The notes beneath the pieces were generated by a model that was given only the letters and a program-made list of their open reading frames with translations, was not told where the DNA came from and ran no database searches. DNA of 64,000 bases, taken from the NCBI RefSeq assembly GCF_014859695.1, contig NZ_JACUTS010000003.1:1-64000 (forward strand). The letters are read 5' to 3'. This document shows, piece after piece, positions 1-64,000 of this stretch. Each line of letters begins with the position of its first letter. Position 1 is the stretch's first letter. A program made the position numbers and the translations under genes. The DNA is from Sulfurimonas sp. Lineage in GTDB: Bacteria > Campylobacterota > Campylobacteria > Campylobacterales > Sulfurimonadaceae.

Positions 1-33
1 CCGATATTTTATGTTGATTATATCACAAGACTT

Positions 34-144
34 CTTGTAGTTCTCGAAAAACAAATTTTTTTGTAGCTTTGGGGGGGGGTTGTAGGGACATCTGTCCCTG
101 CCACCAAAACGGACGCGTTCGTTTTAGTGCGTAACATCAGTAAA
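34..144 (+). repeat. three-hairpin dispersed repeat, copy 1
   Basis: First of three related copies; the others are near 7455 and 19760. The copies share three consecutive palindromes: a CGAAAAAC/GTTTTTCG stem (decayed here), an AGGGACA/TGTCCCT stem, and an AAAACG..CGTTTT stem around ACGCGT. The shared unit ends with GTGCGTAACATCAG. This copy differs from the other two by a run of nine G at 71-79, where they have five. It fills most of the non-coding stretch 1-253; nothing else was seen there. Confidence 0.85.
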
Positions 145-253
145 ATAGCAAGATAGTTTAAAAAACGGGGACTCTTAAAGTTATTTTTAGCAAAAAAAAA
201 ATCATTAGAGAGTATAATTTTGTATAAAATATATTGTAGATAGTAGTGGCTTT

Positions 254-562
254 ATGCTAAAAGAGATTAATCCGCAGAGGGACGCGGAATATATATTTGT
301 TAAGAGGGCAAATATGACGTTTAAAGATTTAGAGTTTATCTTAGAGTTAAATGGTGTGATGAGAGAAGATGTCGATTACATTTTGGATTTTGGAAAAAAA
401 AACGGTATAGATGTAGAACAAATTGATGATGAACTCAACAAGATGGGGTATGAGAGAATAGTTGAGAGCGAACTTGAGAACTCTTGGGATGATGAAGATG
501 ATGAGTATGAACCTGTCGAGAAGTTTTCATATAGAAACAAATTTGTAGAGGATTACGACTAA
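254..562 (+). CDS. unknown small acidic protein
   Basis: I do not recognise this 102-residue protein. It has no signal peptide or membrane segment, so it is probably cytoplasmic. The first 70 residues look like a compact helical domain, followed by a strongly acidic stretch near residues 79-87 (DDEDDEYEP) and a short charged tail. It stands alone: a repeat element lies upstream, and a strong hairpin separates it from the convergent proB. A real gene is supported by its A+T-typical codon use and the downstream terminator. The ribosome site is weak (TAGTAGTGGC before the ATG). Confidence 0.65.
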   Translation: MLKEINPQRDAEYIFVKRANMTFKDLEFILELNGVMREDVDYILDFGKKNGIDVEQIDDELNKMGYERIVESELENSWDDEDDEYEPVEKFSYRNKFVEDYD

Positions 563-572
563 AGAAAGAGGG

Positions 573-601
573 TATCAGTAGCGTGCAGTTTGCTACTGAT
601 A
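573..601. terminator. hairpin between convergent genes
   Basis: A perfect 10-bp inverted repeat, TATCAGTAGC / GCTACTGATA with a 9-nt loop, lies between the stop of the 254-562 gene and the stop of convergent proB. It is placed to act as a shared bidirectional terminator. The flanking T-runs are only moderate. Confidence 0.7.
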
Positions 602-607
602 AAAAGT

Positions 608-1390
608 TTAGTTTTTATTTTCTGTTTTAGCTTTTGGCTCAAAGAGAGTCCCAAGCGTGTGTTTCCCATCCAGAAGAAAAGATTTTGCAGCACTTAAATC
701 AAACCCGTTGCACAAGAGCATTCTTTTTCCGCGTTTTATTAAAAAATCTGCAGCTTTGAGTTTTGTTACGATTCCGCCGGTTGCAAACTCATTATTTGCC
801 GTCGATGTATCCGCAAGAGCCTCCTTTGGCAGTTCATTTACGATTTTATAAAGTTTGGCGTCTTTAAACTCTTGTGGATTTTTGTCATAATATCCGTCAA
901 TATCGCTTAAAATCACTAAAAGTTCGGCATTAGTCGCATAAGCTACATTTGCCGAGAGTTGGTCATTGTCTCCAAAGAGCTGTTCAGGGGTGGATGTAAT
1001 ATCGTTCTCATTTACTATTGGTAAAATATCATTTTCAAGATGCGCATCTATAATCTCTTGAAACATTTTAGTGCGCTTTCTTGAGTCAAAATCATCTTCT
1101 GTAAGAAGAATTTGCGCCGTGGTAATGTCATAAATATCAAATTTTCTTTTGTACGCACTCATCAAAATAGGCTGTCCTGCAGCGGCGAGAGCCTTTTTGC
1201 CAATCTGCTTTCTTTTGTCAAGTTTTAGTATGGAGTAACCTGCTGCAACTGCTCCTGATGTTACCAAGATGACGCTATATTTCTTCTTGAGCATTATGAT
1301 AAGTGTGACGAGATTTAACATACGCTCTTTTGCGATTTCATTATTTTCTGTCAGAACGGCTGTACCGACTTTGATAACAACTCTTTTCAT
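608..1390 (-). CDS. proB: glutamate 5-kinase
   Basis: This enzyme phosphorylates L-glutamate with ATP in the first step of proline synthesis, in the cytoplasm. The 260 residues form one amino-acid-kinase domain: the phosphate loop KVGTAVLT at residues 7-14, TSGAVAAG near 45, and the NENDITSTP segment followed by GDNDQLSA around 126-146. The protein ends without the C-terminal PUA domain found in the roughly 370-residue E. coli enzyme, as expected for short bacterial ProB proteins. The start is supported by AAAGGAA upstream of the ATG. It is monocistronic, and proA is not in the window. Confidence 0.93.
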   Translation of the reverse strand: MKRVVIKVGTAVLTENNEIAKERMLNLVTLIIMLKKKYSVILVTSGAVAAGYSILKLDKRKQIGKKALAAAGQPILMSAYKRKFDIYDITTAQILLTEDDFDSRKRTKMFQEIIDAHLENDILPIVNENDITSTPEQLFGDNDQLSANVAYATNAELLVILSDIDGYYDKNPQEFKDAKLYKIVNELPKEALADTSTANNEFATGGIVTKLKAADFLIKRGKRMLLCNGFDLSAAKSFLLDGKHTLGTLFEPKAKTENKN

Positions 1391-1593
1391 GTATTTTCCT
1401 TTGAATTACGCAACTCTTTTATTTTCAAGAGAGCTTTTGACCCCTATTGTAACAAGTTAAAGATTTAGTTTTTATTAGCTTTAGAGCTAAATAAGCAAAG
1501 TCCACAGATAGGTAAAAGTTAAATTTTTTAGACTTCTCCTTATATTAAATTATGATAGAATTACGCTCATATAATGATTGATAGGACTTTTTT

Positions 1594-1821
1594 ATGCAAA
1601 ACCAAACTTCTTTGGCAAAATTGAATGACAAGGTTTCAGCTATCGTCCAGCGGTACAATTCTCAAAAAGAGGAGAATGAGGTGCTAAGACTAGAGTTAGT
1701 AAAACTCAAAGCCGAGAGTGAAATAAAAAATCAAGAGATAACAAGATTGATAGAGCAGAATGCCCAAAAAGAGCTTGAAATAGAGGCTATAGTAGAAAAA
1801 CTAGAAAGTATAATGGCTTAG
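1594..1821 (+). CDS. small coiled-coil protein, ZapB-like
   Basis: This 75-residue protein is almost entirely heptad-patterned coiled coil (LNDKVSAIVQRYN, then ENEVLRLELVKLKAE and onward), with no membrane segment. Length and architecture resemble the cell-division factor ZapB. The stop is 4 nt before the next small gene, whose product has a ZapA-like N-terminus, and adjacent zapA/zapB-like pairs are known in other proteobacteria. Sequence similarity of coiled coils is weak evidence, so the role is an inference. -10-like sequences (TATGAT at 1551, TATAAT at 1570) lie upstream; the ribosome site is weak. Confidence 0.7.
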   Translation: MQNQTSLAKLNDKVSAIVQRYNSQKEENEVLRLELVKLKAESEIKNQEITRLIEQNAQKELEIEAIVEKLESIMA

Positions 1822-1825
1822 AATT

Positions 1826-2044
1826 ATGAGTAAAAAGCTTGGTTTAAATATAGGCGGGCGTCGTTTTGATGTTGATGTTGAAGAGGCTTTCGCTGTTTTC
1901 TTGCAGGAGCAGATGAGAAAAGATTTTAACGTAGAGGGCAACAATGATCTAAAGACTCTCATGCAGGCATATGTCCGTAAAACCCATGAACTCTTTCTAC
2001 AAGAACAAAGAATAGAAGAAATAACAAAAAAATTGGAATTTTAA
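1826..2044 (+). CDS. small protein with ZapA-like N-terminus
   Basis: A 72-residue protein whose first 17 residues (MSKKLGLNIGGRRFDVD) match the beta-strand pattern that opens ZapA proteins. A helical region follows, with a C-terminal coiled coil (LQEQRIEEITKKLEF). It is translationally close to the preceding coiled-coil gene (4-nt gap), so the two are probably one operon and may form a complex. If the assignment is right it would bind FtsZ at midcell. It is shorter than the usual ZapA of about 100 residues. Function is inferred, not established. Confidence 0.68.
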   Translation: MSKKLGLNIGGRRFDVDVEEAFAVFLQEQMRKDFNVEGNNDLKTLMQAYVRKTHELFLQEQRIEEITKKLEF

Positions 2045-2076
2045 GACAAATTTATTATTGTATAAGTTAAGAGTGA

Positions 2077-2082
2077 TATAAT
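2077..2082 (+). promoter_or_regulatory. -10 box of the tRNA-Arg gene
   Basis: A consensus TATAAT, preceded by GAG and TG, lies 26 nt upstream of the mature tRNA 5' end. It is correctly placed to start transcription around 2088-2090. No good -35 hexamer is visible, as is common in this phylum. Confidence 0.6.
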
Positions 2083-2108
2083 TTCGGTCTCTTTAATAGA
2101 GATGGTGT

Positions 2109-2185
2109 GCGCTCGTAGCTCAGCTGGATAGAGCACTGGTTTGCGGTACCAGCGGTCACACGTTCAAATCGTGTCGGGCGCACCA
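2109..2185 (+). tRNA. tRNA-Arg (anticodon GCG)
   Basis: A 77-nt cloverleaf is fully visible. The acceptor stem is GCGCTCG/CGGGCGC with one G-T pair and an encoded CCA. The D arm is GCTC/GAGC, the anticodon stem CTGGT/ACCAG with loop TTGCGGT, and the T arm ACACG/CGTGT around TTCAAAT. The anticodon at 2143-2145 is GCG, reading CGC (and CGU by wobble). A20 in the D loop and C35 are arginine identity elements. Most bacteria read these codons with an ACG anticodon edited to inosine, so GCG is notable. The 174 bases between the tRNA and trpA hold nothing I recognise. Confidence 0.95.
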
Positions 2186-2359
2186 TACTACAAAGAAAAC
2201 TCCCCCTAAAATAAACACTTTCAATCAAAATTCACAAACTTCTAAGAACGATAATTCTATTCGACGCCAATTTAATTTTAAAGTGCAACGTTCATGAAAT
2301 TCAATAAGCGGGTAAAGATAGAATGTTAACTGCAAAATGGAGAAATATAAAAAAGAGAT

Positions 2360-3100
2360 TTAGCTATTGATCTCATTTTTTATAATCTGTGCAAGTTCAC
2401 AACACTTCTCTATTTTTTGTTTGTAAGCTAGGGCATCATTTAAAAGTATGTTTACAAAAGCGCTTCCTACTATTACGCCATCGGCACCTTTTACTTTCTC
2501 TTTTGCAGTTTTTTCATTTACTCCAAACCCTACGTATACGGGTGTTTGCGTATGTTTTTTAATTGATGAGAGTATCGGCTGGAGATCTTCAGATGCGCCT
2601 GAGCCTGTTATTCCTGCGTACGCTACCATGTAGATGAATTTTTTGGACTCTTTTACAATCTTCTCTATTCTATCTTCGGTATCGGTCGGTGCGATAAAAC
2701 TGATGTTTGAGATGCTGTTTGAGTCAAAAAGATCTTTGTAGATGAGAGTCTCTTCATACGGAAGGTCTGGGATTATTAGCCCGTTTACTCCTATCTTTTT
2801 GGCGAGCGGAATCAAACTCTTTAAGTCATGTTGGTAAAAGCTGTTAAAGTAACCCATCCAGAGTGTATCGACTTTTGGAGCTACAACTTCTGATATCTCT
2901 AAAAGATGTTTAAACTTAAAACCGAGCTCAAGAGCTTTGTGGTTTGCTTCCTCGATGGATGGACCATCAGCTACTGGGTCTGAGAAGGGAACTCCGAGTT
3001 CTATGGCATCTACGCCGCTCTCCCCTAGAGCCAGTGCTAAGTCAATACTGAAAGATTTTTCCGGGTAGCCGGATGTTATATATGCCACTAGTTTTTTCAA
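2360..3100 (-). CDS. trpA: tryptophan synthase alpha subunit
   Basis: TrpA cleaves indole-3-glycerol phosphate to indole, which passes through the tunnel to TrpB. The 246-residue TIM barrel keeps the catalytic pair E34 and D45 (ELGVPFSDPVADG), 11 residues apart as in the E. coli enzyme. The loop PDLPYEE lies near 120 and the phosphate-binding region GFGVN near 195. The start overlaps the stop of the HPt gene by 4 nt, so the two are co-transcribed and coupled. trpB is not in the window, so the trp genes are dispersed. Confidence 0.95.
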   Translation of the reverse strand: MKKLVAYITSGYPEKSFSIDLALALGESGVDAIELGVPFSDPVADGPSIEEANHKALELGFKFKHLLEISEVVAPKVDTLWMGYFNSFYQHDLKSLIPLAKKIGVNGLIIPDLPYEETLIYKDLFDSNSISNISFIAPTDTEDRIEKIVKESKKFIYMVAYAGITGSGASEDLQPILSSIKKHTQTPVYVGFGVNEKTAKEKVKGADGVIVGSAFVNILLNDALAYKQKIEKCCELAQIIKNEINS

Positions 3101-3501
3101 CTGTTCTCCAAGTCTGGTAATTTAAGTAGAGAATATTTTATATGGCTCAATTCGTTGTCATGTTTGAGGTCGTCTCTCCAGATGGCAAACATATCGCTGA
3201 TGCTTAGCAGCCAGTTTATAGTCTCTTCATTGACGCTCTTATGCTCGGTTCTTATGACTTCGAGCGTATCTTCAACAAAAGCTGCAAGTTTTGCCATTTG
3301 TGCGATTTTTAAATAGCCTGAAGCCGACTTGATATTGTGAAAGATGCGAAAAAGCTCATTTACGCTTCTCTCATACATATTTGGCTTGGAAAGGTCGATA
3401 ATCAGACTCTCCATAAAGTCAACCATCATAGAGTAGTGGTCCAGAAACTCATCGACTATTTCATAATCAAAGTTGGAATCTAAATCACTTCTTACGCCCA
3501 T
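3097..3501 (-). CDS. histidine phosphotransfer (HPt) domain protein
   Basis: A stand-alone 134-residue helical-bundle protein carrying the HPt signature HNIKSASGYL, with the phospho-accepting histidine at residue 55. Proteins of this kind relay phosphate between hybrid kinases and response regulators, or act as docking remnants of CheA P1 domains. It is the first gene of a pair with trpA (4-nt overlap), an unexpected functional neighbour, so its partner kinase is probably encoded elsewhere. There is no kinase or receiver domain on the chain. Residues after about 110 (IWRDDLKHDNE..) extend the bundle. Confidence 0.85.
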   Translation of the reverse strand: MGVRSDLDSNFDYEIVDEFLDHYSMMVDFMESLIIDLSKPNMYERSVNELFRIFHNIKSASGYLKIAQMAKLAAFVEDTLEVIRTEHKSVNEETINWLLSISDMFAIWRDDLKHDNELSHIKYSLLKLPDLENS

Positions 3502-3579
3502 AAAATATTTCTCCTATATGGTCAAAATTATAGCAATATTTAGTTAAAATACCTTTTATTATAAAGAAAGAGTATTTAC

Positions 3580-4371
3580 ATGACTAAGAAAATGACTATA
3601 ACTTCTATCAAAAAAAGCAAAGGTGTATCCAAGCTGGTTATGATAACTGCTTACGATGCGCTTTTTGCGAGATTGCTGGAGCCTAGTTGTGACATAATTT
3701 TGGTTGGAGATAGCCTAAATATGAGCTTTGCAGGCAGAGCCGATACGCTAAGTGCGACTCTAGAGCAGATGATTTACCATACAAATGCCGTCGCACAGGG
3801 CGCTAAAAATAGTTTTTTGATCTGTGATATGCCTTTTGGAACATATACGAACTCCGAGGAAGCTCTGAAAAACTCCATAAAGGTGTTTCAAGAGACTCCT
3901 GTTGATGCCCTAAAAATAGAGGGCGGCGCAGATAAAGCGCACATTATTGCGCATCTTTGCTCAAACGGTATAGCTGTCTGTGGACACATCGGGTTACTCC
4001 CGCAAGCCGTTCGCTCAGAGGGCGGATACAAAGTAAAAGGCAAGAGCCAAGAGGAGCAGGAGCAGCTTATTAGAGATGCTAAAGCTCTAGAGAAGGCGGG
4101 CGTATTTTGTATGGTTATAGAGGGCGTAAAAGCCGATGTTGCGAAAGAGGTTGCAAAGAGTGTAAATGTGCCTGTTATCGGAATCGGTGCCGGAAGAGAT
4201 GTAGATGGGCAGGTTCTTGTTTTTTCGGATATGCTTGGTCTCTTTGAGGAGTTTACTCCTAAATTTGTGAAGAAGTATATGGATGGAGCGGCATTGGTAA
4301 AAAGCGCTATAAGGAGCTACTCCGATGAGGTTAGAACTCTCAAGTTCCCTCAAGACATACACACCTACTAA
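3580..4371 (+). CDS. panB: 3-methyl-2-oxobutanoate hydroxymethyltransferase
   Basis: PanB transfers a hydroxymethyl group from methylene-tetrahydrofolate to alpha-ketoisovalerate, giving ketopantoate for pantothenate and CoA. The 263-residue TIM barrel keeps VGDSLNM near 42, the DMPFGTY loop near 84 with its metal-binding aspartate, the EGG segment near 115, and the VIEGV region near 180 carrying the catalytic glutamate. It is complete. ruvB starts 8 nt after the stop, so panB and ruvB probably share a transcript. Confidence 0.95.
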
Positions 4372-4379
4372 GAGAGATT

Positions 4380-5393
4380 ATGGAAAGATTGGTAGAGATA
4401 GAGAGATTTGACAACGAGGAGAGCTGCGAGATAACACTCCGTCCAAGTGCATGGAGTGAGTATATAGGGCAAGAGCAGATCAAAAAAAACCTCGGCGTGT
4501 TTATAGAGGCGAGTAAAATAAGGGGTGAAGCGCTTGACCACACCCTCTTTTTTGGACCTCCTGGGCTGGGTAAAACCACTTTAGCACTTATTATTGCAAA
4601 CGAGATGAATGCAAATATTAAAGTGACTGCCGCTCCCATGATAGAAAAAAGCGGAGACTTAGCGGCAATCCTCACGAACCTAGAAGAGGGCGACATACTC
4701 TTTATAGACGAGATTCACCGCCTCTCGCCGGCTGTTGAAGAGATACTCTACTCCTCCATGGAAGATTTTCGCATCGACATTATTATAGGAAGCGGTCCTG
4801 CTGCGCAGACCGTAAAGATAGATCTGCCGCGTTTTACTCTTGTGGGTGCCACAACAAGAGCCGGAATGCTCTCCAGTCCTCTTAGAGACAGATTTGGTAT
4901 GAACTTTAGAATGCAGTTCTACTCTGCTGATGAGCTTGCAAAAATTATCTCTCAAGCTTCTAGAAAGTTAAACAAAGAGATAGCGCATGAAGCGTGTGTT
5001 GAGATAGCAAAAAGAAGCCGTGGAACTCCCCGTATTGCGCTTAGACTTCTCCGCCGTGTAAGAGATTTTGCGGATGTGGCAAATGAGAAAGATATAGCAC
5101 ACTCAAGAACAAAATATGCACTCGAAGAGCTGGGCATAAATTCACATGGATTTGATGAGATGGATATAAAGCTCTTAAATCTTCTTGTGGGAGCAAACGG
5201 AAGAGCAATCGGGTTAAGTACGATTGCGGCAGCCCTCAGCGAAGACGAGGGGACTGTAGAGGATGTTTTAGAGCCCTACCTTATCGCCAACGGCTATTTG
5301 GAGAGAACTGCCAAAGGCAGAAGAGCGACCAGAAGTACTTATGAGATTTTAAACATCGAATTTCCATATCAGGAAGGGGGGGGTCTATTTTGA
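4380..5393 (+). CDS. ruvB: Holliday junction branch migration helicase RuvB
   Basis: RuvB is the hexameric AAA+ motor that drives branch migration with RuvA. In 337 residues it shows Walker [10 protein letters not shown] (59-67), Walker B with IDEIHRL (109-114), sensor and arginine-finger segments ([16 protein letters not shown] near 160-175), and the C-terminal winged helix ending in [11 protein letters not shown]. The last codons run through an eight-G tract (5376-5383) that encodes the extra GGG before LF. The stop overlaps the start of the next gene. A slip in this tract would change only the C-terminal tail, which is not conserved. Confidence 0.96.
5376..5383 (+). repeat. poly-G tract at the ruvB 3' end
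   Basis: Eight consecutive G lie 9-16 nt upstream of the TTG start of the next gene and inside the last codons of ruvB. The tract plus the preceding GGAA is the only purine-rich ribosome-binding region for that start. Tracts of this length are known slippage sites in Campylobacter and Helicobacter; variation here is not shown by a single sequence. Confidence 0.7.
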
Positions 5394-6439
5394 AGCCGCA
5401 ATATTTTGTAGCCATACTATTTGCAACATCGCTTTACTGGATGTACATGCTCTATGCTCCGTTTTTGATGGGAATGATTATTGCGGCACTGCTGGCAATA
5501 TCGACCTCAAATATTCAAAATTTTTTTGAAAAAGTGCTAAGGTCAAAGTTTTATGCCGCGCTCATCTCCAGTTTCTTATTGGCAGTTCTATTTTTTGTGC
5601 CGCTTGGATACTTTTTGGCAACACTTACTATAAAACTCAACAGCATGGACCCGATAGTTTTTAAAAATATAGAAATATTCATAAAAGAGTTTTTACAATC
5701 TCCACCTGAGTATCTCTCCTTTTTAAAGCCTTATACCGAAAGTTTTATGAAAGAGATAAACGTGAACTCTATAGCATCTTATATTATCTCTTTTACGGGA
5801 GATATAGGCTCTTTGAGTGCCGGATATCTTAAAAATTCATTTTTGGTAATAGTTTTTTACTTTTTTGCACAATATAACGGTGGATATGTGGTAGATTTTC
5901 TAAAGAGAGTTGTTCAGATGTCCGTTGATGAGACAACGCTTTTAGCAAGAGAGCTCTCATCCGTCATGAGTGTCGTCTTTTACTCAATCATCGCAAATGC
6001 TATGTTTCAGGGCATTTTATTTGGAGTTGCCATATCTTTCATGGGCTACAATGGGCTTTTGTTTGGAATCATGTATGGGTTTGCTTCATTAGTCCCTATA
6101 GTAGGCGGAGCTCTTATGTGGATTCCCTTCGCACTTTATGAGTTTTCTGCAGGAAATAGCTCAAATGCCATATTTATAGTGCTTTACTCTATTATTGTCA
6201 TATCTGTAATAGCAGATACTTTTATTAAGCCTTTGGTTATAAAAGAGATTAATTTAAGGCTATTAAAAGAGGATGATGCAAAGATGAATGAGCTTATTAT
6301 CTTTTTTGCCATCATTGCGGGACTTACAACTTTTGGATTCTGGGGAATGATTTTGGGTCCTGCAATTACTGCATTTTTCTTCACAATTATGAAGCTTTTT
6401 GAGGCTAGAACAAAAGAGTGTGAATCAAAAACACAATAA
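5390..6439 (+). CDS. AI-2E/PerM family membrane permease
   Basis: A 349-residue inner-membrane protein of the AI-2 exporter-like family, with about seven or eight membrane spans. The first pair is at residues 5-40, another near 60-80, and the C-terminal block of closely spaced spans runs from about 195 to 340, including the family's [18 protein letters not shown] segment and the [15 protein letters not shown] ending. Family members export diverse compounds or act in ion exchange, so the substrate cannot be stated. Translation starts at TTG overlapping the ruvB stop (TTGA), which implies coupling, with the poly-G tract as ribosome site. Confidence 0.85.
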
Positions 6440-6440
6440 G

Positions 6441-7328
6441 TTAGCTTTTTTTGTATATCTCTGGGTAGTTGCTCTTAAATCTTCGGTGTATCCAAAACCA
6501 AAACTTCGGCTCATTGGTTATTAGCCTAGTGAGCCAATCTGCTTGCAGTTGTGTAGCCCTTAAGATGTCGGCTTGCTCATCTTCGCTCTTTTGTACCTCA
6601 ATCTCATCAAAAAATCTCAGGGTATAGTTCTCTTCATCATCCGTTGTCATGACGACCGGAATAATTGCGGCATTATATTTTCTCGCAAGATAGGCGGGGG
6701 TTGATGTCTGATGAACAAGTTTGCCCATAAATTCAACCTCCAGACCATCCCTTCTGTTTATTGCCGTATCGATTAAGATACCGCTGGCGCCTCTGTTTTT
6801 AACAAGCTTTATAAGGGGTCTTACGACATTTGACTTTTCCAAAGAGCTGTTGGAGAATCTCTCCCGTGACTCCAATGTCCATCTTTGATAATCTTTGTTT
6901 TTCATTTTTTTGTATACGGCAGCAATAGGCTCTGCAAAAGCTCCTATTGAGGCTCCGCCAAGCTCCCAAGCACAGTAGTGAGACGTGACGTAGATAACTC
7001 CACGCCCCTCACTGTGTGCTTTTCGTACAGCTTCTATATTTTTGATTGTTACTATTTTGTCTAGATCCTCTTTGCGCATGTGCCTAATTTCCATGAGATG
7101 TAGAAAATTTAGCAGCAAGTTTTTAAAACTGTATTTGACAATCTTTTTCTTCTCTTCTTGCGTAAGTTTGTCGCCAAAAACAAAATCTAGATTGATAAAA
7201 CCGATATTTCTGTATCTTGATGAGAGGAAGTATGCGATATTTGCCAACAAAACAAAAAAACTTTTTCTTATTTTTTTCGGCAGTAACATCAAGAGTTTTT
7301 CAAGCAGTAAAAAAAGTTTAAAACCCAT
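6441..7328 (-). CDS. lipid A biosynthesis acyltransferase (LpxL/HtrB family)
   Basis: The enzyme adds a secondary acyl chain to the lipid A precursor at the inner face of the inner membrane. The 295 residues include an N-terminal hydrophobic anchor and the family's H-X4-E catalytic motif (H117 and E122 in HYCAWE). Downstream are the substrate-binding segments GILID near 178 and PAYLARKYNAAIIPV near 210, and the C-terminal region WFWIHRRFK typical of LpxL/LpxM. It converges on the AI-2E gene with a 1-nt gap. Which acyl position it uses cannot be read from sequence. Confidence 0.92.
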   Translation of the reverse strand: MGFKLFLLLEKLLMLLPKKIRKSFFVLLANIAYFLSSRYRNIGFINLDFVFGDKLTQEEKKKIVKYSFKNLLLNFLHLMEIRHMRKEDLDKIVTIKNIEAVRKAHSEGRGVIYVTSHYCAWELGGASIGAFAEPIAAVYKKMKNKDYQRWTLESRERFSNSSLEKSNVVRPLIKLVKNRGASGILIDTAINRRDGLEVEFMGKLVHQTSTPAYLARKYNAAIIPVVMTTDDEENYTLRFFDEIEVQKSEDEQADILRATQLQADWLTRLITNEPKFWFWIHRRFKSNYPEIYKKS

Positions 7329-7454
7329 TATTAAAAGAACCTCAATTTAATTTTAAAGGCAGATTATATCAAAATGTAACAATGCCTTTGGTATAATTGC
7401 GGCTATTTATAAATAACTGACCTTATGCGCTTTTCATAAAAGTGCGTAAAACAT

Positions 7455-7562
7455 CTTGTAATTCTCGAAAAACGAAGTTTTTCGTAGCTTTAGGGGGTTG
7501 TAGGGACATCTGTCCCTGCCACTAGAACGGACGAGTTCGTTTTAGTGCGTAACATCAGTAAA
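7455..7562 (+). repeat. three-hairpin dispersed repeat, copy 2
   Basis: The best-preserved copy. It has a perfect 8-bp CGAAAAAC-GAA-GTTTTTCG hairpin, a perfect 7-bp AGGGACA-TC-TGTCCCT hairpin, and a third stem ACTAGAACG/CGTTTTAGT closed by A-T and C-G pairs. It is bracketed by near-direct repeats AGTGCGTAAAACATC (7441) and AGTGCGTAACATC (7544), and a short duplication of AACATCAGTAAA follows. It fills the gap between the acyltransferase and the sensor gene at 7589. Confidence 0.88.
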
Positions 7563-7588
7563 TAACATCAGTAAAAAGGGCGCGAAAA

Positions 7589-8494
7589 GTGGTTATAGCA
7601 GATATACAAAATTTTTCTGAAGGTCGCACCAAGGCAAGGGCCTATTTTTGTTATCTTTTTTCAAAAAATATTCAAAACAGACTCCCTTCGCTCTCCCTAG
7701 AGTTCATAATGCCTCGTCTTTTAAAGATAAAGGCAGATTTGCAAAATTGTGACGGCGTTTATCTTCTTGATAATCGCGGAATTCAGATCTCTCCCACTTT
7801 TGTAGCGGGTGGAGAGATTGAAGAAGATATTGGAAAAATCAGATCGGATCGCGCCTACTACTACAGAGCGGTAAAAGAGGGAAGATGTACGATAACCGAT
7901 CCCTATCCCTCGCTTATAACGGGCAATCTGTGTGTTACGGCATCACAGCCGGTTTATGATGAGCATGGAGAGCTAAAGTATATAGCATGTTTGGATATGC
8001 CGCTAGATGAGGTTATTAAAATCTCAAGGTCAAGCAGGTTTGATAAATTTTTTACCTCTCTTTTTAAGTACTCATATGCAATTTTCTCTTTTGCACTTAT
8101 TGCGGTTGCAATACTGCTCTTTTTGAAAGGCATACAGAGCTTTTTTGTCTATGAGATTTCGCCGAGCCATTTTAAAATCAAGGAGGTTTTTGAAGCGACA
8201 ATCTTAATTACGCTTGCTCTTGCAATATTTGATTTGGCAAAAACCATCATAGAAGAGGAAATACTTGGTAGAAATAAAGAGAACAGTATCTCCGGTCCAC
8301 ACAAGACGATGGTTCGGTTTTTGGGGTCAATTATCATTGCCCTCTCTATTGAGGCGTTAATGCTTGTTTTTAAGTTTGCAATAACGGATCCTGAAAAGCT
8401 TATTTATGCCATGTATATCGTCGGAGGAGTCTCTATGCTTTTAATTACATTGGCGGTTTATATAAAATTTACAAAATTAAAGATTGATGAATGA
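7589..8494 (+). CDS. PDC/Cache-like sensor with four membrane spans, no output domain
   Basis: This 301-residue protein has an N-terminal PDC/Cache-like ligand-binding fold (about residues 20-145, with LLDNRGIQISP, the AYYYRAVKEG segment and the TASQPVYDEHG strand). Four membrane spans follow at roughly 155-182, 200-222, 240-263 and 273-295. There is no kinase, cyclase or methyl-accepting output domain, and no span in front of the Cache domain, which would then be cytoplasmic. The start is GTG with AAAAGGG upstream. The stop overlaps the hisH start (ATGA). The role is unknown; it may modulate another membrane protein. Confidence 0.75.
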   Translation: MVIADIQNFSEGRTKARAYFCYLFSKNIQNRLPSLSLEFIMPRLLKIKADLQNCDGVYLLDNRGIQISPTFVAGGEIEEDIGKIRSDRAYYYRAVKEGRCTITDPYPSLITGNLCVTASQPVYDEHGELKYIACLDMPLDEVIKISRSSRFDKFFTSLFKYSYAIFSFALIAVAILLFLKGIQSFFVYEISPSHFKIKEVFEATILITLALAIFDLAKTIIEEEILGRNKENSISGPHKTMVRFLGSIIIALSIEALMLVFKFAITDPEKLIYAMYIVGGVSMLLITLAVYIKFTKLKIDE

Positions 8495-9102
8495 TAGGAA
8501 TTGTTGACTATAACATGGGAAACTTGGCAAGTGTTCAAAACGCATTTGTCAAAATAGGCGCAAAGAGCGTTGTTGAGAGCAACCCGAAAAAATTTAAAGA
8601 TTATGAGAAGCTTATTCTTCCGGGAGTCGGTGCATTTCCTGATGCGATGGAGCATCTTAGAGAGCGAAATATGATTGATGCCATAAGGGAGTTTGCTCAA
8701 AGCGGCAAGCCTATTCTTGGGATATGCCTTGGTATGCAGCTTCTTTTTGATAGTTCTGAAGAGTTTGGAAATCATGAGGGGTTGGGACTTATAAAGGGCA
8801 GGGTTGTAGCCTTTGACACATCTAAGTTTAGTGAGCCGCTCAAAGTTCCGCACATGGGCTGGAACAGGATGTTTACAAAAAAACATCCTCTTTTTGATGG
8901 CTTGGATGAAGAGCACTATCTCTATTTTGTTCACTCCTATCACGCGGTATGTGAAAAAGAAGAGGATGTCATAGGCAAGACCGTATACGGATATGAATTT
9001 GCATCTGCGGTTGCTTGCAAAAATGTTATGGGAATTCAGCCACACCCAGAAAAGAGCCATAGAAACGGGCTTAAAATATTAGAAAACTTTACAAGGCTAT
9101 AA
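8491..9102 (+). CDS. hisH: imidazole glycerol phosphate synthase subunit HisH
   Basis: HisH is the glutaminase that supplies ammonia to HisF in histidine synthesis. The 203-residue class I amidotransferase shows the nucleophile C79 in GICLGMQ and the H185/E187 partners in QPHPEKSH, plus the HMGWN loop near 117. It is coupled to the preceding sensor gene by a 4-nt ATGA overlap. hisA follows after a 103-nt spacer containing two hairpins. hisF is not in the window. Confidence 0.95.
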   Translation: MIGIVDYNMGNLASVQNAFVKIGAKSVVESNPKKFKDYEKLILPGVGAFPDAMEHLRERNMIDAIREFAQSGKPILGICLGMQLLFDSSEEFGNHEGLGLIKGRVVAFDTSKFSEPLKVPHMGWNRMFTKKHPLFDGLDEEHYLYFVHSYHAVCEKEEDVIGKTVYGYEFASAVACKNVMGIQPHPEKSHRNGLKILENFTRL

Positions 9103-9114
9103 CAGACACGCTAT

Positions 9115-9182
9115 CGGAAGTAATTCCGCTAGCTACGTTAACACTAAGTTCTCTTCAGCAGAGGGCTCACGCCACTTGTGGC
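9115..9182. other. two small hairpins in the hisH-hisA spacer
   Basis: CGGAA/TTCCG (9115-9128) and GCCAC/GTGGC (9171-9182) are perfect short inverted repeats in the only long spacer of the his pair. They could attenuate, process or stabilise the transcript. No T-run follows either one, so they are not classic terminators. Confidence 0.4.
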
Positions 9183-9205
9183 TTATAATTTAAGGATTTA
9201 TTTAC

Positions 9206-9916
9206 ATGACTTTATACCCAGCTATTGATTTAAAAGACGGAAAAGCAGTAAGACTGACAAAGGGTCTTATGGAGAGTGCAAAAATATACTCTGATGAGCC
9301 TTGGATGCTTGTGAAAAAGTTTGAAGAGATGGGTGCTGAGTGGGTGCATTTGGTTGATTTAAACGGAGCATTTGCAGGAGAGCCGAAAAACTTAGAGCAG
9401 ATTATAAAAATAAGACAAAACTGTGGTGTAAAGCTTGAGCTCGGCGGCGGAATTCGCGATGAAGCAACCATTATAAAAATGCTTGAGATCGGAATAGATA
9501 GAGTTATTTTAGGCTCAATCGCAGTTAAAAATCCTGAGTTTGTAAAAGAGATGGCTGCAAAATACCCTATAGCGGTTGGAATTGACGCAATAGACGGGTT
9601 TGTAGCAGTTGAGGGCTGGGGCGAGGTAAGCTCTATGCGTGCAACGGATTTGGCACGCGAGTTTGCAGATGCCGGAGTCGAAGCAATAATATGCACGGAT
9701 GTTAGTAAAGACGGAACTCTTGGAGGCGTAAACGTAGAGTTTAGTGTTGAGATTGCAAAGGCAAGCGGAGTGAGTACAATTGCAAGCGGCGGGGTTAAAG
9801 ATGAGAGTGATATAGAGGCTCTAATTGCGACAAATCTGGTTGATGGCGTAATTATCGGCAAGGCCTACTATGAAGGGACACTGGACTTGCCAAAAATGTT
9901 TAAGCTCCTCGTTTAA
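9206..9916 (+). CDS. hisA: phosphoribosylformimino-AICAR isomerase HisA
   Basis: HisA isomerises ProFAR to PRFAR in histidine synthesis. The 236-residue TIM barrel keeps both catalytic aspartates (D8 in AIDLKDG, D127 in GIDAIDG) and both phosphate-binding loops (GGGIRD near 80-85, SGGVKDESD near 193-201). AAGGATTTATTTAC precedes the ATG and supplies the ribosome site. It is complete and lies in the same direction as hisH. Confidence 0.95.
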
Positions 9917-9995
9917 ACGGCTCTTTATCGCAAAATTAACAAAATTTAGATATTATTTCCTATTAATTTGCAAATTTTCATAAAAAGGATTTCCT

Positions 9996-10370
9996 TTGAA
10001 ATTACTTGTTGTCGATGATAGTTCTACAATGCGCCGTATTATAAAAAACACATTGTCAAGACTCGGTCATAAAGATATCTTAGAGGGTGCTGACGGCGTT
10101 GAAGGCTGGAGCGCACTGGATGCTAATCCCGATGTAGACATGCTCATTACGGACTGGAACATGCCTGAAATGAACGGTCTAGAACTTGTAAAAAAAGTTC
10201 GCGCAGATGCTAGATTTAAGGATTTGCCAATAATCATGGTAACTACAGAGGGCGGTAAAACAGAGGTTATTACTGCATTAAAAGCGGGTGTTAACAACTA
10301 CATTGTTAAGCCTTTTACACCACAGGTTTTAAAAGAGAAACTTGGCGCTGTTATGGGTATTGAGGTGTAA
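9996..10370 (+). CDS. cheY: chemotaxis response regulator CheY
   Basis: A single receiver domain of 124 residues with the acidic pair D7/D8, phospho-acceptor D53 (ITDWNMPEMNG), the switch threonine in MVTTEGG near 83-84, and the conserved lysine K105 in VKPF. DWNMP and TTEGGK are typical of CheY that binds the flagellar switch protein FliM. Translation begins at TTG with AAAAGGA upstream. cheY-prmA-ftsH is the same order as in Helicobacter pylori (recalled HP1067-HP1069). Its stop overlaps the prmA start by 1 nt. Confidence 0.94.
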   Translation: MKLLVVDDSSTMRRIIKNTLSRLGHKDILEGADGVEGWSALDANPDVDMLITDWNMPEMNGLELVKKVRADARFKDLPIIMVTTEGGKTEVITALKAGVNNYIVKPFTPQVLKEKLGAVMGIEV

Positions 10371-11203
10371 TGCAAGAACACTACTTTGAGCTAAAAGTCA
10401 GTGTCTCCTCTCATCATGCACTATTTTGCGATTTTTTAACAGATACTCTACCGATTGGTTTTGAAGAGACAGATGACGGTTTTATTATAAGAAGCGAAGA
10501 TAATCTAGAGACTATTGTCTGGGGTTTAGAGCAGTTTGCAGAGGCTCTAGCAAAGGCTCTTGGCGAAAATATAGATATTGAGTGCGAGCAGACAAAACTT
10601 AAGAACAGTGATTGGGTTCAACTTTATCAAGATAGCGTAAAACCGCTTACAATCGATAAGTTCTACATTCATCCGACATGGGATGCGCCGCATAAAGAGC
10701 TTATAAATATAGAAATAAACCCTGCTCTGGCATTTGGCACGGGTCATCATCCAACAACGGCATCAGCATTGAGAGCAATAGCAAAATATGTAAAAAAAGA
10801 TGACAGAGTTTTAGATGTAGGCTGCGGAAGCGGTATTTTAGCGATAGGGGCTATGAAAATAGGCGCTATTGTAGATGCTTGCGATACGGATATAGCATCC
10901 GTAGAAAACAGCAAGCAAAATGCAGAGTTAAACTCCGTAGAGTTTGAAAATCTATGGGAAGGTTCCTGCTCTGAGGCAAAAGATGTTTATGATGTTGTCG
11001 TAGCAAATATCGTGGCTGACGTACTCATCTTTATAGCAAATGACTTAAAAAGTGTTTTAAAAGAGGGTGGAGTGCTTGTGCTATCTGGAATATTAAATAA
11101 ATATGAAGCAAAAGTTTTAAAATACTATCAAGATTTTGAAATTTTAGAAAAAATAGACCAAGATGAGTGGGTCACTTTAATACTAAAAAAAGGTAAAAAA
11201 TAG
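10370..11203 (+). CDS. prmA: ribosomal protein L11 methyltransferase
   Basis: PrmA trimethylates ribosomal protein L11 using S-adenosylmethionine. In 277 residues the N-terminal substrate-recruiting domain (1-90) is followed by the Rossmann methyltransferase domain. That domain holds [14 protein letters not shown] near 112-125, the SAM motif [10 protein letters not shown] near 145-154, and the catalytic-loop [10 protein letters not shown] near 205. It sits between cheY and ftsH with 1- and 2-nt junctions and is translationally coupled to both. Confidence 0.94.
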
Positions 11204-11205
11204 AT

Positions 11206-13203
11206 ATGAAAAACAAGAACGATAATAATGATGAGAATAATTTTTTTAATAAAAATCCGCTTATAACCTTTGCGATTTTTTCGGTAGTAATTATTTTACT
11301 TTTTAAGGTACTTATCGGTGAAAACAGCGGCTCAGACGCAGTGGCAGGCGGTAATAAGAAAGTAAAACAGATAAGCTACTCCGAGCTTAAGTCGCTTATA
11401 GAATCAAAAAGCGTAAAAAAAGTTGAGATAGGGCAGTCTTATATTAAGGCGTTTGGAGCAGACGATATGACGCTCTATACAACAAGGATTGTTCCGGGCG
11501 ATACGAAGTTAACAGAGGAGTTAGAGAAGCAAAATGTCGAATATACAGGCTTTAGCGAAACTAACTGGTTTACAGAGATGTTCGGATGGCTCTTTCCGTT
11601 TCTAATAATCATAGCAATATGGATGTTTTTTGCGGGACGAATGCAAAAAAGTATGGGCGGCGGCATTTTGGGAATGGGCGGCTCTAAAAAGATGATCAAC
11701 TCCGAAAAACCTAAAACAAAGTTTGATGACGTTGCCGGAGTGGAAGAGGCGAAGGAAGAGGTTCAGGAGATTGTAGATTTCTTGAAATATCCGGGTCGCT
11801 ATGTCGAGATAGGTGCAAAAATTCCAAAAGGTGTTCTGCTTGTAGGAAGCCCCGGTACGGGAAAGACTCTTTTAGCAAAAGCTGTTGCGGGTGAAGCAGA
11901 TGTGCCGTTTTTTTCTGTAAGCGGATCTAGCTTTATAGAGATGTTCGTTGGTGTTGGAGCAGCTCGTGTTCGTGACCTTTTTGAGCAGGCAAAAAAAGAT
12001 GCGCCCAGCATTATCTTTATAGACGAGATTGATGCCATAGGTAAAAGTCGTGCAGCAGGTGCAAACATGGGCGGTAACGATGAGCGTGAGCAGACGTTGA
12101 ACCAGCTTTTAGCAGAGATGGACGGTTTTGGAACCGATACTCCTGTTATTATTTTGGCAGCAACCAACAGACCTGAGATACTTGACCAGGCGCTTTTGCG
12201 TCCGGGACGTTTTGATAGACAGGTGTTGGTTGACAAGCCTGATTATGAGGGGCGTATAAAGATTTTAAAGGTTCATGTCAGGGGCGTTAAGACGGATGAG
12301 GATGTGGATCTTGAAGAGGTTGCACGTTTGACCGCAGGCTTAGCGGGAGCTGATTTGGCAAATATTGTTAATGAAGCGGCGCTTTTGGCTGGAAGAAAAA
12401 GTCAAAAAAGCGTAACGCAAAAAGATTTCTATGAATCAGTAGAGCGTGCTTTGGCGGGGCTTGCTAAAAAATCTCGCAGAATCAACCCTAAAGAGAAAAA
12501 GATTGTCGCTTATCATGAAAGCGGGCATGCGTTGATGGCTGAAACAACGACAGGAACCAAAAAAGTATCAAAAGTGTCTATTGTTCCTCGCGGATTAGCG
12601 GCACTGGGCTACACGCTCAATACGCCGGAAGAGAACAAATTTATGATGCAGAAGCATGAGCTCTGGGCAGAGGTTGATGTTCTTCTTGGCGGACGTGCGG
12701 CAGAAGAGGTCTTTATAGGCGAGATCTCTACAGGTGCAGGAAACGATCTCGAAAGAGCAACCGACATTATAAAATCTATGGTTCAAACATACGGAATGAG
12801 TGATGTTGCAGGATTGATGGTGCTAGAGAAGAGCAGACACTCATTCCTTAGCGGCGGCGGCATTCAGGCTACAAGAGAGTACAGCGACAAGATGGCTGAG
12901 AACATGGATGAGTTTATAAAATCATCACTTCAAGAGAGATATAGCGTTGTTATGAAAAGGCTTGAAGAGTACAGAGAAGCAATCGAAGAGATAGTAAAGC
13001 TTCTTTACAAAAAAGAGAATATTACCGGCGAAGAAGTTAGAAATATAATTATTGATTTTGAAAAAGCAAACGGTATAGAATCTAAAGTAAATTTAGTATT
13101 TGATGATATTGAAGAAGAGTTAAAAGTAGATGCAAGAATGGCTCAAGAAGAAAAAGATGCTAAAAAACCAAAAAAAGATAAGGAAAACTTAGATGAGGAG
13201 TAA
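11206..13203 (+). CDS. ftsH: ATP-dependent zinc metalloprotease FtsH
   Basis: A membrane-anchored AAA+ protease that degrades unassembled membrane proteins and regulators. The 665 residues contain two membrane spans (about 19-37 and 127-143) around a small periplasmic domain, Walker A GSPGTGKT (214-221), Walker B with FIDEID (271-276), the second-region-of-homology arginines in RPGRFDRQ, and the zinc site H437-E-S-G-H441. The third zinc ligand is in the region near residue 510. The C-terminus is a charged lysine/glutamate tail. It overlaps the next gene by 11 nt. Confidence 0.97.
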
Positions 13204-13846
13204 TCTTCTACCGATTGCAAGAGAGGGCTGGAGTTATCTGGCATACTCAATTGCAGCGCTTATTGTTTTTACGATAGTTGATATTGATTTCTTACAGTTT
13301 TTAGCATTCTTGACAACACTCTTTTTTGTTTTTATTTTTAGAAATCCTGAGAGACAAAATATGCTTTATCAGCAAAACAGCGTTGTAAGTCCTGTTGATG
13401 GAGTTGTCTCATCTATAGAGGAGCTACAAGGCAAAGGGAGCTACGCATACAAAGTAGAGATTGATGGAAATTATCTCAATGTTGCTCTGCTGAGAGTTCC
13501 TTTTAGTTCAACCTTGGAGGAGCTTAACCTTCAAAGAGGCGCAAGGTTATCTGCTTTTAAATCGCTCTCAAAAAATATAAATGAAAATGCAGAGTTGGTA
13601 TTTAGTGATACACAATCTTCAAATAAAATAAAGCTAGTTCATAGACTAAAACAGAGTATAAAGGGGATAGATATAGACGTTAACAAGGGTCAAAATCTTC
13701 TTCAGGGTTCTAGATACGGTCTTGTTATTAACGGCATTACGGAGCTCTATTTGCCGCATAACTTTAGATTAAATATAGACATCGGCAGCGAGCTCAAAGC
13801 ATCCGAGTCTCTTATCGGTTACTTTACAAACGAGAGTAAAAAATAA
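13193..13846 (+). CDS. phosphatidylserine decarboxylase-like protein lacking the processing serine
   Basis: A 217-residue relative of short PsdA-type decarboxylases, with two N-terminal membrane spans (about 14-49) ending in FIFRNPER, and the SPVDG strand near 66-70. The C-terminal strand ends NGITELYLP, where active family members have FGS followed by a strand ending in YLP. The Gly-Ser pair cut to make the pyruvoyl cofactor is Gly181-Ile182 here. Without that serine the enzyme should be unable to mature, so a non-catalytic role is likely. It follows ftsH with an 11-nt overlap, the position held by HP1070 in H. pylori. The pssA gene expected next is absent. Confidence 0.82.
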
Positions 13847-13853
13847 CTCTATA

Positions 13854-13877
13854 ACCAGAAGTATCTCTACTTCCGGC
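13854..13877. terminator. hairpin between convergent genes
   Basis: CCAGAAGTA / TACTTCCGG with a TCTC loop lies across the junction of the decarboxylase-like gene and the convergent TPR gene, whose last codons it overlaps. It is placed as a bidirectional terminator. Confidence 0.5.
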
Positions 13878-16203
13878 TCTTCTCAAACATCAATTTATCA
13901 GTATCAATACTAAAATTAAAATATTCAGAGTTGAAGTTGTTTTTATATATTCTTGAGAATTGAATAACTGCCCCTTTATTATTTTTAACCTCAAGATAGA
14001 GAAGCCCAAGAGCATATCTGCTCTCTAAAAAACTAGGGTTCTTTAGTTTAGAGAGTTCTAAAAGGGCAATCGCGTTTGCATGATGCTCTGCTGCGGTAGA
14101 AGCAACGGCACCCAAAAATAGAGTCTGTGAATCACGCACTTTAAGATTGTCAATGAGGTTGTTATAAAGAGTATAAGACTCCTCGTAAAATCCGTCGTAT
14201 AGCGATGCTAAAGCAAGTGAACTAGTCAGCTCTTCAGTTCGCTCGGTTGTAGACTCTAGCACCTTTTTTAGCTGCTCTCTCAAGAAATAGAGCTTGCCTG
14301 TAATGAGGTTTTGCTGAATATAGAGATATCTTGCAACATATGCCCCAAAATAGAGATCGTTAAAGTTTAAATCTTGAACCCTTAGGTAGTTCATAACCTC
14401 TTTTGCATACTCTTTTTGACTTAGTTTATTGAAATGAGCATCGATATACATCATGTGTGGAACTATCTCATCCGGAAGCAGTAGCGCAAGCTTGTTTGCA
14501 GATTTTTGTGCGGCAACTACATTGTTCTGTTTAAGCGCAATAATAATATCGAGTGCCAAATATAGGGGTCGTTGTTTATAATCTTTATCGAGCCAGTCAC
14601 TTAGAGAGGAAGCATTTCCCTGACTGATAAAAAGAAGCGTATTGTATAAGTCTATCTCTTCAGAGAACTCTTCGTGAGCAACGGCATCCTTTATAATAGA
14701 GAGCAATTTGGCATTTTCATTATCAATAAGCTGAGATGTCATAACCGCGTATATTCCCGAGAGATAATTCTTTGCATCAAGATTGTAAGAGCGTAAAAAG
14801 TGTTTGTGCGCATCAGCCATATTACCCATCTGTGCATAAGTCAGAGCCAGATTGTAGTGAAGGATAGAGTGTTTAGGCTGAATTTCCACCAGTTTTTGAA
14901 GCATCTCATTGGCTTCTCTGAGTTTAAATGAGAGTGCTTTTTTGATTGCATTTACTATGCCAAGATTGACACTTGAAGATGAGGAGCCTTTTGCTAAATA
15001 CTCCTTTGCAGAGTCAATATTGTCAATATATATATTTGCATTTCCTTTGCGTATATAGCTAATGGTCTGATTTGCATTAAATGTTTTATAGGGCGAGAAG
15101 TAAAATATCTTTTGGTAATCAATCTCCCTGCTGTTAATTACACTGTTTCTGTATCTCTCTTGTGCCTCTTCGGGATTGAAAAGCGAATCTTTTAGCTTAA
15201 CTTTAATAGGGTAGGGTTTGTAAACCTCTTCGCCAAACATATCTGTAATATTTTCTATATTTTTAGCCGCTTCTTGAACCTGACCCGACTTTAAATTTAC
15301 ATATCCGAGTGCAAGCTGCGACTTTACGGGCTCTACCCCTTTTTTTATTGCATTTTGAAGATAATTTTTTGCTAGTGTTAAATCTCCGACTCTTGCATAA
15401 AGAAGTCCAAGACTAAAATCATTGACTATCGGTTTGTCACTCTCCATGCTCTCAATAGCGCCGTAGTCATTGTCAAAAAGAGCGTTAATTCTTGATGCAA
15501 GAGAGTTTTGAACTTTTTTATACTCTAGAGATGTAGGATTTTTAAGTGCACTCAACGCCTCTAAATAGTTGTCGTTATAGTAGTTTATAAGAGTATAGTA
15601 GTAAGAGTATAGCGGCGACTGTCTCTCATGAGGAAGATATGCGTAAGCCAAGTCAATGTAGTATCTAAAGCTCTCTTGGTTTTGTAGATGCAGGGAGCAG
15701 ACTGCCGCATTAATGGCGCTTACGCATCTTTTTTCATTGTTTTGTATTGCTTTTTGAAATGTTTCAAGAGCAGTCTTGTATTGCGCGTCTTTTAGTTGAG
15801 CAACTCCCAGATTGTATGCAGAGACGGCTTCGCTGTAGTGAGCTATTTTTTCATAAAGAGTAAGAGCCTCTGTTTTTGAGCCGGTTGAGTAGAGATAGTC
15901 GGCTTTTGCTATCATACTCTCTATTTTGCTTGGCTCCACAGGCTTTGAGATTGGACTTTCGAGTCTCTTATCTATGTAGTCCATAGAGCTGTCTGTAGGT
16001 TTTTTTGATTGTTTTTGAATGATTAAAAAGAGTAGCGAAATGGTTAAAACAAGAGCAACACCGATGCCGACAAGAAGTAACTTCTTTTTGGTTGCAGATG
16101 ATGACTCTTCATCAATTATTGACGATTTTGAAGCGGCACTCTCATAAGCGGCATCACTATCTTCAATAATTATTATCTCTTCTTCTAGTCCATCAGCCAT
16201 CAT
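13867..16203 (-). CDS. large membrane-anchored TPR protein
   Basis: A 778-residue protein with an acidic cytoplasmic N-terminus (residues 1-40), one membrane span (about 42-62), and a long periplasmic part built of tetratricopeptide-like helical pairs. Recognisable repeats include the segments AYNLGVAQLKDAQYKTALETF, LHYNLALTYAQMGNM and ESRYALGLLYLEVKN. TPR scaffolds hold protein complexes; the partner is unknown. Two adjacent ATG codons open the gene, and AAGGTAG fits the second (16200) better. It lies 47 nt downstream of serS on the same strand; a TPR-like gene beside serS is also known in Helicobacter. Confidence 0.85.
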   Translation of the reverse strand: MMADGLEEEIIIIEDSDAAYESAASKSSIIDEESSSATKKKLLLVGIGVALVLTISLLFLIIQKQSKKPTDSSMDYIDKRLESPISKPVEPSKIESMIAKADYLYSTGSKTEALTLYEKIAHYSEAVSAYNLGVAQLKDAQYKTALETFQKAIQNNEKRCVSAINAAVCSLHLQNQESFRYYIDLAYAYLPHERQSPLYSYYYTLINYYNDNYLEALSALKNPTSLEYKKVQNSLASRINALFDNDYGAIESMESDKPIVNDFSLGLLYARVGDLTLAKNYLQNAIKKGVEPVKSQLALGYVNLKSGQVQEAAKNIENITDMFGEEVYKPYPIKVKLKDSLFNPEEAQERYRNSVINSREIDYQKIFYFSPYKTFNANQTISYIRKGNANIYIDNIDSAKEYLAKGSSSSSVNLGIVNAIKKALSFKLREANEMLQKLVEIQPKHSILHYNLALTYAQMGNMADAHKHFLRSYNLDAKNYLSGIYAVMTSQLIDNENAKLLSIIKDAVAHEEFSEEIDLYNTLLFISQGNASSLSDWLDKDYKQRPLYLALDIIIALKQNNVVAAQKSANKLALLLPDEIVPHMMYIDAHFNKLSQKEYAKEVMNYLRVQDLNFNDLYFGAYVARYLYIQQNLITGKLYFLREQLKKVLESTTERTEELTSSLALASLYDGFYEESYTLYNNLIDNLKVRDSQTLFLGAVASTAAEHHANAIALLELSKLKNPSFLESRYALGLLYLEVKNNKGAVIQFSRIYKNNFNSEYFNFSIDTDKLMFEKSRK

Positions 16204-16250
16204 CTACCTTGCTATCGTTTCTTTTTTAAAGCAAAAAAAGTACCAAAATA

Positions 16251-17498
16251 CTAGTTTATATAGGACTCTAAAACCTTTGGAATCGTTATGCTTCCATCTT
16301 CGTTTTGAAAGTTTTCCATAATCGCCACCATGGTTCTTCCAACAGCAAGCGATGAGCCGTTTAGAGTGTGAACAAAAGAGTTTTTGTTTTCATCTTTGAA
16401 TCTTATTTTTGCACGTCTTGCCTGAAACTCTCTCGTGTTAGATACCGAACTAATTTCTCTGTAAGTCGCTTGTCCCGGTAGCCAAACTTCCAAATCCACC
16501 GTTTTTGCAGCCCCAAACCCCAAATCACCGCTGCACAGATTTACAAGACGGTGCGGAAGCTCTAATGCACTAAGCAAATCTGATGCGGTTTGAACCATCT
16601 CATCAAAGATTTTGTCACTATCTTCAGGTTTTGTGATGCTTACAAGCTCAACTTTATGAAACTGGTGCTGTCGTATCATACCGCGAGTGTCACGCCCTGC
16701 GGCACCTGCCTCTTTTCTGAAGCATGAGGTATATGCCGTTAGTTTTATCGGCAGTTGATTAGGAGATAGTATCTCATCTTGAAAAAGATTTGTAACAGGA
16801 ACCTCTGCGGTTGGGATTAAAAAAAGCTCTTGGTCCTCTATTTTGTAGAGGTCGTCTTCAAATTTTGGAAGTTGCCCAGTCCCCTCAAGTGCGGCTCTGT
16901 TTACGATAGATGGCACGCTTACCTCTTCAAAACCTCTTTTTGAGTTGAAATTTAGCATAAAATTGATAAGCGCTCGCTCTAGTTTTGCGCCCATGCCAAA
17001 AGAGACGCTAAAACGGCTTGTTGCAAGTTTTACGCCTCTCTCAAAATCTATCCAGCCGTTTTGCTCAGCCAGCTCCCAGTGCTCTTTTGGAGTAAAGTTA
17101 AACTCTCTTGGAGTAAGAACTTTTCTAATCTCTATGTTGTCGTTCTCATCTTCGCCATCTGGAACATCATCATCTGGAATATTTGGAATTGACATGGCAA
17201 GAGACTCCAACTCCTCCTGCTTTATGCGCTGTACTTCAAGAGCCTCAGTGATTTTAATCTTGTTTGCATCGACTCTGGCTTTTAACTCGCTTACGTCTTT
17301 GCCCTCTTTTTTATAGATGCCAAACTCTTTGCTCATCGTATTTTGCGCCGCTTGAAGTGTTTCATAGTCTACTTTTGCAGTTTTTAGCTCTTCACTCTTT
17401 TTTTTAAGCGAATCAAGCAGTTCAACACTCACGCCTTTTCTCACAAGTTTGTCGCTAACGCCTTGAAAATCTTTTTGTAGTAGTTTTAAATCAATCAT
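16251..17498 (-). CDS. serS: seryl-tRNA synthetase
   Basis: SerS charges tRNA-Ser. The 415-residue class II synthetase has the N-terminal coiled-coil arm (about 28-105), motif 2 with [14 protein letters not shown] near 265-280, and motif 3 with [13 protein letters not shown] near 380-393. It is complete and of normal length. It is transcribed with the TPR gene that follows. The upstream region carries no obvious T-box or other leader. Confidence 0.97.
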
Positions 17499-17616
17499 TG
17501 TCTTTTTCCGGTAAATAAGTGGTGCGATTATAGCAAAATAAACTATTGAAGCACATTATGACAATTGTATGATAAAATAAACTATTTTTTAAAAAAAGCA
17601 GCGAGGAGCCTACTGT

Positions 17617-19734
17617 ATGCAATTACCCTTAAGCGATAGTGAAGTTGTAGATATATCTGATGATGAACTTTATTGTAAAAAACTTTATAGTGGTCTGTTG
17701 CAGGCTCAAGCTCTTGCGCATATAGGGCATTGGGAGCTTGATTTGGTAAACAACTCTCTATATTGGTCTGATGAAGTTTACCGTATTTTTGGTCTTGAGC
17801 CCCAAGAGTTTGAGGCTACTTATGAAGCGTTTTTAAAATATGTTCATCCCGAAGATATTGACATGGTAAACAATATGTACATGTCATCCCTTAAAGAGAA
17901 GCGCGGTTACTATGTTGAGCATCGCATTGTTCGTGAAAATGGCGAGATTGGGTTTGTCGAAGAGAGTTGTGAACATGAGTTTGACAAAGATGGAAATCCA
18001 CTGAAATCAATCGGTACGGTTCATGATATAACAAGACGCAAATATGCCGAAAATGAGCTTGTTTTGGCTTCTGCTGTTTTTGAAAAGATGAACGACGGAG
18101 TTCTAATAACAGATGCCGCTCAGCAAATAATTACCATAAATAGCGCATACAGCGAAATGTCCGGATACAACATCGAAGATATTAGGGGAAAAACTCCAAA
18201 CACATTTAGCTCTGGCTGGCATGACAAGCTCTTTTATAAAAATCTGTGGAGGGAGCTCAATAAAGAGGGGCACTGGAACGGTGAGATAATAGATAGACGA
18301 AAAAACGGTGAGCTCTATACCGCGGAGCTAAACATTATTGCTCTGCATGACAAAGAGGGCAATCTAACCAACTATATCTCCATAGTCAACGACATAAGCG
18401 AGAAGAAGAAAAAAGAGAGTTTGATCCATAATCTCGCCTATTTTGACGCGCTTACAAGCCTTCCAAACAGGGTTTTGTTTCAAGAGCGTGTTATAAATAA
18501 GATACCCTCACTTCAGAGAAACTCAAAAAAAATGGCGCTCTTTTTTATAGATATGGATAACTTTAAAAATATAAATGACACATTTGGGCACTTTACCGGG
18601 GACAAATTTTTAATTGAGGTGGCAAAATCTATCAAAGCAACTCTTCGCGATGAGGATACTTTGGCTCGCCTTGGCGGTGATGAGTTTACGGTAACGCTCG
18701 GTGATGCGGAATCTGTTTTAGACATAGCAGTGGTAGCAGAAAAAATAATAGAGAGATTTAGATCACCTGTAATAATAGAGGGCAGAGAGTTTTATACGGG
18801 AGCAAGCATCGGAATTAGCATCTATCCTGATGATGGAACAACTTATGAAGAGCTTGTTAAAGCAGCCGATACAGCGATGTATCAGGTAAAAGAGTCAGGA
18901 AAAAACTCCTATCAGTTTTATACGCAGTCAATGAACGAGAAGATAACGGAACGCTCGCTTATCGAGAATGACTTGCGCAGCGCAATAAACAGAAATGAGC
19001 TCTTTTTGGAGTACCAGCCAAAAGTAAATCTTAGGACAAAAAAAGTTTACGGTATGGAAGCGCTTATAAGATGGAATCACCCTGATATTGGGCTTATAAG
19101 ACCGGACAAATTTATAGGCATATCAGAAGAGACTGGTCAGATATCTCAAATAGGCTTATGGGTTGCAAGACAAGCAATAAGCGATGCAAAAGCGCTTTAT
19201 GACGAGGGAAAGAGGCTTGTTGTATCAATAAATGTGTCAAGCAAGCAGCTAAATGACGACTCCTTTATAAACGACATTTGCGCCATCGCGGATAATATCG
19301 GACTTGATAAGGGTTATATTGAGCTTGAAATTACAGAGAGTCATATTATGAAGGATGTAGACAAGGCGCTCTCTATCTTAAACGAGCTAAGCGAAAAGGG
19401 TTTTAAACTCTCTATTGATGATTTTGGAACGGGTTACTCCTCCCTTAGTTACTTAAAGAAACTACCTGCAAAAACGATTAAAATAGACCGCAGTTTTGTG
19501 CTTGATATTGACAAAGATGAGGATGACCGCTCCATCGTTGCGGCTATCATCGCAATGGCAAGATCTCTTGGCAAAGATGTTATTGCAGAGGGCTCAGAGA
19601 CGAAAGAGCATATAGAAGCACTGAAATCTCTGCACTGTTACCAGATTCAGGGATACTACTTCAGCAAGCCACTTAGGATAGAGAAATTTAGAGAGTTTAT
19701 TAAAGATTTTAAGGGTGATGGCAAGTCGGTATAG
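17617..19734 (+). CDS. PAS-PAS-GGDEF-EAL cyclic di-GMP protein
   Basis: A 705-residue soluble signalling protein. Two PAS domains (about 30-125 and 150-265) are followed by GGDEF (275-435) with an intact GGDEF motif near 353 and an EAL domain (450-695) with EALIRW near 480 and DDFGTGYSS near 605. The catalytic signature motifs of both enzymes are present, so it may make and break c-di-GMP, with the PAS domains selecting the activity. There are no membrane spans, so the signal is likely intracellular (redox, oxygen or a small ligand). GAGGAG precedes the ATG. It is monocistronic, followed by repeat copy 3. Confidence 0.93.
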   Translation: MQLPLSDSEVVDISDDELYCKKLYSGLLQAQALAHIGHWELDLVNNSLYWSDEVYRIFGLEPQEFEATYEAFLKYVHPEDIDMVNNMYMSSLKEKRGYYVEHRIVRENGEIGFVEESCEHEFDKDGNPLKSIGTVHDITRRKYAENELVLASAVFEKMNDGVLITDAAQQIITINSAYSEMSGYNIEDIRGKTPNTFSSGWHDKLFYKNLWRELNKEGHWNGEIIDRRKNGELYTAELNIIALHDKEGNLTNYISIVNDISEKKKKESLIHNLAYFDALTSLPNRVLFQERVINKIPSLQRNSKKMALFFIDMDNFKNINDTFGHFTGDKFLIEVAKSIKATLRDEDTLARLGGDEFTVTLGDAESVLDIAVVAEKIIERFRSPVIIEGREFYTGASIGISIYPDDGTTYEELVKAADTAMYQVKESGKNSYQFYTQSMNEKITERSLIENDLRSAINRNELFLEYQPKVNLRTKKVYGMEALIRWNHPDIGLIRPDKFIGISEETGQISQIGLWVARQAISDAKALYDEGKRLVVSINVSSKQLNDDSFINDICAIADNIGLDKGYIELEITESHIMKDVDKALSILNELSEKGFKLSIDDFGTGYSSLSYLKKLPAKTIKIDRSFVLDIDKDEDDRSIVAAIIAMARSLGKDVIAEGSETKEHIEALKSLHCYQIQGYYFSKPLRIEKFREFIKDFKGDGKSV

Positions 19735-19759
19735 AGGCTAGATTAGTGTCTGATTTTAA

Positions 19760-19857
19760 GATTCTCGAAAAACAAAGTTTTTCGTAGCTTTAGGGGGTTG
19801 TAGGGACATTTGTCCCTGCCATTAAAACGGACGCGTTCGTTTTAATGCGTAACATTA
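19760..19857 (+). repeat. three-hairpin dispersed repeat, copy 3
   Basis: Hairpins: CGAAAAAC-AAA-GTTTTTCG, AGGGACA-TT-TGTCCCT, and ATTAAAACG/CGTTTTAAT. Relative to copy 2, the second base pair of the third stem has changed from C-G to T-A on both sides, a compensatory change. The right end (AACATTAG, versus AACATCAG in the other copies) supplies the stop codon of the MTHFR-like gene on the minus strand. Confidence 0.87.
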
Positions 19858-20766
19858 GCTTAATATATTTTTAGCTAGTCCAAACTGATTTGCAGTCATT
19901 AGATGAATTTTCGGATGGAGTGCTTTTAGCTCTAAAAAGAGATTTTTGCTAAGTTCAAAACCAACTCTATACTCTTCCTCTGCTCCTTTTTCATGCGCAT
20001 CTCTTAAGGCTTCAATCCACGCGTCAGGAACATCTATACCAGGTACATGTGCAGATAAGAATTGTGCAGTTCTTAGTTTTGTAATAGGAAATATTCCCAA
20101 AATAAGCTCAGCACTTCTGTTTTCGTTACAGCACGCTTCGTTTGCCGCTTCTTTTAGCTCAAGTAGCAGTTTTGCATTTTGAAGGTCATAAACAGGTTGC
20201 GTAATGATTCCTAGCGCGCCATGTTTTATCTTTTTTTGCATCTTTCTTTGGAGCGTCTTAGGATTTTTTGCATAAGAGTTTACGACGGCAAAAGGGTAGA
20301 TCTCCTTTGGTTTATGCGAGAGGGGTTTTCCCGCATAATCAATTTCGCTGTTAAAACATGAGACAATTTCAAGCAAAAGTGTACTGTCCGCTTCAAAAAC
20401 ACCCTTTGTGTGTGGCTGATCGGAGATAGATGCAGGATCACCGGTTAGCGCTAAAATGGCTCTTACATCCACCTCGTTTGCTCCCAATAAATCCGATTGA
20501 AGAGCAATTTTATTTCTATCACGCATACTCATAGTTGCAATTACGGGCTTATTAAATCTCTCTTGAAGCATCTTTGCCGCAAAAAGGGAGTTGTATTTTA
20601 ACTTCGCAAGAGGATTGTCTGTAGTCGTAAAGCCGTCTACTAGCTTATCAAGTCCAAGCTCTGCTATTGTCTCAATGATAGGTAAGAAAACAGGGGAGTG
20701 CCCCGGAGTCGTCTCTAACGAGATATAAGTATCGTTTTTTAGTTTATTTATAAGTTCATTAAACAA
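19855..20766 (-). CDS. methylenetetrahydrofolate reductase family protein
   Basis: A 303-residue TIM-barrel protein of the MTHFR family, which reduces 5,10-methylene-THF to 5-methyl-THF with a flavin cofactor. Supporting segments are LETTPGHSP at the N-terminus, DGFTTTDNP near 40, the ALTGDPAS loop near 107, and GIITQPVYDL near 183, the family's substrate strand. GDP and TQPVYD are MTHFR hallmarks; the N-terminus diverges from classical MetF (usual EFFPP replaced by ETTPG). It could therefore serve a variant C1 pathway. Its stop lies in repeat copy 3. It is divergent from serB. Confidence 0.82.
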   Translation of the reverse strand: MFNELINKLKNDTYISLETTPGHSPVFLPIIETIAELGLDKLVDGFTTTDNPLAKLKYNSLFAAKMLQERFNKPVIATMSMRDRNKIALQSDLLGANEVDVRAILALTGDPASISDQPHTKGVFEADSTLLLEIVSCFNSEIDYAGKPLSHKPKEIYPFAVVNSYAKNPKTLQRKMQKKIKHGALGIITQPVYDLQNAKLLLELKEAANEACCNENRSAELILGIFPITKLRTAQFLSAHVPGIDVPDAWIEALRDAHEKGAEEEYRVGFELSKNLFLELKALHPKIHLMTANQFGLAKNILS

Positions 20767-20782
20767 AAAGCATCCTAAATGG

Positions 20783-20800
20783 TATAATTGCGCAATTATA
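20783..20800. promoter_or_regulatory. palindromic divergent promoter
   Basis: The perfect 18-bp palindrome TATAATTGCGCAATTATA lies between the divergent MTHFR-like and serB genes. It presents a consensus TATAAT -10 box on each strand, so both promoters overlap and could compete or share one symmetric regulator. Predicted starts lie about 20-25 nt before each coding region. Confidence 0.65.
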
Positions 20801-20819
20801 ACTAAAGAGAGAAGAATAT

Positions 20820-21449
20820 ATGCTAAAACTGGCTGTTTTTGATTTTGATTCTACGCTGATGGACGGCGAGACGATAGATTTTTTTGCTGAAGAGTTGGGG
20901 CTTGGAGAGCAGGTGGGCAAAATAACGGAAGCTGCTATGAGCGGTGAACTTGATTTTTTTGAATCGCTTCAGCAGAGAGTAGGACTTTTAAAAGGACTAG
21001 AGTACAGCGTAGTAGAAAAAATCAGTCAAAATTTGCCTTACATGAGGGGAGCAAAAGAGACCATAGCCGAGCTCAAGAGCATGGGTATGAAAGTCGTCTG
21101 TTTTAGCGGCGGGTTTAGAAGTGCTACCGGATATGCAAAAAACATCTTAGGTTATGATGCCGATTTTTCAAACGTACTGCACCATAAAAATCAGATACTT
21201 ACCGGTCTTGTCGGCGGAGATATGATGTTTAACTACTCAAAAGGCGACATGTTGATTCGTTTGCAGGGTTTACTTGGAGTAAGAGAGGATGAAACACTAG
21301 TATGCGGGGATGGGGCAAATGACCTCTCCATGTTTGCACATGCCGGAACAAGAGTCGCTTTTTGTGCAAGAGAAATTTTACGTAAAGAAGCAAATATAGT
21401 TATTGAGACAAAAGACTTAACACAAATATTAGGAAAAATACAATGCTAG
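20820..21449 (+). CDS. serB: phosphoserine phosphatase
   Basis: SerB performs the last step of serine synthesis. The 209-residue HAD hydrolase has motif I DFDST at residues 8-12 (nucleophile and acid aspartates), motif II FSGGF near 97, the motif III lysine in NYSKGD near 141, and motif IV CGDGANDLSM near 161. There is no N-terminal ACT domain. AGAGAAGAATAT precedes the ATG. The stop overlaps the next small gene by 7 nt. Confidence 0.92.
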   Translation: MLKLAVFDFDSTLMDGETIDFFAEELGLGEQVGKITEAAMSGELDFFESLQQRVGLLKGLEYSVVEKISQNLPYMRGAKETIAELKSMGMKVVCFSGGFRSATGYAKNILGYDADFSNVLHHKNQILTGLVGGDMMFNYSKGDMLIRLQGLLGVREDETLVCGDGANDLSMFAHAGTRVAFCAREILRKEANIVIETKDLTQILGKIQC

Positions 21450-21766
21450 AAAACAGTGTCTGGAGACAGTACAACAAAGAGAATAGTTTTAGAGAGATGT
21501 TGGCGCAATATTGCAGACTTGCTTTAGTCGATATGATAGAAGATGACAAGGCTCTTTACGCGGTGCTTAAAGCAAAGCTTACAAAAAAAGAGCTAAGACT
21601 TTTTGCCATGGATAGTGCCAGCATGAGTGATGATGCGATAAAAACAGAGTTTGCTTATGATGACGATGAGTTAGAGAAAGCTAAATTTAAACTCTATAAA
21701 AAACTAAAACAAGACAAAGTGCGTTTAGACTTTAGAGCAACAAATGCTTATAGTGAAGATATCTAA
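21443..21766 (+). CDS. unknown small helical protein coupled to serB
   Basis: I do not recognise this 107-residue protein. It is predicted soluble, largely helical and charged, with segments such as KAKLTKKELRLFAMD and DDELEKAKFKLYKKLKQDK that could pack as a helical hairpin. It overlaps serB by 7 nt and ends 4 nt before a convergent gene, so it is expressed with serB. The overlap and absence of stop codons support a genuine gene. A role with serine metabolism is not implied by sequence. Confidence 0.7.
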   Translation: MLENSVWRQYNKENSFREMLAQYCRLALVDMIEDDKALYAVLKAKLTKKELRLFAMDSASMSDDAIKTEFAYDDDELEKAKFKLYKKLKQDKVRLDFRATNAYSEDI

Positions 21767-21769
21767 GGA

Positions 21770-23488
21770 CTAATTATCAAAGAGGATAATCTTAAACGTG
21801 ACTCTTCTTGATCTCTTTTTGTCTTCAACCTCATTGAGCATGATTTTTTTAGAAAAACTAAGACCGCTTCCTTTGAGAATTTCTGAAAGCCACTTTTTTG
21901 TTTTCTCGTCTTGGTTGTTAAATATGTGGCTAAGTGTTGCAAACGAGCGGTTCATGGATAACCGCTCATTGTTTAGGTAACCGCTTGAAAAATCACTCGT
22001 ACCCCATTCACTTGATGTGTGACCGTTGATTTCGAGTGCTTTTATATGCTCTTTGTTTTTGTATAAAAATGCTAAAAGTTTTTTGCCAAAGCTATCTAAA
22101 AACTTCTTTTGAGGGTTCGTCAACATATGTTTTCCAATCTCAAAATACAAACTTTCACTGCTAAAATTGATAGACAAATCATCTCTTAGAGTCAGTGAAT
22201 TTGCTTTTATCTCATCTTTAAAAAGTTCCGCGAGTTGCGCATAAAAATTTGTTACACTGTTTGATATTTGGGACATTGTGAGGTCTCGGTTTAGTTTTAA
22301 GAGCCACATGTTTGTCTCCTGAGACTCTTTGTTTGTGTGAACTCCGGCAACTGCGATTTTAGAGTCGTGAAGTACATCAAGTGCATGAAAAGAGTCGAAA
22401 TCCACAGAGCCGTAATGCTCCTGAAGCAGCAGGGAAAACTTTGCATCAAGAAGCATTACAAGCCCGTCCGTATCATAACTATCTTGGACATGACCGACAG
22501 CTGCAAGCCTGCCATCAGAGTACTCATCAATATCTTTTAAAACACTTGAGTATGTCGTATAAATAGTCTTATCTTGCAAGATGTTTTTTTGCAGATCAAC
22601 TTTTAGAAGCCTGATCTGCTCTTTGTTCATCTCGTCTTTTTGAGAGAGAGAGACAACAAATGCAGAGTCTCTTAGTTTGATGATTTTATGAGGAGTAATT
22701 CTCTTCTCTTCAATCTTTTCATAGAGCCAAATCTTGTCGCCATGCTCGGTAATTCTCATAAGAGAGGCTCCCGTTTGCTTCCCTTTGTTCACTTTGCCCA
22801 AAACAACAATTGAACCGTCATCCGCTTCTGCCGCGTCAATACCCGTGTCATCGTCATAAGAGCCGTATCTTTTGCTCCAAAGCATTGTGCCATTTTGTGA
22901 GAATCTAGCAACATATATATCATTTAAGCCAAGACCGTTGCTGAAAACATCATAGCTCTGGTTTTGTGAAGCTGCTGAAGAGCCTACCGCGAGAACACCG
23001 CCATCACGAAGAGAGACTAGCTTGCTCAGTTTGTCGTGGTTAGGTGTTCCAAACTCCGATGCAAATATTTTGTTCGCATGAGAGTCCAGTTTTAGAAGCA
23101 CTAAAGAGCCACTTAGTGTGTGCCCTCCGATAAAGTAGCCATTCTCGGGAGTCTTTACAAGGCTTACCGCTTCATTGAAATTTGCGAGATTCATAGATTT
23201 TCTAAGCGAGATATTTGCACTGTTATCAACTTTTACAAGATGCATCTGCGAACCGTGGGCATTTGATAAAGAGGAGAGATAATCAAAAGCATTACTGTAT
23301 GTAGCAGAATCATTTGATGAGCTATCTTTGTACTCTTTTATAAAGCCAACCGCAGAGATAGAGCGGTCATAATCCTCAGCTACATCAACCAAAGCATTAT
23401 TGAACTTCTCATCTATAATGATTGAAAAATCAGTTGTTTTTGCGTATATGTAAGAGGTAAGCAATAGAAGAGTCAGAATATAGTGCAT
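21770..23488 (-). CDS. exported protein with beta-propeller-like repeats and OmpA-like C-terminus
   Basis: A 572-residue protein with an N-terminal signal peptide (MHYILTLLLLTSYIYA). Repeated strands of about 45-55 residues follow, of the form 'GG.L..GS......D..L..L...G...W...YG', visible near 110, 150, 200 and 330; these suggest a propeller-like fold. An OmpA-type peptidoglycan-binding domain lies near 440-572 (segments LEINGHTSSEWG and NERLSMNRS). The product should sit in the periplasm, held to the cell wall. It is monocistronic and converges on the serB partner with a 3-nt gap. Function is unknown. Confidence 0.8.
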   Translation of the reverse strand: MHYILTLLLLTSYIYAKTTDFSIIIDEKFNNALVDVAEDYDRSISAVGFIKEYKDSSSNDSATYSNAFDYLSSLSNAHGSQMHLVKVDNSANISLRKSMNLANFNEAVSLVKTPENGYFIGGHTLSGSLVLLKLDSHANKIFASEFGTPNHDKLSKLVSLRDGGVLAVGSSAASQNQSYDVFSNGLGLNDIYVARFSQNGTMLWSKRYGSYDDDTGIDAAEADDGSIVVLGKVNKGKQTGASLMRITEHGDKIWLYEKIEEKRITPHKIIKLRDSAFVVSLSQKDEMNKEQIRLLKVDLQKNILQDKTIYTTYSSVLKDIDEYSDGRLAAVGHVQDSYDTDGLVMLLDAKFSLLLQEHYGSVDFDSFHALDVLHDSKIAVAGVHTNKESQETNMWLLKLNRDLTMSQISNSVTNFYAQLAELFKDEIKANSLTLRDDLSINFSSESLYFEIGKHMLTNPQKKFLDSFGKKLLAFLYKNKEHIKALEINGHTSSEWGTSDFSSGYLNNERLSMNRSFATLSHIFNNQDEKTKKWLSEILKGSGLSFSKKIMLNEVEDKKRSRRVTFKIILFDN

Positions 23489-23665
23489 AGTACTACTTTT
23501 TATTTTTTAAGTAGCAAAAAATATTCCTAAATTATATGAGAGTTTGTTTGTGAGAAAGTTGTGTGGGTAAAAGTTATTTTAAAATGAGAGATTAGTTATT
23601 GGTATTACCTGACCCCTTATCTTTGTCACGGTCACATGACAATAAGAACAAGAAGCCCTCATTAG

Positions 23666-23820
23666 AAAAGTGGAGGTTCATTCACAGGGGTGTTATTTAA
23701 AATAATTATTAATCATATTTATTGAGCTTCAAATGACTCAATACTTACCAATATTTTTTCACTGTCATCTGTTGTTTGTACTAAATTAAATTACACCCCT
23801 GTGAATGAATCTCCACTTTT
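23666..23820. mobile_element. 155-bp segment bounded by 33-bp inverted repeats (IS remnant or MITE-like)
   Basis: The left end (23666-23698) starts AAAAGTGGAGGTTCATTCAC. The right end (23788-23820) is its reverse complement with two mismatches over 33 bp. About 89 bp of A+T-rich DNA without a reading frame lies between. This looks like paired ends of an insertion sequence whose interior was lost, or a small non-autonomous element. It fills part of the 473-bp non-coding gap before brnT. No transposase fragment was seen. Confidence 0.65.
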
Positions 23821-23873
23821 GACTACTTTAAAATTACACCCCTGTGAATGAATCTCCACTTTTGACTACTTTT
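23788..23873 (+). repeat. tandem duplication of the inverted-repeat end
   Basis: The right end of the element, extended with GACTACTTT, is present twice in tandem with a period of 43 bp (23788-23830 and 23831-23873); the two copies are identical over nearly their whole length. Tandem ends can arise from failed transposition or from slippage and indicate recent activity. Confidence 0.75.
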
Positions 23874-23909
23874 AAAATCATAGACTTTGAGAGTTTTATA
23901 AAATTTATT

Positions 23910-23938
23910 TTGACAATTTGTTTTTAAATGTATATAAT
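23910..23938 (+). promoter_or_regulatory. consensus sigma-70 promoter of brnT-brnA
   Basis: TTGACA (23910-23915), exactly 17 nt, then TATAAT (23933-23938). This is a perfect consensus promoter, stronger than usual for this genome, about 24 nt upstream of the brnT start. The -10 overlaps an inverted repeat that could be its operator. Confidence 0.8.
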
Positions 23939-23949
23939 AGCAATATACA
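23929..23949. promoter_or_regulatory. inverted-repeat operator over the brnTA -10 box
   Basis: TGTATAT-AATAGCA-ATATACA is a perfect 7-bp inverted repeat with a 7-nt spacer covering the -10 box and start region. Type II antitoxins with ribbon-helix-helix domains, such as BrnA, bind such sites to repress their own operon, so this is the likely autoregulatory site (inference). Confidence 0.6.
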
Positions 23950-23961
23950 CAAAGGGAATCT

Positions 23962-24279
23962 ATGGCGTTTGAATGTTTAGACTTAGATGAGTTGATTGGC
24001 TTTGAGTGGGATGATGGTAATATTTTGAAAAATGAGACAAAGCATGGTTTAAAGTGGCAAATCATAGAGGAAATTTTCTTTAATGAGCCATTGGTTTTAC
24101 TTGAAGACAAAAGCCATTCATCCGATGATGAGTGTAGATGTGCTGCGCTTGGATATACCAACGAAAAAGAGCTTACTACAGTCATCTTTACAAAACGAAA
24201 AAATAAAATTAGGGTTATATCCGCAAGACCTATGAGCAAAAAGGAGAAAATTATATATGAAAACTTTACCAAAATTTAA
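23962..24279 (+). CDS. brnT: BrnT-family ribonuclease toxin
   Basis: A 105-residue toxin of the BrnT (DUF497) family, RelE-like-fold ribonucleases that stop growth by cutting RNA. Family landmarks are clear: FEWDDGN near 14, NETKHGL near 24, the SSDDECR segment near 53, TVIFTKR near 72 and IRVISARPMSKKE near 83-95, whose arginines belong to the active site. AAAGGG precedes the ATG. The gene lies first in the operon, before its antitoxin, and overlaps it by 23 nt. Full length with no visible lesion. Confidence 0.92.
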   Translation: MAFECLDLDELIGFEWDDGNILKNETKHGLKWQIIEEIFFNEPLVLLEDKSHSSDDECRCAALGYTNEKELTTVIFTKRKNKIRVISARPMSKKEKIIYENFTKI

Positions 24280-24511
24280 AGACCAGAACGAAGAGACGGC
24301 GTTTTGGGAAAAAAACGATGTGACTGATTTTTTTGATGTCAAAAACGCAAAGGTTGTACGCTTTAGCAATCTTAAAAAAAGTACCAAAACCATATCGCTA
24401 AGACTTCCTGAGGATATGCTTGAGACTATAAAAGTAAGAGCAAATGCGCTAGATGTTCCTTACCAGTCATTTATAAAGATGCTCCTTCAAAAAGAGTTAT
24501 CAATATCTTGA
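24257..24511 (+). CDS. brnA: BrnA-type ribbon-helix-helix antitoxin
   Basis: An 84-residue antitoxin. The N-terminal half (1-45) should wrap the toxin. The C-terminal part (about 46-84: TISLRLPEDMLETIKVRA, then the turn and IKMLLQKEL) is a ribbon-helix-helix DNA-binding domain. It starts inside the brnT gene (23-nt overlap), which ensures coupled synthesis. It probably represses the brnTA promoter through the inverted repeat at 23929-23949. A terminator-like hairpin follows at 24637. Confidence 0.88.
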   Translation: MKTLPKFKDQNEETAFWEKNDVTDFFDVKNAKVVRFSNLKKSTKTISLRLPEDMLETIKVRANALDVPYQSFIKMLLQKELSIS

Positions 24512-24636
24512 ACAAGCGGTTTTTTGCAAAGTTAAAGGAACTTAATATTGAAATAATTGATAGGTCTAATATGATAGATTATTTTGGGAGTTTGGAGTGA
24601 TTATAGAGTAGAATTTATATAGTAATATTAGAAAAC

Positions 24637-24657
24637 AAGCCCCTTTTTTAGGGGCTT
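24637..24657. terminator. bidirectional terminator between brnA and rpsR
   Basis: AAGCCCC-TTTTTTA-GGGGCTT forms a 7-bp G+C-rich stem between the ends of brnTA (plus strand) and the rpsF-ssb-rpsR operon (minus strand). On the minus strand it is followed by TGTTTTC, so it fits best as the terminator of the ribosomal operon. Confidence 0.8.
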
Positions 24658-24666
24658 AAGTTAAAC

Positions 24667-24930
24667 CTATTTTAGGTTTTCGAACGGTGCAGTTACAACT
24701 GTTTTTCTAGTTACTGTATAAGGAACTAATGCCGCGGCACGAGCTCTTTTAATAACTGTTGAGATCATGTCTTGGTGACGTTTACAGTTACCTGTTAAAC
24801 GACGTGGCATGATTTTATATCTTTCTGAAAGAGAGAAGCGAAGTGCTCCTACATCTTTATAATCCATGAAGTCAACTTTTGCTTCACAGTACTTACAGTA
24901 TCTTTTTTTATACTTTCTTCTTTCTGCCAT
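24667..24930 (-). CDS. rpsR: 30S ribosomal protein S18
   Basis: An 87-residue basic protein with the S18 core [20 protein letters not shown] and [19 protein letters not shown]. It carries a CKYC pair near residues 16-19 that may bind zinc. It binds 16S rRNA with S6, encoded by rpsF in the same operon. Last gene of rpsF-ssb-rpsR, 27 nt after ssb. Confidence 0.97.
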
Positions 24931-24957
24931 GGTATTTCCTTTTGTTATCTATTATTT

Positions 24958-25479
24958 CTAAAACGGAATTTCATCTTCATCAATGTCTATCTCAGGGATA
25001 GAGTTGCTGTTTGGCATCTGCTTATTTTGTCCATAAGAGGGCTGTTGTTGTGTGTTAGTCGGCTGCTGGTAGCTTTGGGGCTGCTGAGAAGCATAGCCGC
25101 CTTGCTGCCCTGTTTGGCTCTGTTGTGCAGGATAATTGCCGCCGTTTTGAGCATCACCCTTGGAGTCTAACATCTGCATAGTTTCTACAACAACAGAGTG
25201 CTTAGAGCGCTTCTGTCCGTTTTGATCTACCCATTGATCAAAGTTAAGTCTACCTTCTACCAGGATTTTACTCCCTTTTCTAAGGTACTGATTGGCAATC
25301 TCTGCGCTTCTTGCAAAGAATGTAATATCTACAAAACAGACTTCCTCTTTTTTTTCACCGTTAACGGTAAATTTGCGGCTCGTTGCAATAGCAGTATTTG
25401 CTATTGCCATTCCGCCTTGGGAGTATCGAAGTTCTATGTCTCTAGTTAGATTTCCAACCAAAATAACTTTGTTGTACAT
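24958..25479 (-). CDS. ssb: single-stranded DNA-binding protein
   Basis: A 173-residue SSB. The OB-fold domain occupies residues 1-110 (KVILVGNLTRDIELRYS, LVEGRLNFDQW). A low-complexity linker rich in Q, G, S and Y follows, ending in the acidic tip DEDEIPF that docks replication and repair partners. It lies between the two ribosomal genes, an arrangement common across bacteria. Confidence 0.97.
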   Translation of the reverse strand: MYNKVILVGNLTRDIELRYSQGGMAIANTAIATSRKFTVNGEKKEEVCFVDITFFARSAEIANQYLRKGSKILVEGRLNFDQWVDQNGQKRSKHSVVVETMQMLDSKGDAQNGGNYPAQQSQTGQQGGYASQQPQSYQQPTNTQQQPSYGQNKQMPNSNSIPEIDIDEDEIPF

Positions 25480-25514
25480 GAGTTTTCCTTGTTTTTTTTA
25501 GGCGTTAGCCACAA

Positions 25515-25949
25515 TTACTCTGCTGAGGCTTCAGCTACTTCTGTTACTGCTTCTACCGCTTCTGCAGCTACTTCAACATCTTCTGCCTTCGCTTCTGTTG
25601 CAGGCGCTAAAGCTTTTTTATTAGCTTTTTGAGCTAAATGATTCCACGCTGCTATTTCGCGGTTTGTGTCATATTTGATAGTCACAAAACGAAGAAGATC
25701 TTCATTGATACGGAAACGTCTCTCAATTTCGCTGATTGCTGAAGGAGCAACTGAATAATAAATAACATGGAAATAACCACGCTCATTTTTTCCTATTGGG
25801 TATGCTAACTTTCTCATTCCCATAGCGTCTCTTGCAGCAATTTCGCCGCCGTTAGAAGTGATAACTTCTTCGATAGCAGCAATGCTAGCTTGAATCTCTT
25901 CTGCTGTTAATGTCGGTTTTACGATTACTAGGTTTTCGTAATTTCTCAT
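25515..25949 (-). CDS. rpsF: 30S ribosomal protein S6
   Basis: A 144-residue S6. The ferredoxin-like domain fills about residues 1-95 (NYENLVIVKPTLTAEE, FHVIYYSV, FRINEDLLRFVTIKYD). It is followed by an alanine/glutamate-rich acidic tail (KALAPATEAKAEDVEV..) longer than in many S6 proteins. First gene of the operon; AAAGGGAG lies upstream of the start. The leader contains a CATCA/TGATG hairpin, and the terminal-inverted-repeat element at 26021-26288 sits directly upstream. Confidence 0.97.
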   Translation of the reverse strand: MRNYENLVIVKPTLTAEEIQASIAAIEEVITSNGGEIAARDAMGMRKLAYPIGKNERGYFHVIYYSVAPSAISEIERRFRINEDLLRFVTIKYDTNREIAAWNHLAQKANKKALAPATEAKAEDVEVAAEAVEAVTEVAEASAE

Positions 25950-26020
25950 AGAGTATAATCTCCCTTTGGTATTTTGCCCATCACTAAATGATGCTAGGCT
26001 TTTGTTTCCCTTTCGGATCT

Positions 26021-26288
26021 AGGGCACCTCTAAAAACCCTAGCCACCTTCAGCTATAGAGAGAAATTCACAATCAAGGCGACTCTTTGCTGCCCTAGCCG
26101 TAGCTAAGGCAAAAAGAGTCAACGCAGAGTGTGGGCTTCTCTCTATCGCCCTACGGGAGGGTTCAAAAAAACGATATGGCATAAAACTTTTTATCACCGT
26201 AGCTATGGCTACGCTTCAAAAAAGGTTTTACACCATCTCATCTTTTTTGATTCCCTCTGAAGGTAACTAGAGTTTTTAGAGGTGCCCT
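26021..26288. mobile_element. 268-bp MITE-like element with 32-bp terminal inverted repeats
   Basis: The left end (26021-26052) and right end (26257-26288) are inverted copies over 32 bp with three mismatches. Both outer ends read AGGGCACCTCTAAAAA inward. The interior has no reading frame but holds a long nested hairpin around 26060-26150: ATAGAGAGAA/TTCTCTCTAT, then GACTCTTT/AAAGAGTC, then GCCCTAGC/GCTAAGGC. No clear target duplication flanks it. It lies in the 527-bp gap between rpsF and the divergent deacetylase gene and may affect rpsF expression. Nothing else was recognised in 26289-26476. Confidence 0.75.
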
Positions 26289-26476
26289 ATATATATCGAA
26301 AATTTCAATTCGATACAAAGAGAAAGGAACGCGTGATTATACAGAAAATATACTTAAAAAAACAATAACCAAGCAGTTAAAACACTCAAAGAGCTCAAAA
26401 TATGTCAATTTGCAATGTATACCTTCTATTTTAATTTTTTAGGATATAGTTTTATCAATAATTTTATGGAGAATAT

Positions 26477-27502
26477 ATGCCAAGAAGAAAAAAGGCTAGT
26501 CCTAAAAAAGAGTCAAAATTTTTAAGAAATGTAGCTTGGATTCTTGCCCTAACGGCAGTTCTTTTGGGCTCATTTATTGCGGGTTATTACGTCGGATACG
26601 ATAGTGCTAAAAAAGATATAGCACAAAAAGCCAAAGCAAAAGAGGAGAAAAAACTCTCTATGCTAAAAAAGCTTGAAGAGTCAGCTGCTAAAACCAAAGA
26701 GTCAGATATTAGCGACAGGCTTAAAGAGGTGCTTAAAAAAGATAGCAAAGCTGCACTTAAAGAGCAGGAGAGTGTTGGGGAATATGAGGATGCTTCGCAC
26801 GAGGTAGACGGGGATGTTCTGCCAAAACCGCCAAAAAAAGAGGCACTCAAAGGAGTACATAAACCAACACTTGCCATTATTATTGATGATGTAAGTGTAC
26901 GCTCTCACGTAAATGCCATAAAGAGTTTGAATCTACCTATAACAATGTCTTTTTTGCCGCCAAGTAAGAATAGACCGAATTCTCATACGCTAGCTTCAAA
27001 AGAGAGCTTTTATATGGTGCATCTGCCGATGGAGGCAAAGAACTTTGCAAAAGAGGAGCCGTTTACTCTTAAAGTAGGTGATTCTCAGGAGACAATTACG
27101 CAAAGAATTGCTGAGATAAAAAGATTATTTCCAAATGTAAAACATATAAACAACCATACCGGTAGCAAGTTTACCTCGAATGAGGGTGCGGTCAACAGGC
27201 TTATATATGCATTAGATAAACAAAATATTAATTTTATAGACAGCAGAACCATTGGTTCGACAAAAGTGCCTGCCGTTATGAAGAATTATAGAAAAAAGTA
27301 TATATCCAGAGACATTTTTTTAGATCATGAGTTTGATAAAGAGTATGTAAAAGAGCAGATAAAAAAAGCGGTTGCATATGCAAAAGAGCACGGAAGTGCG
27401 ATTGCCATTGGACATCCACACCAAAACACAATTATGGCTATAAGCGAATCGAAAAAACTTCTTGGGGAAGTTGAACTGGTTTTAGTAGATAGGCTTTACT
27501 AA
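26477..27502 (+). CDS. divergent polysaccharide deacetylase family protein (YibQ/DUF610)
   Basis: A 341-residue protein anchored by one N-terminal membrane span (about 19-43), with a lysine/glutamate-rich coiled-coil stalk (50-100). The periplasmic domain of the divergent polysaccharide deacetylase family runs from about 125 to 335 (LAIIIDDVS, PITMSFLPPS, HLPMEA, NNHTGSKFTS, AIAIGHPHQNT). The paired histidines and acidic residues resemble carbohydrate esterases, but activity is not established. It starts a short operon with dprA (2-nt gap). Confidence 0.88.
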   Translation: MPRRKKASPKKESKFLRNVAWILALTAVLLGSFIAGYYVGYDSAKKDIAQKAKAKEEKKLSMLKKLEESAAKTKESDISDRLKEVLKKDSKAALKEQESVGEYEDASHEVDGDVLPKPPKKEALKGVHKPTLAIIIDDVSVRSHVNAIKSLNLPITMSFLPPSKNRPNSHTLASKESFYMVHLPMEAKNFAKEEPFTLKVGDSQETITQRIAEIKRLFPNVKHINNHTGSKFTSNEGAVNRLIYALDKQNINFIDSRTIGSTKVPAVMKNYRKKYISRDIFLDHEFDKEYVKEQIKKAVAYAKEHGSAIAIGHPHQNTIMAISESKKLLGEVELVLVDRLY

Positions 27503-27504
27503 AT

Positions 27505-28281
27505 ATGAGCAGAGTTCAAGAGAGCGTTCCTGAGCTCTTAGCCATGAAGAGTTATCCAAAAGAACTCTATTATGATGGAGATATTGAACTTTTAAAAAGG
27601 GTTAAAGTCTCAATCGTCGGAAGCAGAAAACCTACAAAATACTCTCGTTTATGTATTCAAAAACTCTCATCATCTTTGGCAAAACATGACGTCTGCATTG
27701 TAAGCGGAGGGGCGATGGGCATAGATGCAACGGCACATATGGGCGCAGGAAGTGCAAACACAATTGCAGTGCTACCGTGCGGTATAGATTTGCGTTATCC
27801 TGCTGTAAATAAAAATCTCTTAAACGATATAGAAAAAAACGGACTTCTGCTTAGCCAATTTGAGGCAGGTTTTCGTGCTACGCCATGGAGTTTTGTGGTA
27901 AGAAATGAGCTTGTCGTAGCTCTTGGAGAGGTTCTCGTTGTCGCAGAGGCAGAGCCAGAGAGCGGAACCATGAGAAGTGTAGAGTTTGCCCTAAAGATGG
28001 GCAAGAAGATATTTGTACTGCCTCATCGCATAGGGGAGAGTGGCGCGACAAACAGACTTCTTGAAGAGTCAAAAGCTGAGGCGATTTATGATATAGATGC
28101 ATTTGTAGCAAAATTTTGTGCGTCAAAGAATTTGCAAGAGATAAAAGAGGATGCTTTTATAGAGTTTTGCAGAAATAACCCGACTTATGACGAGGCTCTT
28201 CAAAGGTATCCCGAGAGGATTTTTGAAGCAGAGTTGAGCGGAGAAATAGCGATAACAAACGGAAGAATTTTAGTTTTATAA
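27505..28281 (+). CDS. dprA: DNA-processing protein DprA
   Basis: DprA loads RecA on incoming single-stranded DNA during natural transformation. The 258 residues are essentially the Rossmann-fold core: SIVGSRKPTKYSR near 36, SGGAMGIDATAH near 71-82, AVLPCGIDLRYP near 91-103, and SGTMRSVEFALKMGK near 152. The C-terminal winged helix and N-terminal SAM domain of longer DprA are absent or reduced, as in other Campylobacterota. Its presence suggests natural competence. It converges on queA with a 6-nt overlap. Confidence 0.93.
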   Translation: MSRVQESVPELLAMKSYPKELYYDGDIELLKRVKVSIVGSRKPTKYSRLCIQKLSSSLAKHDVCIVSGGAMGIDATAHMGAGSANTIAVLPCGIDLRYPAVNKNLLNDIEKNGLLLSQFEAGFRATPWSFVVRNELVVALGEVLVVAEAEPESGTMRSVEFALKMGKKIFVLPHRIGESGATNRLLEESKAEAIYDIDAFVAKFCASKNLQEIKEDAFIEFCRNNPTYDEALQRYPERIFEAELSGEIAITNGRILVL

Positions 28282-29301
28282 AATAAGCATAGCGTCGCCG
28301 TAGGAGTAGAATCTGTACTTCTTCTCGATGGCTGTTTTGTAGAGCTCCTGCGCCTTTTCCAAACCGGTAAAAGAGGCGACGAGCATAAGCAGAGTCGATT
28401 TTGGCAGGTGGAAATTTGTAAGTATATGATTGACTCTTTTGGGTTTGTTCTCTGGATGTAAAAAAAGGTTAGCTTCTCCTTTTTGTACCTTCTTTCTTGC
28501 ATAGAACTCTATGGTTCTTGTGGATGTGGTTCCGATGCTAAGTATCTTTATATCAGAATCCAAAAGTTTTTTTGCCGCGTCCGAGATGGCGTAATACTCG
28601 GAGTGCATAGGGTGCTCTGTAATGGTTTCACACTCAACCGGCTTAAATGTTCCGCTTCCTACATGCAGGGTAACATAGGCGTGAGCAAAATTTTTACATA
28701 CTCTCTCATGCTGCTCTTTTGTAAAATGTAGAGATGCGGTAGGAGCTGCAACTGCACCTTCCTCTTTTGCAAATACGCTCTGGTACTCGCTCTCATCCTC
28801 TTTGTTATCTTTTCTTTGGATGTATGGCGGTAGAGGAACGTGACCGATTTTATCTATGATCGGGAGAATCTCTTCAAAACGAAGAGCAGTTGCGTTTTGG
28901 TAAAAATTTACAACTCTGCTTCCGTCTTCATGCAACTCTTTTACAATAGCTACTAAATCATCGGTAAAGAAAATCTCGGTGTCAATTTTTACTTTGCCTC
29001 TTATGTAGACATTTACATCATGGGCATTCAGGGCTCTGTTAATAAGAAGTTCTATTTTACCGCCGCTCTCTTTTTTACCGAAAAGCCTTGCTTTTATCAC
29101 TTTTGTGTCGTTAAAAACAAGAGCGCACCCTTTTGGTATAAAACTCTCAAAATCAGAAAATCTCACATGAGAAATCTCATTCGTGGCTCTATCGTAGACA
29201 AGAAGTTTTGCGCTATCTCTGGGGTTTGCAGGGTAGGTCGCTATGAGCTCCTTTGGAAGAGAGAAGTCATAGCTTGAGGTTAGAAGTTCTTTGTTACTCA
29301 C
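28276..29301 (-). CDS. queA: S-adenosylmethionine:tRNA ribosyltransferase-isomerase
   Basis: QueA converts preQ1 in tRNA to epoxyqueuosine using the ribosyl part of S-adenosylmethionine. The 341 residues are of normal length with the family segments FDYSLPKELIA-like YDFSLPKELIA at the start, LVFNDTKVIKARL near 61, PTASLHFT near 190, and the conserved THVGxGTF block written here as TLHVGSGTF near 213. Last gene of tatB-tatC-queA, overlapping tatC by 8 nt. The same order is known in H. pylori. Confidence 0.96.
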   Translation of the reverse strand: MSNKELLTSSYDFSLPKELIATYPANPRDSAKLLVYDRATNEISHVRFSDFESFIPKGCALVFNDTKVIKARLFGKKESGGKIELLINRALNAHDVNVYIRGKVKIDTEIFFTDDLVAIVKELHEDGSRVVNFYQNATALRFEEILPIIDKIGHVPLPPYIQRKDNKEDESEYQSVFAKEEGAVAAPTASLHFTKEQHERVCKNFAHAYVTLHVGSGTFKPVECETITEHPMHSEYYAISDAAKKLLDSDIKILSIGTTSTRTIEFYARKKVQKGEANLFLHPENKPKRVNHILTNFHLPKSTLLMLVASFTGLEKAQELYKTAIEKKYRFYSYGDAMLIL

Positions 29302-30106
29302 TGTTTTTATTTATCGCTTTTATCTCTTCAAGCAGGTCGATATCTTCATTATCTTCCTCTTCTTCAAGCGGCGGAGCAGGGTTGACCATTTTAACAATCA
29401 AGATGGAAATTCCATAGAGTATAACAAGAGGTCCTGCCATAAGCATTTGTGTTAAGACGTCAGGAGGAGTTAGAAGCGCCGCAACTATGAAGATTAGAAT
29501 AACCGCATATTTGAAAAACTCTCTCATCTGTCTGTCATCAACCATGCCAAGAAGTGCTAAAAAGTAGGCAAAAACAGGAAGTTCAAAAGCGATTCCAAAA
29601 CCAAACATTATCTTTGTAAAGAAGCCTACGTAATCTTCAATATTTATAAGAGGAGTAAATTTAAAACTACCGAATGTTATAAGAAAATCAAAACCAAAAG
29701 GGGTAACAATATAGTAAGCAAACAAAACACCTATTGCAAACATAATAGTTCCGCCGAGGATAAAAGGGATAACCATCTTCTTCTCATTTGCATAAAGAGC
29801 AGGTGCAACAAAAGCCCATATCTGGCTAAGTATGATAGGAAGTGCTCCTACTATTGCCGCAAAAAATGAGACTTTGAGTGCTACAAAAAATGCTCCGCCG
29901 ACTTGATTTGTCGTAACCATTCCATCGGCTGCATGCAGAGATTTTTTACCTACTTCTATAAGTGCTACATTTAGGGGTTCAACAATCCACCCTAAAATCG
30001 GCTCATGAAAGTAAAACATTACAAAAAACATTACGACTAAAGAGGCTACCGAAATTGCCAGCCTTTTTCTAAGCTCTACTAAGTGTGGTTTTATCTCATC
30101 AAACAT
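29294..30106 (-). CDS. tatC: Sec-independent translocase TatC
   Basis: The multispanning receptor of the twin-arginine export pathway. The 270 residues show six membrane spans, the N-terminal HLVELRKRL motif that contacts signal peptides (residues 7-15), and the conserved FEMGFGIAFELPVF-type region (FGIAFELPVFAY near 172). The cytoplasmic C-terminal tail is unusually acidic (LEEEEDNEDIDLLEE). It overlaps tatB by 8 nt. tatA is not in the window. Confidence 0.96.
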   Translation of the reverse strand: MFDEIKPHLVELRKRLAISVASLVVMFFVMFYFHEPILGWIVEPLNVALIEVGKKSLHAADGMVTTNQVGGAFFVALKVSFFAAIVGALPIILSQIWAFVAPALYANEKKMVIPFILGGTIMFAIGVLFAYYIVTPFGFDFLITFGSFKFTPLINIEDYVGFFTKIMFGFGIAFELPVFAYFLALLGMVDDRQMREFFKYAVILIFIVAALLTPPDVLTQMLMAGPLVILYGISILIVKMVNPAPPLEEEEDNEDIDLLEEIKAINKNSE

Positions 30107-30518
30107 CTTTGCTATCTTTTTCTATTTTATCTGTTGTTTGGCTCTTTTTTTTCTTGGCAAAAGTTACCTCTTCATTTTTAGAGGAAGTTTCATCTTTTGG
30201 CTTGTCAAACAGACCGCTCTCTCCAATGTTGTCATCTTCAAGAGTTGTGAGTTTTGCTGCCATTTTTTTAATGTTTGTTGCATCTTTTACTTGGTTTGAA
30301 GCATTTTGAAGCTCTTTTTTATACGATAACGCTTCATCTTTCATGCTCTTTACATTGAGCTCATCTTCAAACGACTCTTTCATGCTTCCTATAGTGTTTT
30401 TTGCATTTCTAAAAAATTTAGCTATCTCTACCATCGCACTTGGAAGCTTGTCGGGACCAAGAAACAGGATGGCTATAACGGCTATAATAAGTATCTCAGT
30501 AAAACCCATACCAAACAT
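30099..30518 (-). CDS. tatB: Sec-independent translocase TatB
   Basis: A 139-residue protein with the TatA/B signature: a short hydrophobic helix (residues 4-20), the LFLGPDKLP hinge with its glycine-proline, and an amphipathic helix (MVEIAKFFRNAKNTIG), followed by a long charged coiled-coil tail that distinguishes TatB from TatA. It forms the substrate-receptor complex with TatC in the inner membrane. First gene of the tatB-tatC-queA operon. Confidence 0.93.
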   Translation of the reverse strand: MFGMGFTEILIIAVIAILFLGPDKLPSAMVEIAKFFRNAKNTIGSMKESFEDELNVKSMKDEALSYKKELQNASNQVKDATNIKKMAAKLTTLEDDNIGESGLFDKPKDETSSKNEEVTFAKKKKSQTTDKIEKDSKDV

Positions 30519-30571
30519 AAAAAATCCTCAAAATTATATAAGGTGACGATTTTATCTAAAGAATAATTAAA

Positions 30572-31624
30572 CTACGATATAAACAGAGCAATCTCGTCTG
30601 CTAAAAGGTACTCTTTGTTATAAAAAGTATCATCTTTTATTATTAATTTATTTTCTTGAACTAAAAGCTCAGCTCTCTTTAGCTCCTCTTGATTCAAAAT
30701 GTTTTGTGCGACTCCAACAGATGAGCGAAATCCCAAAAATATCTGCTCTGTTTTTTTATCCTCAGACTCAAGCTGCTCTGTTTTTATATCCAGAGGATTT
30801 TTTATATACTCCTCGATATCCGTAGTGGGGTAGTATCTTTGCATGCCAAGTTTGCCGACAGCTCCGCTTCCAAGTCCTATGTAATCTTTATAGTGCCAAT
30901 ACCCAAGGTTGTGCGCACTTTTATATAAGCCGAAGTTGCTTATCTCATACTGCTCAAAGCCAAAGTCTGTGATTTTCTTGAAAAACCAAGAGGTAAGCTT
31001 TAGTCTCTCTTTTGACATCTGCGGTTTTTTCTCAAAAGGAGTTCCCTCTTCTATGGTCAGTGCATAGGCGCTTAGATGGTTAATGGGAAGTGAAAGGGCA
31101 GTTTTTAGATCATTTTCTAAAAGCTCTTTCGTGTCTCCGAGTGTTGCGTAGATGAGGTCAAGAGAAATATTTTCAAACCCTGCTTTTTTTGCATTTAAAA
31201 CAGCCTCTTTTGCCTGAGTAGAAGTGTGTGCACGGTTCAGCAGTTTTAGTTTTGCATCATCAAAACTCTGCACGCCGAAGCTGATTCTGTTGACGCCGAG
31301 TTTTCGCATGCCTCTTAGCCATTCTTCGGTTGCGCTGTTTGGATTTGCTTCACTTGTTATCTCGATGTTTTCGCCCAGATAAGGTTTTAGCATCTCAAAG
31401 AGTTTTTCATAGTGTTTTGGCGCTACGGTTGAGGGAGTTCCGCCGCCTATAAAGAGTGACTCTATCTCTTTTGGCGCTACCTGAAATCTCTTTAGTTCAA
31501 ATGCAAGCTGCTCACAAAGTGCCTGCATATAGTCTTCTTTTAGGTGGAACTTGTCAACGTAAGAGTTAAACGCACAGTAGTAACATTTTGAGTCACAAAA
31601 GGGAATGTGTATGTAAAGTAGCAA
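30572..31624 (-). CDS. hemW: radical SAM heme chaperone HemW
   Basis: A 350-residue radical SAM protein of the HemN/HemW family. The iron-sulfur cluster site is C10-x3-C14-x2-C17 (PFCDSKCYYC), followed by SLFIGGGTPS near 60-69 and EANPNSATEEW near 97. The length matches HemW rather than the roughly 450-residue coproporphyrinogen dehydrogenase HemN, so heme insertion is the likelier role. It stands alone between tatB and a divergent EAL gene. Confidence 0.9.
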   Translation of the reverse strand: MLLYIHIPFCDSKCYYCAFNSYVDKFHLKEDYMQALCEQLAFELKRFQVAPKEIESLFIGGGTPSTVAPKHYEKLFEMLKPYLGENIEITSEANPNSATEEWLRGMRKLGVNRISFGVQSFDDAKLKLLNRAHTSTQAKEAVLNAKKAGFENISLDLIYATLGDTKELLENDLKTALSLPINHLSAYALTIEEGTPFEKKPQMSKERLKLTSWFFKKITDFGFEQYEISNFGLYKSAHNLGYWHYKDYIGLGSGAVGKLGMQRYYPTTDIEEYIKNPLDIKTEQLESEDKKTEQIFLGFRSSVGVAQNILNQEELKRAELLVQENKLIIKDDTFYNKEYLLADEIALFIS

Positions 31625-31758
31625 ATAGTATCTCCTGATTTATAGGGTGAATTATAGCTATATTTTCTATCTTAGTAGATTTTAATTAATATAAATTAAA
31701 GCATTCTACGTTAAAGTGACATATTTTTTTATATTTAAACTGTGGAAAGTGTCTAAAA

Positions 31759-33102
31759 ATGGCAAAGCTAGAAAATTATTTAACGCAAATAGCGGATCTT
31801 TACGAGAAGAGCGATGATTGTCAAAAAAGTTCTATTGTGGCTGCAATAGAGACAATTTTAAACGCTAAAAAAGATGTAGCTATAGAAATAGATGAGATTT
31901 CGGCTCTGCCAAATAGAGCATCTTTGATGAGAGAGATTTCGCTGCTTCAGGATGAAGCTATGCTTGTAATACTCCATATAAATCAGATTGAGGCAATAAA
32001 ACAGCTCTACGGCTTTGAGATGGTTCAAGATATTATCTCAAATAAAGCAGAAACTCTAAAAAATCTTATAAAAGACAGCGATGCATCCCTCTATAGTATA
32101 AATCTTCAGAAGTTTGCACTATTGGTGAAGAGTAAAAAACTTTTTGATAAGTATCTCTCGATTTTAAAATTTTCTATTTTCAATAATATAGAGAGCTTTA
32201 CATATACAAGCTGTGACGGCTCAAGAGTAATCTCCGATTTTACTGCAGGAATCTCTTACGGCATAGAGCATCTTCATCACAGTGCAAATGTGGCACTCCA
32301 AGAGGCGATGGTTTCAAAACTCTCGTATAAGATATATAATATAAATCCAGAGTGTACGACTTTAGAAAAATCTAACCTAGATAAATATCAGGTATATAAA
32401 GATGCCCTCCACAACGGATACATAGTTCCATATTTTCAGCCTATAATAGACTCAAGAGACGGCTCCATCATGAAGTATGAGGCACTTGCAAGGCTTCAGC
32501 TTCCAGATGGCAGAGTCGTCCAGCCGTATGATTTTTTAAGCATAGCAATCGAAGATAGAACTTTTGAGTTTTTTACCAGACAGATGATGCAAAAGGTCTT
32601 TAACGTATATGATAAAACGTATGTCGAAATTTCTATGAATTTGACATACGAGAATATAAAATCTCAGACAATGCTTGAGTATATAAAAAACAGGCTCGAG
32701 AAGTACGGCGGCGAGAGAATTACGTTTGAGATTGTGGAGACAGAAGAGATAGACGACTATGAAGTAGTAGAGAATTTTATTTTAATGATCAAAGAGTATG
32801 GATGCAAAATATCTATAGATGATTTTGGATCAGGTTACTCAAACTTTACAAATCTAATAAAGCTAAATATAGATTTTATAAAAATTGACGGCACACTTAT
32901 AATAAAATTGCTTAGCGATGAAAAAGCAAGATTGATGGTTCAGTGGCTTATACAGTTTGCAAAAAACATAAATATAAAGAGTATTGCAGAGTTTGTCTGC
33001 TCACATGAGATATCTGAGTGCGTAAAAAAGCTTGGAGTTGATTATCTTCAGGGGTATTATCATGGAGAGCCAAAAGAGGCTAAATTTTACGGATTAGCGT
33101 AA
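31759..33102 (+). CDS. EAL phosphodiesterase with degenerate GGDEF domain
   Basis: A 447-residue soluble protein. Residues 45-200 match the fold of GGDEF domains (SALPNRASLMREISLL opening), but the signature is replaced by NLQKFAL, so cyclase activity is not expected. The EAL domain (about 210-445) keeps YEALARL near 240 and SIDDFGSGYSN near 350, consistent with c-di-GMP hydrolysis. There are no membrane spans. A degenerate GGDEF often binds GTP and tunes the EAL domain. Monocistronic; convergent with the chemotaxis pair. Confidence 0.9.
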   Translation: MAKLENYLTQIADLYEKSDDCQKSSIVAAIETILNAKKDVAIEIDEISALPNRASLMREISLLQDEAMLVILHINQIEAIKQLYGFEMVQDIISNKAETLKNLIKDSDASLYSINLQKFALLVKSKKLFDKYLSILKFSIFNNIESFTYTSCDGSRVISDFTAGISYGIEHLHHSANVALQEAMVSKLSYKIYNINPECTTLEKSNLDKYQVYKDALHNGYIVPYFQPIIDSRDGSIMKYEALARLQLPDGRVVQPYDFLSIAIEDRTFEFFTRQMMQKVFNVYDKTYVEISMNLTYENIKSQTMLEYIKNRLEKYGGERITFEIVETEEIDDYEVVENFILMIKEYGCKISIDDFGSGYSNFTNLIKLNIDFIKIDGTLIIKLLSDEKARLMVQWLIQFAKNINIKSIAEFVCSHEISECVKKLGVDYLQGYYHGEPKEAKFYGLA

Positions 33103-33132
33103 ATACCGACTCTCTTTTGTCTTAAAAACTCT

Positions 33133-34251
33133 CTATTTTTTAGAGAGATTGCTTAGCGTATCTATAATCTCGTCCATTTTGTGGCTTATACGGCTTACTT
33201 CGCCTGAGATGTCGTTCACGTCACTTGCATTTTTGTTTAGTGCATCAGAGCTCTCAGAGATGGATTGAATAAGAACATTTGTCGTTGCAGATGTCTCAGC
33301 AAGACTTTTTTGGGTTCTCTCCGCAAGTTTACGAACTTCATCCGCAACAACCGCAAATCCTCTTCCATGCTCACCCGCACGCGCTGCTTCAATGGCTGCA
33401 TTGAGTGCTAGAAGATTTGTCTGCTCTGCAATGTCGCCGATGGTTGCTAGAATAGTTTTTGTCTCATTTGCATTTGTAACAAGTGTTTGAAGATTCTCTA
33501 CCATATCGTTCTCTTTGTGAGCAACGTTATGAATTCTATCAACAGCACTGTTTATCATCTCTTTTAGCTCTTTGATTGTACTGTTTGTAATTGTTGCGAT
33601 GGTCTCGTTTAGTCTGTCTGAAGACTCAACTATCGTATTTTGACTCTCTTGATTTTTTTGCTCCATATTTTGGAGGGATTCTCCAAGAGAGTTAATGTTG
33701 TTTAAGAGGTCTGCCATTTTAGCTTCTACATCTATTTTGCTTCTTGTAGAGAATGAGCCCTCAGAAAACTTTTGAAGCGTAGCTATTGCATTGTCAAGAT
33801 TTTTCTCGGAAGAGCCCAGCATATTGTTAAGAGAGTTTCTAAGGACGTGAACATAAGGAGTCTTTGAATCAGAACCGATTCTGCAAGAGTAGTGACCCTT
33901 TGCAACTTTATCTGTAAGAAGAACCATCTCTCCGGCTACTCTAGTATCTTCAAGTACTGAATTCTGGTATGTTGTAGCAATTTTATTGAAGTTTTTTTCG
34001 GCTTCATCGGTTGCATTTTCGTCTACTCTGACTTTATTTCTTTTAAACTCCATCATCTCAATAAGTTCTAATCTTTTTTGATTTAGAGCTTTGGTCTCAT
34101 TGGCGTTTTTTTGCAGATTAAGTAAAATCACGACCACAAAAGCAACAACCGCAAGAGATGCTTGTATGATGTTTGAGTCCGTTAAAAACAGAGAACCTAT
34201 TAAGAGTAGAAAAGCTATTGAGATGATTGTGTTTTTTAATCTGTTGTTCAT
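33133..34251 (-). CDS. methyl-accepting chemotaxis protein, CetA-like
   Basis: A 372-residue chemoreceptor with two closely spaced N-terminal membrane spans (about 8-46) and essentially no periplasmic domain. A HAMP-like linker and the long cytoplasmic signalling hairpin follow, with the near-invariant tip [18 protein letters not shown] (about 275-292). The C-terminal adaptation region is short. A receptor without its own sensor beside a PAS protein matches the CetA/CetB energy-taxis pair of Campylobacter jejuni. The PAS gene lies 10 nt upstream. The signal should pass from PAS to HAMP to CheA and CheY. Confidence 0.9.
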
Positions 34252-34261
34252 TTTAAAATTC

Positions 34262-34645
34262 CTATCTTAATGTTTTATAGAGCGCTTCGGCTTCTTCAAT
34301 CTCTTGCTTTGAGGGCTTTCTTCTGCATGAGAGATATGTCTGCTCTTTTCTGGTTGTATCATACATCGGATATACCGTTGCAAAAACCCAGTAAAAACCT
34401 CCATCTTTGGTTCTGTTTTTTACATAACCGCTCCAAATCTTGTCACTCTTTATGGTCTCCCAAAGATCTTTGAAAGCGGCTTTTGGCATATCGGGATGGC
34501 GGACAACATTGTGTGGCTTGCCTACAAGCTCATCTATGGTGTAGCCGGCAATTTTACAAAAGTCATCATTTGCAAAAATAATAATACCCTTTGCATTAGT
34601 TTGAGAAACTAAAAAATCATCATTTTTTAATATATACTCTTGCAT
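34262..34645 (-). CDS. PAS-domain redox sensor, CetB/Aer-like
   Basis: A 127-residue single PAS domain: [19 protein letters not shown], then the [17 protein letters not shown] block. That block is characteristic of Aer and CetB PAS domains that bind FAD. There is no membrane span or output domain, so it must act through a partner. The chemoreceptor encoded 10 nt downstream is the obvious one. In C. jejuni the order is cetA then cetB; here the PAS gene comes first. Confidence 0.88.
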
Positions 34646-34810
34646 TGTCTACCTTTATATAATAATATAGTCACAATAGTAACATAAATAAGTTAAAGCC
34701 ACAGCAACTACTTATAATTCTTTTTTTATAAGAGACTTTTTTATATGAAATTAGTTTATTTTAATGGCATATTTTGTATAATCGCGCCAATACTACTATC
34801 AAGTGAGATA

Positions 34811-35281
34811 ATGAACAAAAAAGATTTATACCGTCCCAATGTAGCGATGATTATCGTCTCAAGCAGATATCCGCATACAAAAGAGATTTTCTTGGCACAG
34901 AGAAATGATCTACTCGATGTCTGGCAGTTTCCTCAAGGCGGAATAGATGAAGGCGAAGAGGTTCAAGAAGCCCTTTTTCGCGAGCTTCTAGAGGAGATAG
35001 GTACGGACAAGGTAGAGGTAATCGCCGAGTTTCCGGAGTGGATTTCTTACGATTTTCCTTCAAGAATTGCCGAAACTATGAAACCGTTTATCGGTCAAAA
35101 GCAGAAATATTTTTTGGTAAAACTCCATGAGAGCGCGACTATAAATATTCATACAGATGAGCCCGAATTTAGCGACTATAAATTTGTAACTGCGGATGAG
35201 GCGCTAAACATGAGCGCTAGTTTTAAAAAAGATGTGTATGAGAGCGTAATAGGTTATTTTAAAAAAGAGGGATTATTGTAG
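34811..35281 (+). CDS. rppH: RNA pyrophosphohydrolase (Nudix)
   Basis: RppH removes pyrophosphate from mRNA 5' ends and so triggers decay. The complete Nudix box (GGIDEGEEVQEALFRELLEE) lies near residues 42-61, preceded by WQFPQ. I place the start at the internal ATG 34811 (156 residues, MNKKDLYRPNVAMII) because it matches family N-termini. The frame is open upstream to 34745, but that part encodes an unlikely hydrophobic leader. The gene opens the block rppH-lysC-hobA-holB-folP, which has the same order in H. pylori. lysC begins immediately after. Confidence 0.93.
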   Translation: MNKKDLYRPNVAMIIVSSRYPHTKEIFLAQRNDLLDVWQFPQGGIDEGEEVQEALFRELLEEIGTDKVEVIAEFPEWISYDFPSRIAETMKPFIGQKQKYFLVKLHESATINIHTDEPEFSDYKFVTADEALNMSASFKKDVYESVIGYFKKEGLL

Positions 35282-36493
35282 ATGTTAATAGTTCAAAAAT
35301 TTGGCGGAACGAGTGTCGGCGATTTAGATCGCATCCAAAATGTAGCTAACAGGGTTGCAAAAACAAAAAAAGCCGGAAATGACGTAGTTGTTGTCGTCTC
35401 AGCGATGAGCGGGGAGACAAATAAGCTTGTCTCATACGCGGAGCACTTTTCAAAAAATCCCTCACGCGCAGAGATGGATATGCTGCTGAGTTCCGGCGAG
35501 AGAGTCACTGCCTCGCTGCTGGCTATCGCTCTAAGCGAGATGGGCTTTGATGCGCTCTCAATGACTGGAAGAAAAGCGGGCATTGTTACTGACAATATCC
35601 ATACAAAAGCGCGCATTGAGGTTATAAACCCAATAGCCATGAATGAGGCTATAGCAGAGGGAAAAATTGTCGTAGTAGCAGGCTTTCAGGGAATATCGCA
35701 AGATGGAAACGTAACTACGCTCGGACGCGGCGGAAGCGATCTCTCTGCAGTTGCCATAGCGGGTGCGCTAAGGGCGGATTTGTGTGAGATATATACGGAT
35801 GTAAGCGGAATCTTTACGACCGACCCTAGAATTGAGCCAAAAGCAAAAAAGCTTGAGAAGATTTCATACGACGAGATGCTGGAACTTGCCTCTTTGGGCG
35901 CTAAAGTTCTTCAAAACCGCTCGGTAGAACTGGCTAAAAAATTAAACGTAAATCTAGTAACAAGAACAAGCTTCTCTGATGAAGAGGGAACATTAATAAC
36001 CAAGGAAGAAAGTATCATGGAAAAACCGTTAGTAAGTGGAATTGCGCTCGATAAAAATCAGGCTCGTGTCTCTTTGGTAGGCGTAAAAGATAGACCTGGA
36101 ATAGCATCGGATATATTTACAAAGCTCTCAAACAACAGTGTAAACATAGATATGATTATCCAAAACGTCGGACATGACGGCAAGGCGAATATCGACTTTA
36201 CAGTTCCTGTGGGTGATTTGAGTGATGCTAAAAAAGTTATGGATAAATTTGTAGATGATGCTGAGGTGGATGAAGCTTCTTATGATGAGAACATCTGCAA
36301 AGTCTCAATAGTAGGCGTTGGAATGAAGTCTCACACCGGTGTGGCTGCAAAGGCATTCTCAACCATGGCAAGAGAGAATATAAATATAAATATGATTTCA
36401 ACTTCAGAGATAAAAGTCTCAATGGTTATAGATGAGAAGTACGCAGAACTCGCCGTTAGAAGCCTCCACGCTGCTTATGAGTTAGACAAGTAG
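35282..36493 (+). CDS. lysC: aspartate kinase
   Basis: Aspartokinase makes aspartyl phosphate for lysine, methionine and threonine synthesis. The 403-residue monofunctional enzyme has the kinase domain (1-245) with VQKFGGTSVGD at 3-13 and GRGGSDLSAVA near 150, and two C-terminal ACT domains (about 265-400) that usually bind inhibitory lysine or threonine. An internal start for a separate beta subunit (as in Bacillus) was not evident. The stop is 5 nt before hobA. Confidence 0.95.
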   Translation: MLIVQKFGGTSVGDLDRIQNVANRVAKTKKAGNDVVVVVSAMSGETNKLVSYAEHFSKNPSRAEMDMLLSSGERVTASLLAIALSEMGFDALSMTGRKAGIVTDNIHTKARIEVINPIAMNEAIAEGKIVVVAGFQGISQDGNVTTLGRGGSDLSAVAIAGALRADLCEIYTDVSGIFTTDPRIEPKAKKLEKISYDEMLELASLGAKVLQNRSVELAKKLNVNLVTRTSFSDEEGTLITKEESIMEKPLVSGIALDKNQARVSLVGVKDRPGIASDIFTKLSNNSVNIDMIIQNVGHDGKANIDFTVPVGDLSDAKKVMDKFVDDAEVDEASYDENICKVSIVGVGMKSHTGVAAKAFSTMARENININMISTSEIKVSMVIDEKYAELAVRSLHAAYELDK

Positions 36494-36498
36494 TCTAA

Positions 36499-37047
36499 AT
36501 GCAAGAGTTTGCACAGTGGAGCTTGGATGCCATAAGAGAAGAGGGGGGCTGTTTTAGCTGGCTTGAAGAGCAGCGATTTGACTGGACGACCACAACTTCT
36601 CAAGCGTTAGAGCAGATACTTAGCGGCAAAACAATCATACTGATAACGGATGAGAAGAGAAGGTGGCTTGAGAGCTACATTCTTGATAGTCTAAACGGTT
36701 CTCAGATGGATAGACCTCTCTTGCCTATAGTAAGCATAGATAGCATGTACAGACACTACAACAGTGTTAGCGGCGGAGAGATGCTTGACGTAGTTGAAGA
36801 TATGATATCTTTGGCACATAAAGATGATTACTTTTTTTGGTACATAGGCAAGGGTGACGATAAAAGAGCTGACCTTGCAAAAAGAAAAGATACTAGCTAC
36901 TTTTGGATTTTTGATGAAGAGTATATTAACGCTTTTACTCTAAAATCGTACGATAAGCTACTTGACATAAAACTGCTTCAGCTCTATCGTCTCTTTAATG
37001 CATCTCTTAATGCAACGATGTTTGGAGAAGTTGATGTCGGTTCATGA
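36499..37047 (+). CDS. hobA: DnaA-interacting initiation protein HobA
   Basis: A 182-residue protein matching HobA, the Campylobacterota factor that tetramerises and organises DnaA at the origin, a structural counterpart of DiaA. The assignment rests on the N-terminus (EFAQWSLDAIREEG), overall length, and position between lysC and holB as in H. pylori. It is known only from this phylum, so it is also a taxonomic marker. It overlaps holB, which ties initiation and the clamp loader in one operon. Confidence 0.9.
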   Translation: MQEFAQWSLDAIREEGGCFSWLEEQRFDWTTTTSQALEQILSGKTIILITDEKRRWLESYILDSLNGSQMDRPLLPIVSIDSMYRHYNSVSGGEMLDVVEDMISLAHKDDYFFWYIGKGDDKRADLAKRKDTSYFWIFDEEYINAFTLKSYDKLLDIKLLQLYRLFNASLNATMFGEVDVGS

Positions 37048-37660
37048 GTCACAAAAAGGGTATATCTTAATCTCCTCAAATATAGAGTCTGAGCATCAGA
37101 GAATAAAAGAGGAGTTAAAACCAAATAGAGTCGTCGGTTTTATAGAGGATGAGTTTAAGATAGAGCATGCAAAAGCTGTGGTTGCAGAGGCGTATATCAG
37201 CGAAGCAGAGACAAAATACCTAGTCCTAGGGGCTAACAACTTTAATAACATATCGCAAAACTCTCTTTTAAAACTTCTAGAAGAGCCTCCAAGAAATATA
37301 GAACTTATCATTATATCTCCAACAAAATCAAACCTCCTTGCAACCGTTCGCTCAAGAATGCCCATAGTAAAAGGGGAGAAAAAGAGCGAAGCAGCGCTTA
37401 TTGAACTCAACCTCTCTCGTATAAGCTACCAAGAGGTTTTTGAGTTTTTAAAAACAAATGCCAGAGTAAAAAAGAGCGAAGCCAAGGTGCTTATTGAAGC
37501 GCTTTATCATAGGGCGGTTGTTGTTGAAAAACTAATGCCTACCTCTGCGCAGCTTCAAAATTTCGACAAAGCTTATAGGCTTTTGGAGTTAAACTCCAGA
37601 CCGCAGAGTGTTTTGGCAATGGTAATTATGAGTTTTGTAGGAGAAAAAAATGCGAATTGA
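37034..37660 (+). CDS. holB: DNA polymerase III delta-prime subunit
   Basis: A short delta-prime clamp-loader subunit of about 208 residues, with the SRC-like segment replaced by NFNNISQNSLLKLLEEPP near 78-95 (the LLKLLEEPP block is diagnostic) and IIISPTKSNLLATVRSR near 100-116. Longer bacterial versions carry zinc and collar domains that are reduced here, as usual in the phylum. I chose ATG 37034, overlapping hobA by 14 nt. An upstream ATG at 36998 in frame would add 12 residues. It overlaps folP by 11 nt. Confidence 0.9.
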   Translation: MSVHESQKGYILISSNIESEHQRIKEELKPNRVVGFIEDEFKIEHAKAVVAEAYISEAETKYLVLGANNFNNISQNSLLKLLEEPPRNIELIIISPTKSNLLATVRSRMPIVKGEKKSEAALIELNLSRISYQEVFEFLKTNARVKKSEAKVLIEALYHRAVVVEKLMPTSAQLQNFDKAYRLLELNSRPQSVLAMVIMSFVGEKNAN

Positions 37661-38792
37661 GCTTTTGTCAAACAGCATACAGATGCACAGATATTTAAAA
37701 GAGTTAGGCGTAGATGGCGGAGGCATAGCGATTTTGGGGGCAAAAGCAACGCACTATACTGTCTACATCAGAGATTTGCATGTGGGTGCGGCAAATATCT
37801 TAAAACAGGATGCTCTTAGCGTTGGAGCCGACCTAGCGGTACCGCGCGGAACAGTTATGGCACAAACTCCGTATGTTAATTGCATACTTATAGCAACGGC
37901 TAGAGAGCTTGAGGTTCTTAGTAAAAAAGAGCTCGCCCAGCCATTTGGACTCAAAGATGTGGCGAAAAAACTCCAAGAGATTTTAAAGATTAAAAAACCC
38001 TCTAAAGTTGAGATTATGGGTGTTATAAACGCAAATGAAGACAGCTTTTACTCAGAGTCAAGATTTAACGGCAGTGCGGCGGCAGAAGCAATAGAGCAGA
38101 TGATAGATGATGGGGCAGATATTATAGACATCGGCGGGGTTTCATCCGCTCCTAACTCTCTGTACGTAGATAAAGATGAGGAGTTTAGAAGATTAAAACC
38201 TCTGTTTGAAGCTATCAAAAAGGCAAAACTCTACAATAAGACAAAGTTTAGCATCGACAGCTACGAGCCTGAAGTTATAACATGCGCGCTTAAGAGCGGG
38301 TTTGAGATTGTCAATGATATTACTGGGCTTGCAAATGATAATATCTCCAAAATCTGCGCAAGCAATAATGCAAGTGCTGTTATTATGCATATGCAAGGAG
38401 CTCCGCAGACAATGCAACATGAGCCGAAATATGATAATATACTAAGTGATATATACTCCTTTTTTGAGCAAAGAGTAGCAAGAGCAGAGTTTTTAAATGT
38501 TAAAAACATAACACTTGACGTCGGCATAGGATTTGGCAAAACTTTGGAGCACAACCTACTGCTTATTAAACATTTAGGGCACTTCTTAACGCTTGGCAAA
38601 CCTCTGCTTATCGGTGCTTCAAGAAAGTCTATGATAGATAAAATCTCTGCATCTTCGCCGCAAGACAGACTAGCGGGAACATTGGCACTTCATCTAGAAG
38701 CTGTAAAAAACGGAGCTTCAATTATACGCGTACATGACGTAAAAGAGCATGTTCAGGCGCTAAAGGTGCAAGAAGCACTAAGTACGATATAA
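37650..38792 (+). CDS. folP: dihydropteroate synthase
   Basis: FolP joins p-aminobenzoate to dihydropterin pyrophosphate in folate synthesis. Of 380 residues, the DHPS TIM barrel occupies about 120-375: IMGVINANEDSFY near 127, DIGGVSSAP near 164, the SIDSYEP loop near 207, and LDVGIGFGKT near 289. The extra N-terminal domain of about 110 residues is a known feature of Helicobacter/Campylobacter FolP; its role is unknown. It starts 11 nt inside holB and ends the five-gene block. Confidence 0.94.
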   Translation: MRIELLSNSIQMHRYLKELGVDGGGIAILGAKATHYTVYIRDLHVGAANILKQDALSVGADLAVPRGTVMAQTPYVNCILIATARELEVLSKKELAQPFGLKDVAKKLQEILKIKKPSKVEIMGVINANEDSFYSESRFNGSAAAEAIEQMIDDGADIIDIGGVSSAPNSLYVDKDEEFRRLKPLFEAIKKAKLYNKTKFSIDSYEPEVITCALKSGFEIVNDITGLANDNISKICASNNASAVIMHMQGAPQTMQHEPKYDNILSDIYSFFEQRVARAEFLNVKNITLDVGIGFGKTLEHNLLLIKHLGHFLTLGKPLLIGASRKSMIDKISASSPQDRLAGTLALHLEAVKNGASIIRVHDVKEHVQALKVQEALSTI

Positions 38793-38808
38793 AAGGGGCG
38801 GGGTAGAT

Positions 38809-40170
38809 ATGATTTTTCCAAAGGTAGGAAGTATAGCGACAACTTCTGTTATCTCCATAGAGATAGATAGCAAAATTTCCGATGCTATAAAAAAGATGTT
38901 TAGTAATGATCACAGAAATATATTGGTCACGGATGGCAACGTTTTTCGTATTATGAGAGTGACGGATATTTTAAATATGAAGTCGAGAGGCGTAGATATG
39001 GAGAGCTCTTTGAAAAACGTAGAGTTGTCTTTGGTTCCTATCGTAAATAAAGAAAGAACAGTTCTGCATACGCTTGAGTACTTAAATTGTGAAGTAGAGT
39101 ATATATGCGTGGTTGATGATGAGGGTGAGCTTTATGGACTTATTTCTCATACCGACATTGTAAGCAGCATAGACCCCGATACTCTGATGGATAACTTTTG
39201 CCTTCTTGACTTTTTAAAATTGGGAAAAAGAGCTAAATGGGTAAGCAAAGATCTGAAAACTTCTCAACTTCTTTGTGATATGGCAAAAAAATCTTTTGAG
39301 AGCGTGATAATCGTTGAAGATTTAAAACCTATTGGAATATTTACTACCAAAGATGTTATTCGTGTTATTGAAAGAAACGATGATTTAAATAAACCTATCA
39401 GTAGCTATATGTCTTCGCCCGTAGAGACCATAGGAAAAGATTGCTCGGTTAAAGAGGCTTTGGAGTTTCTAAAAAAGAAACATTATAAAAGAGTAGTTGT
39501 TGTTGATGATGAGGGAAAAATATCCGGAGTCATATCTCAAAAAGAGTTGATTGCCACAACCTACTCAAGATGGGCACTCTTAACAAAAGAGTATCAAAAA
39601 GAGCTCGATGATATTAATACCGACCTTGTGAAGAAAAATATAAAATACAAAGAGATGGCATCGAGAGACCAGCTTACAAATCTATACAATAGACATAAAT
39701 TTTTAAAGCTGTTTCAATCATCGCACCGTACAATGGTGGAGAGAGAAAATGAGATGTCTCTAGTAATGGTTGATATAGACAATTTTAAAAACATAAACGA
39801 CACACACGGTCATAATGTCGGAGACAGTGTAATAGTTAAGATTTCTCAGCTTTTAGTCGAGAAGCTAAGAAATATAGATATAGTATGCAGATGGGGAGGC
39901 GAGGAGTTTGTTATTCTTCTTCCTGCTGTAAATATTGATAATGCTGCAATGCTTGCTGAAAAACTAAGAAGCTCTATAGAGGAGTTGGAGATAGAAGATA
40001 TCGCAAATGTTACGGCAAGTTTCGGAGTCTCTTGCGTACAAGTAGATGATGATATTCACAATGTTGTAAATAGAGCAGATATTGCTCTTTACTCTGCCAA
40101 AGCTTCGGGAAGAAATTGTGTAGAAAAAGCGAGCTCAAGAGCTGCTTTAGAGGAGAGCTTCCACAATTAA
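38809..40170 (+). CDS. diguanylate cyclase with four CBS motifs
   Basis: A 453-residue soluble protein. Two tandem CBS pairs (about 5-120 and 135-250, with LVTDGNVFRIMRVTDIL, VVDDEGELYGLISHTDIV, IIVEDLKPIGIFTTKDVI and VVVDDEGKISGVISQKEL) precede a GGDEF domain (about 285-440). That domain has MVDIDNFKNINDTHGH and an intact GGEEF near 363. CBS pairs bind adenosyl nucleotides, so c-di-GMP synthesis may answer energy charge or S-adenosylmethionine. It lies 16 nt after folP and could be co-transcribed with that block. Confidence 0.92.
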   Translation: MIFPKVGSIATTSVISIEIDSKISDAIKKMFSNDHRNILVTDGNVFRIMRVTDILNMKSRGVDMESSLKNVELSLVPIVNKERTVLHTLEYLNCEVEYICVVDDEGELYGLISHTDIVSSIDPDTLMDNFCLLDFLKLGKRAKWVSKDLKTSQLLCDMAKKSFESVIIVEDLKPIGIFTTKDVIRVIERNDDLNKPISSYMSSPVETIGKDCSVKEALEFLKKKHYKRVVVVDDEGKISGVISQKELIATTYSRWALLTKEYQKELDDINTDLVKKNIKYKEMASRDQLTNLYNRHKFLKLFQSSHRTMVERENEMSLVMVDIDNFKNINDTHGHNVGDSVIVKISQLLVEKLRNIDIVCRWGGEEFVILLPAVNIDNAAMLAEKLRSSIEELEIEDIANVTASFGVSCVQVDDDIHNVVNRADIALYSAKASGRNCVEKASSRAALEESFHN

Positions 40171-40182
40171 TGCGGAAGCTCT
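40154..40182. terminator. hairpin between the CBS-GGDEF gene and dnaK
   Basis: AGAGCTTCC / GGAAGCTCT is a perfect 9-bp stem with an 11-nt loop spanning the stop codon of the cyclase gene, 10 nt before the stop of convergent dnaK. It is placed as a bidirectional terminator. Confidence 0.75.
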
Positions 40183-40191
40183 TTAGAAAAA

Positions 40192-42078
40192 TTACTCTAT
40201 TTCAGCGTCTATTACGTCGTCCTCTTCTTTTTTCTTTTTAGCATCAGCAGCACCTGCTTCACCGCCTTGCTCTTTTTTGTACATCTGCTCAGCCATTTTA
40301 TGACTTGCTTCTGTTAGAGTTTTTACTTTTGCTTCGATTTGCTCTTTTGTAGAATTTTCATCTTTTAGAGTATCTTTAAGCTCAGTTATAGCGCTCTCTA
40401 TATTGGCTTTTTCTTCAGCTTCGATTTTATCGCCCATTTCTCCAAGAGACTTTTCAGTCTGTGCAATTAACGCATCCGCTTGGTTTTTAAGCTCAACCAA
40501 CTCTTTTCTTTTTATATCTTCAGCTTTATGAGCTTCTGCATCTTGAACCATTTTGTTAATCTCTTCTTCACTAAGTCCAGAGCTTCCAGAGATTGTGATT
40601 GACTGTGATTTGCCTGTACCTTTGTCTGTTGAGCTAACAGTTAAAATACCGTTTGCATCAATGTCAAATGTAACCTCGATTTGAGGTACTCCTCTTGGAG
40701 CCGCTGCAATATTGCCTAGTTCAAACAGACCAAGTGATTTGTTATCTTTTGCAAACTCTCTCTCACCTTGGACAACCGAGATGCTAACAGCAGGCTGGTT
40801 GTCTTCTGCAGTTGAGAAGATTTGAGATTTTTTAACCGGAATAGTTGTACCTTTTTCGATTATCTTGGTAGCAACTCCGCCTAAAGTCTCGATTCCGAGT
40901 GAAAGTGGAGTTACATCAAGAAGAAGAACGTCTTTAACGTCTCCTCTTAAAACACCGCCTTGGATTGCTGCACCAGCTGCTACAACTTCATCAGGGTTTA
41001 CGCTCTTGTTTAGAGTTTTGCCGCCGAAGTACTCAGAGACCATTTTTTGAGCAAGTGGAACACGGATTGAACCACCCACCATGATAATCTCTTTGATAGC
41101 GTTGTTGTCTAAACCAGACTCTTTCATGGCTGTTTTAATGTGATCGATTGTCTCTTCAACAAGATTCTCAATCATGCTCTCAAATTTCGCACGAGTAAGT
41201 TTGGTAACAAGGTGCTGTGGTCCAGCTTCTGTCATAGTGATAAACGGAAGGTTAATCTCTGTTTCAGTTGAGCTAGATAACTCTTTTTTAGCATTTTCAG
41301 CAGCATCTTTTAGACGTTGCAACGCCATTTTGTCGTTTTTAAGGTCAATCCCGTGTGTGTTTTTGAACTCACTGTTTAGATAATCAACGATTTTGTTGTC
41401 AAAGTCGTCTCCACCTAAAAATGCGTTTCCGTCAGTCGAGAGAACTTCAAAAGTACCTTCGCTAATCTCCAAAACAGTAACGTCAAAAGTTCCGCCGCCC
41501 AAGTCGTAAACAAGTACATTCTCATCATTTTTGCTATCTAGTCCATAAGCAAGAGCAGAAGCCGTCGGCTCGTTGATGATACGTAAAACATTAAGTCCAG
41601 CGATAGTTCCTGCATCTTTGGTTGCTTTTCTCTGTGCATCATTGAAGTATGCAGGAACCGTGATAACCGCGTCTGTTACGGTAGAACCCAAGTAAGCTTC
41701 TGCATCCTCTTTTAGTTTGCTAAGAATCTTAGCCGAAATCTCTTGAGGAGTGTAGATCTTTCCTGCAACATCAACTGCCGCCATGCCGTCTTTGTCTACA
41801 ATGTTGTACGTTACTTTGTCGTGAGCCGCCTTAGCGTTCTCTTCGCTCATCATAAGACCCATAATTCTCTTGATAGAAGAGATAGTTTTGTTTGGGTTTG
41901 TAATAGCTTGACGTTTTGCAGGATCTCCTACTAAAACCTCACCTTTGTCTGTAAATGCAACAACTGAAGGAGTTGTGTTTTTTCCCTCTTTGTTTGGGAT
42001 GATTTTCGCCTCACCGCCCTCATAAACTGCTACACATGAATTTGTTGTTCCTAAATCTATACCGATAACTTTGCTCAT
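40192..42078 (-). CDS. dnaK: chaperone DnaK
   Basis: Hsp70 chaperone of 628 residues. It shows the phosphate loop [13 protein letters not shown] (5-17), [13 protein letters not shown] near 190-203, the adenosine motif MVGGSIRVP near 330, and the linker [13 protein letters not shown] near 383-395 before the substrate domain. The tail is lid plus an acidic [11 protein letters not shown] end. grpE lies upstream after a 315-nt spacer containing a dispersed repeat and hairpins. dnaJ and hrcA are not adjacent. Confidence 0.98.
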
Positions 42079-42131
42079 TTAATTTCCTTTATTTTATTTC
42101 ATAAAATGAAGCAAATTATTCGCTCCATTTG

Positions 42132-42190
42132 TTAGTCCGTAAAAGGAACGCATCCCTTTTACTCCGCTTGCGCCGCTGAGGCGACTGAAG
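42132..42190 (-). repeat. G+C-rich dispersed repeat, copy A
   Basis: About 59 bp in the grpE-dnaK spacer that recur, inverted, at 51819-51879. Shared blocks are CGTAAAAGGAAC, CCCTTTTACTCCGCTTGCGC and CGCTGAGGCGACT. Two internal hairpins are GTAAAAGG/CCCTTTTAC-type and CGCC/GGCG. It is richer in G+C than its surroundings. Confidence 0.8.
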
Positions 42191-42309
42191 TTAGATACTT
42201 GCGTATCTTTATTTTTATATTTTATTTTATAAAATTTGTTTTATAAGGCGAAACTATATCGCCATACTCTTTTTTCGTTTGCTACTTAAGTAACATTCCC
42301 AACCCGACG

Positions 42310-42384
42310 AAAATGCCGAGAGCATTTTTGTGCTTTAGTGGCATAGCGCCTAGCGTAGATATTTGGGACTTTGTTCCAAATATC
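42310..42384. other. two perfect hairpins between grpE and dnaK
   Basis: AAAATGC/GCATTTT with a 5-nt loop (42310-42328) and GATATTTGG/CCAAATATC with a 9-nt loop (42358-42384). The second begins 10 nt after the grpE stop on the minus strand. They may partially terminate or process the grpE-dnaK transcript and set the higher DnaK level. The rest of the 315-nt spacer is repeat copy A and A+T-rich DNA. Confidence 0.5.
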
Positions 42385-42393
42385 GTTTCATTA

Positions 42394-42951
42394 TTAATTC
42401 GCTACGACTACCATCGCTTCTCTTAATGGTCTCTCTTTGTATCTATAGCCGGTTTGAAATGTTTGAACAATCTGACCGCTCTCTACTGTGTCGCTATCTA
42501 CGCTCTGTATAGCGTTGTGGATATTTGGGTCAAACGGCTCATCATGAGAGACCATAGTCACACCATGTTTTTGCAAAGAGGATGTAAGCTGCTTCAACGT
42601 AAGCTCAATTCCCTCTTGAAGTTTTTCTAAATGCTCCTGCGGGTCGGCAAGATTCTGCGTAGATGAGAGTGCCATCTGCAGTGCGTCCATAACAGGAATC
42701 ATATCTTTGGCAAATTTCTCATTTGAGTACTCTACCGCCGTATACTTCTCTTTCTCGAGCCTTTTTTTGATGTTATCAAAGTCGGCATGAACGCGAGCGT
42801 ACTTATCTTTGAGAGCAGCTAACTCCTCCTGCAAGAGGTCAAGTTCGTTTTCAACTGCTTGGGCTTCCGCTTCGGCTTCAGAGGCTGCTTCTTCAAGCTC
42901 TGGATTTTCAAGAGATTCATTTTGAAGCTCTTCGTTATTTTCTTTTGACAT
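42394..42951 (-). CDS. grpE: nucleotide exchange factor GrpE
   Basis: GrpE releases ADP from DnaK. The 185 residues comprise an acidic disordered start (ELEEAASEAEAEAQAVE), a long dimerising coiled coil (about 40-95), and the beta-rich DnaK-binding head with ILKHGVTMVSHDEPFDPNIHNA-type sequence (HGVTMVSHDEPFDPNIHNAI near 133-152) and GYRYKERPLREAMVVV at the end. It is transcribed ahead of dnaK from a consensus promoter at 42987-43015. The hrcA repressor gene that commonly precedes grpE in this phylum is missing here. Confidence 0.96.
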   Translation of the reverse strand: MSKENNEELQNESLENPELEEAASEAEAEAQAVENELDLLQEELAALKDKYARVHADFDNIKKRLEKEKYTAVEYSNEKFAKDMIPVMDALQMALSSTQNLADPQEHLEKLQEGIELTLKQLTSSLQKHGVTMVSHDEPFDPNIHNAIQSVDSDTVESGQIVQTFQTGYRYKERPLREAMVVVAN

Positions 42952-42986
42952 AGTTGTTAAAGTACTCCTTTTTTAAAGATGGCATT

Positions 42987-43015
42987 ATTATACATATTGA
43001 GTGTAACAATGTCAA
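42987..43015 (-). promoter_or_regulatory. consensus sigma-70 promoter of grpE-dnaK
   Basis: On the minus strand TTGACA (43015-43010), a 17-nt spacer, and TATAAT (42992-42987) form a perfect consensus, about 36 nt before the grpE start. No CIRCE element (TTAGCACTC-N9-GAGTGCTAA) overlaps it. Confidence 0.8.
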
Positions 43016-43038
43016 GTGTTGATTGAGCTATTTTAGTT

Positions 43039-43071
43039 AATTAAGTTGAGTCTATAGCTATCAACTTAATT
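43039..43071. promoter_or_regulatory. 11-bp inverted repeat between divergent grpE and the AsmA-like gene
   Basis: AATTAAGTTGA / TCAACTTAATT, perfect over 11 bp with an 11-nt spacer, lies just upstream of the grpE -35 box and about 60 nt before the AsmA-like start. Symmetry and placement fit a regulator site for one or both genes. Its length also permits a hairpin, but no gene end is near, so a terminator is unlikely. Confidence 0.5.
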
Positions 43072-43132
43072 GTTTGCTAAAAAAATAGCTTATATTGTAT
43101 CATTACATATATAGATGTAGATGGGAGAAGAG

Positions 43133-45142
43133 ATGAAATTTTTAGCTTGGATAGGTGCTATTATAGTAGCAGTGGCGGCAACTATATATGTTGCGGCTTT
43201 TACGAAAGTGGGCAATGGATTGGTAAAGCCTTTTATAGAGCAGAAAATCAAAGAGCAGACAAAGCTGGAGAGCTCGCTTCATGAGTTTCGTCTGAGCATG
43301 AGTAATATTGAGATTATTTTGGAGCTAAACAGGGAGAATATAGTTAAAGTAAAAGGGGAGTACTCTCTTTTTGCACAATCTTTTGAGATCTCTTACGATG
43401 TGGAACTTAAAAATTTACAAAGTTTAAAATCTCTCACTAAAACAGAGTTAAGAGGAGATTTTGCAACAGAGGGAACTGTTCGCGGAGATATGGCTTTTAT
43501 GAAGATAGAGGGTAAAAGCAGTGTCGCGCAGAGCGATACATCTTACTATGTAGAGCTGAGCGAATTGAACCCGACATCTATTATCGCAAAGATGAAGGGA
43601 GCAAAACTTGCTTCGCTTCTCTTTATTGCGGCACAAAATCCCTACGCAACTGCAGAGATAGATCTGGATATAAACTTCAGGGATATATCGCCGCATAAAA
43701 TGGATGGAGAGGTGCTCTTAGTTAGCAAAGAGGGCAAGATAGACCCTAAATACATGCTAAGCGATTTCAACGTTAGTATCCCGAAAACCTCTTTTTCTAT
43801 GAATTTGGATGCAAAACTAAAAGGCGATGATGTAGAGTATAAGTGTGAGTTGCACTCAAATCTTTTTAAAATCAACTCATCGGGATTGGTCGTGCCGCAA
43901 CCTCTAAAAGTTGATTTGAAATACGCACTAAACATTGAAGATCTTGAGGTGCTAAAACCTCTTACAAAGGCTGATGTAAGGGGTGCTCTTAAACTAAGAG
44001 GAGACGCCAAAGGAACCAAAGAGAGACTTGTAGTGGCGGGAATAAGCGATTTAGCTTCGTCCGACACGGTTTTTGAAGCCATTTTAAAAGATTTTGCTCC
44101 CGCATCACTAAAAGCAAAAATAGTAAATCTTGATATCGCAAAACTTCTCTACATGGCAAAACAGCCGCACTATACGGATGGACTTCTATCCGTGGATGCG
44201 GACATCAGCGATGCTAGAGAGGAGACGCTTAGCGGAAAAATAGATACCACTATAACAAAAGGCCTTCTTGATTCAAAATATTTGAGCAAAATCTATGAGT
44301 TCACATCTCCAATGCCTAGGACTACATTTAACCTTGCGGCAACGACACTGCTTAAAGGCAATACTGCCGATACCAAAGTCGATTTAAACTCAAATATAGC
44401 AGACCTTGATATAAAAAGCGCAAAATTTACTATAAACGATGCTTCTCTAAAAAGCGACTATAGAGTAAACCTGCCAGATCTTGATGCTCTCTTTTTTGTG
44501 ACAAATCAGCACATGAGAGGCTCTCTTGTGGCAAATGGCGATATTGTAAAGGCAAAAGATTTGGATGTAACATTTCACTCAAATATTGCCAAGGGGAAGG
44601 TAAGCGCAAAGCTTCATAATGATGAGCTTCGTGCGGATTTGAGTTCGGTAAGCGCAAATGGGCTACTCTATATACTTCTCTATCCACAGATAGCGGATGC
44701 TTCGTTAAATGCAAAAGTAGAGTACAATCTGGCGCAAAGCAGAGGTACTGTTGGCGCTCAAGTGACAAATGCTGTTTTTGTAAAAAATCAGACGTTTGAC
44801 CTTATTAAAGAGTACACAAAAGTTGATATGTATAGAGAGCATTTTAACGGGGATCTAAACGCGAAGATAGATAAAGAGAATATTTTAGCCTCAATAGACC
44901 TTCGCTCAAAAGAGGCTTCAATAAAAACAGCAGCGACAAAGCTCAATACAAAAACCAACGTGATAGATACAGATATAACGCTAAGAGCAAAGAAAAATGA
45001 GATTAGCGCAAAACTTAGCGGGGATGTAAATGCACCTAAAATCAGTGTTGATTTAGAGAAGCTTATGCAGTCTCAGACCGGCAAAGAAATCGAGAAGAAA
45101 ATCGAAAAAGAGATAAACAAACTCTTTAAAAAACTCTTTTAG
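43133..45142 (+). CDS. AsmA/DUF748-like large periplasmic protein
   Basis: About 669 residues with one N-terminal membrane span (about 5-25), then a long beta-rich periplasmic region. Three related blocks of roughly 80 residues recur near residues 100-180, 290-370 and 470-550, each pairing an 'L.GD....G' strand with a 'LLYxxxxPxxxxxxL.xD' segment. This repeated beta architecture and the amphipathic C-terminus resemble AsmA/TamB-type lipid-handling proteins. I set the start at ATG 43133 because GGGAGAAG lies just before it and overlaps the upstream ATG 43121. Divergent from grpE, convergent with the next operon. Confidence 0.75.
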   Translation: MKFLAWIGAIIVAVAATIYVAAFTKVGNGLVKPFIEQKIKEQTKLESSLHEFRLSMSNIEIILELNRENIVKVKGEYSLFAQSFEISYDVELKNLQSLKSLTKTELRGDFATEGTVRGDMAFMKIEGKSSVAQSDTSYYVELSELNPTSIIAKMKGAKLASLLFIAAQNPYATAEIDLDINFRDISPHKMDGEVLLVSKEGKIDPKYMLSDFNVSIPKTSFSMNLDAKLKGDDVEYKCELHSNLFKINSSGLVVPQPLKVDLKYALNIEDLEVLKPLTKADVRGALKLRGDAKGTKERLVVAGISDLASSDTVFEAILKDFAPASLKAKIVNLDIAKLLYMAKQPHYTDGLLSVDADISDAREETLSGKIDTTITKGLLDSKYLSKIYEFTSPMPRTTFNLAATTLLKGNTADTKVDLNSNIADLDIKSAKFTINDASLKSDYRVNLPDLDALFFVTNQHMRGSLVANGDIVKAKDLDVTFHSNIAKGKVSAKLHNDELRADLSSVSANGLLYILLYPQIADASLNAKVEYNLAQSRGTVGAQVTNAVFVKNQTFDLIKEYTKVDMYREHFNGDLNAKIDKENILASIDLRSKEASIKTAATKLNTKTNVIDTDITLRAKKNEISAKLSGDVNAPKISVDLEKLMQSQTGKEIEKKIEKEINKLFKKLF

Positions 45143-47052
45143 CAAGATTTAAAAAGCTCATCACTCTCTACAAGATAGTTTTTTGGCTCTGAGATGTAGT
45201 ACCCCTGCATAAAATCGATATCGAGAAGGAGCAGCTTTTCATATACCTCTTTTGAGTGGACATACTCTGCTATTGTTTGCATATTGCTCTGCGCAGCAAA
45301 GTGTATGATGCTCTTTACGACTTTAAAATCTTTTGTGTTTACATCAATGTTTTTGATAAGAGAGCCATCGATTTTAAGAAAGTTTGCTTCTACATCTATA
45401 ATAGTTTTAAAGTTTGAGTAGCCGCTTCCAAAATCGTCAATAGAGACTTTTGCCTTAAGAGAGTGAATAAGGTTAATCTTCTGCTTAAAGAGCTCTATAT
45501 CATTAATCTCATCGCTCTCAAGTATTTCAAACGTAACGCGGCAGGCAAGATGCTGGTTATGTTTTAGGTTGTTGATAATAGTCTCTTCTATATCCGGATT
45601 TATGAGGTCGGAAAAGTTCATGTTTATGCTTACTAGCTTATTGTTCTTTTTAAAGTTTTCAAAGACTACAAGAAGAATTCTTTGGGTTAGCTTGTAGTGT
45701 ATGTTAGTCTCTTTTATCAGAGGTAAAAAGGCAAGAGGAGGAACTATCTTGCCATCTTTTGCTATTATTCGAACCAGTGCCTCATACTTAAATATTCTGC
45801 TGTGTTTGTAGTCGTAGATAGGTTGATAGTAGCAGATAACCCTGTCGTCATCAATAGCCTCTTTTACGAAACTAATGTCGGTAGAGGAGGAGAGCTCTTC
45901 ACTAATCTCTTTTTCATCATAACAGATAACTTTGTTTCTACCGCTTTTTTTGGCTATATAGAGCATTTTATCGGCTCTTTTTATCGCCTCTTGGAGGTTT
46001 TTTTCTAAATATGGATTTTTATGCAGACCGATTGAGACGCTTACGTTGATCTCATGACCTTCGTACAAAAAATGCTCTTTGAGTATATTTTTCCTTACTC
46101 TTTCGCATATATCTATGTCTGACTTTGTTTTGCTTCGGTTATTTATAAGAAGTATAAACTCCTCTCCGCCGTATCTCACTAAGATATCGCTGTCCCTGAT
46201 AGAGTTTTTAAATACTTTGCTTGTACGAGAGAGAATGTAGTCTCCTGTCTTATGACCGTAGGTGTCGTTTATGATTTTAAATTTGTCCAAGTCAAGCATT
46301 GCCAAGGAGTAGTGCGATAGATTTAAGAGCGGTGCAGTCTCTTCAAGATAGTTTCTGTTGAATGTTTTTGTAAGAGGGTCGGTAAATATTTTTTTTCTGG
46401 TAACAAAGTAGTGAAATATCTGCATTACAGTCATAGCCATCAGAAGAAGAATAAAGATGATTAAAACTACAAAAAATGTCTCCAGCGGCTTGATGGATTC
46501 GAGAATAATTTTTTGGATATTTGTTGTAATGTCAATATTGAATACTCCTATGACATTTCCGTTATTTGTTATAGGGTAGAGATATGTAAGGTATAGGTTC
46601 TCAATATCGTTTAGTTGAATAATCTGTGGTTTTTTTGTCGTGTAAAGAGTGCTATACTCTGCAGAGCTTACATCAAATTTTTGATTAAAATTTGCTTTGT
46701 CGGTTTTTGATGCATCAAGAAGAAATCTAAATTTATCCTGCTCATCTTTGTATAAGATATACGCATATTTTACATTTGATGTAAGCATTAAGGAGATGAT
46801 ATGTTCATACTCGGCTCTTACATACTCTTTGCTAAACATAGAGAATAGATCTTCGGAGGTCTTAACATCTGAATTGTCAAGTATATCTTTTTCAATATTT
46901 TGTAAGATGTAAGAGATCTGCTCTATTTGGTGGCTTTGTATGCGCTTAAATATATCATCTTTGGTTTTTGTTATGTCGGTATAGACATAGGCAAAAAAAA
47001 GACCGAGCATAAAGAGCAGAAAAAATATTCCAAACTCTCTCTTTTTTACCAT
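45139..47052 (-). CDS. membrane GGDEF-EAL cyclic di-GMP protein with periplasmic sensor
   Basis: A 637-residue inner-membrane protein: span 1 (about 8-26), a periplasmic Cache-like sensor (27-185), span 2 (about 190-212), GGDEF domain with GGEEF near 295, and EAL domain with YEALVRI near 421 and SIDDFGSGYSN near 527. Both enzymatic signatures are intact. It is the last gene of a three-gene operon after a TonB-type receptor and a small periplasmic protein, with a 7-nt overlap to the latter. That suggests it receives a signal from the envelope. The C-terminus overlaps the convergent AsmA-like gene by 4 nt. Confidence 0.92.
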   Translation of the reverse strand: MVKKREFGIFFLLFMLGLFFAYVYTDITKTKDDIFKRIQSHQIEQISYILQNIEKDILDNSDVKTSEDLFSMFSKEYVRAEYEHIISLMLTSNVKYAYILYKDEQDKFRFLLDASKTDKANFNQKFDVSSAEYSTLYTTKKPQIIQLNDIENLYLTYLYPITNNGNVIGVFNIDITTNIQKIILESIKPLETFFVVLIIFILLLMAMTVMQIFHYFVTRKKIFTDPLTKTFNRNYLEETAPLLNLSHYSLAMLDLDKFKIINDTYGHKTGDYILSRTSKVFKNSIRDSDILVRYGGEEFILLINNRSKTKSDIDICERVRKNILKEHFLYEGHEINVSVSIGLHKNPYLEKNLQEAIKRADKMLYIAKKSGRNKVICYDEKEISEELSSSTDISFVKEAIDDDRVICYYQPIYDYKHSRIFKYEALVRIIAKDGKIVPPLAFLPLIKETNIHYKLTQRILLVVFENFKKNNKLVSINMNFSDLINPDIEETIINNLKHNQHLACRVTFEILESDEINDIELFKQKINLIHSLKAKVSIDDFGSGYSNFKTIIDVEANFLKIDGSLIKNIDVNTKDFKVVKSIIHFAAQSNMQTIAEYVHSKEVYEKLLLLDIDFMQGYYISEPKNYLVESDELFKSC

Positions 47053-47480
47053 GCTCTCTCCTCTTTGTATGCGTCCAGCTCACTGGAGACTCTTATGTTT
47101 TGAAGCTCGGTTCTCGGCTCTACTATTACAATGTTTGGTCTCCCTTTTTTCCAAAAAAATGCACCGAAGCTCTCTGGAATATCTTTTAGCAGTTCATAGT
47201 TAAGAACAAAAATGGGCTTGTTTTTGCAATCTTCATCATCTTGTATGTTTTTTTTGTGCGCTACTACAATCAGAGTCGCCACTGCAGGATTGTCGCTAAC
47301 TGAAAGAAAACCGTTTTTTTTAAACTCTAAGAGCAGCTCTTCATCGTCCGTCCATATGGTTATTGTCTCATTAATAGAAACATTTGAAAATACCTTCTCC
47401 AAAATCTGTGCTTGAATATCGACTCTATGGTCAGCAAATGAAGCAATTGTTAAAAAGAGAAAAAGTATAAGCGCTCTCAT
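47046..47480 (-). CDS. small periplasmic protein, possibly YfiR-like
   Basis: A 144-residue protein with a clear signal peptide (ALILFLFLTIASFA, cleaved near 17). The mature part alternates strands and helices with ATLIVVAHKK near 67 and a C-terminal GRPNIVIVEPRTELQNIRV block. I do not recognise the family with certainty. Size, location and the final 'G R . . I . . . ... L . . . I . . S . E L' pattern resemble YfiR/DUF4154 proteins, periplasmic repressors of a diguanylate cyclase. It lies between the receptor (adjacent, no gap) and the GGDEF-EAL gene (7-nt overlap). A lone cysteine is near residue 82. Confidence 0.75.
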   Translation of the reverse strand: MRALILFLFLTIASFADHRVDIQAQILEKVFSNVSINETITIWTDDEELLLEFKKNGFLSVSDNPAVATLIVVAHKKNIQDDEDCKNKPIFVLNYELLKDIPESFGAFFWKKGRPNIVIVEPRTELQNIRVSSELDAYKEERAW

Positions 47481-49376
47481 TTAAAATGTATACTCCGCCG
47501 TAAACAGAACTCTTCTGTCTATCGTCGATACATCGACACCGCTTATAGGTGTTTTTGAAGCTCTGTCAAAAATATTTTCCGCCTTTAGTTTTAACTCTGT
47601 CCTTTTACTTAGTCTGTATATTGCTCCAAATGAGTAGTCATAACCTCTTTTTACGTCAACTCCGTCTTGAGTTGTATATTCTGCTCTGTAAAGTAGCTCA
47701 TTATAAATATCAACCTCTCCTAAGGTGTTGAAAAGCTGCAAAGAAGCCCCCTCTCGCGGAGAGTAGTAGCTGTCTCTAAACTGTCTGTATATCTCAACTT
47801 TTACTCTGTTATCAATATTGAAATTGTGCTCTACATTTGCAAAAAAGAACTTGAATTTATTTTTATCATCACTGTTTACATAGATGCTCTCTGCCGGATT
47901 TGTCATGTTGTTTTCAAATATGATTGCGTTATCCGCTTCGCTCTGTCCAAGTCCAAAACCATAAGTAGTGCCATCTCTTACATAAATAAGTTCGGCAGAA
48001 AGCGTGAGAATTTCGGCGCTCCGTAGGTCTGGATTGACTCTGTAGTTTGGTGAATAAGTTGTTTGTAGAAATGTAGGGTAGAGGTAGCTCTGCATCGCAA
48101 AGAGCTTAAACGTGAACTCATCAAAAATTCCTACATAACCCGCTCTTAGTATCTGCTCCGTCGATGATTTGTCTAAGCTGTTTTCATAATAATCAACCTT
48201 TGCACTTATCGATATAAGGTGGTTTTCGTTTATATTGTAGAGATTCTCCGCATAGAGCATGTAGATATCGAGTTTTTTCGGTCCCCAGTTCATTGCAGTA
48301 TCTATACCGCCTACTATATAATCAGTTATACCGAACTTTTGATGCTTAAGCTGTGCTCCCATAAAGAGTTCGTTGTTGTCATTTATAAACCTCTTCTCTA
48401 TGGAAGCACTATATACTTTTGTGCTTATGGCGGTATCTAACTGTTGTGTAAAAGGAGCGCTCATCCCAGGTAGCGGTATACCAATAGAGTCTTCGTTGTA
48501 GATTTCAAATTTTTCATAAGATGCGGTAAGCATTACTTTTAGATTGTTTTTAAAGTATTTGGTAATATGGGTATAAATATCGCCCGTGTGAGTGTATCCG
48601 TCTTTTGTTGCCATTCCCAGTCCGCTGAAAATATCATACTTTTCATTGATAGCTCCAAATTCAATGTCGTAATCATCTTTTTTTGAAAATTTAAGATACA
48701 ACTGACCCCTTACTCCGTCTCTTGAGAGTTCATTGCCGCCAATAGTATAATCTTCATAGTTGTTTTTTCTTAAATCAATATTTGCCAGATATGAGTACTC
48801 ATCAAAAACTTTTGCTTCAACCGCCTGAAGCGTTACACTGCCGAGCGAGTCAATGGAGGCTTGCACGGATGTACTGTTTTGGCGAGAAGGATCTTTTGTA
48901 AAGAGTTTTATAAGCAGAGTTCCGGGTTCGTTTCCGAATGTAACTGAGTTTCCGGCTTGGTAGATCTCTATATAGTCGATAAAGTAGAGACCCATTCTTC
49001 CATACTGTACCAAAACATTGCCAAGCGTTGCCGAGTTTAGTTCATGAGAGTTAATGTAAACTTTTGTAGTCAGGGAAGACATCTGCGATTCGCCGCTTCT
49101 AAGAAGCGTAGTCATACCGTTTCTCCTTGTCCCTATAGTAAAGAAACGAAGGGTTTTTAGCACATCGTTAAGAGTGTATGCTTGCATTTTGTCAAGTTCT
49201 GCTCGGGTTATAACTCTTATATGACCCGCACTCTCTTTTTTTGTGTGAAGAAATGGCTCTTCCGCGCTTTTATACTCTTTAAGAAGAGTCTCGAGAGAGA
49301 GTTCTTCCGCATACATAAGAGACGATAACAGCAAAAAGAGCGCAAAAACATACACCGACATCCCCCTAACCACCAT
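47481..49376 (-). CDS. TonB-dependent-receptor-like outer membrane protein
   Basis: A 631-residue protein with a signal peptide (about 1-22), a plug domain (about 45-155: VITRAELDKMQAYTLNDVLKTL, then IDYIEIYQAGNS) and a barrel of about 22 strands ending in the aromatic residue F (FTAEYTF). A standard TonB box is not obvious after the signal peptide; the mature start is ELSLETLLKEYKSAEE. It heads an operon with a periplasmic protein and a c-di-GMP enzyme and is not next to any transport gene. It may sense a ligand rather than import one. The substrate is unknown. Confidence 0.85.
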   Translation of the reverse strand: MVVRGMSVYVFALFLLLSSLMYAEELSLETLLKEYKSAEEPFLHTKKESAGHIRVITRAELDKMQAYTLNDVLKTLRFFTIGTRRNGMTTLLRSGESQMSSLTTKVYINSHELNSATLGNVLVQYGRMGLYFIDYIEIYQAGNSVTFGNEPGTLLIKLFTKDPSRQNSTSVQASIDSLGSVTLQAVEAKVFDEYSYLANIDLRKNNYEDYTIGGNELSRDGVRGQLYLKFSKKDDYDIEFGAINEKYDIFSGLGMATKDGYTHTGDIYTHITKYFKNNLKVMLTASYEKFEIYNEDSIGIPLPGMSAPFTQQLDTAISTKVYSASIEKRFINDNNELFMGAQLKHQKFGITDYIVGGIDTAMNWGPKKLDIYMLYAENLYNINENHLISISAKVDYYENSLDKSSTEQILRAGYVGIFDEFTFKLFAMQSYLYPTFLQTTYSPNYRVNPDLRSAEILTLSAELIYVRDGTTYGFGLGQSEADNAIIFENNMTNPAESIYVNSDDKNKFKFFFANVEHNFNIDNRVKVEIYRQFRDSYYSPREGASLQLFNTLGEVDIYNELLYRAEYTTQDGVDVKRGYDYSFGAIYRLSKRTELKLKAENIFDRASKTPISGVDVSTIDRRVLFTAEYTF

Positions 49377-49409
49377 AAAAAATAATATATCAGTATAGTA
49401 AATGAATGC

Positions 49410-49985
49410 TTAGTTTAGACTTGCATCTGCGAGTGTCAGGCAAAATAGAACTTCTATTTTTTCTTTTTGCAAAGCAGCAACTGCCTGAGTGAGAGTCAAG
49501 TTTGTCGTAATAATGTCATCAACTAAAATCACGCTCTTTTGCTTAAACTCTTTTAGCACAAAGTCTCTAGGATTTAGGAGCCTGAACTCCTTTGTTTTTC
49601 CGGAGTAGCTAACCCTGTTCTTTGCCCTTAGTTTGCCAAAAAGAGGCTCAATGGAGTTGCTTTTTAGAGCTTTGTTCAAAATAGCCGTATGCGAATATCC
49701 AGACCGAGCGGAGTCATCAACCCCAATTGAGACGACTTTATGCGGGTACTCAAACGCAGAGGCAAATTTTGCAATGGAGTTTTTTGCAAGAATGGAGTAG
49801 ATGTAGTAGCCGACATCCGTATGTTTTGTGTGAAGTAGCTCTTTTATGTCGCTGTATTTGTAAAATGAGATAACTTCAATGTTGCCGAGGATTTTTCTTC
49901 TGTAGATGGATGGGGCTAAAAAGTTGTTTTGACACTTTTTGCAGATGTGTAAAAATGAGAGATTTTCACACATCAAGCAGCGCAT
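49410..49985 (-). CDS. comF: ComF family phosphoribosyltransferase-like protein
   Basis: A 191-residue ComF-type protein. An N-terminal cysteine cluster (MRCLMCENLSFLHICKKC, CxxC pairs at 3-6 and 15-18) probably binds zinc, followed by a phosphoribosyltransferase-fold domain with the PRPP-binding motif VILVDDIITT near 152-161. ComF proteins support DNA uptake in naturally competent bacteria; with dprA at 27.5 kb this hints at competence. It follows lepA with a 1-nt gap. Confidence 0.88.
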   Translation of the reverse strand: MRCLMCENLSFLHICKKCQNNFLAPSIYRRKILGNIEVISFYKYSDIKELLHTKHTDVGYYIYSILAKNSIAKFASAFEYPHKVVSIGVDDSARSGYSHTAILNKALKSNSIEPLFGKLRAKNRVSYSGKTKEFRLLNPRDFVLKEFKQKSVILVDDIITTNLTLTQAVAALQKEKIEVLFCLTLADASLN

Positions 49986-49986
49986 T

Positions 49987-51777
49987 TTAGTCCATCTTCA
50001 AAACAGACATAAATGCCTCTTGCGGCAATTGAACTTTCCCTATGGATTTCATTCTTTTTTTACCGGCTTTTTGTTTTTCAAGCAGTTTTCGCTTACGCGT
50101 TATATCCCCGCCGTAACACTTGGCGGTAACATTTTTACCCATACTTTTTACAGTCTCTCTGGCAATTACCTGCGAACCCAAAGATGCTTGAACAGCCACT
50201 TCAAAAAGCTGACGAGGTATAATCTCTTTCATGTTTTTAACTAAAACACGACCGCGTGAGAGTGCCTGATTGCGGGGGACAACGATACTCAGCGCATCTA
50301 CTGCCTCTCCGGCTACTTTTATATCAAGTTTTACCAAGTCGCCGACTCTAAACTCAATCGGCTCATAATCAAAACTTGCGTAGCCTTTAGATATTGATTT
50401 TAGCTTATCATAAAAGTCCATGACTATTTCGTTCATAGGCACTTCATACTCAAGCATAACCCTGTCTTGGTTAAGATAGGTCATTTTTGTTTGAGTGCCA
50501 CGCTTATTTATGAGAAGAGTTATAATATTTCCAAGATATTCACTCGGAGTAATAACGGTAGCTCTAATGTATGGTTCTTCGATTCTGTCTATACGATTGA
50601 CTTCCGGAAGCTCTGAAGGGTTATGAACATCAATTTTTTCGCCGTTATTGAGATAAACCTGATAGATAACAGATGGTGCGGAAGCGATTAAATCAAGGTT
50701 GAATTCACGCTCCAGTCTCTCTTTTACAACCTCCATATGAAGCATGCCCAAAAATCCGACACGAAAACCAAAACCCAGAGCCAGAGATGTTTCAGGTTGA
50801 TAAGATAGAGAACTGTCATTTAGTCTTAGCTTATCAAGAGCATCGCGTAAATTTTCAAATTCGTCCGTATCTATAGGGTATATTCCCGCAAAAACAAAAG
50901 GCTTTGCCGGTTCATACTCTACAACAGGCTCTTTTGTAGGGTTTTTTGCATCTGTAATAGTGTCCCCGACATTTACAACATGTACCTCTTTTAAGCCAAG
51001 TACGACTATGCCAATCTCTCCGGTTTTTATAACAGGAGTCTTTTTGCGTTTAAGCGGATGCGGGTACATCAAATCAAGAACCTGATGCTCTTCCCCGTTA
51101 CTCATGATTTTTACAAGTTGATTTACTTTTATCTCGCCGTCGAAAACTCGGACAAGACCTAGCGCGCCTAAGTAGGGGTCAAACCATGAGTCGTAAATAA
51201 TGGCTTTAGTAGGAGCTTTTGGATCTCCAATGGGAGCCGGAATTCTATCTACGATTGCATCGATAAGAGCGCGGATTCCGACACCTGTTTTAGCTGAGAC
51301 TAAAACAGCATCTGTTGCGTCTATTCCTATGCTTGTCTCAATCTCTTCTGCAACTTTTACGGGGTCTGCAGCAGGTAAATCTATTTTGTTTATAACAGGA
51401 ATAAGCTCTAAGTTGTTCTCCATTGCCAGATAAACATTTGCAATAGTCTGTGCTTCCACGCCCTGAGCAGCGTCAACGATAAGAAGAGCACCGTCGCTTG
51501 AAGCCAGAGATTTGCTGACCTCATAAGAGAAGTCGACATGTCCGGGAGTGTCGATAAGATTTAAGATGTAGTGCTCGCCGTCTTTAACATAGTCAAGTCG
51601 CACGCTTTGAGCTTTTATGGTAATGCCGCGCTCTTTTTCGATGTCCATCGTGTCCATCATCTGCTCGCCAAGCTCTCTATCGCTGACTGAGCCGCACTCT
51701 TGAATGATTCTGTCGGCTAAAGTACTTTTGCCGTGGTCGATGTGTGCAATGATAGAAAAGTTTCTTATGTTTTTCAA
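49987..51777 (-). CDS. lepA: elongation factor 4 (LepA)
   Basis: A 596-residue translational GTPase that back-translocates or remodels ribosomes. It has G1 AHIDHGKST (11-19), G3 DTPGHVDF near 76-83, G4 NKID near 131-134, the EF-G-like domains, and the LepA-specific C-terminal domain ending [19 protein letters not shown]. It is complete. comF is co-transcribed downstream. Confidence 0.97.
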
Positions 51778-51818
51778 TGAAATATCCTAAACGAAAATTT
51801 CTGCCTCAAAGAGGCAAG

Positions 51819-51879
51819 CTTTAGTCGCCTCAGCGGCGCAAGCGGAGTAAAAGGGAGAGGTTCCTTTTACGGGACTAAG
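51819..51879 (+). repeat. G+C-rich dispersed repeat, copy B
   Basis: An inverted relative of the repeat at 42132-42190, in the gap between prs and lepA. On its left sits a separate perfect hairpin TGCCTC-AAA-GAGGCA (51802-51816). The element contains GTAAAAGG/CCCTTTTAC-type and GCCTC/GAGGC-type pairings, so it can fold strongly. It overlaps the last codons of prs by a few bases on the right. Confidence 0.8.
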
Positions 51880-52801
51880 CAAATAACGAGTTAACGCTCT
51901 CGTTGTGATAGACTCTGCGAATAACCTCTGCAAAAAGAGGTGCGACGGTTAAAACAACAATCTTGTCATGCGGTTTTGACTCTAGCGTGTTGGTAACTAT
52001 AAGCTCATCAAGCTCGCCGTTTTCTATGTTTTCATACGCTCTTCCGCTAAGAACGGCATGTGTAGCGCAAGCCATAACGGAAGTGGCACCTTTGTTTTTA
52101 AGTGCCGTTGCCGCTTTTATCATAGTTCCGGCGGTATCAACCATGTCATCAATCATAATAACATCTTTGCCGCTTACATCCCCTATGATGTTCATAACTT
52201 CACTCTCGTTTGCTTTTTCACGGCGCTTGTCGACTATGACCATCTCAAGCCCCATTCTTGAAGCAAAATAGCGAGCACGTGCTACACCGCCGATGTCAGG
52301 AGAAGCGATGATAGGATTTTTAAGATTTTTGCTTCTGATGTAGTTCTCAAAAGTAACAGAACCGTAAAGATTATCAACAGGGATATTGAAAAAGCCTTGA
52401 ATCTGCCCTGCATGCAGATCGATTGTAACAACTCTGTCTATGCCCGCTGTTTCGTACATGTCTGCAACCAATCTTGCAGTTATCGGAACGCGCGGCGCAG
52501 CTTTGCGGTCTTGTCTTGCGTAACCGTAGTATGGAACAACAGCCGTAATACTTGAAGCAGATGAGCGGCGAAGCGCGTCTGTCATGATAAGAAGTTCCAT
52601 AAGATTGTCGTTTGATGGCGCACCCGTTGATTGAACAATAAATACGTCACGACCGCGAACACTCTCGGCAATCTGGATTGAAATCTCACCGTCACTAAAC
52701 TTTTTCACATCGGCTTTAGCCAATGGAACATCTAAAATCTGACAAACTTCTTTTGCAAATTCGACACTAGCAGAACCTGTAAAAATTTTATAACCGCGCA
52801 T
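51875..52801 (-). CDS. prs: ribose-phosphate pyrophosphokinase
   Basis: Prs makes PRPP from ribose 5-phosphate and ATP for nucleotide, histidine and tryptophan synthesis. I place the start at 52801 (MRGYKIFTGSAS, 308 residues), the standard family length. The frame stays open upstream to 52915, but that extension is not conserved-looking, and AAAAGGTATCCT sits before the chosen ATG. Motifs are QDRKAAPRVPI near 96-106, the VTIDLHAGQIQGFF block near 125-138, and the PRPP loop VIMIDDMVDTAGTM near 212-225. Confidence 0.96.
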   Translation of the reverse strand: MRGYKIFTGSASVEFAKEVCQILDVPLAKADVKKFSDGEISIQIAESVRGRDVFIVQSTGAPSNDNLMELLIMTDALRRSSASSITAVVPYYGYARQDRKAAPRVPITARLVADMYETAGIDRVVTIDLHAGQIQGFFNIPVDNLYGSVTFENYIRSKNLKNPIIASPDIGGVARARYFASRMGLEMVIVDKRREKANESEVMNIIGDVSGKDVIMIDDMVDTAGTMIKAATALKNKGATSVMACATHAVLSGRAYENIENGELDELIVTNTLESKPHDKIVVLTVAPLFAEVIRRVYHNESVNSLFA

Positions 52802-52941
52802 AGGATACCTTTTAGAAAATTTAGGAGAATTATACAAAAAGTGTGCTGAGGAGTTGTTAAAATGAAAAATACCCATGGATAGAAAAGTTCGCCAATGTGA
52901 TACAATATAGTTCATAAATGCACAAAGAATTTTAAAAGCAG

Positions 52942-53514
52942 ATGAGGATGTGTATGCAAAACAGAGGGATTTTAGAGCGTTATGAAAAGGCGCAAAGCGG
53001 AGAGATCATTATTGATATCTCCACCCAAAAAGTTGAAGATTTGTACAGTAGATTTGACAAAAAATCCCACTTTTTAAAAAAAGATCTAAATCAAGATCTT
53101 GTTGATTATATAATTGAGTGTGCAGGGGAGATTGGCGATGAGAACTTTTTGATTCGATTTAATTTTGAGTCAAAGATTGATGATGAATCAATCTCAAGAC
53201 TTCAAAACATCGTAAAGAGATTTTTTGTTTATCTACAGGAGCATGAGCATACAAAAATGAAGGAGATGTTTCAAAAATCGGCGACACTACTTTTTATAGG
53301 AGCTTTTCTTGCAGCGCTCTCTATAGGCATGGCCGAGAGCGAGTTTATGGATAAAAGTATTGTTTTTTCGGTTCTCTCGGAGGGTCTTACCGTTGCGGCT
53401 TGGGTTTCACTGTGGGAGGCTTTGGCTATATTTTTGATTAAGTGGATGCCCTATAAAAAGAAAATCTCTCTTTATAAGCGCATAGCAGATGCTAAAATAG
53501 TATTTAGCTCTTAA
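52942..53514 (+). CDS. unknown membrane protein with two spans
   Basis: A 190-residue protein I do not recognise. A soluble mixed alpha/beta region (about 1-110, with GEIIIDISTQKVEDLYSRF and NFLIRFNFESK) is followed by two membrane spans near 115-133 and 145-167 and a short basic tail. The start is uncertain: ATG at 52942 or 52954 (MQNRG). The N-terminal part looks like a ligand-binding or scaffolding domain facing the cytoplasm. Neighbours prs (divergent) and tpx (convergent) give no clue. Confidence 0.7.
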   Translation: MRMCMQNRGILERYEKAQSGEIIIDISTQKVEDLYSRFDKKSHFLKKDLNQDLVDYIIECAGEIGDENFLIRFNFESKIDDESISRLQNIVKRFFVYLQEHEHTKMKEMFQKSATLLFIGAFLAALSIGMAESEFMDKSIVFSVLSEGLTVAAWVSLWEALAIFLIKWMPYKKKISLYKRIADAKIVFSS

Positions 53515-53519
53515 CTCTT

Positions 53520-54029
53520 CTATCTAGCCTGCTTGATTGCTTCAAGGGCAGCTTCATAGTTTGGTTCTGCAGTAACCTCAGGAACTATCTCTTTGTAGAC
53601 AATAGTTCCGCTTCTGTCAATCACAAAAACAGCTCTGGCACTTAGACCTTTTAGCTTATTGTCAACCATTAAAACACCGTAAGCTTTGCTTACCTCTTTG
53701 TCAAGATAATCACTTGCAACTGCTAGATTTTCTATGCCGCTGGTCGTACAGAAACGCTCAGAAGCAAAGGGTAAATCCATTGAAACAACAGTGGTTTCAC
53801 AGATGTCTAGGTTGTTTACATCTTCGTTAAATCTTCTTGTCTCAGCCGCACATGTGTCGGTATCTAGGGATGGCACGGTTATAAGAAGCTGGATTCTATC
53901 TTTTGCTCCGCCTATCTCTATATTGTTTAGATCAGTTCCTATCGCAGTTACAACAGGTGCTTTGTCCCCTACACCGAGTGCATCTCCCTCTAAATTGACA
54001 CTGCTCCCTTTAAACATTGTTGTTTGCAT
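53520..54029 (-). CDS. tpx: thiol peroxidase
   Basis: An atypical 2-Cys peroxiredoxin of 169 residues that reduces hydrogen peroxide and alkyl hydroperoxides using thioredoxin. The peroxidatic cysteine is C60 in PSLDTDTCAAETRRFN and the resolving cysteine is C94 in RFCTTSGIEN, matching the C61/C95 pair of E. coli Tpx. AAGGAACATTA precedes the ATG. It is monocistronic. In this lineage it is likely a main scavenger in microaerobic growth. Confidence 0.95.
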   Translation of the reverse strand: MQTTMFKGSSVNLEGDALGVGDKAPVVTAIGTDLNNIEIGGAKDRIQLLITVPSLDTDTCAAETRRFNEDVNNLDICETTVVSMDLPFASERFCTTSGIENLAVASDYLDKEVSKAYGVLMVDNKLKGLSARAVFVIDRSGTIVYKEIVPEVTAEPNYEAALEAIKQAR

Positions 54030-54167
54030 TAATGTTCCTTAAATTTTTTTTAATGATATTAACATAAAAATTATATAAATTTTCTTTTATAAGCTAATTT
54101 TTTACGCAGATTTATAGGAACTGTTTTTATTGGCTATAATTTCAAAAATTTACCATCAAGAGAGTGC

Positions 54168-54407
54168 ATGCAAAATCCTTTTGAAACCGGTCACATCAAA
54201 AACTATATTCTTTTTTATCTGAGTATAGTCCTCATTATGACGCTCTTTTTTATAGCGACAACTCTTTTTCATGATGTTGATGGTATCGAGCAAAAGTTAT
54301 TTAGCACAGAGCAAAACAGCACAAAAGAAGCTTATAAAAGAGAGCAGAATAGTGTGGAAGAACAGGGCAGAGCAGAGAGGTTTAAGCTTTTAGATAAAGC
54401 TTATTAA
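54168..54407 (+). CDS. small single-span membrane protein
   Basis: A 79-residue protein with one membrane span (about 12-34, ILFYLSIVLIMTLFFIATTL), then a glutamate/glutamine-rich helical tail that probably faces the periplasm (NSTKEAYKREQNSVEEQGRAERF). I do not recognise it. Its last 4 nt overlap the end of the convergent exbD. It could be a small assembly or regulatory subunit; no partner is indicated. Confidence 0.6.
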   Translation: MQNPFETGHIKNYILFYLSIVLIMTLFFIATTLFHDVDGIEQKLFSTEQNSTKEAYKREQNSVEEQGRAERFKLLDKAY

Positions 54408-54799
54408 TTCTCTTTTGTAACGATATAGAGTTGTTCGTGGTTGAGGCGTTTTAGTATATCCATGACGCTGACAAAATCTTGAAATCTTGACTCTTTGTCG
54501 CTTCTTAAGACCACCGTCTGCTCTTTTGAGAGTTTTGAGAGTCTAATCTCGAGTGTCTTTAAGTCAACCTTCTCTTTCTCTATAAAAAGTTCGCCTTTGG
54601 CATTCACATAAACCGTAACCTCTTTTTTCAGATCCTCTTTTGAAGCTGCTTTTGCGCTTGGAAGCTCAATTGGGATGATGCCTTGATTGACGAATGTTGC
54701 GGTCGTTAAAACCATAACAAGAAGAACGAGCATGATGTCGATAAAAGGGATGACGTTTATCTCATCAAACCTTTTTCTAATCTTTTTACACTTTGCCAT
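54404..54799 (-). CDS. exbD: biopolymer transport protein ExbD
   Basis: A 131-residue ExbD/TolR-type protein with a short cytoplasmic N-terminus, one membrane span (about 17-37) containing the proton-conducting aspartate D21 (VIPFIDIMLVLL), and a periplasmic domain. With ExbB it converts the proton gradient into motion for TonB or Tol. It lies 2 nt after exbB in an operon that also holds a two-component system. No tonB gene is in the window. Confidence 0.92.
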   Translation of the reverse strand: MAKCKKIRKRFDEINVIPFIDIMLVLLVMVLTTATFVNQGIIPIELPSAKAASKEDLKKEVTVYVNAKGELFIEKEKVDLKTLEIRLSKLSKEQTVVLRSDKESRFQDFVSVMDILKRLNHEQLYIVTKEN

Positions 54800-54801
54800 A
54801 T

Positions 54802-55248
54802 TTAGACTTTTTTATCTTGAGTGATGTCATATACTGTAAGTATCTTCTCGACTTTGCGGAGTAAAATAGTATAAGCGACAATTGCCGGCATTGCTACAAC
54901 GAGCCCCATAGCCGTAGCTTTTAGTGCAAGTGCAAGTCCCACCATAATCTTTTTTGCATCGATTGCGCCAACATCGCCCATTGTGTAAAAGGTTAGCATA
55001 ATACCGATAACCGTTCCCAAAAGACCTACATATGGAGCATTTGAGCCAATGGCGCTTATAACGCTTATGTTGTCGGTCAGTTCCATCTCTAAAGTATCTC
55101 TATGGTCATACTTTTGCACATCTACAGTTGCATAAAACATCATTCTCTCAATGAAGAGCCAAAGAGTAACAACACTCATAAGAACAAGAAGTCCCATAAC
55201 TCCGTAATCAAGTGCTACTTCCGCGTACGCTAACATATTTTCTTCCAC
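54802..55248 (-). CDS. exbB: biopolymer transport protein ExbB
   Basis: A 148-residue MotA/TolQ/ExbB-type protein with three membrane spans (about 12-32, 70-95 and 108-132) and the conserved SAIGSNAPYVGLLGTVIGIM segment near 64-83. It is shorter than E. coli ExbB, as in other Campylobacterota. The start is GTG at 55248 overlapping the kinase stop; an ATG four codons later (MLAYAEV) also has a good GGAAG site and may be used. Confidence 0.92.
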   Translation of the reverse strand: MEENMLAYAEVALDYGVMGLLVLMSVVTLWLFIERMMFYATVDVQKYDHRDTLEMELTDNISVISAIGSNAPYVGLLGTVIGIMLTFYTMGDVGAIDAKKIMVGLALALKATAMGLVVAMPAIVAYTILLRKVEKILTVYDITQDKKV

Positions 55249-56078
55249 TAATCTTCCTTAAATTTTAAAGTAACCGTCGTTCCGACATTCGGCTTGGATT
55301 TAAAGTTCAGCGCAATCGCGTTAGCATCGCAAAATCTCTTTACCATGCTAAGCCCTATGCCAAAACCTTTCATATTTTTGTTGCTCTGGTAGTAGTTGTC
55401 AAAAATTTTTATAAGTTCTACTTCGTCCATCCCACAACCGTAATCTTCTATGTAAAGAGAGTAGTTTTGCAATCTTATACTTATTTTGTGAATATCTCGT
55501 GAATATTTTACTGCATTGTCTATAAGATTGTCAATTACTTTTGATAAGCCTATTTTATCATTCATTATATGGTGCGGCGAGAGTTGGAGTTCAAACTCCA
55601 TATGAGGGTAGATTCGCCCTAAAAACTCCACTCTGCTTTTAACAAGCTCACTAAGCTCAAACTCTTCGTATATAATGTTCGCACCCTGAAGCTTTATCAT
55701 ATAATCAAGTTCGTTGTAGCGCTGCTGCAGCATTTCACAGGCACTCTCTATTCTACCGGCTCTTTTGAAATCTTTCTCGCTCTCAAGATTTTTCTTTAGC
55801 ATGTGTATGTTTGTCTTGATGGTGCTTATGGGAAGGTTGAGCTCATGAAGTGTCTCAGTTGAGAGATTTTGAAGGTTTGTTACATGCTCAAAGAGGGGGT
55901 CAATAGAGAGTTTTGAGATAATCACCCCCGCAAAGAGGGTTAGTACAAAAAGGACTAAAAAGAGCAAAGAGCTGTTTTGAACCTCTGCAACCGAGGTGAA
56001 GTAGTACAAAATGCCCATCAGCGCGGTAACGGTAAGCAGATAGTAGATAAAGATGCTAATACGCAGATTACGAAACAA
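55248..56078 (-). CDS. sensor histidine kinase
   Basis: A 276-residue membrane kinase with two spans (about 8-26 and 37-55) separated by only a few residues, so there is almost no periplasmic sensor. The phospho-accepting histidine is H78 in LHELNLPIST. The ATPase domain has the N box DNLIDNAVKYS near 180, G1 DYGCGMDE near 220 and G2 KGFGIGLSMVK near 244. It may sense through the membrane or via the adjacent ExbB/ExbD. It overlaps its regulator gene by 11 nt. Confidence 0.93.
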   Translation of the reverse strand: MFRNLRISIFIYYLLTVTALMGILYYFTSVAEVQNSSLLFLVLFVLTLFAGVIISKLSIDPLFEHVTNLQNLSTETLHELNLPISTIKTNIHMLKKNLESEKDFKRAGRIESACEMLQQRYNELDYMIKLQGANIIYEEFELSELVKSRVEFLGRIYPHMEFELQLSPHHIMNDKIGLSKVIDNLIDNAVKYSRDIHKISIRLQNYSLYIEDYGCGMDEVELIKIFDNYYQSNKNMKGFGIGLSMVKRFCDANAIALNFKSKPNVGTTVTLKFKED

Positions 56079-56721
56079 GTCTGTACCCTATGCCTCTTAC
56101 GTTTTCGATGTTTATCTCGGAAATAAGATGTTTTATGCGCGTTATATATACCCGTATTGCCCCATCACTCCCACCTTCGCTGCTACTCCAGAGCTCATCC
56201 AAGATCATCTCTTTTGGCACTGTGTTGTTTATATGTTTCATAAGCAGCAGCAGAAGCTCATACTCTTTTTTGGAGAGATCAAGCTCTTGGTTTTTGTATA
56301 AAATTCGTCTGTGAAGAGTGTCATGATGAAGAAGCTCGCAGGAGTCTGTAGCAGTGCTGTTTGCTCTTTTTAAAATTGCACTTATGCGCAGAAGCATCTC
56401 ATCTACATCAAAAGGCTTGGTCATGTAATCATCCGCACCGCTTAAGAAGCCTCTCTTTAGTATCTCTTTGTTTTTATGGGATGTTAAAAACATGGCAGGA
56501 GTCTTGTCATCAGAATCTCTAAGCTCTTTTAGAAGCGTCATGCCGTCAATTATCGGCACGTTTACATCCAAAAGATAGAGGTCAAACTTGTGAGCATAGG
56601 TCATCTCAATAGCGCTCTGCCCATTTGTTACATGCGTTACCTCGTACTCGGCATCTTGCAGAAGATCTATGATAGTATCTGCAAAGAGAATGTCGTCTTC
56701 AAGCAGCAGTATTTTATTCAA
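56068..56721 (-). CDS. OmpR-family response regulator
   Basis: A 217-residue regulator. The receiver domain (1-115) has phospho-acceptor D52 (LLDVNVPIIDG) and the conserved lysine in TKPFD near 102. The winged-helix DNA-binding domain (about 125-215) includes LSKKEYELLLLLM and the recognition segment GAIRVYITRIKHLI. It partners the kinase encoded immediately downstream. It overlaps pyrC by 8 nt, so it is expressed from the pyrC transcript. Confidence 0.94.
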   Translation of the reverse strand: MNKILLLEDDILFADTIIDLLQDAEYEVTHVTNGQSAIEMTYAHKFDLYLLDVNVPIIDGMTLLKELRDSDDKTPAMFLTSHKNKEILKRGFLSGADDYMTKPFDVDEMLLRISAILKRANSTATDSCELLHHDTLHRRILYKNQELDLSKKEYELLLLLMKHINNTVPKEMILDELWSSSEGGSDGAIRVYITRIKHLISEINIENVRGIGYRLVS

Positions 56722-57721
56722 TGCTCTCTATCGCCCAGTTTATAACTCTGCTTGCATACATCGGGATAACACCGTTGTAGGTCTCAGGCACAACAAAAGG
56801 GCGCTTTTCTAAAATAACCTCTTTAAACTCAGGACAAATTCCATAGATATTTTGCGCATTGTCGCTCACAAAAGCTTGAAGATTATCAAGTTTATCGTAC
56901 TGCTCAAATATTTCACACAGAAGCTGAAGCGCTATCGGTGCGCTAAAAACTCCTGCCGCACAGCCGGAACACTCTTTTTTCTCTTTTGAGTGAGGTGCCG
57001 AATCTGAACCGAACATAACCTTTGGGTGCGCTTCAAGAGCAACGCTCAAAAGCGCATCTAAATCTTCGGGTCTTTTTGCAATCGGCTTGCAGAAGTTATG
57101 CGGCATCATCATCCCGCCGACAACATCATCAAGCGTTAAGAGGAGGTGATGCACGGTTATGGTCGCATAGAGATTTTTGTGTTTATCAAGCATCGCAACC
57201 GCTTCTTTTGTCGTAATATGCTCCATAATGATTTTTAAATCAGGAAAGTTGATCGCAAGAAGCTCGTAGATACTCATAAACTCCGCTTCTCTATCCATCA
57301 CAAAACCGTCAGTCTCGCCATGTACACAAAGAGGAATCCCAAGTATGCTCATAGCCTCAAGCGTCTCGCGCATCTCCTCTATGTCAAATGATGAAACACC
57401 GCCCTCGGAGTTTGTCGTAATGCCCGCAGGGTAGAGCTTAATCGCCGTAATATGCTCTTTTGCATCGGCTAGAAATTTTTTGCCGTAGTTTTTATAAAAA
57501 AGCGTCATGTAAGGCTCAAAGTAGTCGTTTGGAACCGCTGCAATGATGCGCTCTTTATAAGCTTTTACATCTTCAAGCGTAGTAACGGGTGGAACAAGGT
57601 TTGGCATGATTAGAGCGCCGCTGAAACTGTAGGCACTAAGAGGCGCAACATTTTCAAGCATGACTCCGTCGCGAAGATGGAGGTGCATGTCAAGGGGCAT
57701 TAAAAGTGTGTGGGTTTTCAT
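56714..57721 (-). CDS. pyrC: dihydroorotase
   Basis: PyrC closes the dihydroorotate ring in pyrimidine synthesis. The 335-residue class II enzyme has the zinc-binding DMHLHLRDG (H13 and H15), the lysine region KLYPAGITTNSEGG near 95-108, histidines in VHGETDG near 133 and MEHITTKEA near 165, and the catalytic aspartate in GSDSAPHS near 238. It overlaps both neighbours (4 and 8 nt), tying a core pathway gene to a phosphohexomutase and a two-component system. Confidence 0.95.
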   Translation of the reverse strand: MKTHTLLMPLDMHLHLRDGVMLENVAPLSAYSFSGALIMPNLVPPVTTLEDVKAYKERIIAAVPNDYFEPYMTLFYKNYGKKFLADAKEHITAIKLYPAGITTNSEGGVSSFDIEEMRETLEAMSILGIPLCVHGETDGFVMDREAEFMSIYELLAINFPDLKIIMEHITTKEAVAMLDKHKNLYATITVHHLLLTLDDVVGGMMMPHNFCKPIAKRPEDLDALLSVALEAHPKVMFGSDSAPHSKEKKECSGCAAGVFSAPIALQLLCEIFEQYDKLDNLQAFVSDNAQNIYGICPEFKEVILEKRPFVVPETYNGVIPMYASRVINWAIESIE

Positions 57722-59088
57722 AGAGCATCCTTTGCACTTTGTATAAGATTGTTCATCTCTTTTTCGTAGAGTTTTGCCTCTTCCTCTGAGGTCGATTCAA
57801 AGCGGGTAACAAGAACCGGAGTCGTGTTGCTAGCACGTACAAGCCCCCACCCATGTTCAAAGTTTATGCGTACCCCATCAACATCAATGATATTTTTGAT
57901 GACAGGAAATGACTTGGGAGGATTTTTGAGAAGCTCTTTAACTTTGTCTATGATTTTAAACTTCTCGCTCTCGGTAGTGTGAACTTTTATCTCCTCGGTT
58001 GAGAAAACCTTTGGAAGTTTTGCAAGCTCAGCGTCGAGATCAACTCCGTCATGGATAAGCTCCAGCATTCTAAGCGTTGCATAGATGGCGTCATCGTAAC
58101 CGAAATAGCGGTTTTTGAAAAATATATGCCCGCTCACTTCACATGCAAGGTCTGCGCCAATCTCCTGCATCTTTACTTTTATATTTGAGTGACCGGTTTT
58201 ATACATAATAGCTTTTGCACCGCGCTTCTCCAACTCGTCATACATAACTTGCGAACACTTTACCTCGCCCACGACGGTTGGTCTGTCCATCTTCATGGCA
58301 AAGAGAAGTGCCATCATGTCGCCTTTGATGTTGTTTTTATGTGTAAGCACGGCGATTCTGTCTGCATCTCCGTCGTACGCAAAAGCTATGTCGCCCTCGG
58401 CTTCTAGAAGCTTTTTTACATCCTCTAGATTGTGTTCATCTGATGGGTCGGGATGATGGTTTGGAAAAGTTCCGTCAGGCTCAATATAGAGACCCTTTGT
58501 CTTGAGTCTTAAAGTGTTAAAGATTCTTTCGGTAACAATTCCGGCAACACCGTTTCCGCAGTCATAGACGATGCGCGTAGGCATATCTTTGAGGTGGGAA
58601 AATTCGCTGATAAGAAAGTCAACATACCTTGTAACCGCATCTATCTCCGTTACATCTCTTTGTGGTACATGTGGAAACTCCATCGTCCCACACTCACGAC
58701 CAAGAGCATAGATGTCCTCGCCAAAGAACGGCGCTTTGTCTATAGTTATCTTAAATCCGTTGTATTCGCTAGGGTTGTGAGAGCCTGTGATCATAATAGA
58801 AGCAGATGGAGTGACGCTACCATGTTCTATTGCCCACTCCTGATAGTTTGTAAAGTAGTTTACCGGAGTAGGAACAAGCCCCATATCCAGAACTTTTTTG
58901 CCGCCTGCATTTAGTCCATGAACAAGATACTCAAAGAGAACGGGAGAGTGGCTTCTAGCGTCATACCCGACAGCCACATACTCGCCTTTGATTTTTGAAG
59001 CAAGCGCATAACCTATACGCACAACGCTCTGCTCGTTTAACTCTTTTTCGTAAATCCCTCTGATGTCATACTCTCTGTAGATGCTCAA
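57718..59088 (-). CDS. phosphomannomutase/phosphoglucomutase
   Basis: A 456-residue alpha-D-phosphohexomutase that interconverts hexose 1- and 6-phosphates for surface polysaccharide precursors. The phosphoserine is S103 in TGSHNP, the magnesium loop is DGDADRIA near 240, the sugar-binding loop is CEVSGHIFF near 318, and the phosphate-binding loop is RASNTTPVLVTRFE near 420. It resembles AlgC/ManB-type enzymes; substrate preference is not certain. First gene of the operon running to exbD. Confidence 0.93.
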   Translation of the reverse strand: MSIYREYDIRGIYEKELNEQSVVRIGYALASKIKGEYVAVGYDARSHSPVLFEYLVHGLNAGGKKVLDMGLVPTPVNYFTNYQEWAIEHGSVTPSASIMITGSHNPSEYNGFKITIDKAPFFGEDIYALGRECGTMEFPHVPQRDVTEIDAVTRYVDFLISEFSHLKDMPTRIVYDCGNGVAGIVTERIFNTLRLKTKGLYIEPDGTFPNHHPDPSDEHNLEDVKKLLEAEGDIAFAYDGDADRIAVLTHKNNIKGDMMALLFAMKMDRPTVVGEVKCSQVMYDELEKRGAKAIMYKTGHSNIKVKMQEIGADLACEVSGHIFFKNRYFGYDDAIYATLRMLELIHDGVDLDAELAKLPKVFSTEEIKVHTTESEKFKIIDKVKELLKNPPKSFPVIKNIIDVDGVRINFEHGWGLVRASNTTPVLVTRFESTSEEEAKLYEKEMNNLIQSAKDAL

Positions 59089-59192
59089 TGCTTTGCCTTT
59101 TATCGTTTTATGAGTGTAATTTTACTATAATTCTCTTTCTCTTTCATGAGAGCTATAAAATATTAAGAGATTTTTTAAAATTTTGATTGTGC

Positions 59193-59198
59193 TATAAT
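59193..59198 (+). promoter_or_regulatory. -10 box upstream of the orphan antitoxin
   Basis: Consensus TATAAT, preceded by GC, lies about 34 nt before the ATG at 59227. A strong AAAAAGGAG ribosome site follows at 59212-59218. Confidence 0.6.
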
Positions 59199-59226
59199 AC
59201 AACCAATAAAAAAAGGAGTTTGTATC

Positions 59227-59454
59227 ATGCTTGAAGCTCTAGATTTACAAAAAATGAGTATTTCAGATAAGTTTTTGATGATGGAAGAGTTGTGGGAAGA
59301 TTTGAGCCAAAATGCTTCTGCAAATGGTTTTTCACCTCAGTGGCACTATGATGAACTTGCTCAGAGAGAGAAAAAAATCCAAGATGGAGAGTTTAAGTTT
59401 TCCTCACTATCTGAAGCAAAAAAGAGACTAAGAAACTCCATTTATGAAAATTGA
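59227..59454 (+). CDS. addiction-module antitoxin, apparently without toxin
   Basis: A 75-residue protein of the 'addiction module component' family (short antitoxins such as those pairing with RelE/ParE-type toxins): LEALDLQKMSISDKFLMMEELWEDL, then the WHYDELAQREKKIQDGE segment typical of the C-terminal half. The promoter and ribosome site look strong. The expected downstream toxin begins at 59444 but is cut off after a few codons by the convergent outer-membrane gene. It may be a remnant or act on other toxins. Confidence 0.82.
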   Translation: MLEALDLQKMSISDKFLMMEELWEDLSQNASANGFSPQWHYDELAQREKKIQDGEFKFSSLSEAKKRLRNSIYEN

Positions 59455-59509
59455 AATCTTAGGCTTTTCCTACCACACAAAACGGATAAGCGCATCTAGT
59501 GTGTCATAA
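59444..59509 (+). pseudogene. possible truncated RelE/ParE-type toxin start
   Basis: An ATG overlapping the antitoxin stop opens a frame with a plausible toxin N-terminus (MKIEIL). From about 59463 it becomes the reverse strand of the outer-membrane gene's C-terminal codons and stops after 21 residues. The overlap position is where a partner toxin is expected, so this is probably a deletion scar. With so few codons left, chance is possible. Confidence 0.35.
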
Positions 59510-59970
59510 TCGTACTTATAGTCCAAACTTGGCACTTCCATATCGTATGTTCTGTACTCCAGTGCGAGTGCTACATGTTCAAAAAATTTATAAGAGACTC
59601 CCGCACCATAACCAAAACCGTCTGCTGACGTGCTTGAGCTGATAGCTTGCACCTGATAACCTGCTATACCGTAGAGTGCAAGCGGCTTTGTCGGGCTGTA
59701 CCCTAAATGAAAATCAACTCCCAGACCGTTAAACCAAGAGCTACCCGTCGCACTGCTCTCTTCATAATCGCCCTGATGGTATGAGCCACTAAATCCAACC
59801 ATAACGCAGTTGCTAAAGACTTTGCTAAAACCGTAACCGATACTAAAAGATGTTGTTGACTGCTCCATTATATCTGCTTTAGATGCACCTACGTAGACAT
59901 AATTCTCTGCCATAAGGCTTGACGCCAACGAGAGAGCCAAGAGGCTTGAGAGTGCTGATTTTTTTAACAT
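59470..59970 (-). CDS. small outer-membrane beta-barrel protein
   Basis: A 166-residue protein with a signal peptide (about 1-21, LSSLLALSLASSLMA) and alternating amphipathic strands characteristic of an eight-stranded OmpX/OmpA-like barrel, ending in FVW, a good barrel-assembly signal. Recognisable strands include FSIGYGFSKVF, GLGVDFHLGYSP and HVALALEYRTYDM. Function is unknown. Its 3' end abuts the truncated toxin start. Confidence 0.85.
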   Translation of the reverse strand: MLKKSALSSLLALSLASSLMAENYVYVGASKADIMEQSTTSFSIGYGFSKVFSNCVMVGFSGSYHQGDYEESSATGSSWFNGLGVDFHLGYSPTKPLALYGIAGYQVQAISSSTSADGFGYGAGVSYKFFEHVALALEYRTYDMEVPSLDYKYDYDTLDALIRFVW

Positions 59971-60012
59971 GTAGAACCTCTTTTGTAATTTTAAAGATGT
60001 AGATTAAGTATG

Positions 60013-60037
60013 CGTTCCCACTTGAAAAGCGGGAACG
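60013..60037. terminator. strong G+C-rich hairpin
   Basis: CGTTCCC-A-CTT-GAA-AAG-C-GGGAACG forms a 10-bp stem with one mismatch, between the end of the TPR/Sel1-like gene and the start of the barrel gene (both minus strand). It is a plausible terminator for the upstream gene. It also resembles GTTCCCAC-type palindromes dispersed in many proteobacterial genomes. Confidence 0.55.
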
Positions 60038-60062
60038 AGAAAAAAGAGATACTAACTAAATT

Positions 60063-60530
60063 TTACTTACACGCCCAAGGACTCTCTTTGCATATAATAT
60101 CAAGATTTTTTTGAGCATTTTGATTACCCTGCTGTGCAGCAACACGGAAATGTTCATAAGCTTTTATTTTATTTATCCCAACACCATCTCCAAAATAATA
60201 ACATATTCCTAAATTATAATTTGCATCAGAATAATTTGGTGAAAACTCCACTGCTTTTTTAAATATTTTGCACGCATTGGTAGTGTCTTCGATTTTGTTG
60301 TACTGAACACCTGCATTAAAGTACATTCCAGCACGATATTTTTCATAGTTATCATATGGGTTTGTTTGCATTGACTGATACTCTTTTAAAGAAATCTGTG
60401 CAGCTCTTACACACAACAAGGGGTCTGAACCAAGTTCACAAGACATCATTTGGTTCCTTAGTTCATTTTTGAATAAATCATTTCCAAATACTGATAAATA
60501 AAATAACGCTATCATAACTAGACTTTTCAT
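60063..60530 (-). CDS. secreted TPR/Sel1-like repeat protein
   Basis: A 155-residue protein with a signal peptide (about 1-17, SLVMIALFYLSVFG), followed by helical repeats (YNLGICYYFGDGVGINKIKAYEHF is a Sel1-type repeat; AGVQYNKIEDTTNACKIFKKAVEF is TPR-like). Four cysteines near 30, 41, 87 and 111 plus two at the end could form disulfides. Its start overlaps the stop of the TIR-like gene by 1 nt (TAATG), so the two are translationally coupled although one product is cytoplasmic and the other exported. Confidence 0.8.
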   Translation of the reverse strand: MKSLVMIALFYLSVFGNDLFKNELRNQMMSCELGSDPLLCVRAAQISLKEYQSMQTNPYDNYEKYRAGMYFNAGVQYNKIEDTTNACKIFKKAVEFSPNYSDANYNLGICYYFGDGVGINKIKAYEHFRVAAQQGNQNAQKNLDIICKESPWACK

Positions 60531-60943
60531 TATCTTCCTCCATTTATAAATTTTGGCAATGCCTCTTTGAGTTTTTCTTGTAAATCGTATGCGTCTTTGT
60601 AAAACAGTACTCTTCTATGTTGTGTATCAAAATGAAGTTTTGTATCATCTTTAGCTATAAGCAAGATATCAATTCCCTCGTTTCCTACACCATCCGCGTA
60701 TCCTAACTCGTAATAAACATTAGGATTGCTGTATGTTAAATCTAGAATAATAAATTCAGACTCTTCTATTAACTGCTTAATATCATCAATTATTGTATTG
60801 GAATTTGCTAATTCATCTACCCTCACTGATTTTAAGTTTTGTTCCTCGCAAGATTTTTTAAGCACTCGATAGATATCATCAGTACCATAAAACTGCATTC
60901 CTAAAAAGACTTGATTTTCTGTAAAAGATTCATATTGAGACAT
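60530..60943 (-). CDS. TIR-like / nucleoside deoxyribosyltransferase-like nucleotide-binding protein
   Basis: A 137-residue Rossmann-like protein: QVFLGMQFYGTDDIYRVLK opens the fold, ESEFIILDLTYSNPNVYYELGYADGVG (about 61-87) is the diagnostic block, and ILLIAKDD follows. In deoxyribosyltransferases and TIR-like NAD-processing domains the glutamate of YYELG (about residue 79) is catalytic. Such domains occur as effectors in bacterial defence systems. It is cytoplasmic. The coupled secreted TPR protein downstream is an unusual partner. Substrate and role are unknown. Confidence 0.78.
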   Translation of the reverse strand: MSQYESFTENQVFLGMQFYGTDDIYRVLKKSCEEQNLKSVRVDELANSNTIIDDIKQLIEESEFIILDLTYSNPNVYYELGYADGVGNEGIDILLIAKDDTKLHFDTQHRRVLFYKDAYDLQEKLKEALPKFINGGR

Positions 60944-61151
60944 CTTTTTATCCTTTTTTGCATTTAAAACTAGCTCATTGCAACTTAGTGTTTGAAATGA
61001 AAATAGACTTTACCCCCCCCTTATTAATAAATGCTTAAACAACAAGATTTTCTTTATTTTCACGGTTTTAGTGTGGATATTTACAGAAGGTAGGAAGTGT
61101 AAATTTTGTAGGGTAAGCGTGTAGAAGTTTAAGCGTGAATTTGGCGTATTT

Positions 61152-61802
61152 TTAAGAAATAACACCAGAAATTTCATCCACAAGTTTTGGATACTTATTG
61201 TCAAAATCATCCAAAAAGTGTTTATCAGCAAGTATAATCTCATCAAGCAGTGAGCGAGGAAAACTTTTAAGTCGCACTATAAGCTCTTCATCGCTAAAAC
61301 CTGCTTTTTCATGAGCTGACTCCACTATTTGAGTCCAGTCAAATTTATGATATTTCCAAATCAGATAGATGTCAAAAATATCTTTCGGGTTGTCTCTTCC
61401 TATGACTGCCGTGAGTTTATTGCTTAGGATATTTTCAATATTGTCTATGATATAACCCTCTTTTGTTACAACAACATCTTTATATCTTGCATCTGTGTCA
61501 TTTACAAAATCTACTTGCAGAAAATTGTTGATTTTATATCTTGTGAAATCTTTTGACTCTACCTCGACGCTAAGGTCAAATTTAGCCGCAAGTGCTTGTT
61601 TTATCTTTTTGATGGCAAAACTGTATCTTGGGGAGTTGTTGGTAAAAAAGTCTAAATCATCCGAATATCTTTTTTCTTGATAAAATCTGCTAAGGCAAGT
61701 GCCGCCCGTTAGGTAAAAAATATTTTCAACACTAAAGATTACATCTAAAACTTTATCTTGAAGCTCATAGAGTTTTTGATAACCAAAATTTATGCTATCC
61801 AT
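61152..61802 (-). CDS. AbiEii-type nucleotidyltransferase toxin
   Basis: A 216-residue protein of the AbiEii/DUF1814 family of minimal nucleotidyltransferases (type IV-like toxins of abortive infection and addiction modules). It shows GGTCLSRFY near 33-41, the catalytic YSDDLDFF with D49 and D51, and the DIFDIYLIWKYH helix near 140 common to the family. The start overlaps the upstream small gene by 13 nt. The canonical AbiEi winged-helix antitoxin is absent; the small upstream gene may take that place. A+T-rich accessory context. Confidence 0.86.
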   Translation of the reverse strand: MDSINFGYQKLYELQDKVLDVIFSVENIFYLTGGTCLSRFYQEKRYSDDLDFFTNNSPRYSFAIKKIKQALAAKFDLSVEVESKDFTRYKINNFLQVDFVNDTDARYKDVVVTKEGYIIDNIENILSNKLTAVIGRDNPKDIFDIYLIWKYHKFDWTQIVESAHEKAGFSDEELIVRLKSFPRSLLDEIILADKHFLDDFDNKYPKLVDEISGVIS

Positions 61803-62098
61803 TTAAGCTCATCTATTAAAAGAGGTTTGTTAAAAAAATAGACCTCCGCCATATTTTTTCGTTTAAAAGCAAACTCGCCGTTAAATTGGGGTACTTTGTA
61901 GTTTTTTAAAAGAAGTCTTAAGTCATCTTGGCTAAATATGGTCAAATCAGAAAAAGGTTTCGTGCTGTTTAGCAAAATTTTTTCAAACAAAAATGACTTT
62001 TTTTGCAAATCATTACCCTCTGCCATAGCTTTTATATCTTTGGCTTCAAGCCTCATATCCCAAAAACAATCATTGAGTATTCTTTGATAATCTAACAT
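61790..62098 (-). CDS. small partner of the AbiEii-type protein, possible antitoxin
   Basis: A 102-residue soluble protein I do not recognise by name, with no winged-helix signature. It begins MLDYQRILNDCFWDM and includes a conserved-looking LLLKNYKVPQFNGEFAFKRK block. Its gene overlaps the nucleotidyltransferase by 13 nt, in the position usually held by the antitoxin. A regulatory or neutralising role is inferred from that arrangement only. Confidence 0.7.
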   Translation of the reverse strand: MLDYQRILNDCFWDMRLEAKDIKAMAEGNDLQKKSFLFEKILLNSTKPFSDLTIFSQDDLRLLLKNYKVPQFNGEFAFKRKNMAEVYFFNKPLLIDELKWIA

Positions 62099-62254
62099 TT
62101 TTACCGCCTTTTATAGTGTGATGTTAACATATTTTTACCCAAAGATGAACTACCTTGCTAAATTTCATTGTAACCCAAAGAGCACTCTATAAGCCTCAAA
62201 TAACTCTCTTATGCTATTATTATAAAAATTAAATTTTATAAAAGAAGATTCACC

Positions 62255-64000
62255 ATGAGCAAAGTAGAAACTATTTACCTAAAAGATTATAAACCGAGCA
62301 GTTTTACCATTAAAACATGCGATTTGGTTTTTGAGCTGTTTGAAGAGCATACACAGGTTACAAGCCTCCTGAGTGTTACAAAAGTGGACAAAAGCGCAAA
62401 GGATTTAGTGCTAGATAGTCTTGAACTTGAGCTTCTTGAGATATATTTGGACGATAAAAAGTTAGACGAGAGCAGATACGTCATTGAAGATGAGCATTTG
62501 AGAGTTTTAAACGTAGCCGATGAGTTTAAACTAATCATCATCAACAAAATCTATCCGCAGCTAAACAGCGAGCTGGAGGGGCTTTACAAGTCAGGGAATA
62601 TCTTCTGTACGCAAAACGAGCCTGAGGGATTTAGACGCATAACTCCATACCTTGACCGTCCCGATGTTATGGCGGTTTTTAAGACGACTCTTGTGGCAGA
62701 CAGGGAGCGTTACCCGATTTTGCTAAGCAACGGAAACAAAGAGTCAAACTTCAGACTTGATGACGGAAGACACGGTATCACATGGTTTGACCCGCATCCA
62801 AAACCCTCATATCTTTTCGCACTTGTTGCGGGAGATTTGGGAGTAGTGCAGGATAAGTTCGTGACAAAGAGCGGTAAATATGTAAGACTCTATATCTACA
62901 CCGACAGAGGAAACGAGTCGAAGTGTAAACATGCCATGAAGTCGCTAAAAGATGCTATGAAGTGGGATGAGGAGGTTTACGGACGTGAGTATGATTTGGA
63001 GCTTTATAACATTGTTGCGGTTGATAGTTTTAACATGGGGGCGATGGAGAACAAGGGTCTAAATATCTTTAACTCAGCTTATGTTTTAGCAGACGAGGAC
63101 AGCGCTACTGATGCCAACTTTATGGGTATTCAGAGCGTTATTGCGCATGAGTATTTTCACAACTGGACGGGAAACCGCATCACATGCAGAGATTGGTTTC
63201 AACTCACTCTAAAAGAGGGTTTGACGGTCTTTCGCGACCAGTGCTTTTCGGCTGATCTAAACTCAAAAGAGGTACAGCGCATCGAAGATGTGGATGCTCT
63301 AAGAGAGAGACAGTTCGTAGAAGACTCTTCGCCGACAGCACATCCTATCCAGCCCGACTCTTACATCGCCATCAACAACTTTTATACGGCTACGGTCTAT
63401 GAAAAGGGCGCTGAAGTTATCCGTATGCTGCACACTCTTTTAGGAGAACAGAAATACCGCAAGGCAATGGATCTCTACTTTGATGCGTTTGATGGACAAG
63501 CGGTTAGAACGGATGATTTTTTATGGGCGATGAGTGAGGCAGGCGGAATTGATCTGGAACAGTTTAAAAGGTGGTACCACCAATCTGGTACGCCGAAGCT
63601 GCATGTAGATGAGAAGTTTGAGGACGGCAAATATAGCTTGACATTGACGCAGAAGGTTCCAAAGGCGGTTGATGGAAGCGAGCAGAAACCATACTTTTTT
63701 CCTCTGAAAATGGCTCTTTTGGATGAGAGCGGCAAAGAGATAGAGGCAAAAACGCTAATAGTGAGCAAAGAGAGCGAGGAGTTTGTTCTCAAAACTGACA
63801 AAAAGCCTATTTTGTCAATTAACAGAGATTTTTCGGCACCTATTATCGTTGAGCTAAAAGAGAGTAATTACGCTTTTTTAATGAAGCATGACAGCAACAG
63901 CTACGTAAGATACGAATCGGCGCAATCCTTTGGGCTTGTGGCGATAGAGAGCATTATGAGAGGCGAGGCAATCGATGAGGAGTTTGTAAAAGCTTTCGGG
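62255..64000 (+). CDS. pepN: aminopeptidase N, 5' part (runs off the window)
   Basis: The first 582 codons of an M1-family zinc aminopeptidase of the E. coli PepN type (about 850-870 residues in full). The substrate-binding GAMENKG motif lies near 266-272 and the zinc site HEYFHNWTGNR near 299-309, with the third ligand glutamate in LTLKEGLTVF near 318-327. It cleaves N-terminal residues from peptides in the cytoplasm. AAAGAAG precedes the ATG. The 3' end lies beyond base 64000; there is no lesion in the visible part. Confidence 0.95.
   Translation, partial: MSKVETIYLKDYKPSSFTIKTCDLVFELFEEHTQVTSLLSVTKVDKSAKDLVLDSLELELLEIYLDDKKLDESRYVIEDEHLRVLNVADEFKLIIINKIYPQLNSELEGLYKSGNIFCTQNEPEGFRRITPYLDRPDVMAVFKTTLVADRERYPILLSNGNKESNFRLDDGRHGITWFDPHPKPSYLFALVAGDLGVVQDKFVTKSGKYVRLYIYTDRGNESKCKHAMKSLKDAMKWDEEVYGREYDLELYNIVAVDSFNMGAMENKGLNIFNSAYVLADEDSATDANFMGIQSVIAHEYFHNWTGNRITCRDWFQLTLKEGLTVFRDQCFSADLNSKEVQRIEDVDALRERQFVEDSSPTAHPIQPDSYIAINNFYTATVYEKGAEVIRMLHTLLGEQKYRKAMDLYFDAFDGQAVRTDDFLWAMSEAGGIDLEQFKRWYHQSGTPKLHVDEKFEDGKYSLTLTQKVPKAVDGSEQKPYFFPLKMALLDESGKEIEAKTLIVSKESEEFVLKTDKKPILSINRDFSAPIIVELKESNYAFLMKHDSNSYVRYESAQSFGLVAIESIMRGEAIDEEFVKAFG

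Follow-up and report, generated by a model that had tools for sequence, protein, structure and literature searches.

A putative trans-envelope signalling cassette of a TonB-type receptor, a YfiR-fold adaptor and a c-di-GMP enzyme conserved in Campylobacterota

Can a receptor in the outer membrane set the level of c-di-GMP? This question is raised by three minus-strand genes in the window, the 64,000-nucleotide stretch of Sulfurimonas sp. DNA analysed here, which an initial annotation had read as an operon for a TonB-type receptor, a small YfiR-like periplasmic protein and a Cache-GGDEF-EAL enzyme. The coordinates and junctions of the three tightly packed genes were exactly as given there (Table 1): the adaptor ORF begins on the base after the receptor (a junction of 0 nt), and the adaptor and enzyme ORFs overlap by 7 nt. 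Among the ORFs and neighbours at the locus, no transport gene adjoins the three genes; the neighbours are lepA, a comF-like gene and a convergent unrelated gene, in agreement with the earlier description of an operon devoid of transport genes. The cassette follows lepA and the comF-like gene on the same strand, and because the gap behind the comF-like gene is only 33 nt, it may have no transcript of its own. This arrangement would fit a simpler reading, in which an ordinary transport receptor is merely cotranscribed with a c-di-GMP enzyme to which it has no functional link, and the small protein is an accessory of either one.

Table 1. Positions in the window of the cassette genes, their domains and conserved segments, and the adjoining genes.
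Feature	Position	Strand	Basis
Convergent unrelated gene downstream of the cassette, family not known	43121-45142		
Cassette gene 3: inner-membrane c-di-GMP enzyme, 637 aa (Cache-like sensor, GGDEF and EAL)	45139-47052	-	ORF; Pfam
EAL domain; EALVR and DDFGSG intact in sequence	45184-45864	-	PF00563, E 2.3e-55
GGDEF domain; sequence shows an intact GGEEF and RxxD I-site	45931-46386	-	PF00990, E 4.5e-35
Cache-like periplasmic sensor, enzyme residues about 29-181	46510-46968	-	sub-threshold dCache_1; alignment
Cassette gene 2: 144-aa adaptor, predicted YfiR fold, putatively secreted	47046-47480	-	ORF; structure model
Hallmark hairpin GAFFWKKGRPNI, adaptor residues 106-117	47130-47165	-	family alignment
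Cassette gene 1: TonB-type outer-membrane receptor, plug and barrel, 631 aa	47481-49376	-	ORF; Plug PF07715
Conserved N-terminal segment, receptor residues 28-65, LETLLKEY..TKKESAG..RAELDKMQ, predicted to face the periplasm	49182-49295	-	58-receptor alignment
comF-like gene, upstream	49410-49985	-	
lepA, upstream	49987-51777	-	

The Plug domain of the receptor was identified above the Pfam cut-off (E 2.3e-6), and the window's genome encodes five plug-domain receptors. Judged by eye, no TonB box is recognisable in the window receptor, whereas such boxes can be recognised in three further receptors encoded by this genome (LDSISVTATK, LSPLKITST and LPKISIEST); the earlier remark that an obvious TonB box is missing thus stands. 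The place expected for the box is occupied by the segment of residues 28-65, for which the cassette receptors have the common consensus L..LL..Y.....LS..TK.E.AG......R.DL..MQ. When 58 cassette receptors were aligned, the conservation was 98% at T45, 89% at E48, and 100% at both G51 and M64. A Pfam search gave no match for an STN signalling domain on the receptor, and neither FecR nor FecI was found as a neighbour of the cassette at this locus.

The adaptor matched no family in Pfam, NCBIfam or PHROGs, and a sequence search of the PDB returned nothing usable. The Pfam profile of DUF4154 (PF13689) gave no match above the cut-off to the window adaptor, and DUF4154 was absent among the families listed for 82 adaptor relatives (25 of the 33 families). 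Nor do the relatives match any Pfam, NCBIfam or PHROGs family consistently, and none was found on viral contigs. The adaptor is an unannotated family, for which neither Pfam nor NCBIfam has a model. A short, hydrophobic N-terminal stretch resembling a signal peptide runs through the whole alignment. The family hallmark is the motif GAFFWxKGRPNI, which forms the hairpin listed in Table 1 and whose residues are mostly conserved at 68-98% each in 82 family members.

The mature adaptor was modelled with AlphaFold2 using eight sequences from which the signal peptide had been removed. The model had a pLDDT of 89.2 and a pTM of 0.85; two of the five models were poor (66). A model with the signal peptide retained was poor as well (64), and removal of the signal peptide cured this. 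When the model was compared with the whole PDB by Foldseek, YfiR chains were the top nine matches (prob 1.00, E 1.6e-4 to 1.1e-3), the closest structure being Pseudomonas YfiR, and VIA-align superposed the model on YfiR with a Z of 11.6 and an rmsd of 2.9 for 122 of 128 residues. It is thus predicted that the adaptor has the YfiR fold. A small protein with a fold unrelated to YfiR, which the initial annotation had named as counting against its interpretation, was not what the modelling gave.

The similarity in sequence is much less clear. A profile comparison of the adaptor with YfiR-type proteins by hhalign gave a prob of 39-50% and a score of 29-31, including a score of 29.3 (prob 39%) against 40 YfiR-type sequences after removal of the signal peptides. 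The control scores were at most 18.0 in 14 decoy families and 12-16 (maximum 16.1) with reversed profiles. Addition of P. aeruginosa and E. coli YfiR to the profile lowered the score to 24.9 and the prob to 15%. The sequence link between the adaptor and YfiR is therefore weak, yet it exceeds the controls. Since the fold matches YfiR and the link in sequence is weak, we refer to the protein as a YfiR-fold adaptor and not as a member of PF13689. The original designation as a small YfiR-like protein was accordingly upheld for the fold, by Foldseek and VIA-align, and failed for membership of DUF4154, by the Pfam profile. The conserved face of YfiR is located towards its C-terminus and includes the pocket over Phe151 as well as strand beta-7 (PMC4655355). 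In the profile alignment, the hallmark hairpin overlaps the YfiR strand bearing Phe151 and so falls in the matching region, although the register is uncertain for a residue-level mapping on the pocket (Phe151, Ile169).

For the third gene, the description as a Cache-GGDEF-EAL enzyme was borne out with respect to GGDEF and EAL. The dCache_1 match is sub-threshold in Pfam (0.0036), so that the sensor should be read as Cache-like; no PAS match was found in the enzyme by Pfam. Hydrophobic segments are located near residues 5-27 and 182-218, and D103, R109, D113, P160 and D174 are invariant in the alignment of the Cache-like domain. Both catalytic domains look intact from their motifs (Table 1), and the net effect of the enzyme could thus be either synthesis or breakdown of c-di-GMP.

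Cache domains often bind small ligands, and several of the invariant positions in the Cache-like domain are charged. These features are in line with a ligand relay, in which the adaptor would take a ligand passed on by the receptor and present it to the Cache-like domain; the receptor would then import selectively and supply a sensor with its ligand. In fold, the adaptor is similar to a single lobe of substrate-binding proteins, and the next-best structural matches in Foldseek and VIA-align are substrate-binding proteins, including Trp-bound 3LFT, which also speaks for this reading. In VIA-align, 3LKV and 3LFT come after YfiR with a Z of about 10, and both are published Dali neighbours of YfiR (PMC4655355). 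However, a TonB box that could serve energised import is not recognisable in the receptor, the cassette includes no inner-membrane transporter, and the closest structural match, YfiR, is a repressor (PMC3375315). We consider a relay of this kind unlikely.

The conservation of the three genes was surveyed across Campylobacterota. A single-sequence search detected adaptor homologues in at least 29 of 60 related genomes, and a profile of 32 relatives detected the adaptor in at least 87 of 397 Campylobacterota genomes and at least 24 of 68 genera; these counts are lower bounds because about ten first-look candidates were scored per genome. A weak adaptor match in one genome (G043) lies antisense within another gene and was judged spurious. 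When the neighbourhoods of 60 loci, of about 8.5 kb each, were compared, the adaptor gene immediately followed a receptor gene in 58, including receptor copies that are broken or cut by a contig end; L101 and L103, the latter a divergent orphan, do not show this pattern. An output gene, for a GGDEF-EAL protein, a GGDEF protein or a histidine kinase, likewise adjoins the adaptor in 58 of the 60 loci. Directly downstream and with the same Cache-like domain are 56 of these 58 output genes; the gene order is changed in L098, and the output of L112 is a histidine kinase with a different sensor. An unrelated gene takes the place of the output in L108, and L103 has none. The Cache-like outputs, counted from the 60 loci plus L031-L037 (n = 63), comprise 50 proteins with an EAL domain, three of which are without the GGDEF motif, 11 with GGDEF only (one clipped by a contig end) and two histidine kinases.

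The reverse test started from the Cache-like domain: all of its 36 occurrences in the 60 relatives are clustered with the adaptor, in one case (G039) with an altered gene order. The adaptor was found once in these genomes without the domain, beside a kinase (G032). The genes flanking the cassettes belong to 38 and 40 unrelated families, which indicates that the trio itself is the conserved unit. A comparison of distance matrices (mirror-tree) showed co-inheritance of all parts, and the adaptor-Cache and adaptor-receptor pairs were not singled out. Since the genome has five plug receptors and yet nearly every adaptor sits directly behind one, a chance grouping is excluded. The co-occurrence proposed for the survey in the initial annotation was thus confirmed for receptor and output alike. 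Retention of the receptor with the adaptor in varied contexts argues against a mere sharing of transcript between a transport receptor and an unrelated enzyme, and so does the finding that, in 60 genomes, every copy of the sensor domain is accompanied by the adaptor. DUF4154-type proteins likewise adjoin receptors, as described below. The shared-transcript explanation is already disfavoured, and we regard it as very improbable.

It is fairly probable that the three genes form a trans-envelope signalling cassette, in which the receptor acts through the YfiR-fold adaptor on the c-di-GMP enzyme. In the YfiBNR system, YfiR is a repressor that holds YfiN, and YfiB sequesters YfiR at the outer membrane (PMC3375315, PMC4655355). 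Since a TonB-type receptor here stands beside a YfiR-fold adaptor and an output, it holds the place of YfiB. By analogy, the receptor would bind a ligand outside the cell, and the change induced by the ligand would reach its conserved periplasmic N-terminal segment, which may then capture or release the adaptor through a hypothetical contact. The adaptor would otherwise sit on the Cache-like domain and keep the enzyme locked in a single state, much as YfiR does with YfiN. The part of YfiB would thereby fall to the receptor, and c-di-GMP would shift without import of the ligand. The initial interpretation is partly supported, in that the three genes are conserved together and the small protein is predicted to have the YfiR fold; the release of the adaptor by the liganded receptor, as it proposes, is modelled on YfiBNR.

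The adaptor might instead be an activator or scaffold that bridges the receptor and the Cache-like domain and is needed for the enzyme to work. Kinase outputs are attached to the cassette as well, and whether these would be switched on or off is not predictable, which leaves room for such a role. However, YfiR, the sole characterised relative in fold, is a repressor (PMC3375315), and an activating adaptor seems improbable to us.

Proteins of the DUF4154 type occur in the same three-part arrangement. Few genomes of the phylum have a match to PF13689 itself (7 of 150), and a YfiR-type profile built from the PF13689 matches in the phylum and E. coli YfiR found 57 of the 397 Campylobacterota genomes. 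The adaptor profile and the YfiR-type profile pick disjoint sets of proteins. In 40 YfiR-type neighbourhoods, a receptor is alongside in nearly all, and most have a GGDEF or kinase gene too; in L171, L175, L187 and L190, output and YfiR domain are parts of a single fused protein. The Cache-like domain is present in one of the 40 loci, and the sensor domains are otherwise different. A second cassette in the window's genome, on contig C151, is of the DUF4154 type (L168).

Outside Campylobacterota, plasmids were sampled. Three Caballeronia plasmid records show a receptor followed by a YfiR family protein and an EAL-domain protein. These were the only triads among nine plasmid receptor matches examined; one further receptor adjoins a kinase-type gene and a regulator without YfiR, and five have neither YfiR nor an output alongside. 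No relative of the window receptor was found on plasmids at E 1e-5. YfiR matches are also present on enterobacterial plasmids. The cassette had been proposed as a candidate for an undescribed system. The exact trio is indeed conserved; it is not wholly new, because DUF4154-type proteins are found in an equivalent setting throughout the phylum as well as on plasmids of Caballeronia, and it is better regarded as a variant of the YfiR-YfiN module.

The occurrence of two adaptor families raises a broader possibility. TonB-type receptors may be a general class of non-transporting outer-membrane sensors that steer c-di-GMP enzymes and kinases through YfiR-fold adaptors. Such a route would differ from that of FecIRA and would employ two or more families of adaptor (the DUF4154 type and the GAFFWxKGRP type), paired with different sensor domains; we regard the chances for and against this generalisation as evenly balanced. 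What is sensed by YfiR-YfiN modules without YfiB is a question to which the genome context, in one phylum, offers an outer-membrane receptor as an answer. The proposed route, by which an external molecule would set c-di-GMP without being imported, is testable, and both new elements, the unannotated adaptor family and the conserved receptor segment, are open to direct mutation.

Several known systems are comparable in part. In FecA-FecR-FecI (transducer, anti-sigma and ECF sigma factors), a TonB-type receptor also serves as a sensor with a periplasmic relay to the cytoplasm, whereas no STN domain was found on the cassette receptor, FecR and a sigma factor are missing from the cassette, and a kinase or an enzyme of second-messenger turnover provides the output. 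The Caballeronia triads have the same gene order and mostly tight junctions; unlike the cassette, their adaptor is annotated as YfiR family and their hosts are Betaproteobacteria. No functional account of these triads was found in the open-access literature searched. NsrA of Sinorhizobium meliloti is reportedly an outer-membrane barrel that takes part in signal perception and is thought to feed inner-membrane adenylate cyclases; the barrel in the outer membrane is common to both systems, and the messenger is cAMP there and c-di-GMP here. To our knowledge, the NsrA system has no YfiR-like part. FecIRA-type ECF242 systems have been reported from Campylobacterota (PMC9239204).

The closest relative is YfiBNR of P. 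aeruginosa and E. coli, in which YfiN is also known as TpbB or DgcN and YfiR belongs to DUF4154 (PF13689). As in the cassette, a YfiR-fold protein stands beside an inner-membrane GGDEF enzyme, and an outer-membrane component is part of the gene group. In YfiBNR, however, that component is the Pal/OmpA-like lipoprotein YfiB instead of a TonB-type plug receptor, the adaptor is within PF13689 whereas the cassette adaptor falls outside it and bears its own hallmark motif, and the sensor of YfiN is a periplasmic PAS domain instead of a Cache-like one. The YfiR-YfiN core is modular, distant relatives having exchanged the output for GGDEF-EAL proteins or kinases, and almost all of the distant YfiNR systems in a 2012 survey were without YfiB (PMC3375315). 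A system of TonB receptor, YfiR and output was not described in the open-access literature searched. Variation of the output around a modular YfiR-YfiN core is thus already known, whereas none of the papers found in that literature names a TonB-type receptor as the partner of such a core.

Two cysteines are present in the mature part of 52 of the 82 adaptor relatives. Because the window adaptor (47046-47480) keeps only the second, C85, and carries P65 at the first site, where 68% of relatives have cysteine, a putative disulfide is, judging from sequence, absent from this protein.

Further arrangements were seen at other Campylobacterota loci. The divergent orphan adaptor of locus L103, with an eroded hallmark motif and accompanied by neither a receptor nor an output gene, is possibly a relic. 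At locus L095 (337-4082), a tandem pair of receptor genes precedes a single adaptor and output. A YfiR domain is fused in a single chain to GGDEF in L171, L187, and L190 and to a histidine kinase in L175, and a TonB-type receptor gene adjoins each fusion.

The 673-aa protein, for which no Pfam match was found, is encoded convergently with the cassette and overlaps its end by 4 nt. The 64 kb window encodes three further GGDEF and/or EAL proteins, and the same genome carries another cassette (L168).

Coordinates of additional genes and loci
Feature	Sequence	Position	Strand
673-aa protein, N-terminal hydrophobic segment	window	43121-45142	+
GGDEF and/or EAL proteins	window	38809-40170, 31759-33102, 17617-19734	+
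Orphan adaptor (L103)	G169:C1:1299400-1307900	4062-4481	-
Plug receptor, 181-aa YfiR-type protein, GGDEF-EAL enzyme (L168)	G000:C151:24000-32237	2025-4711 and following
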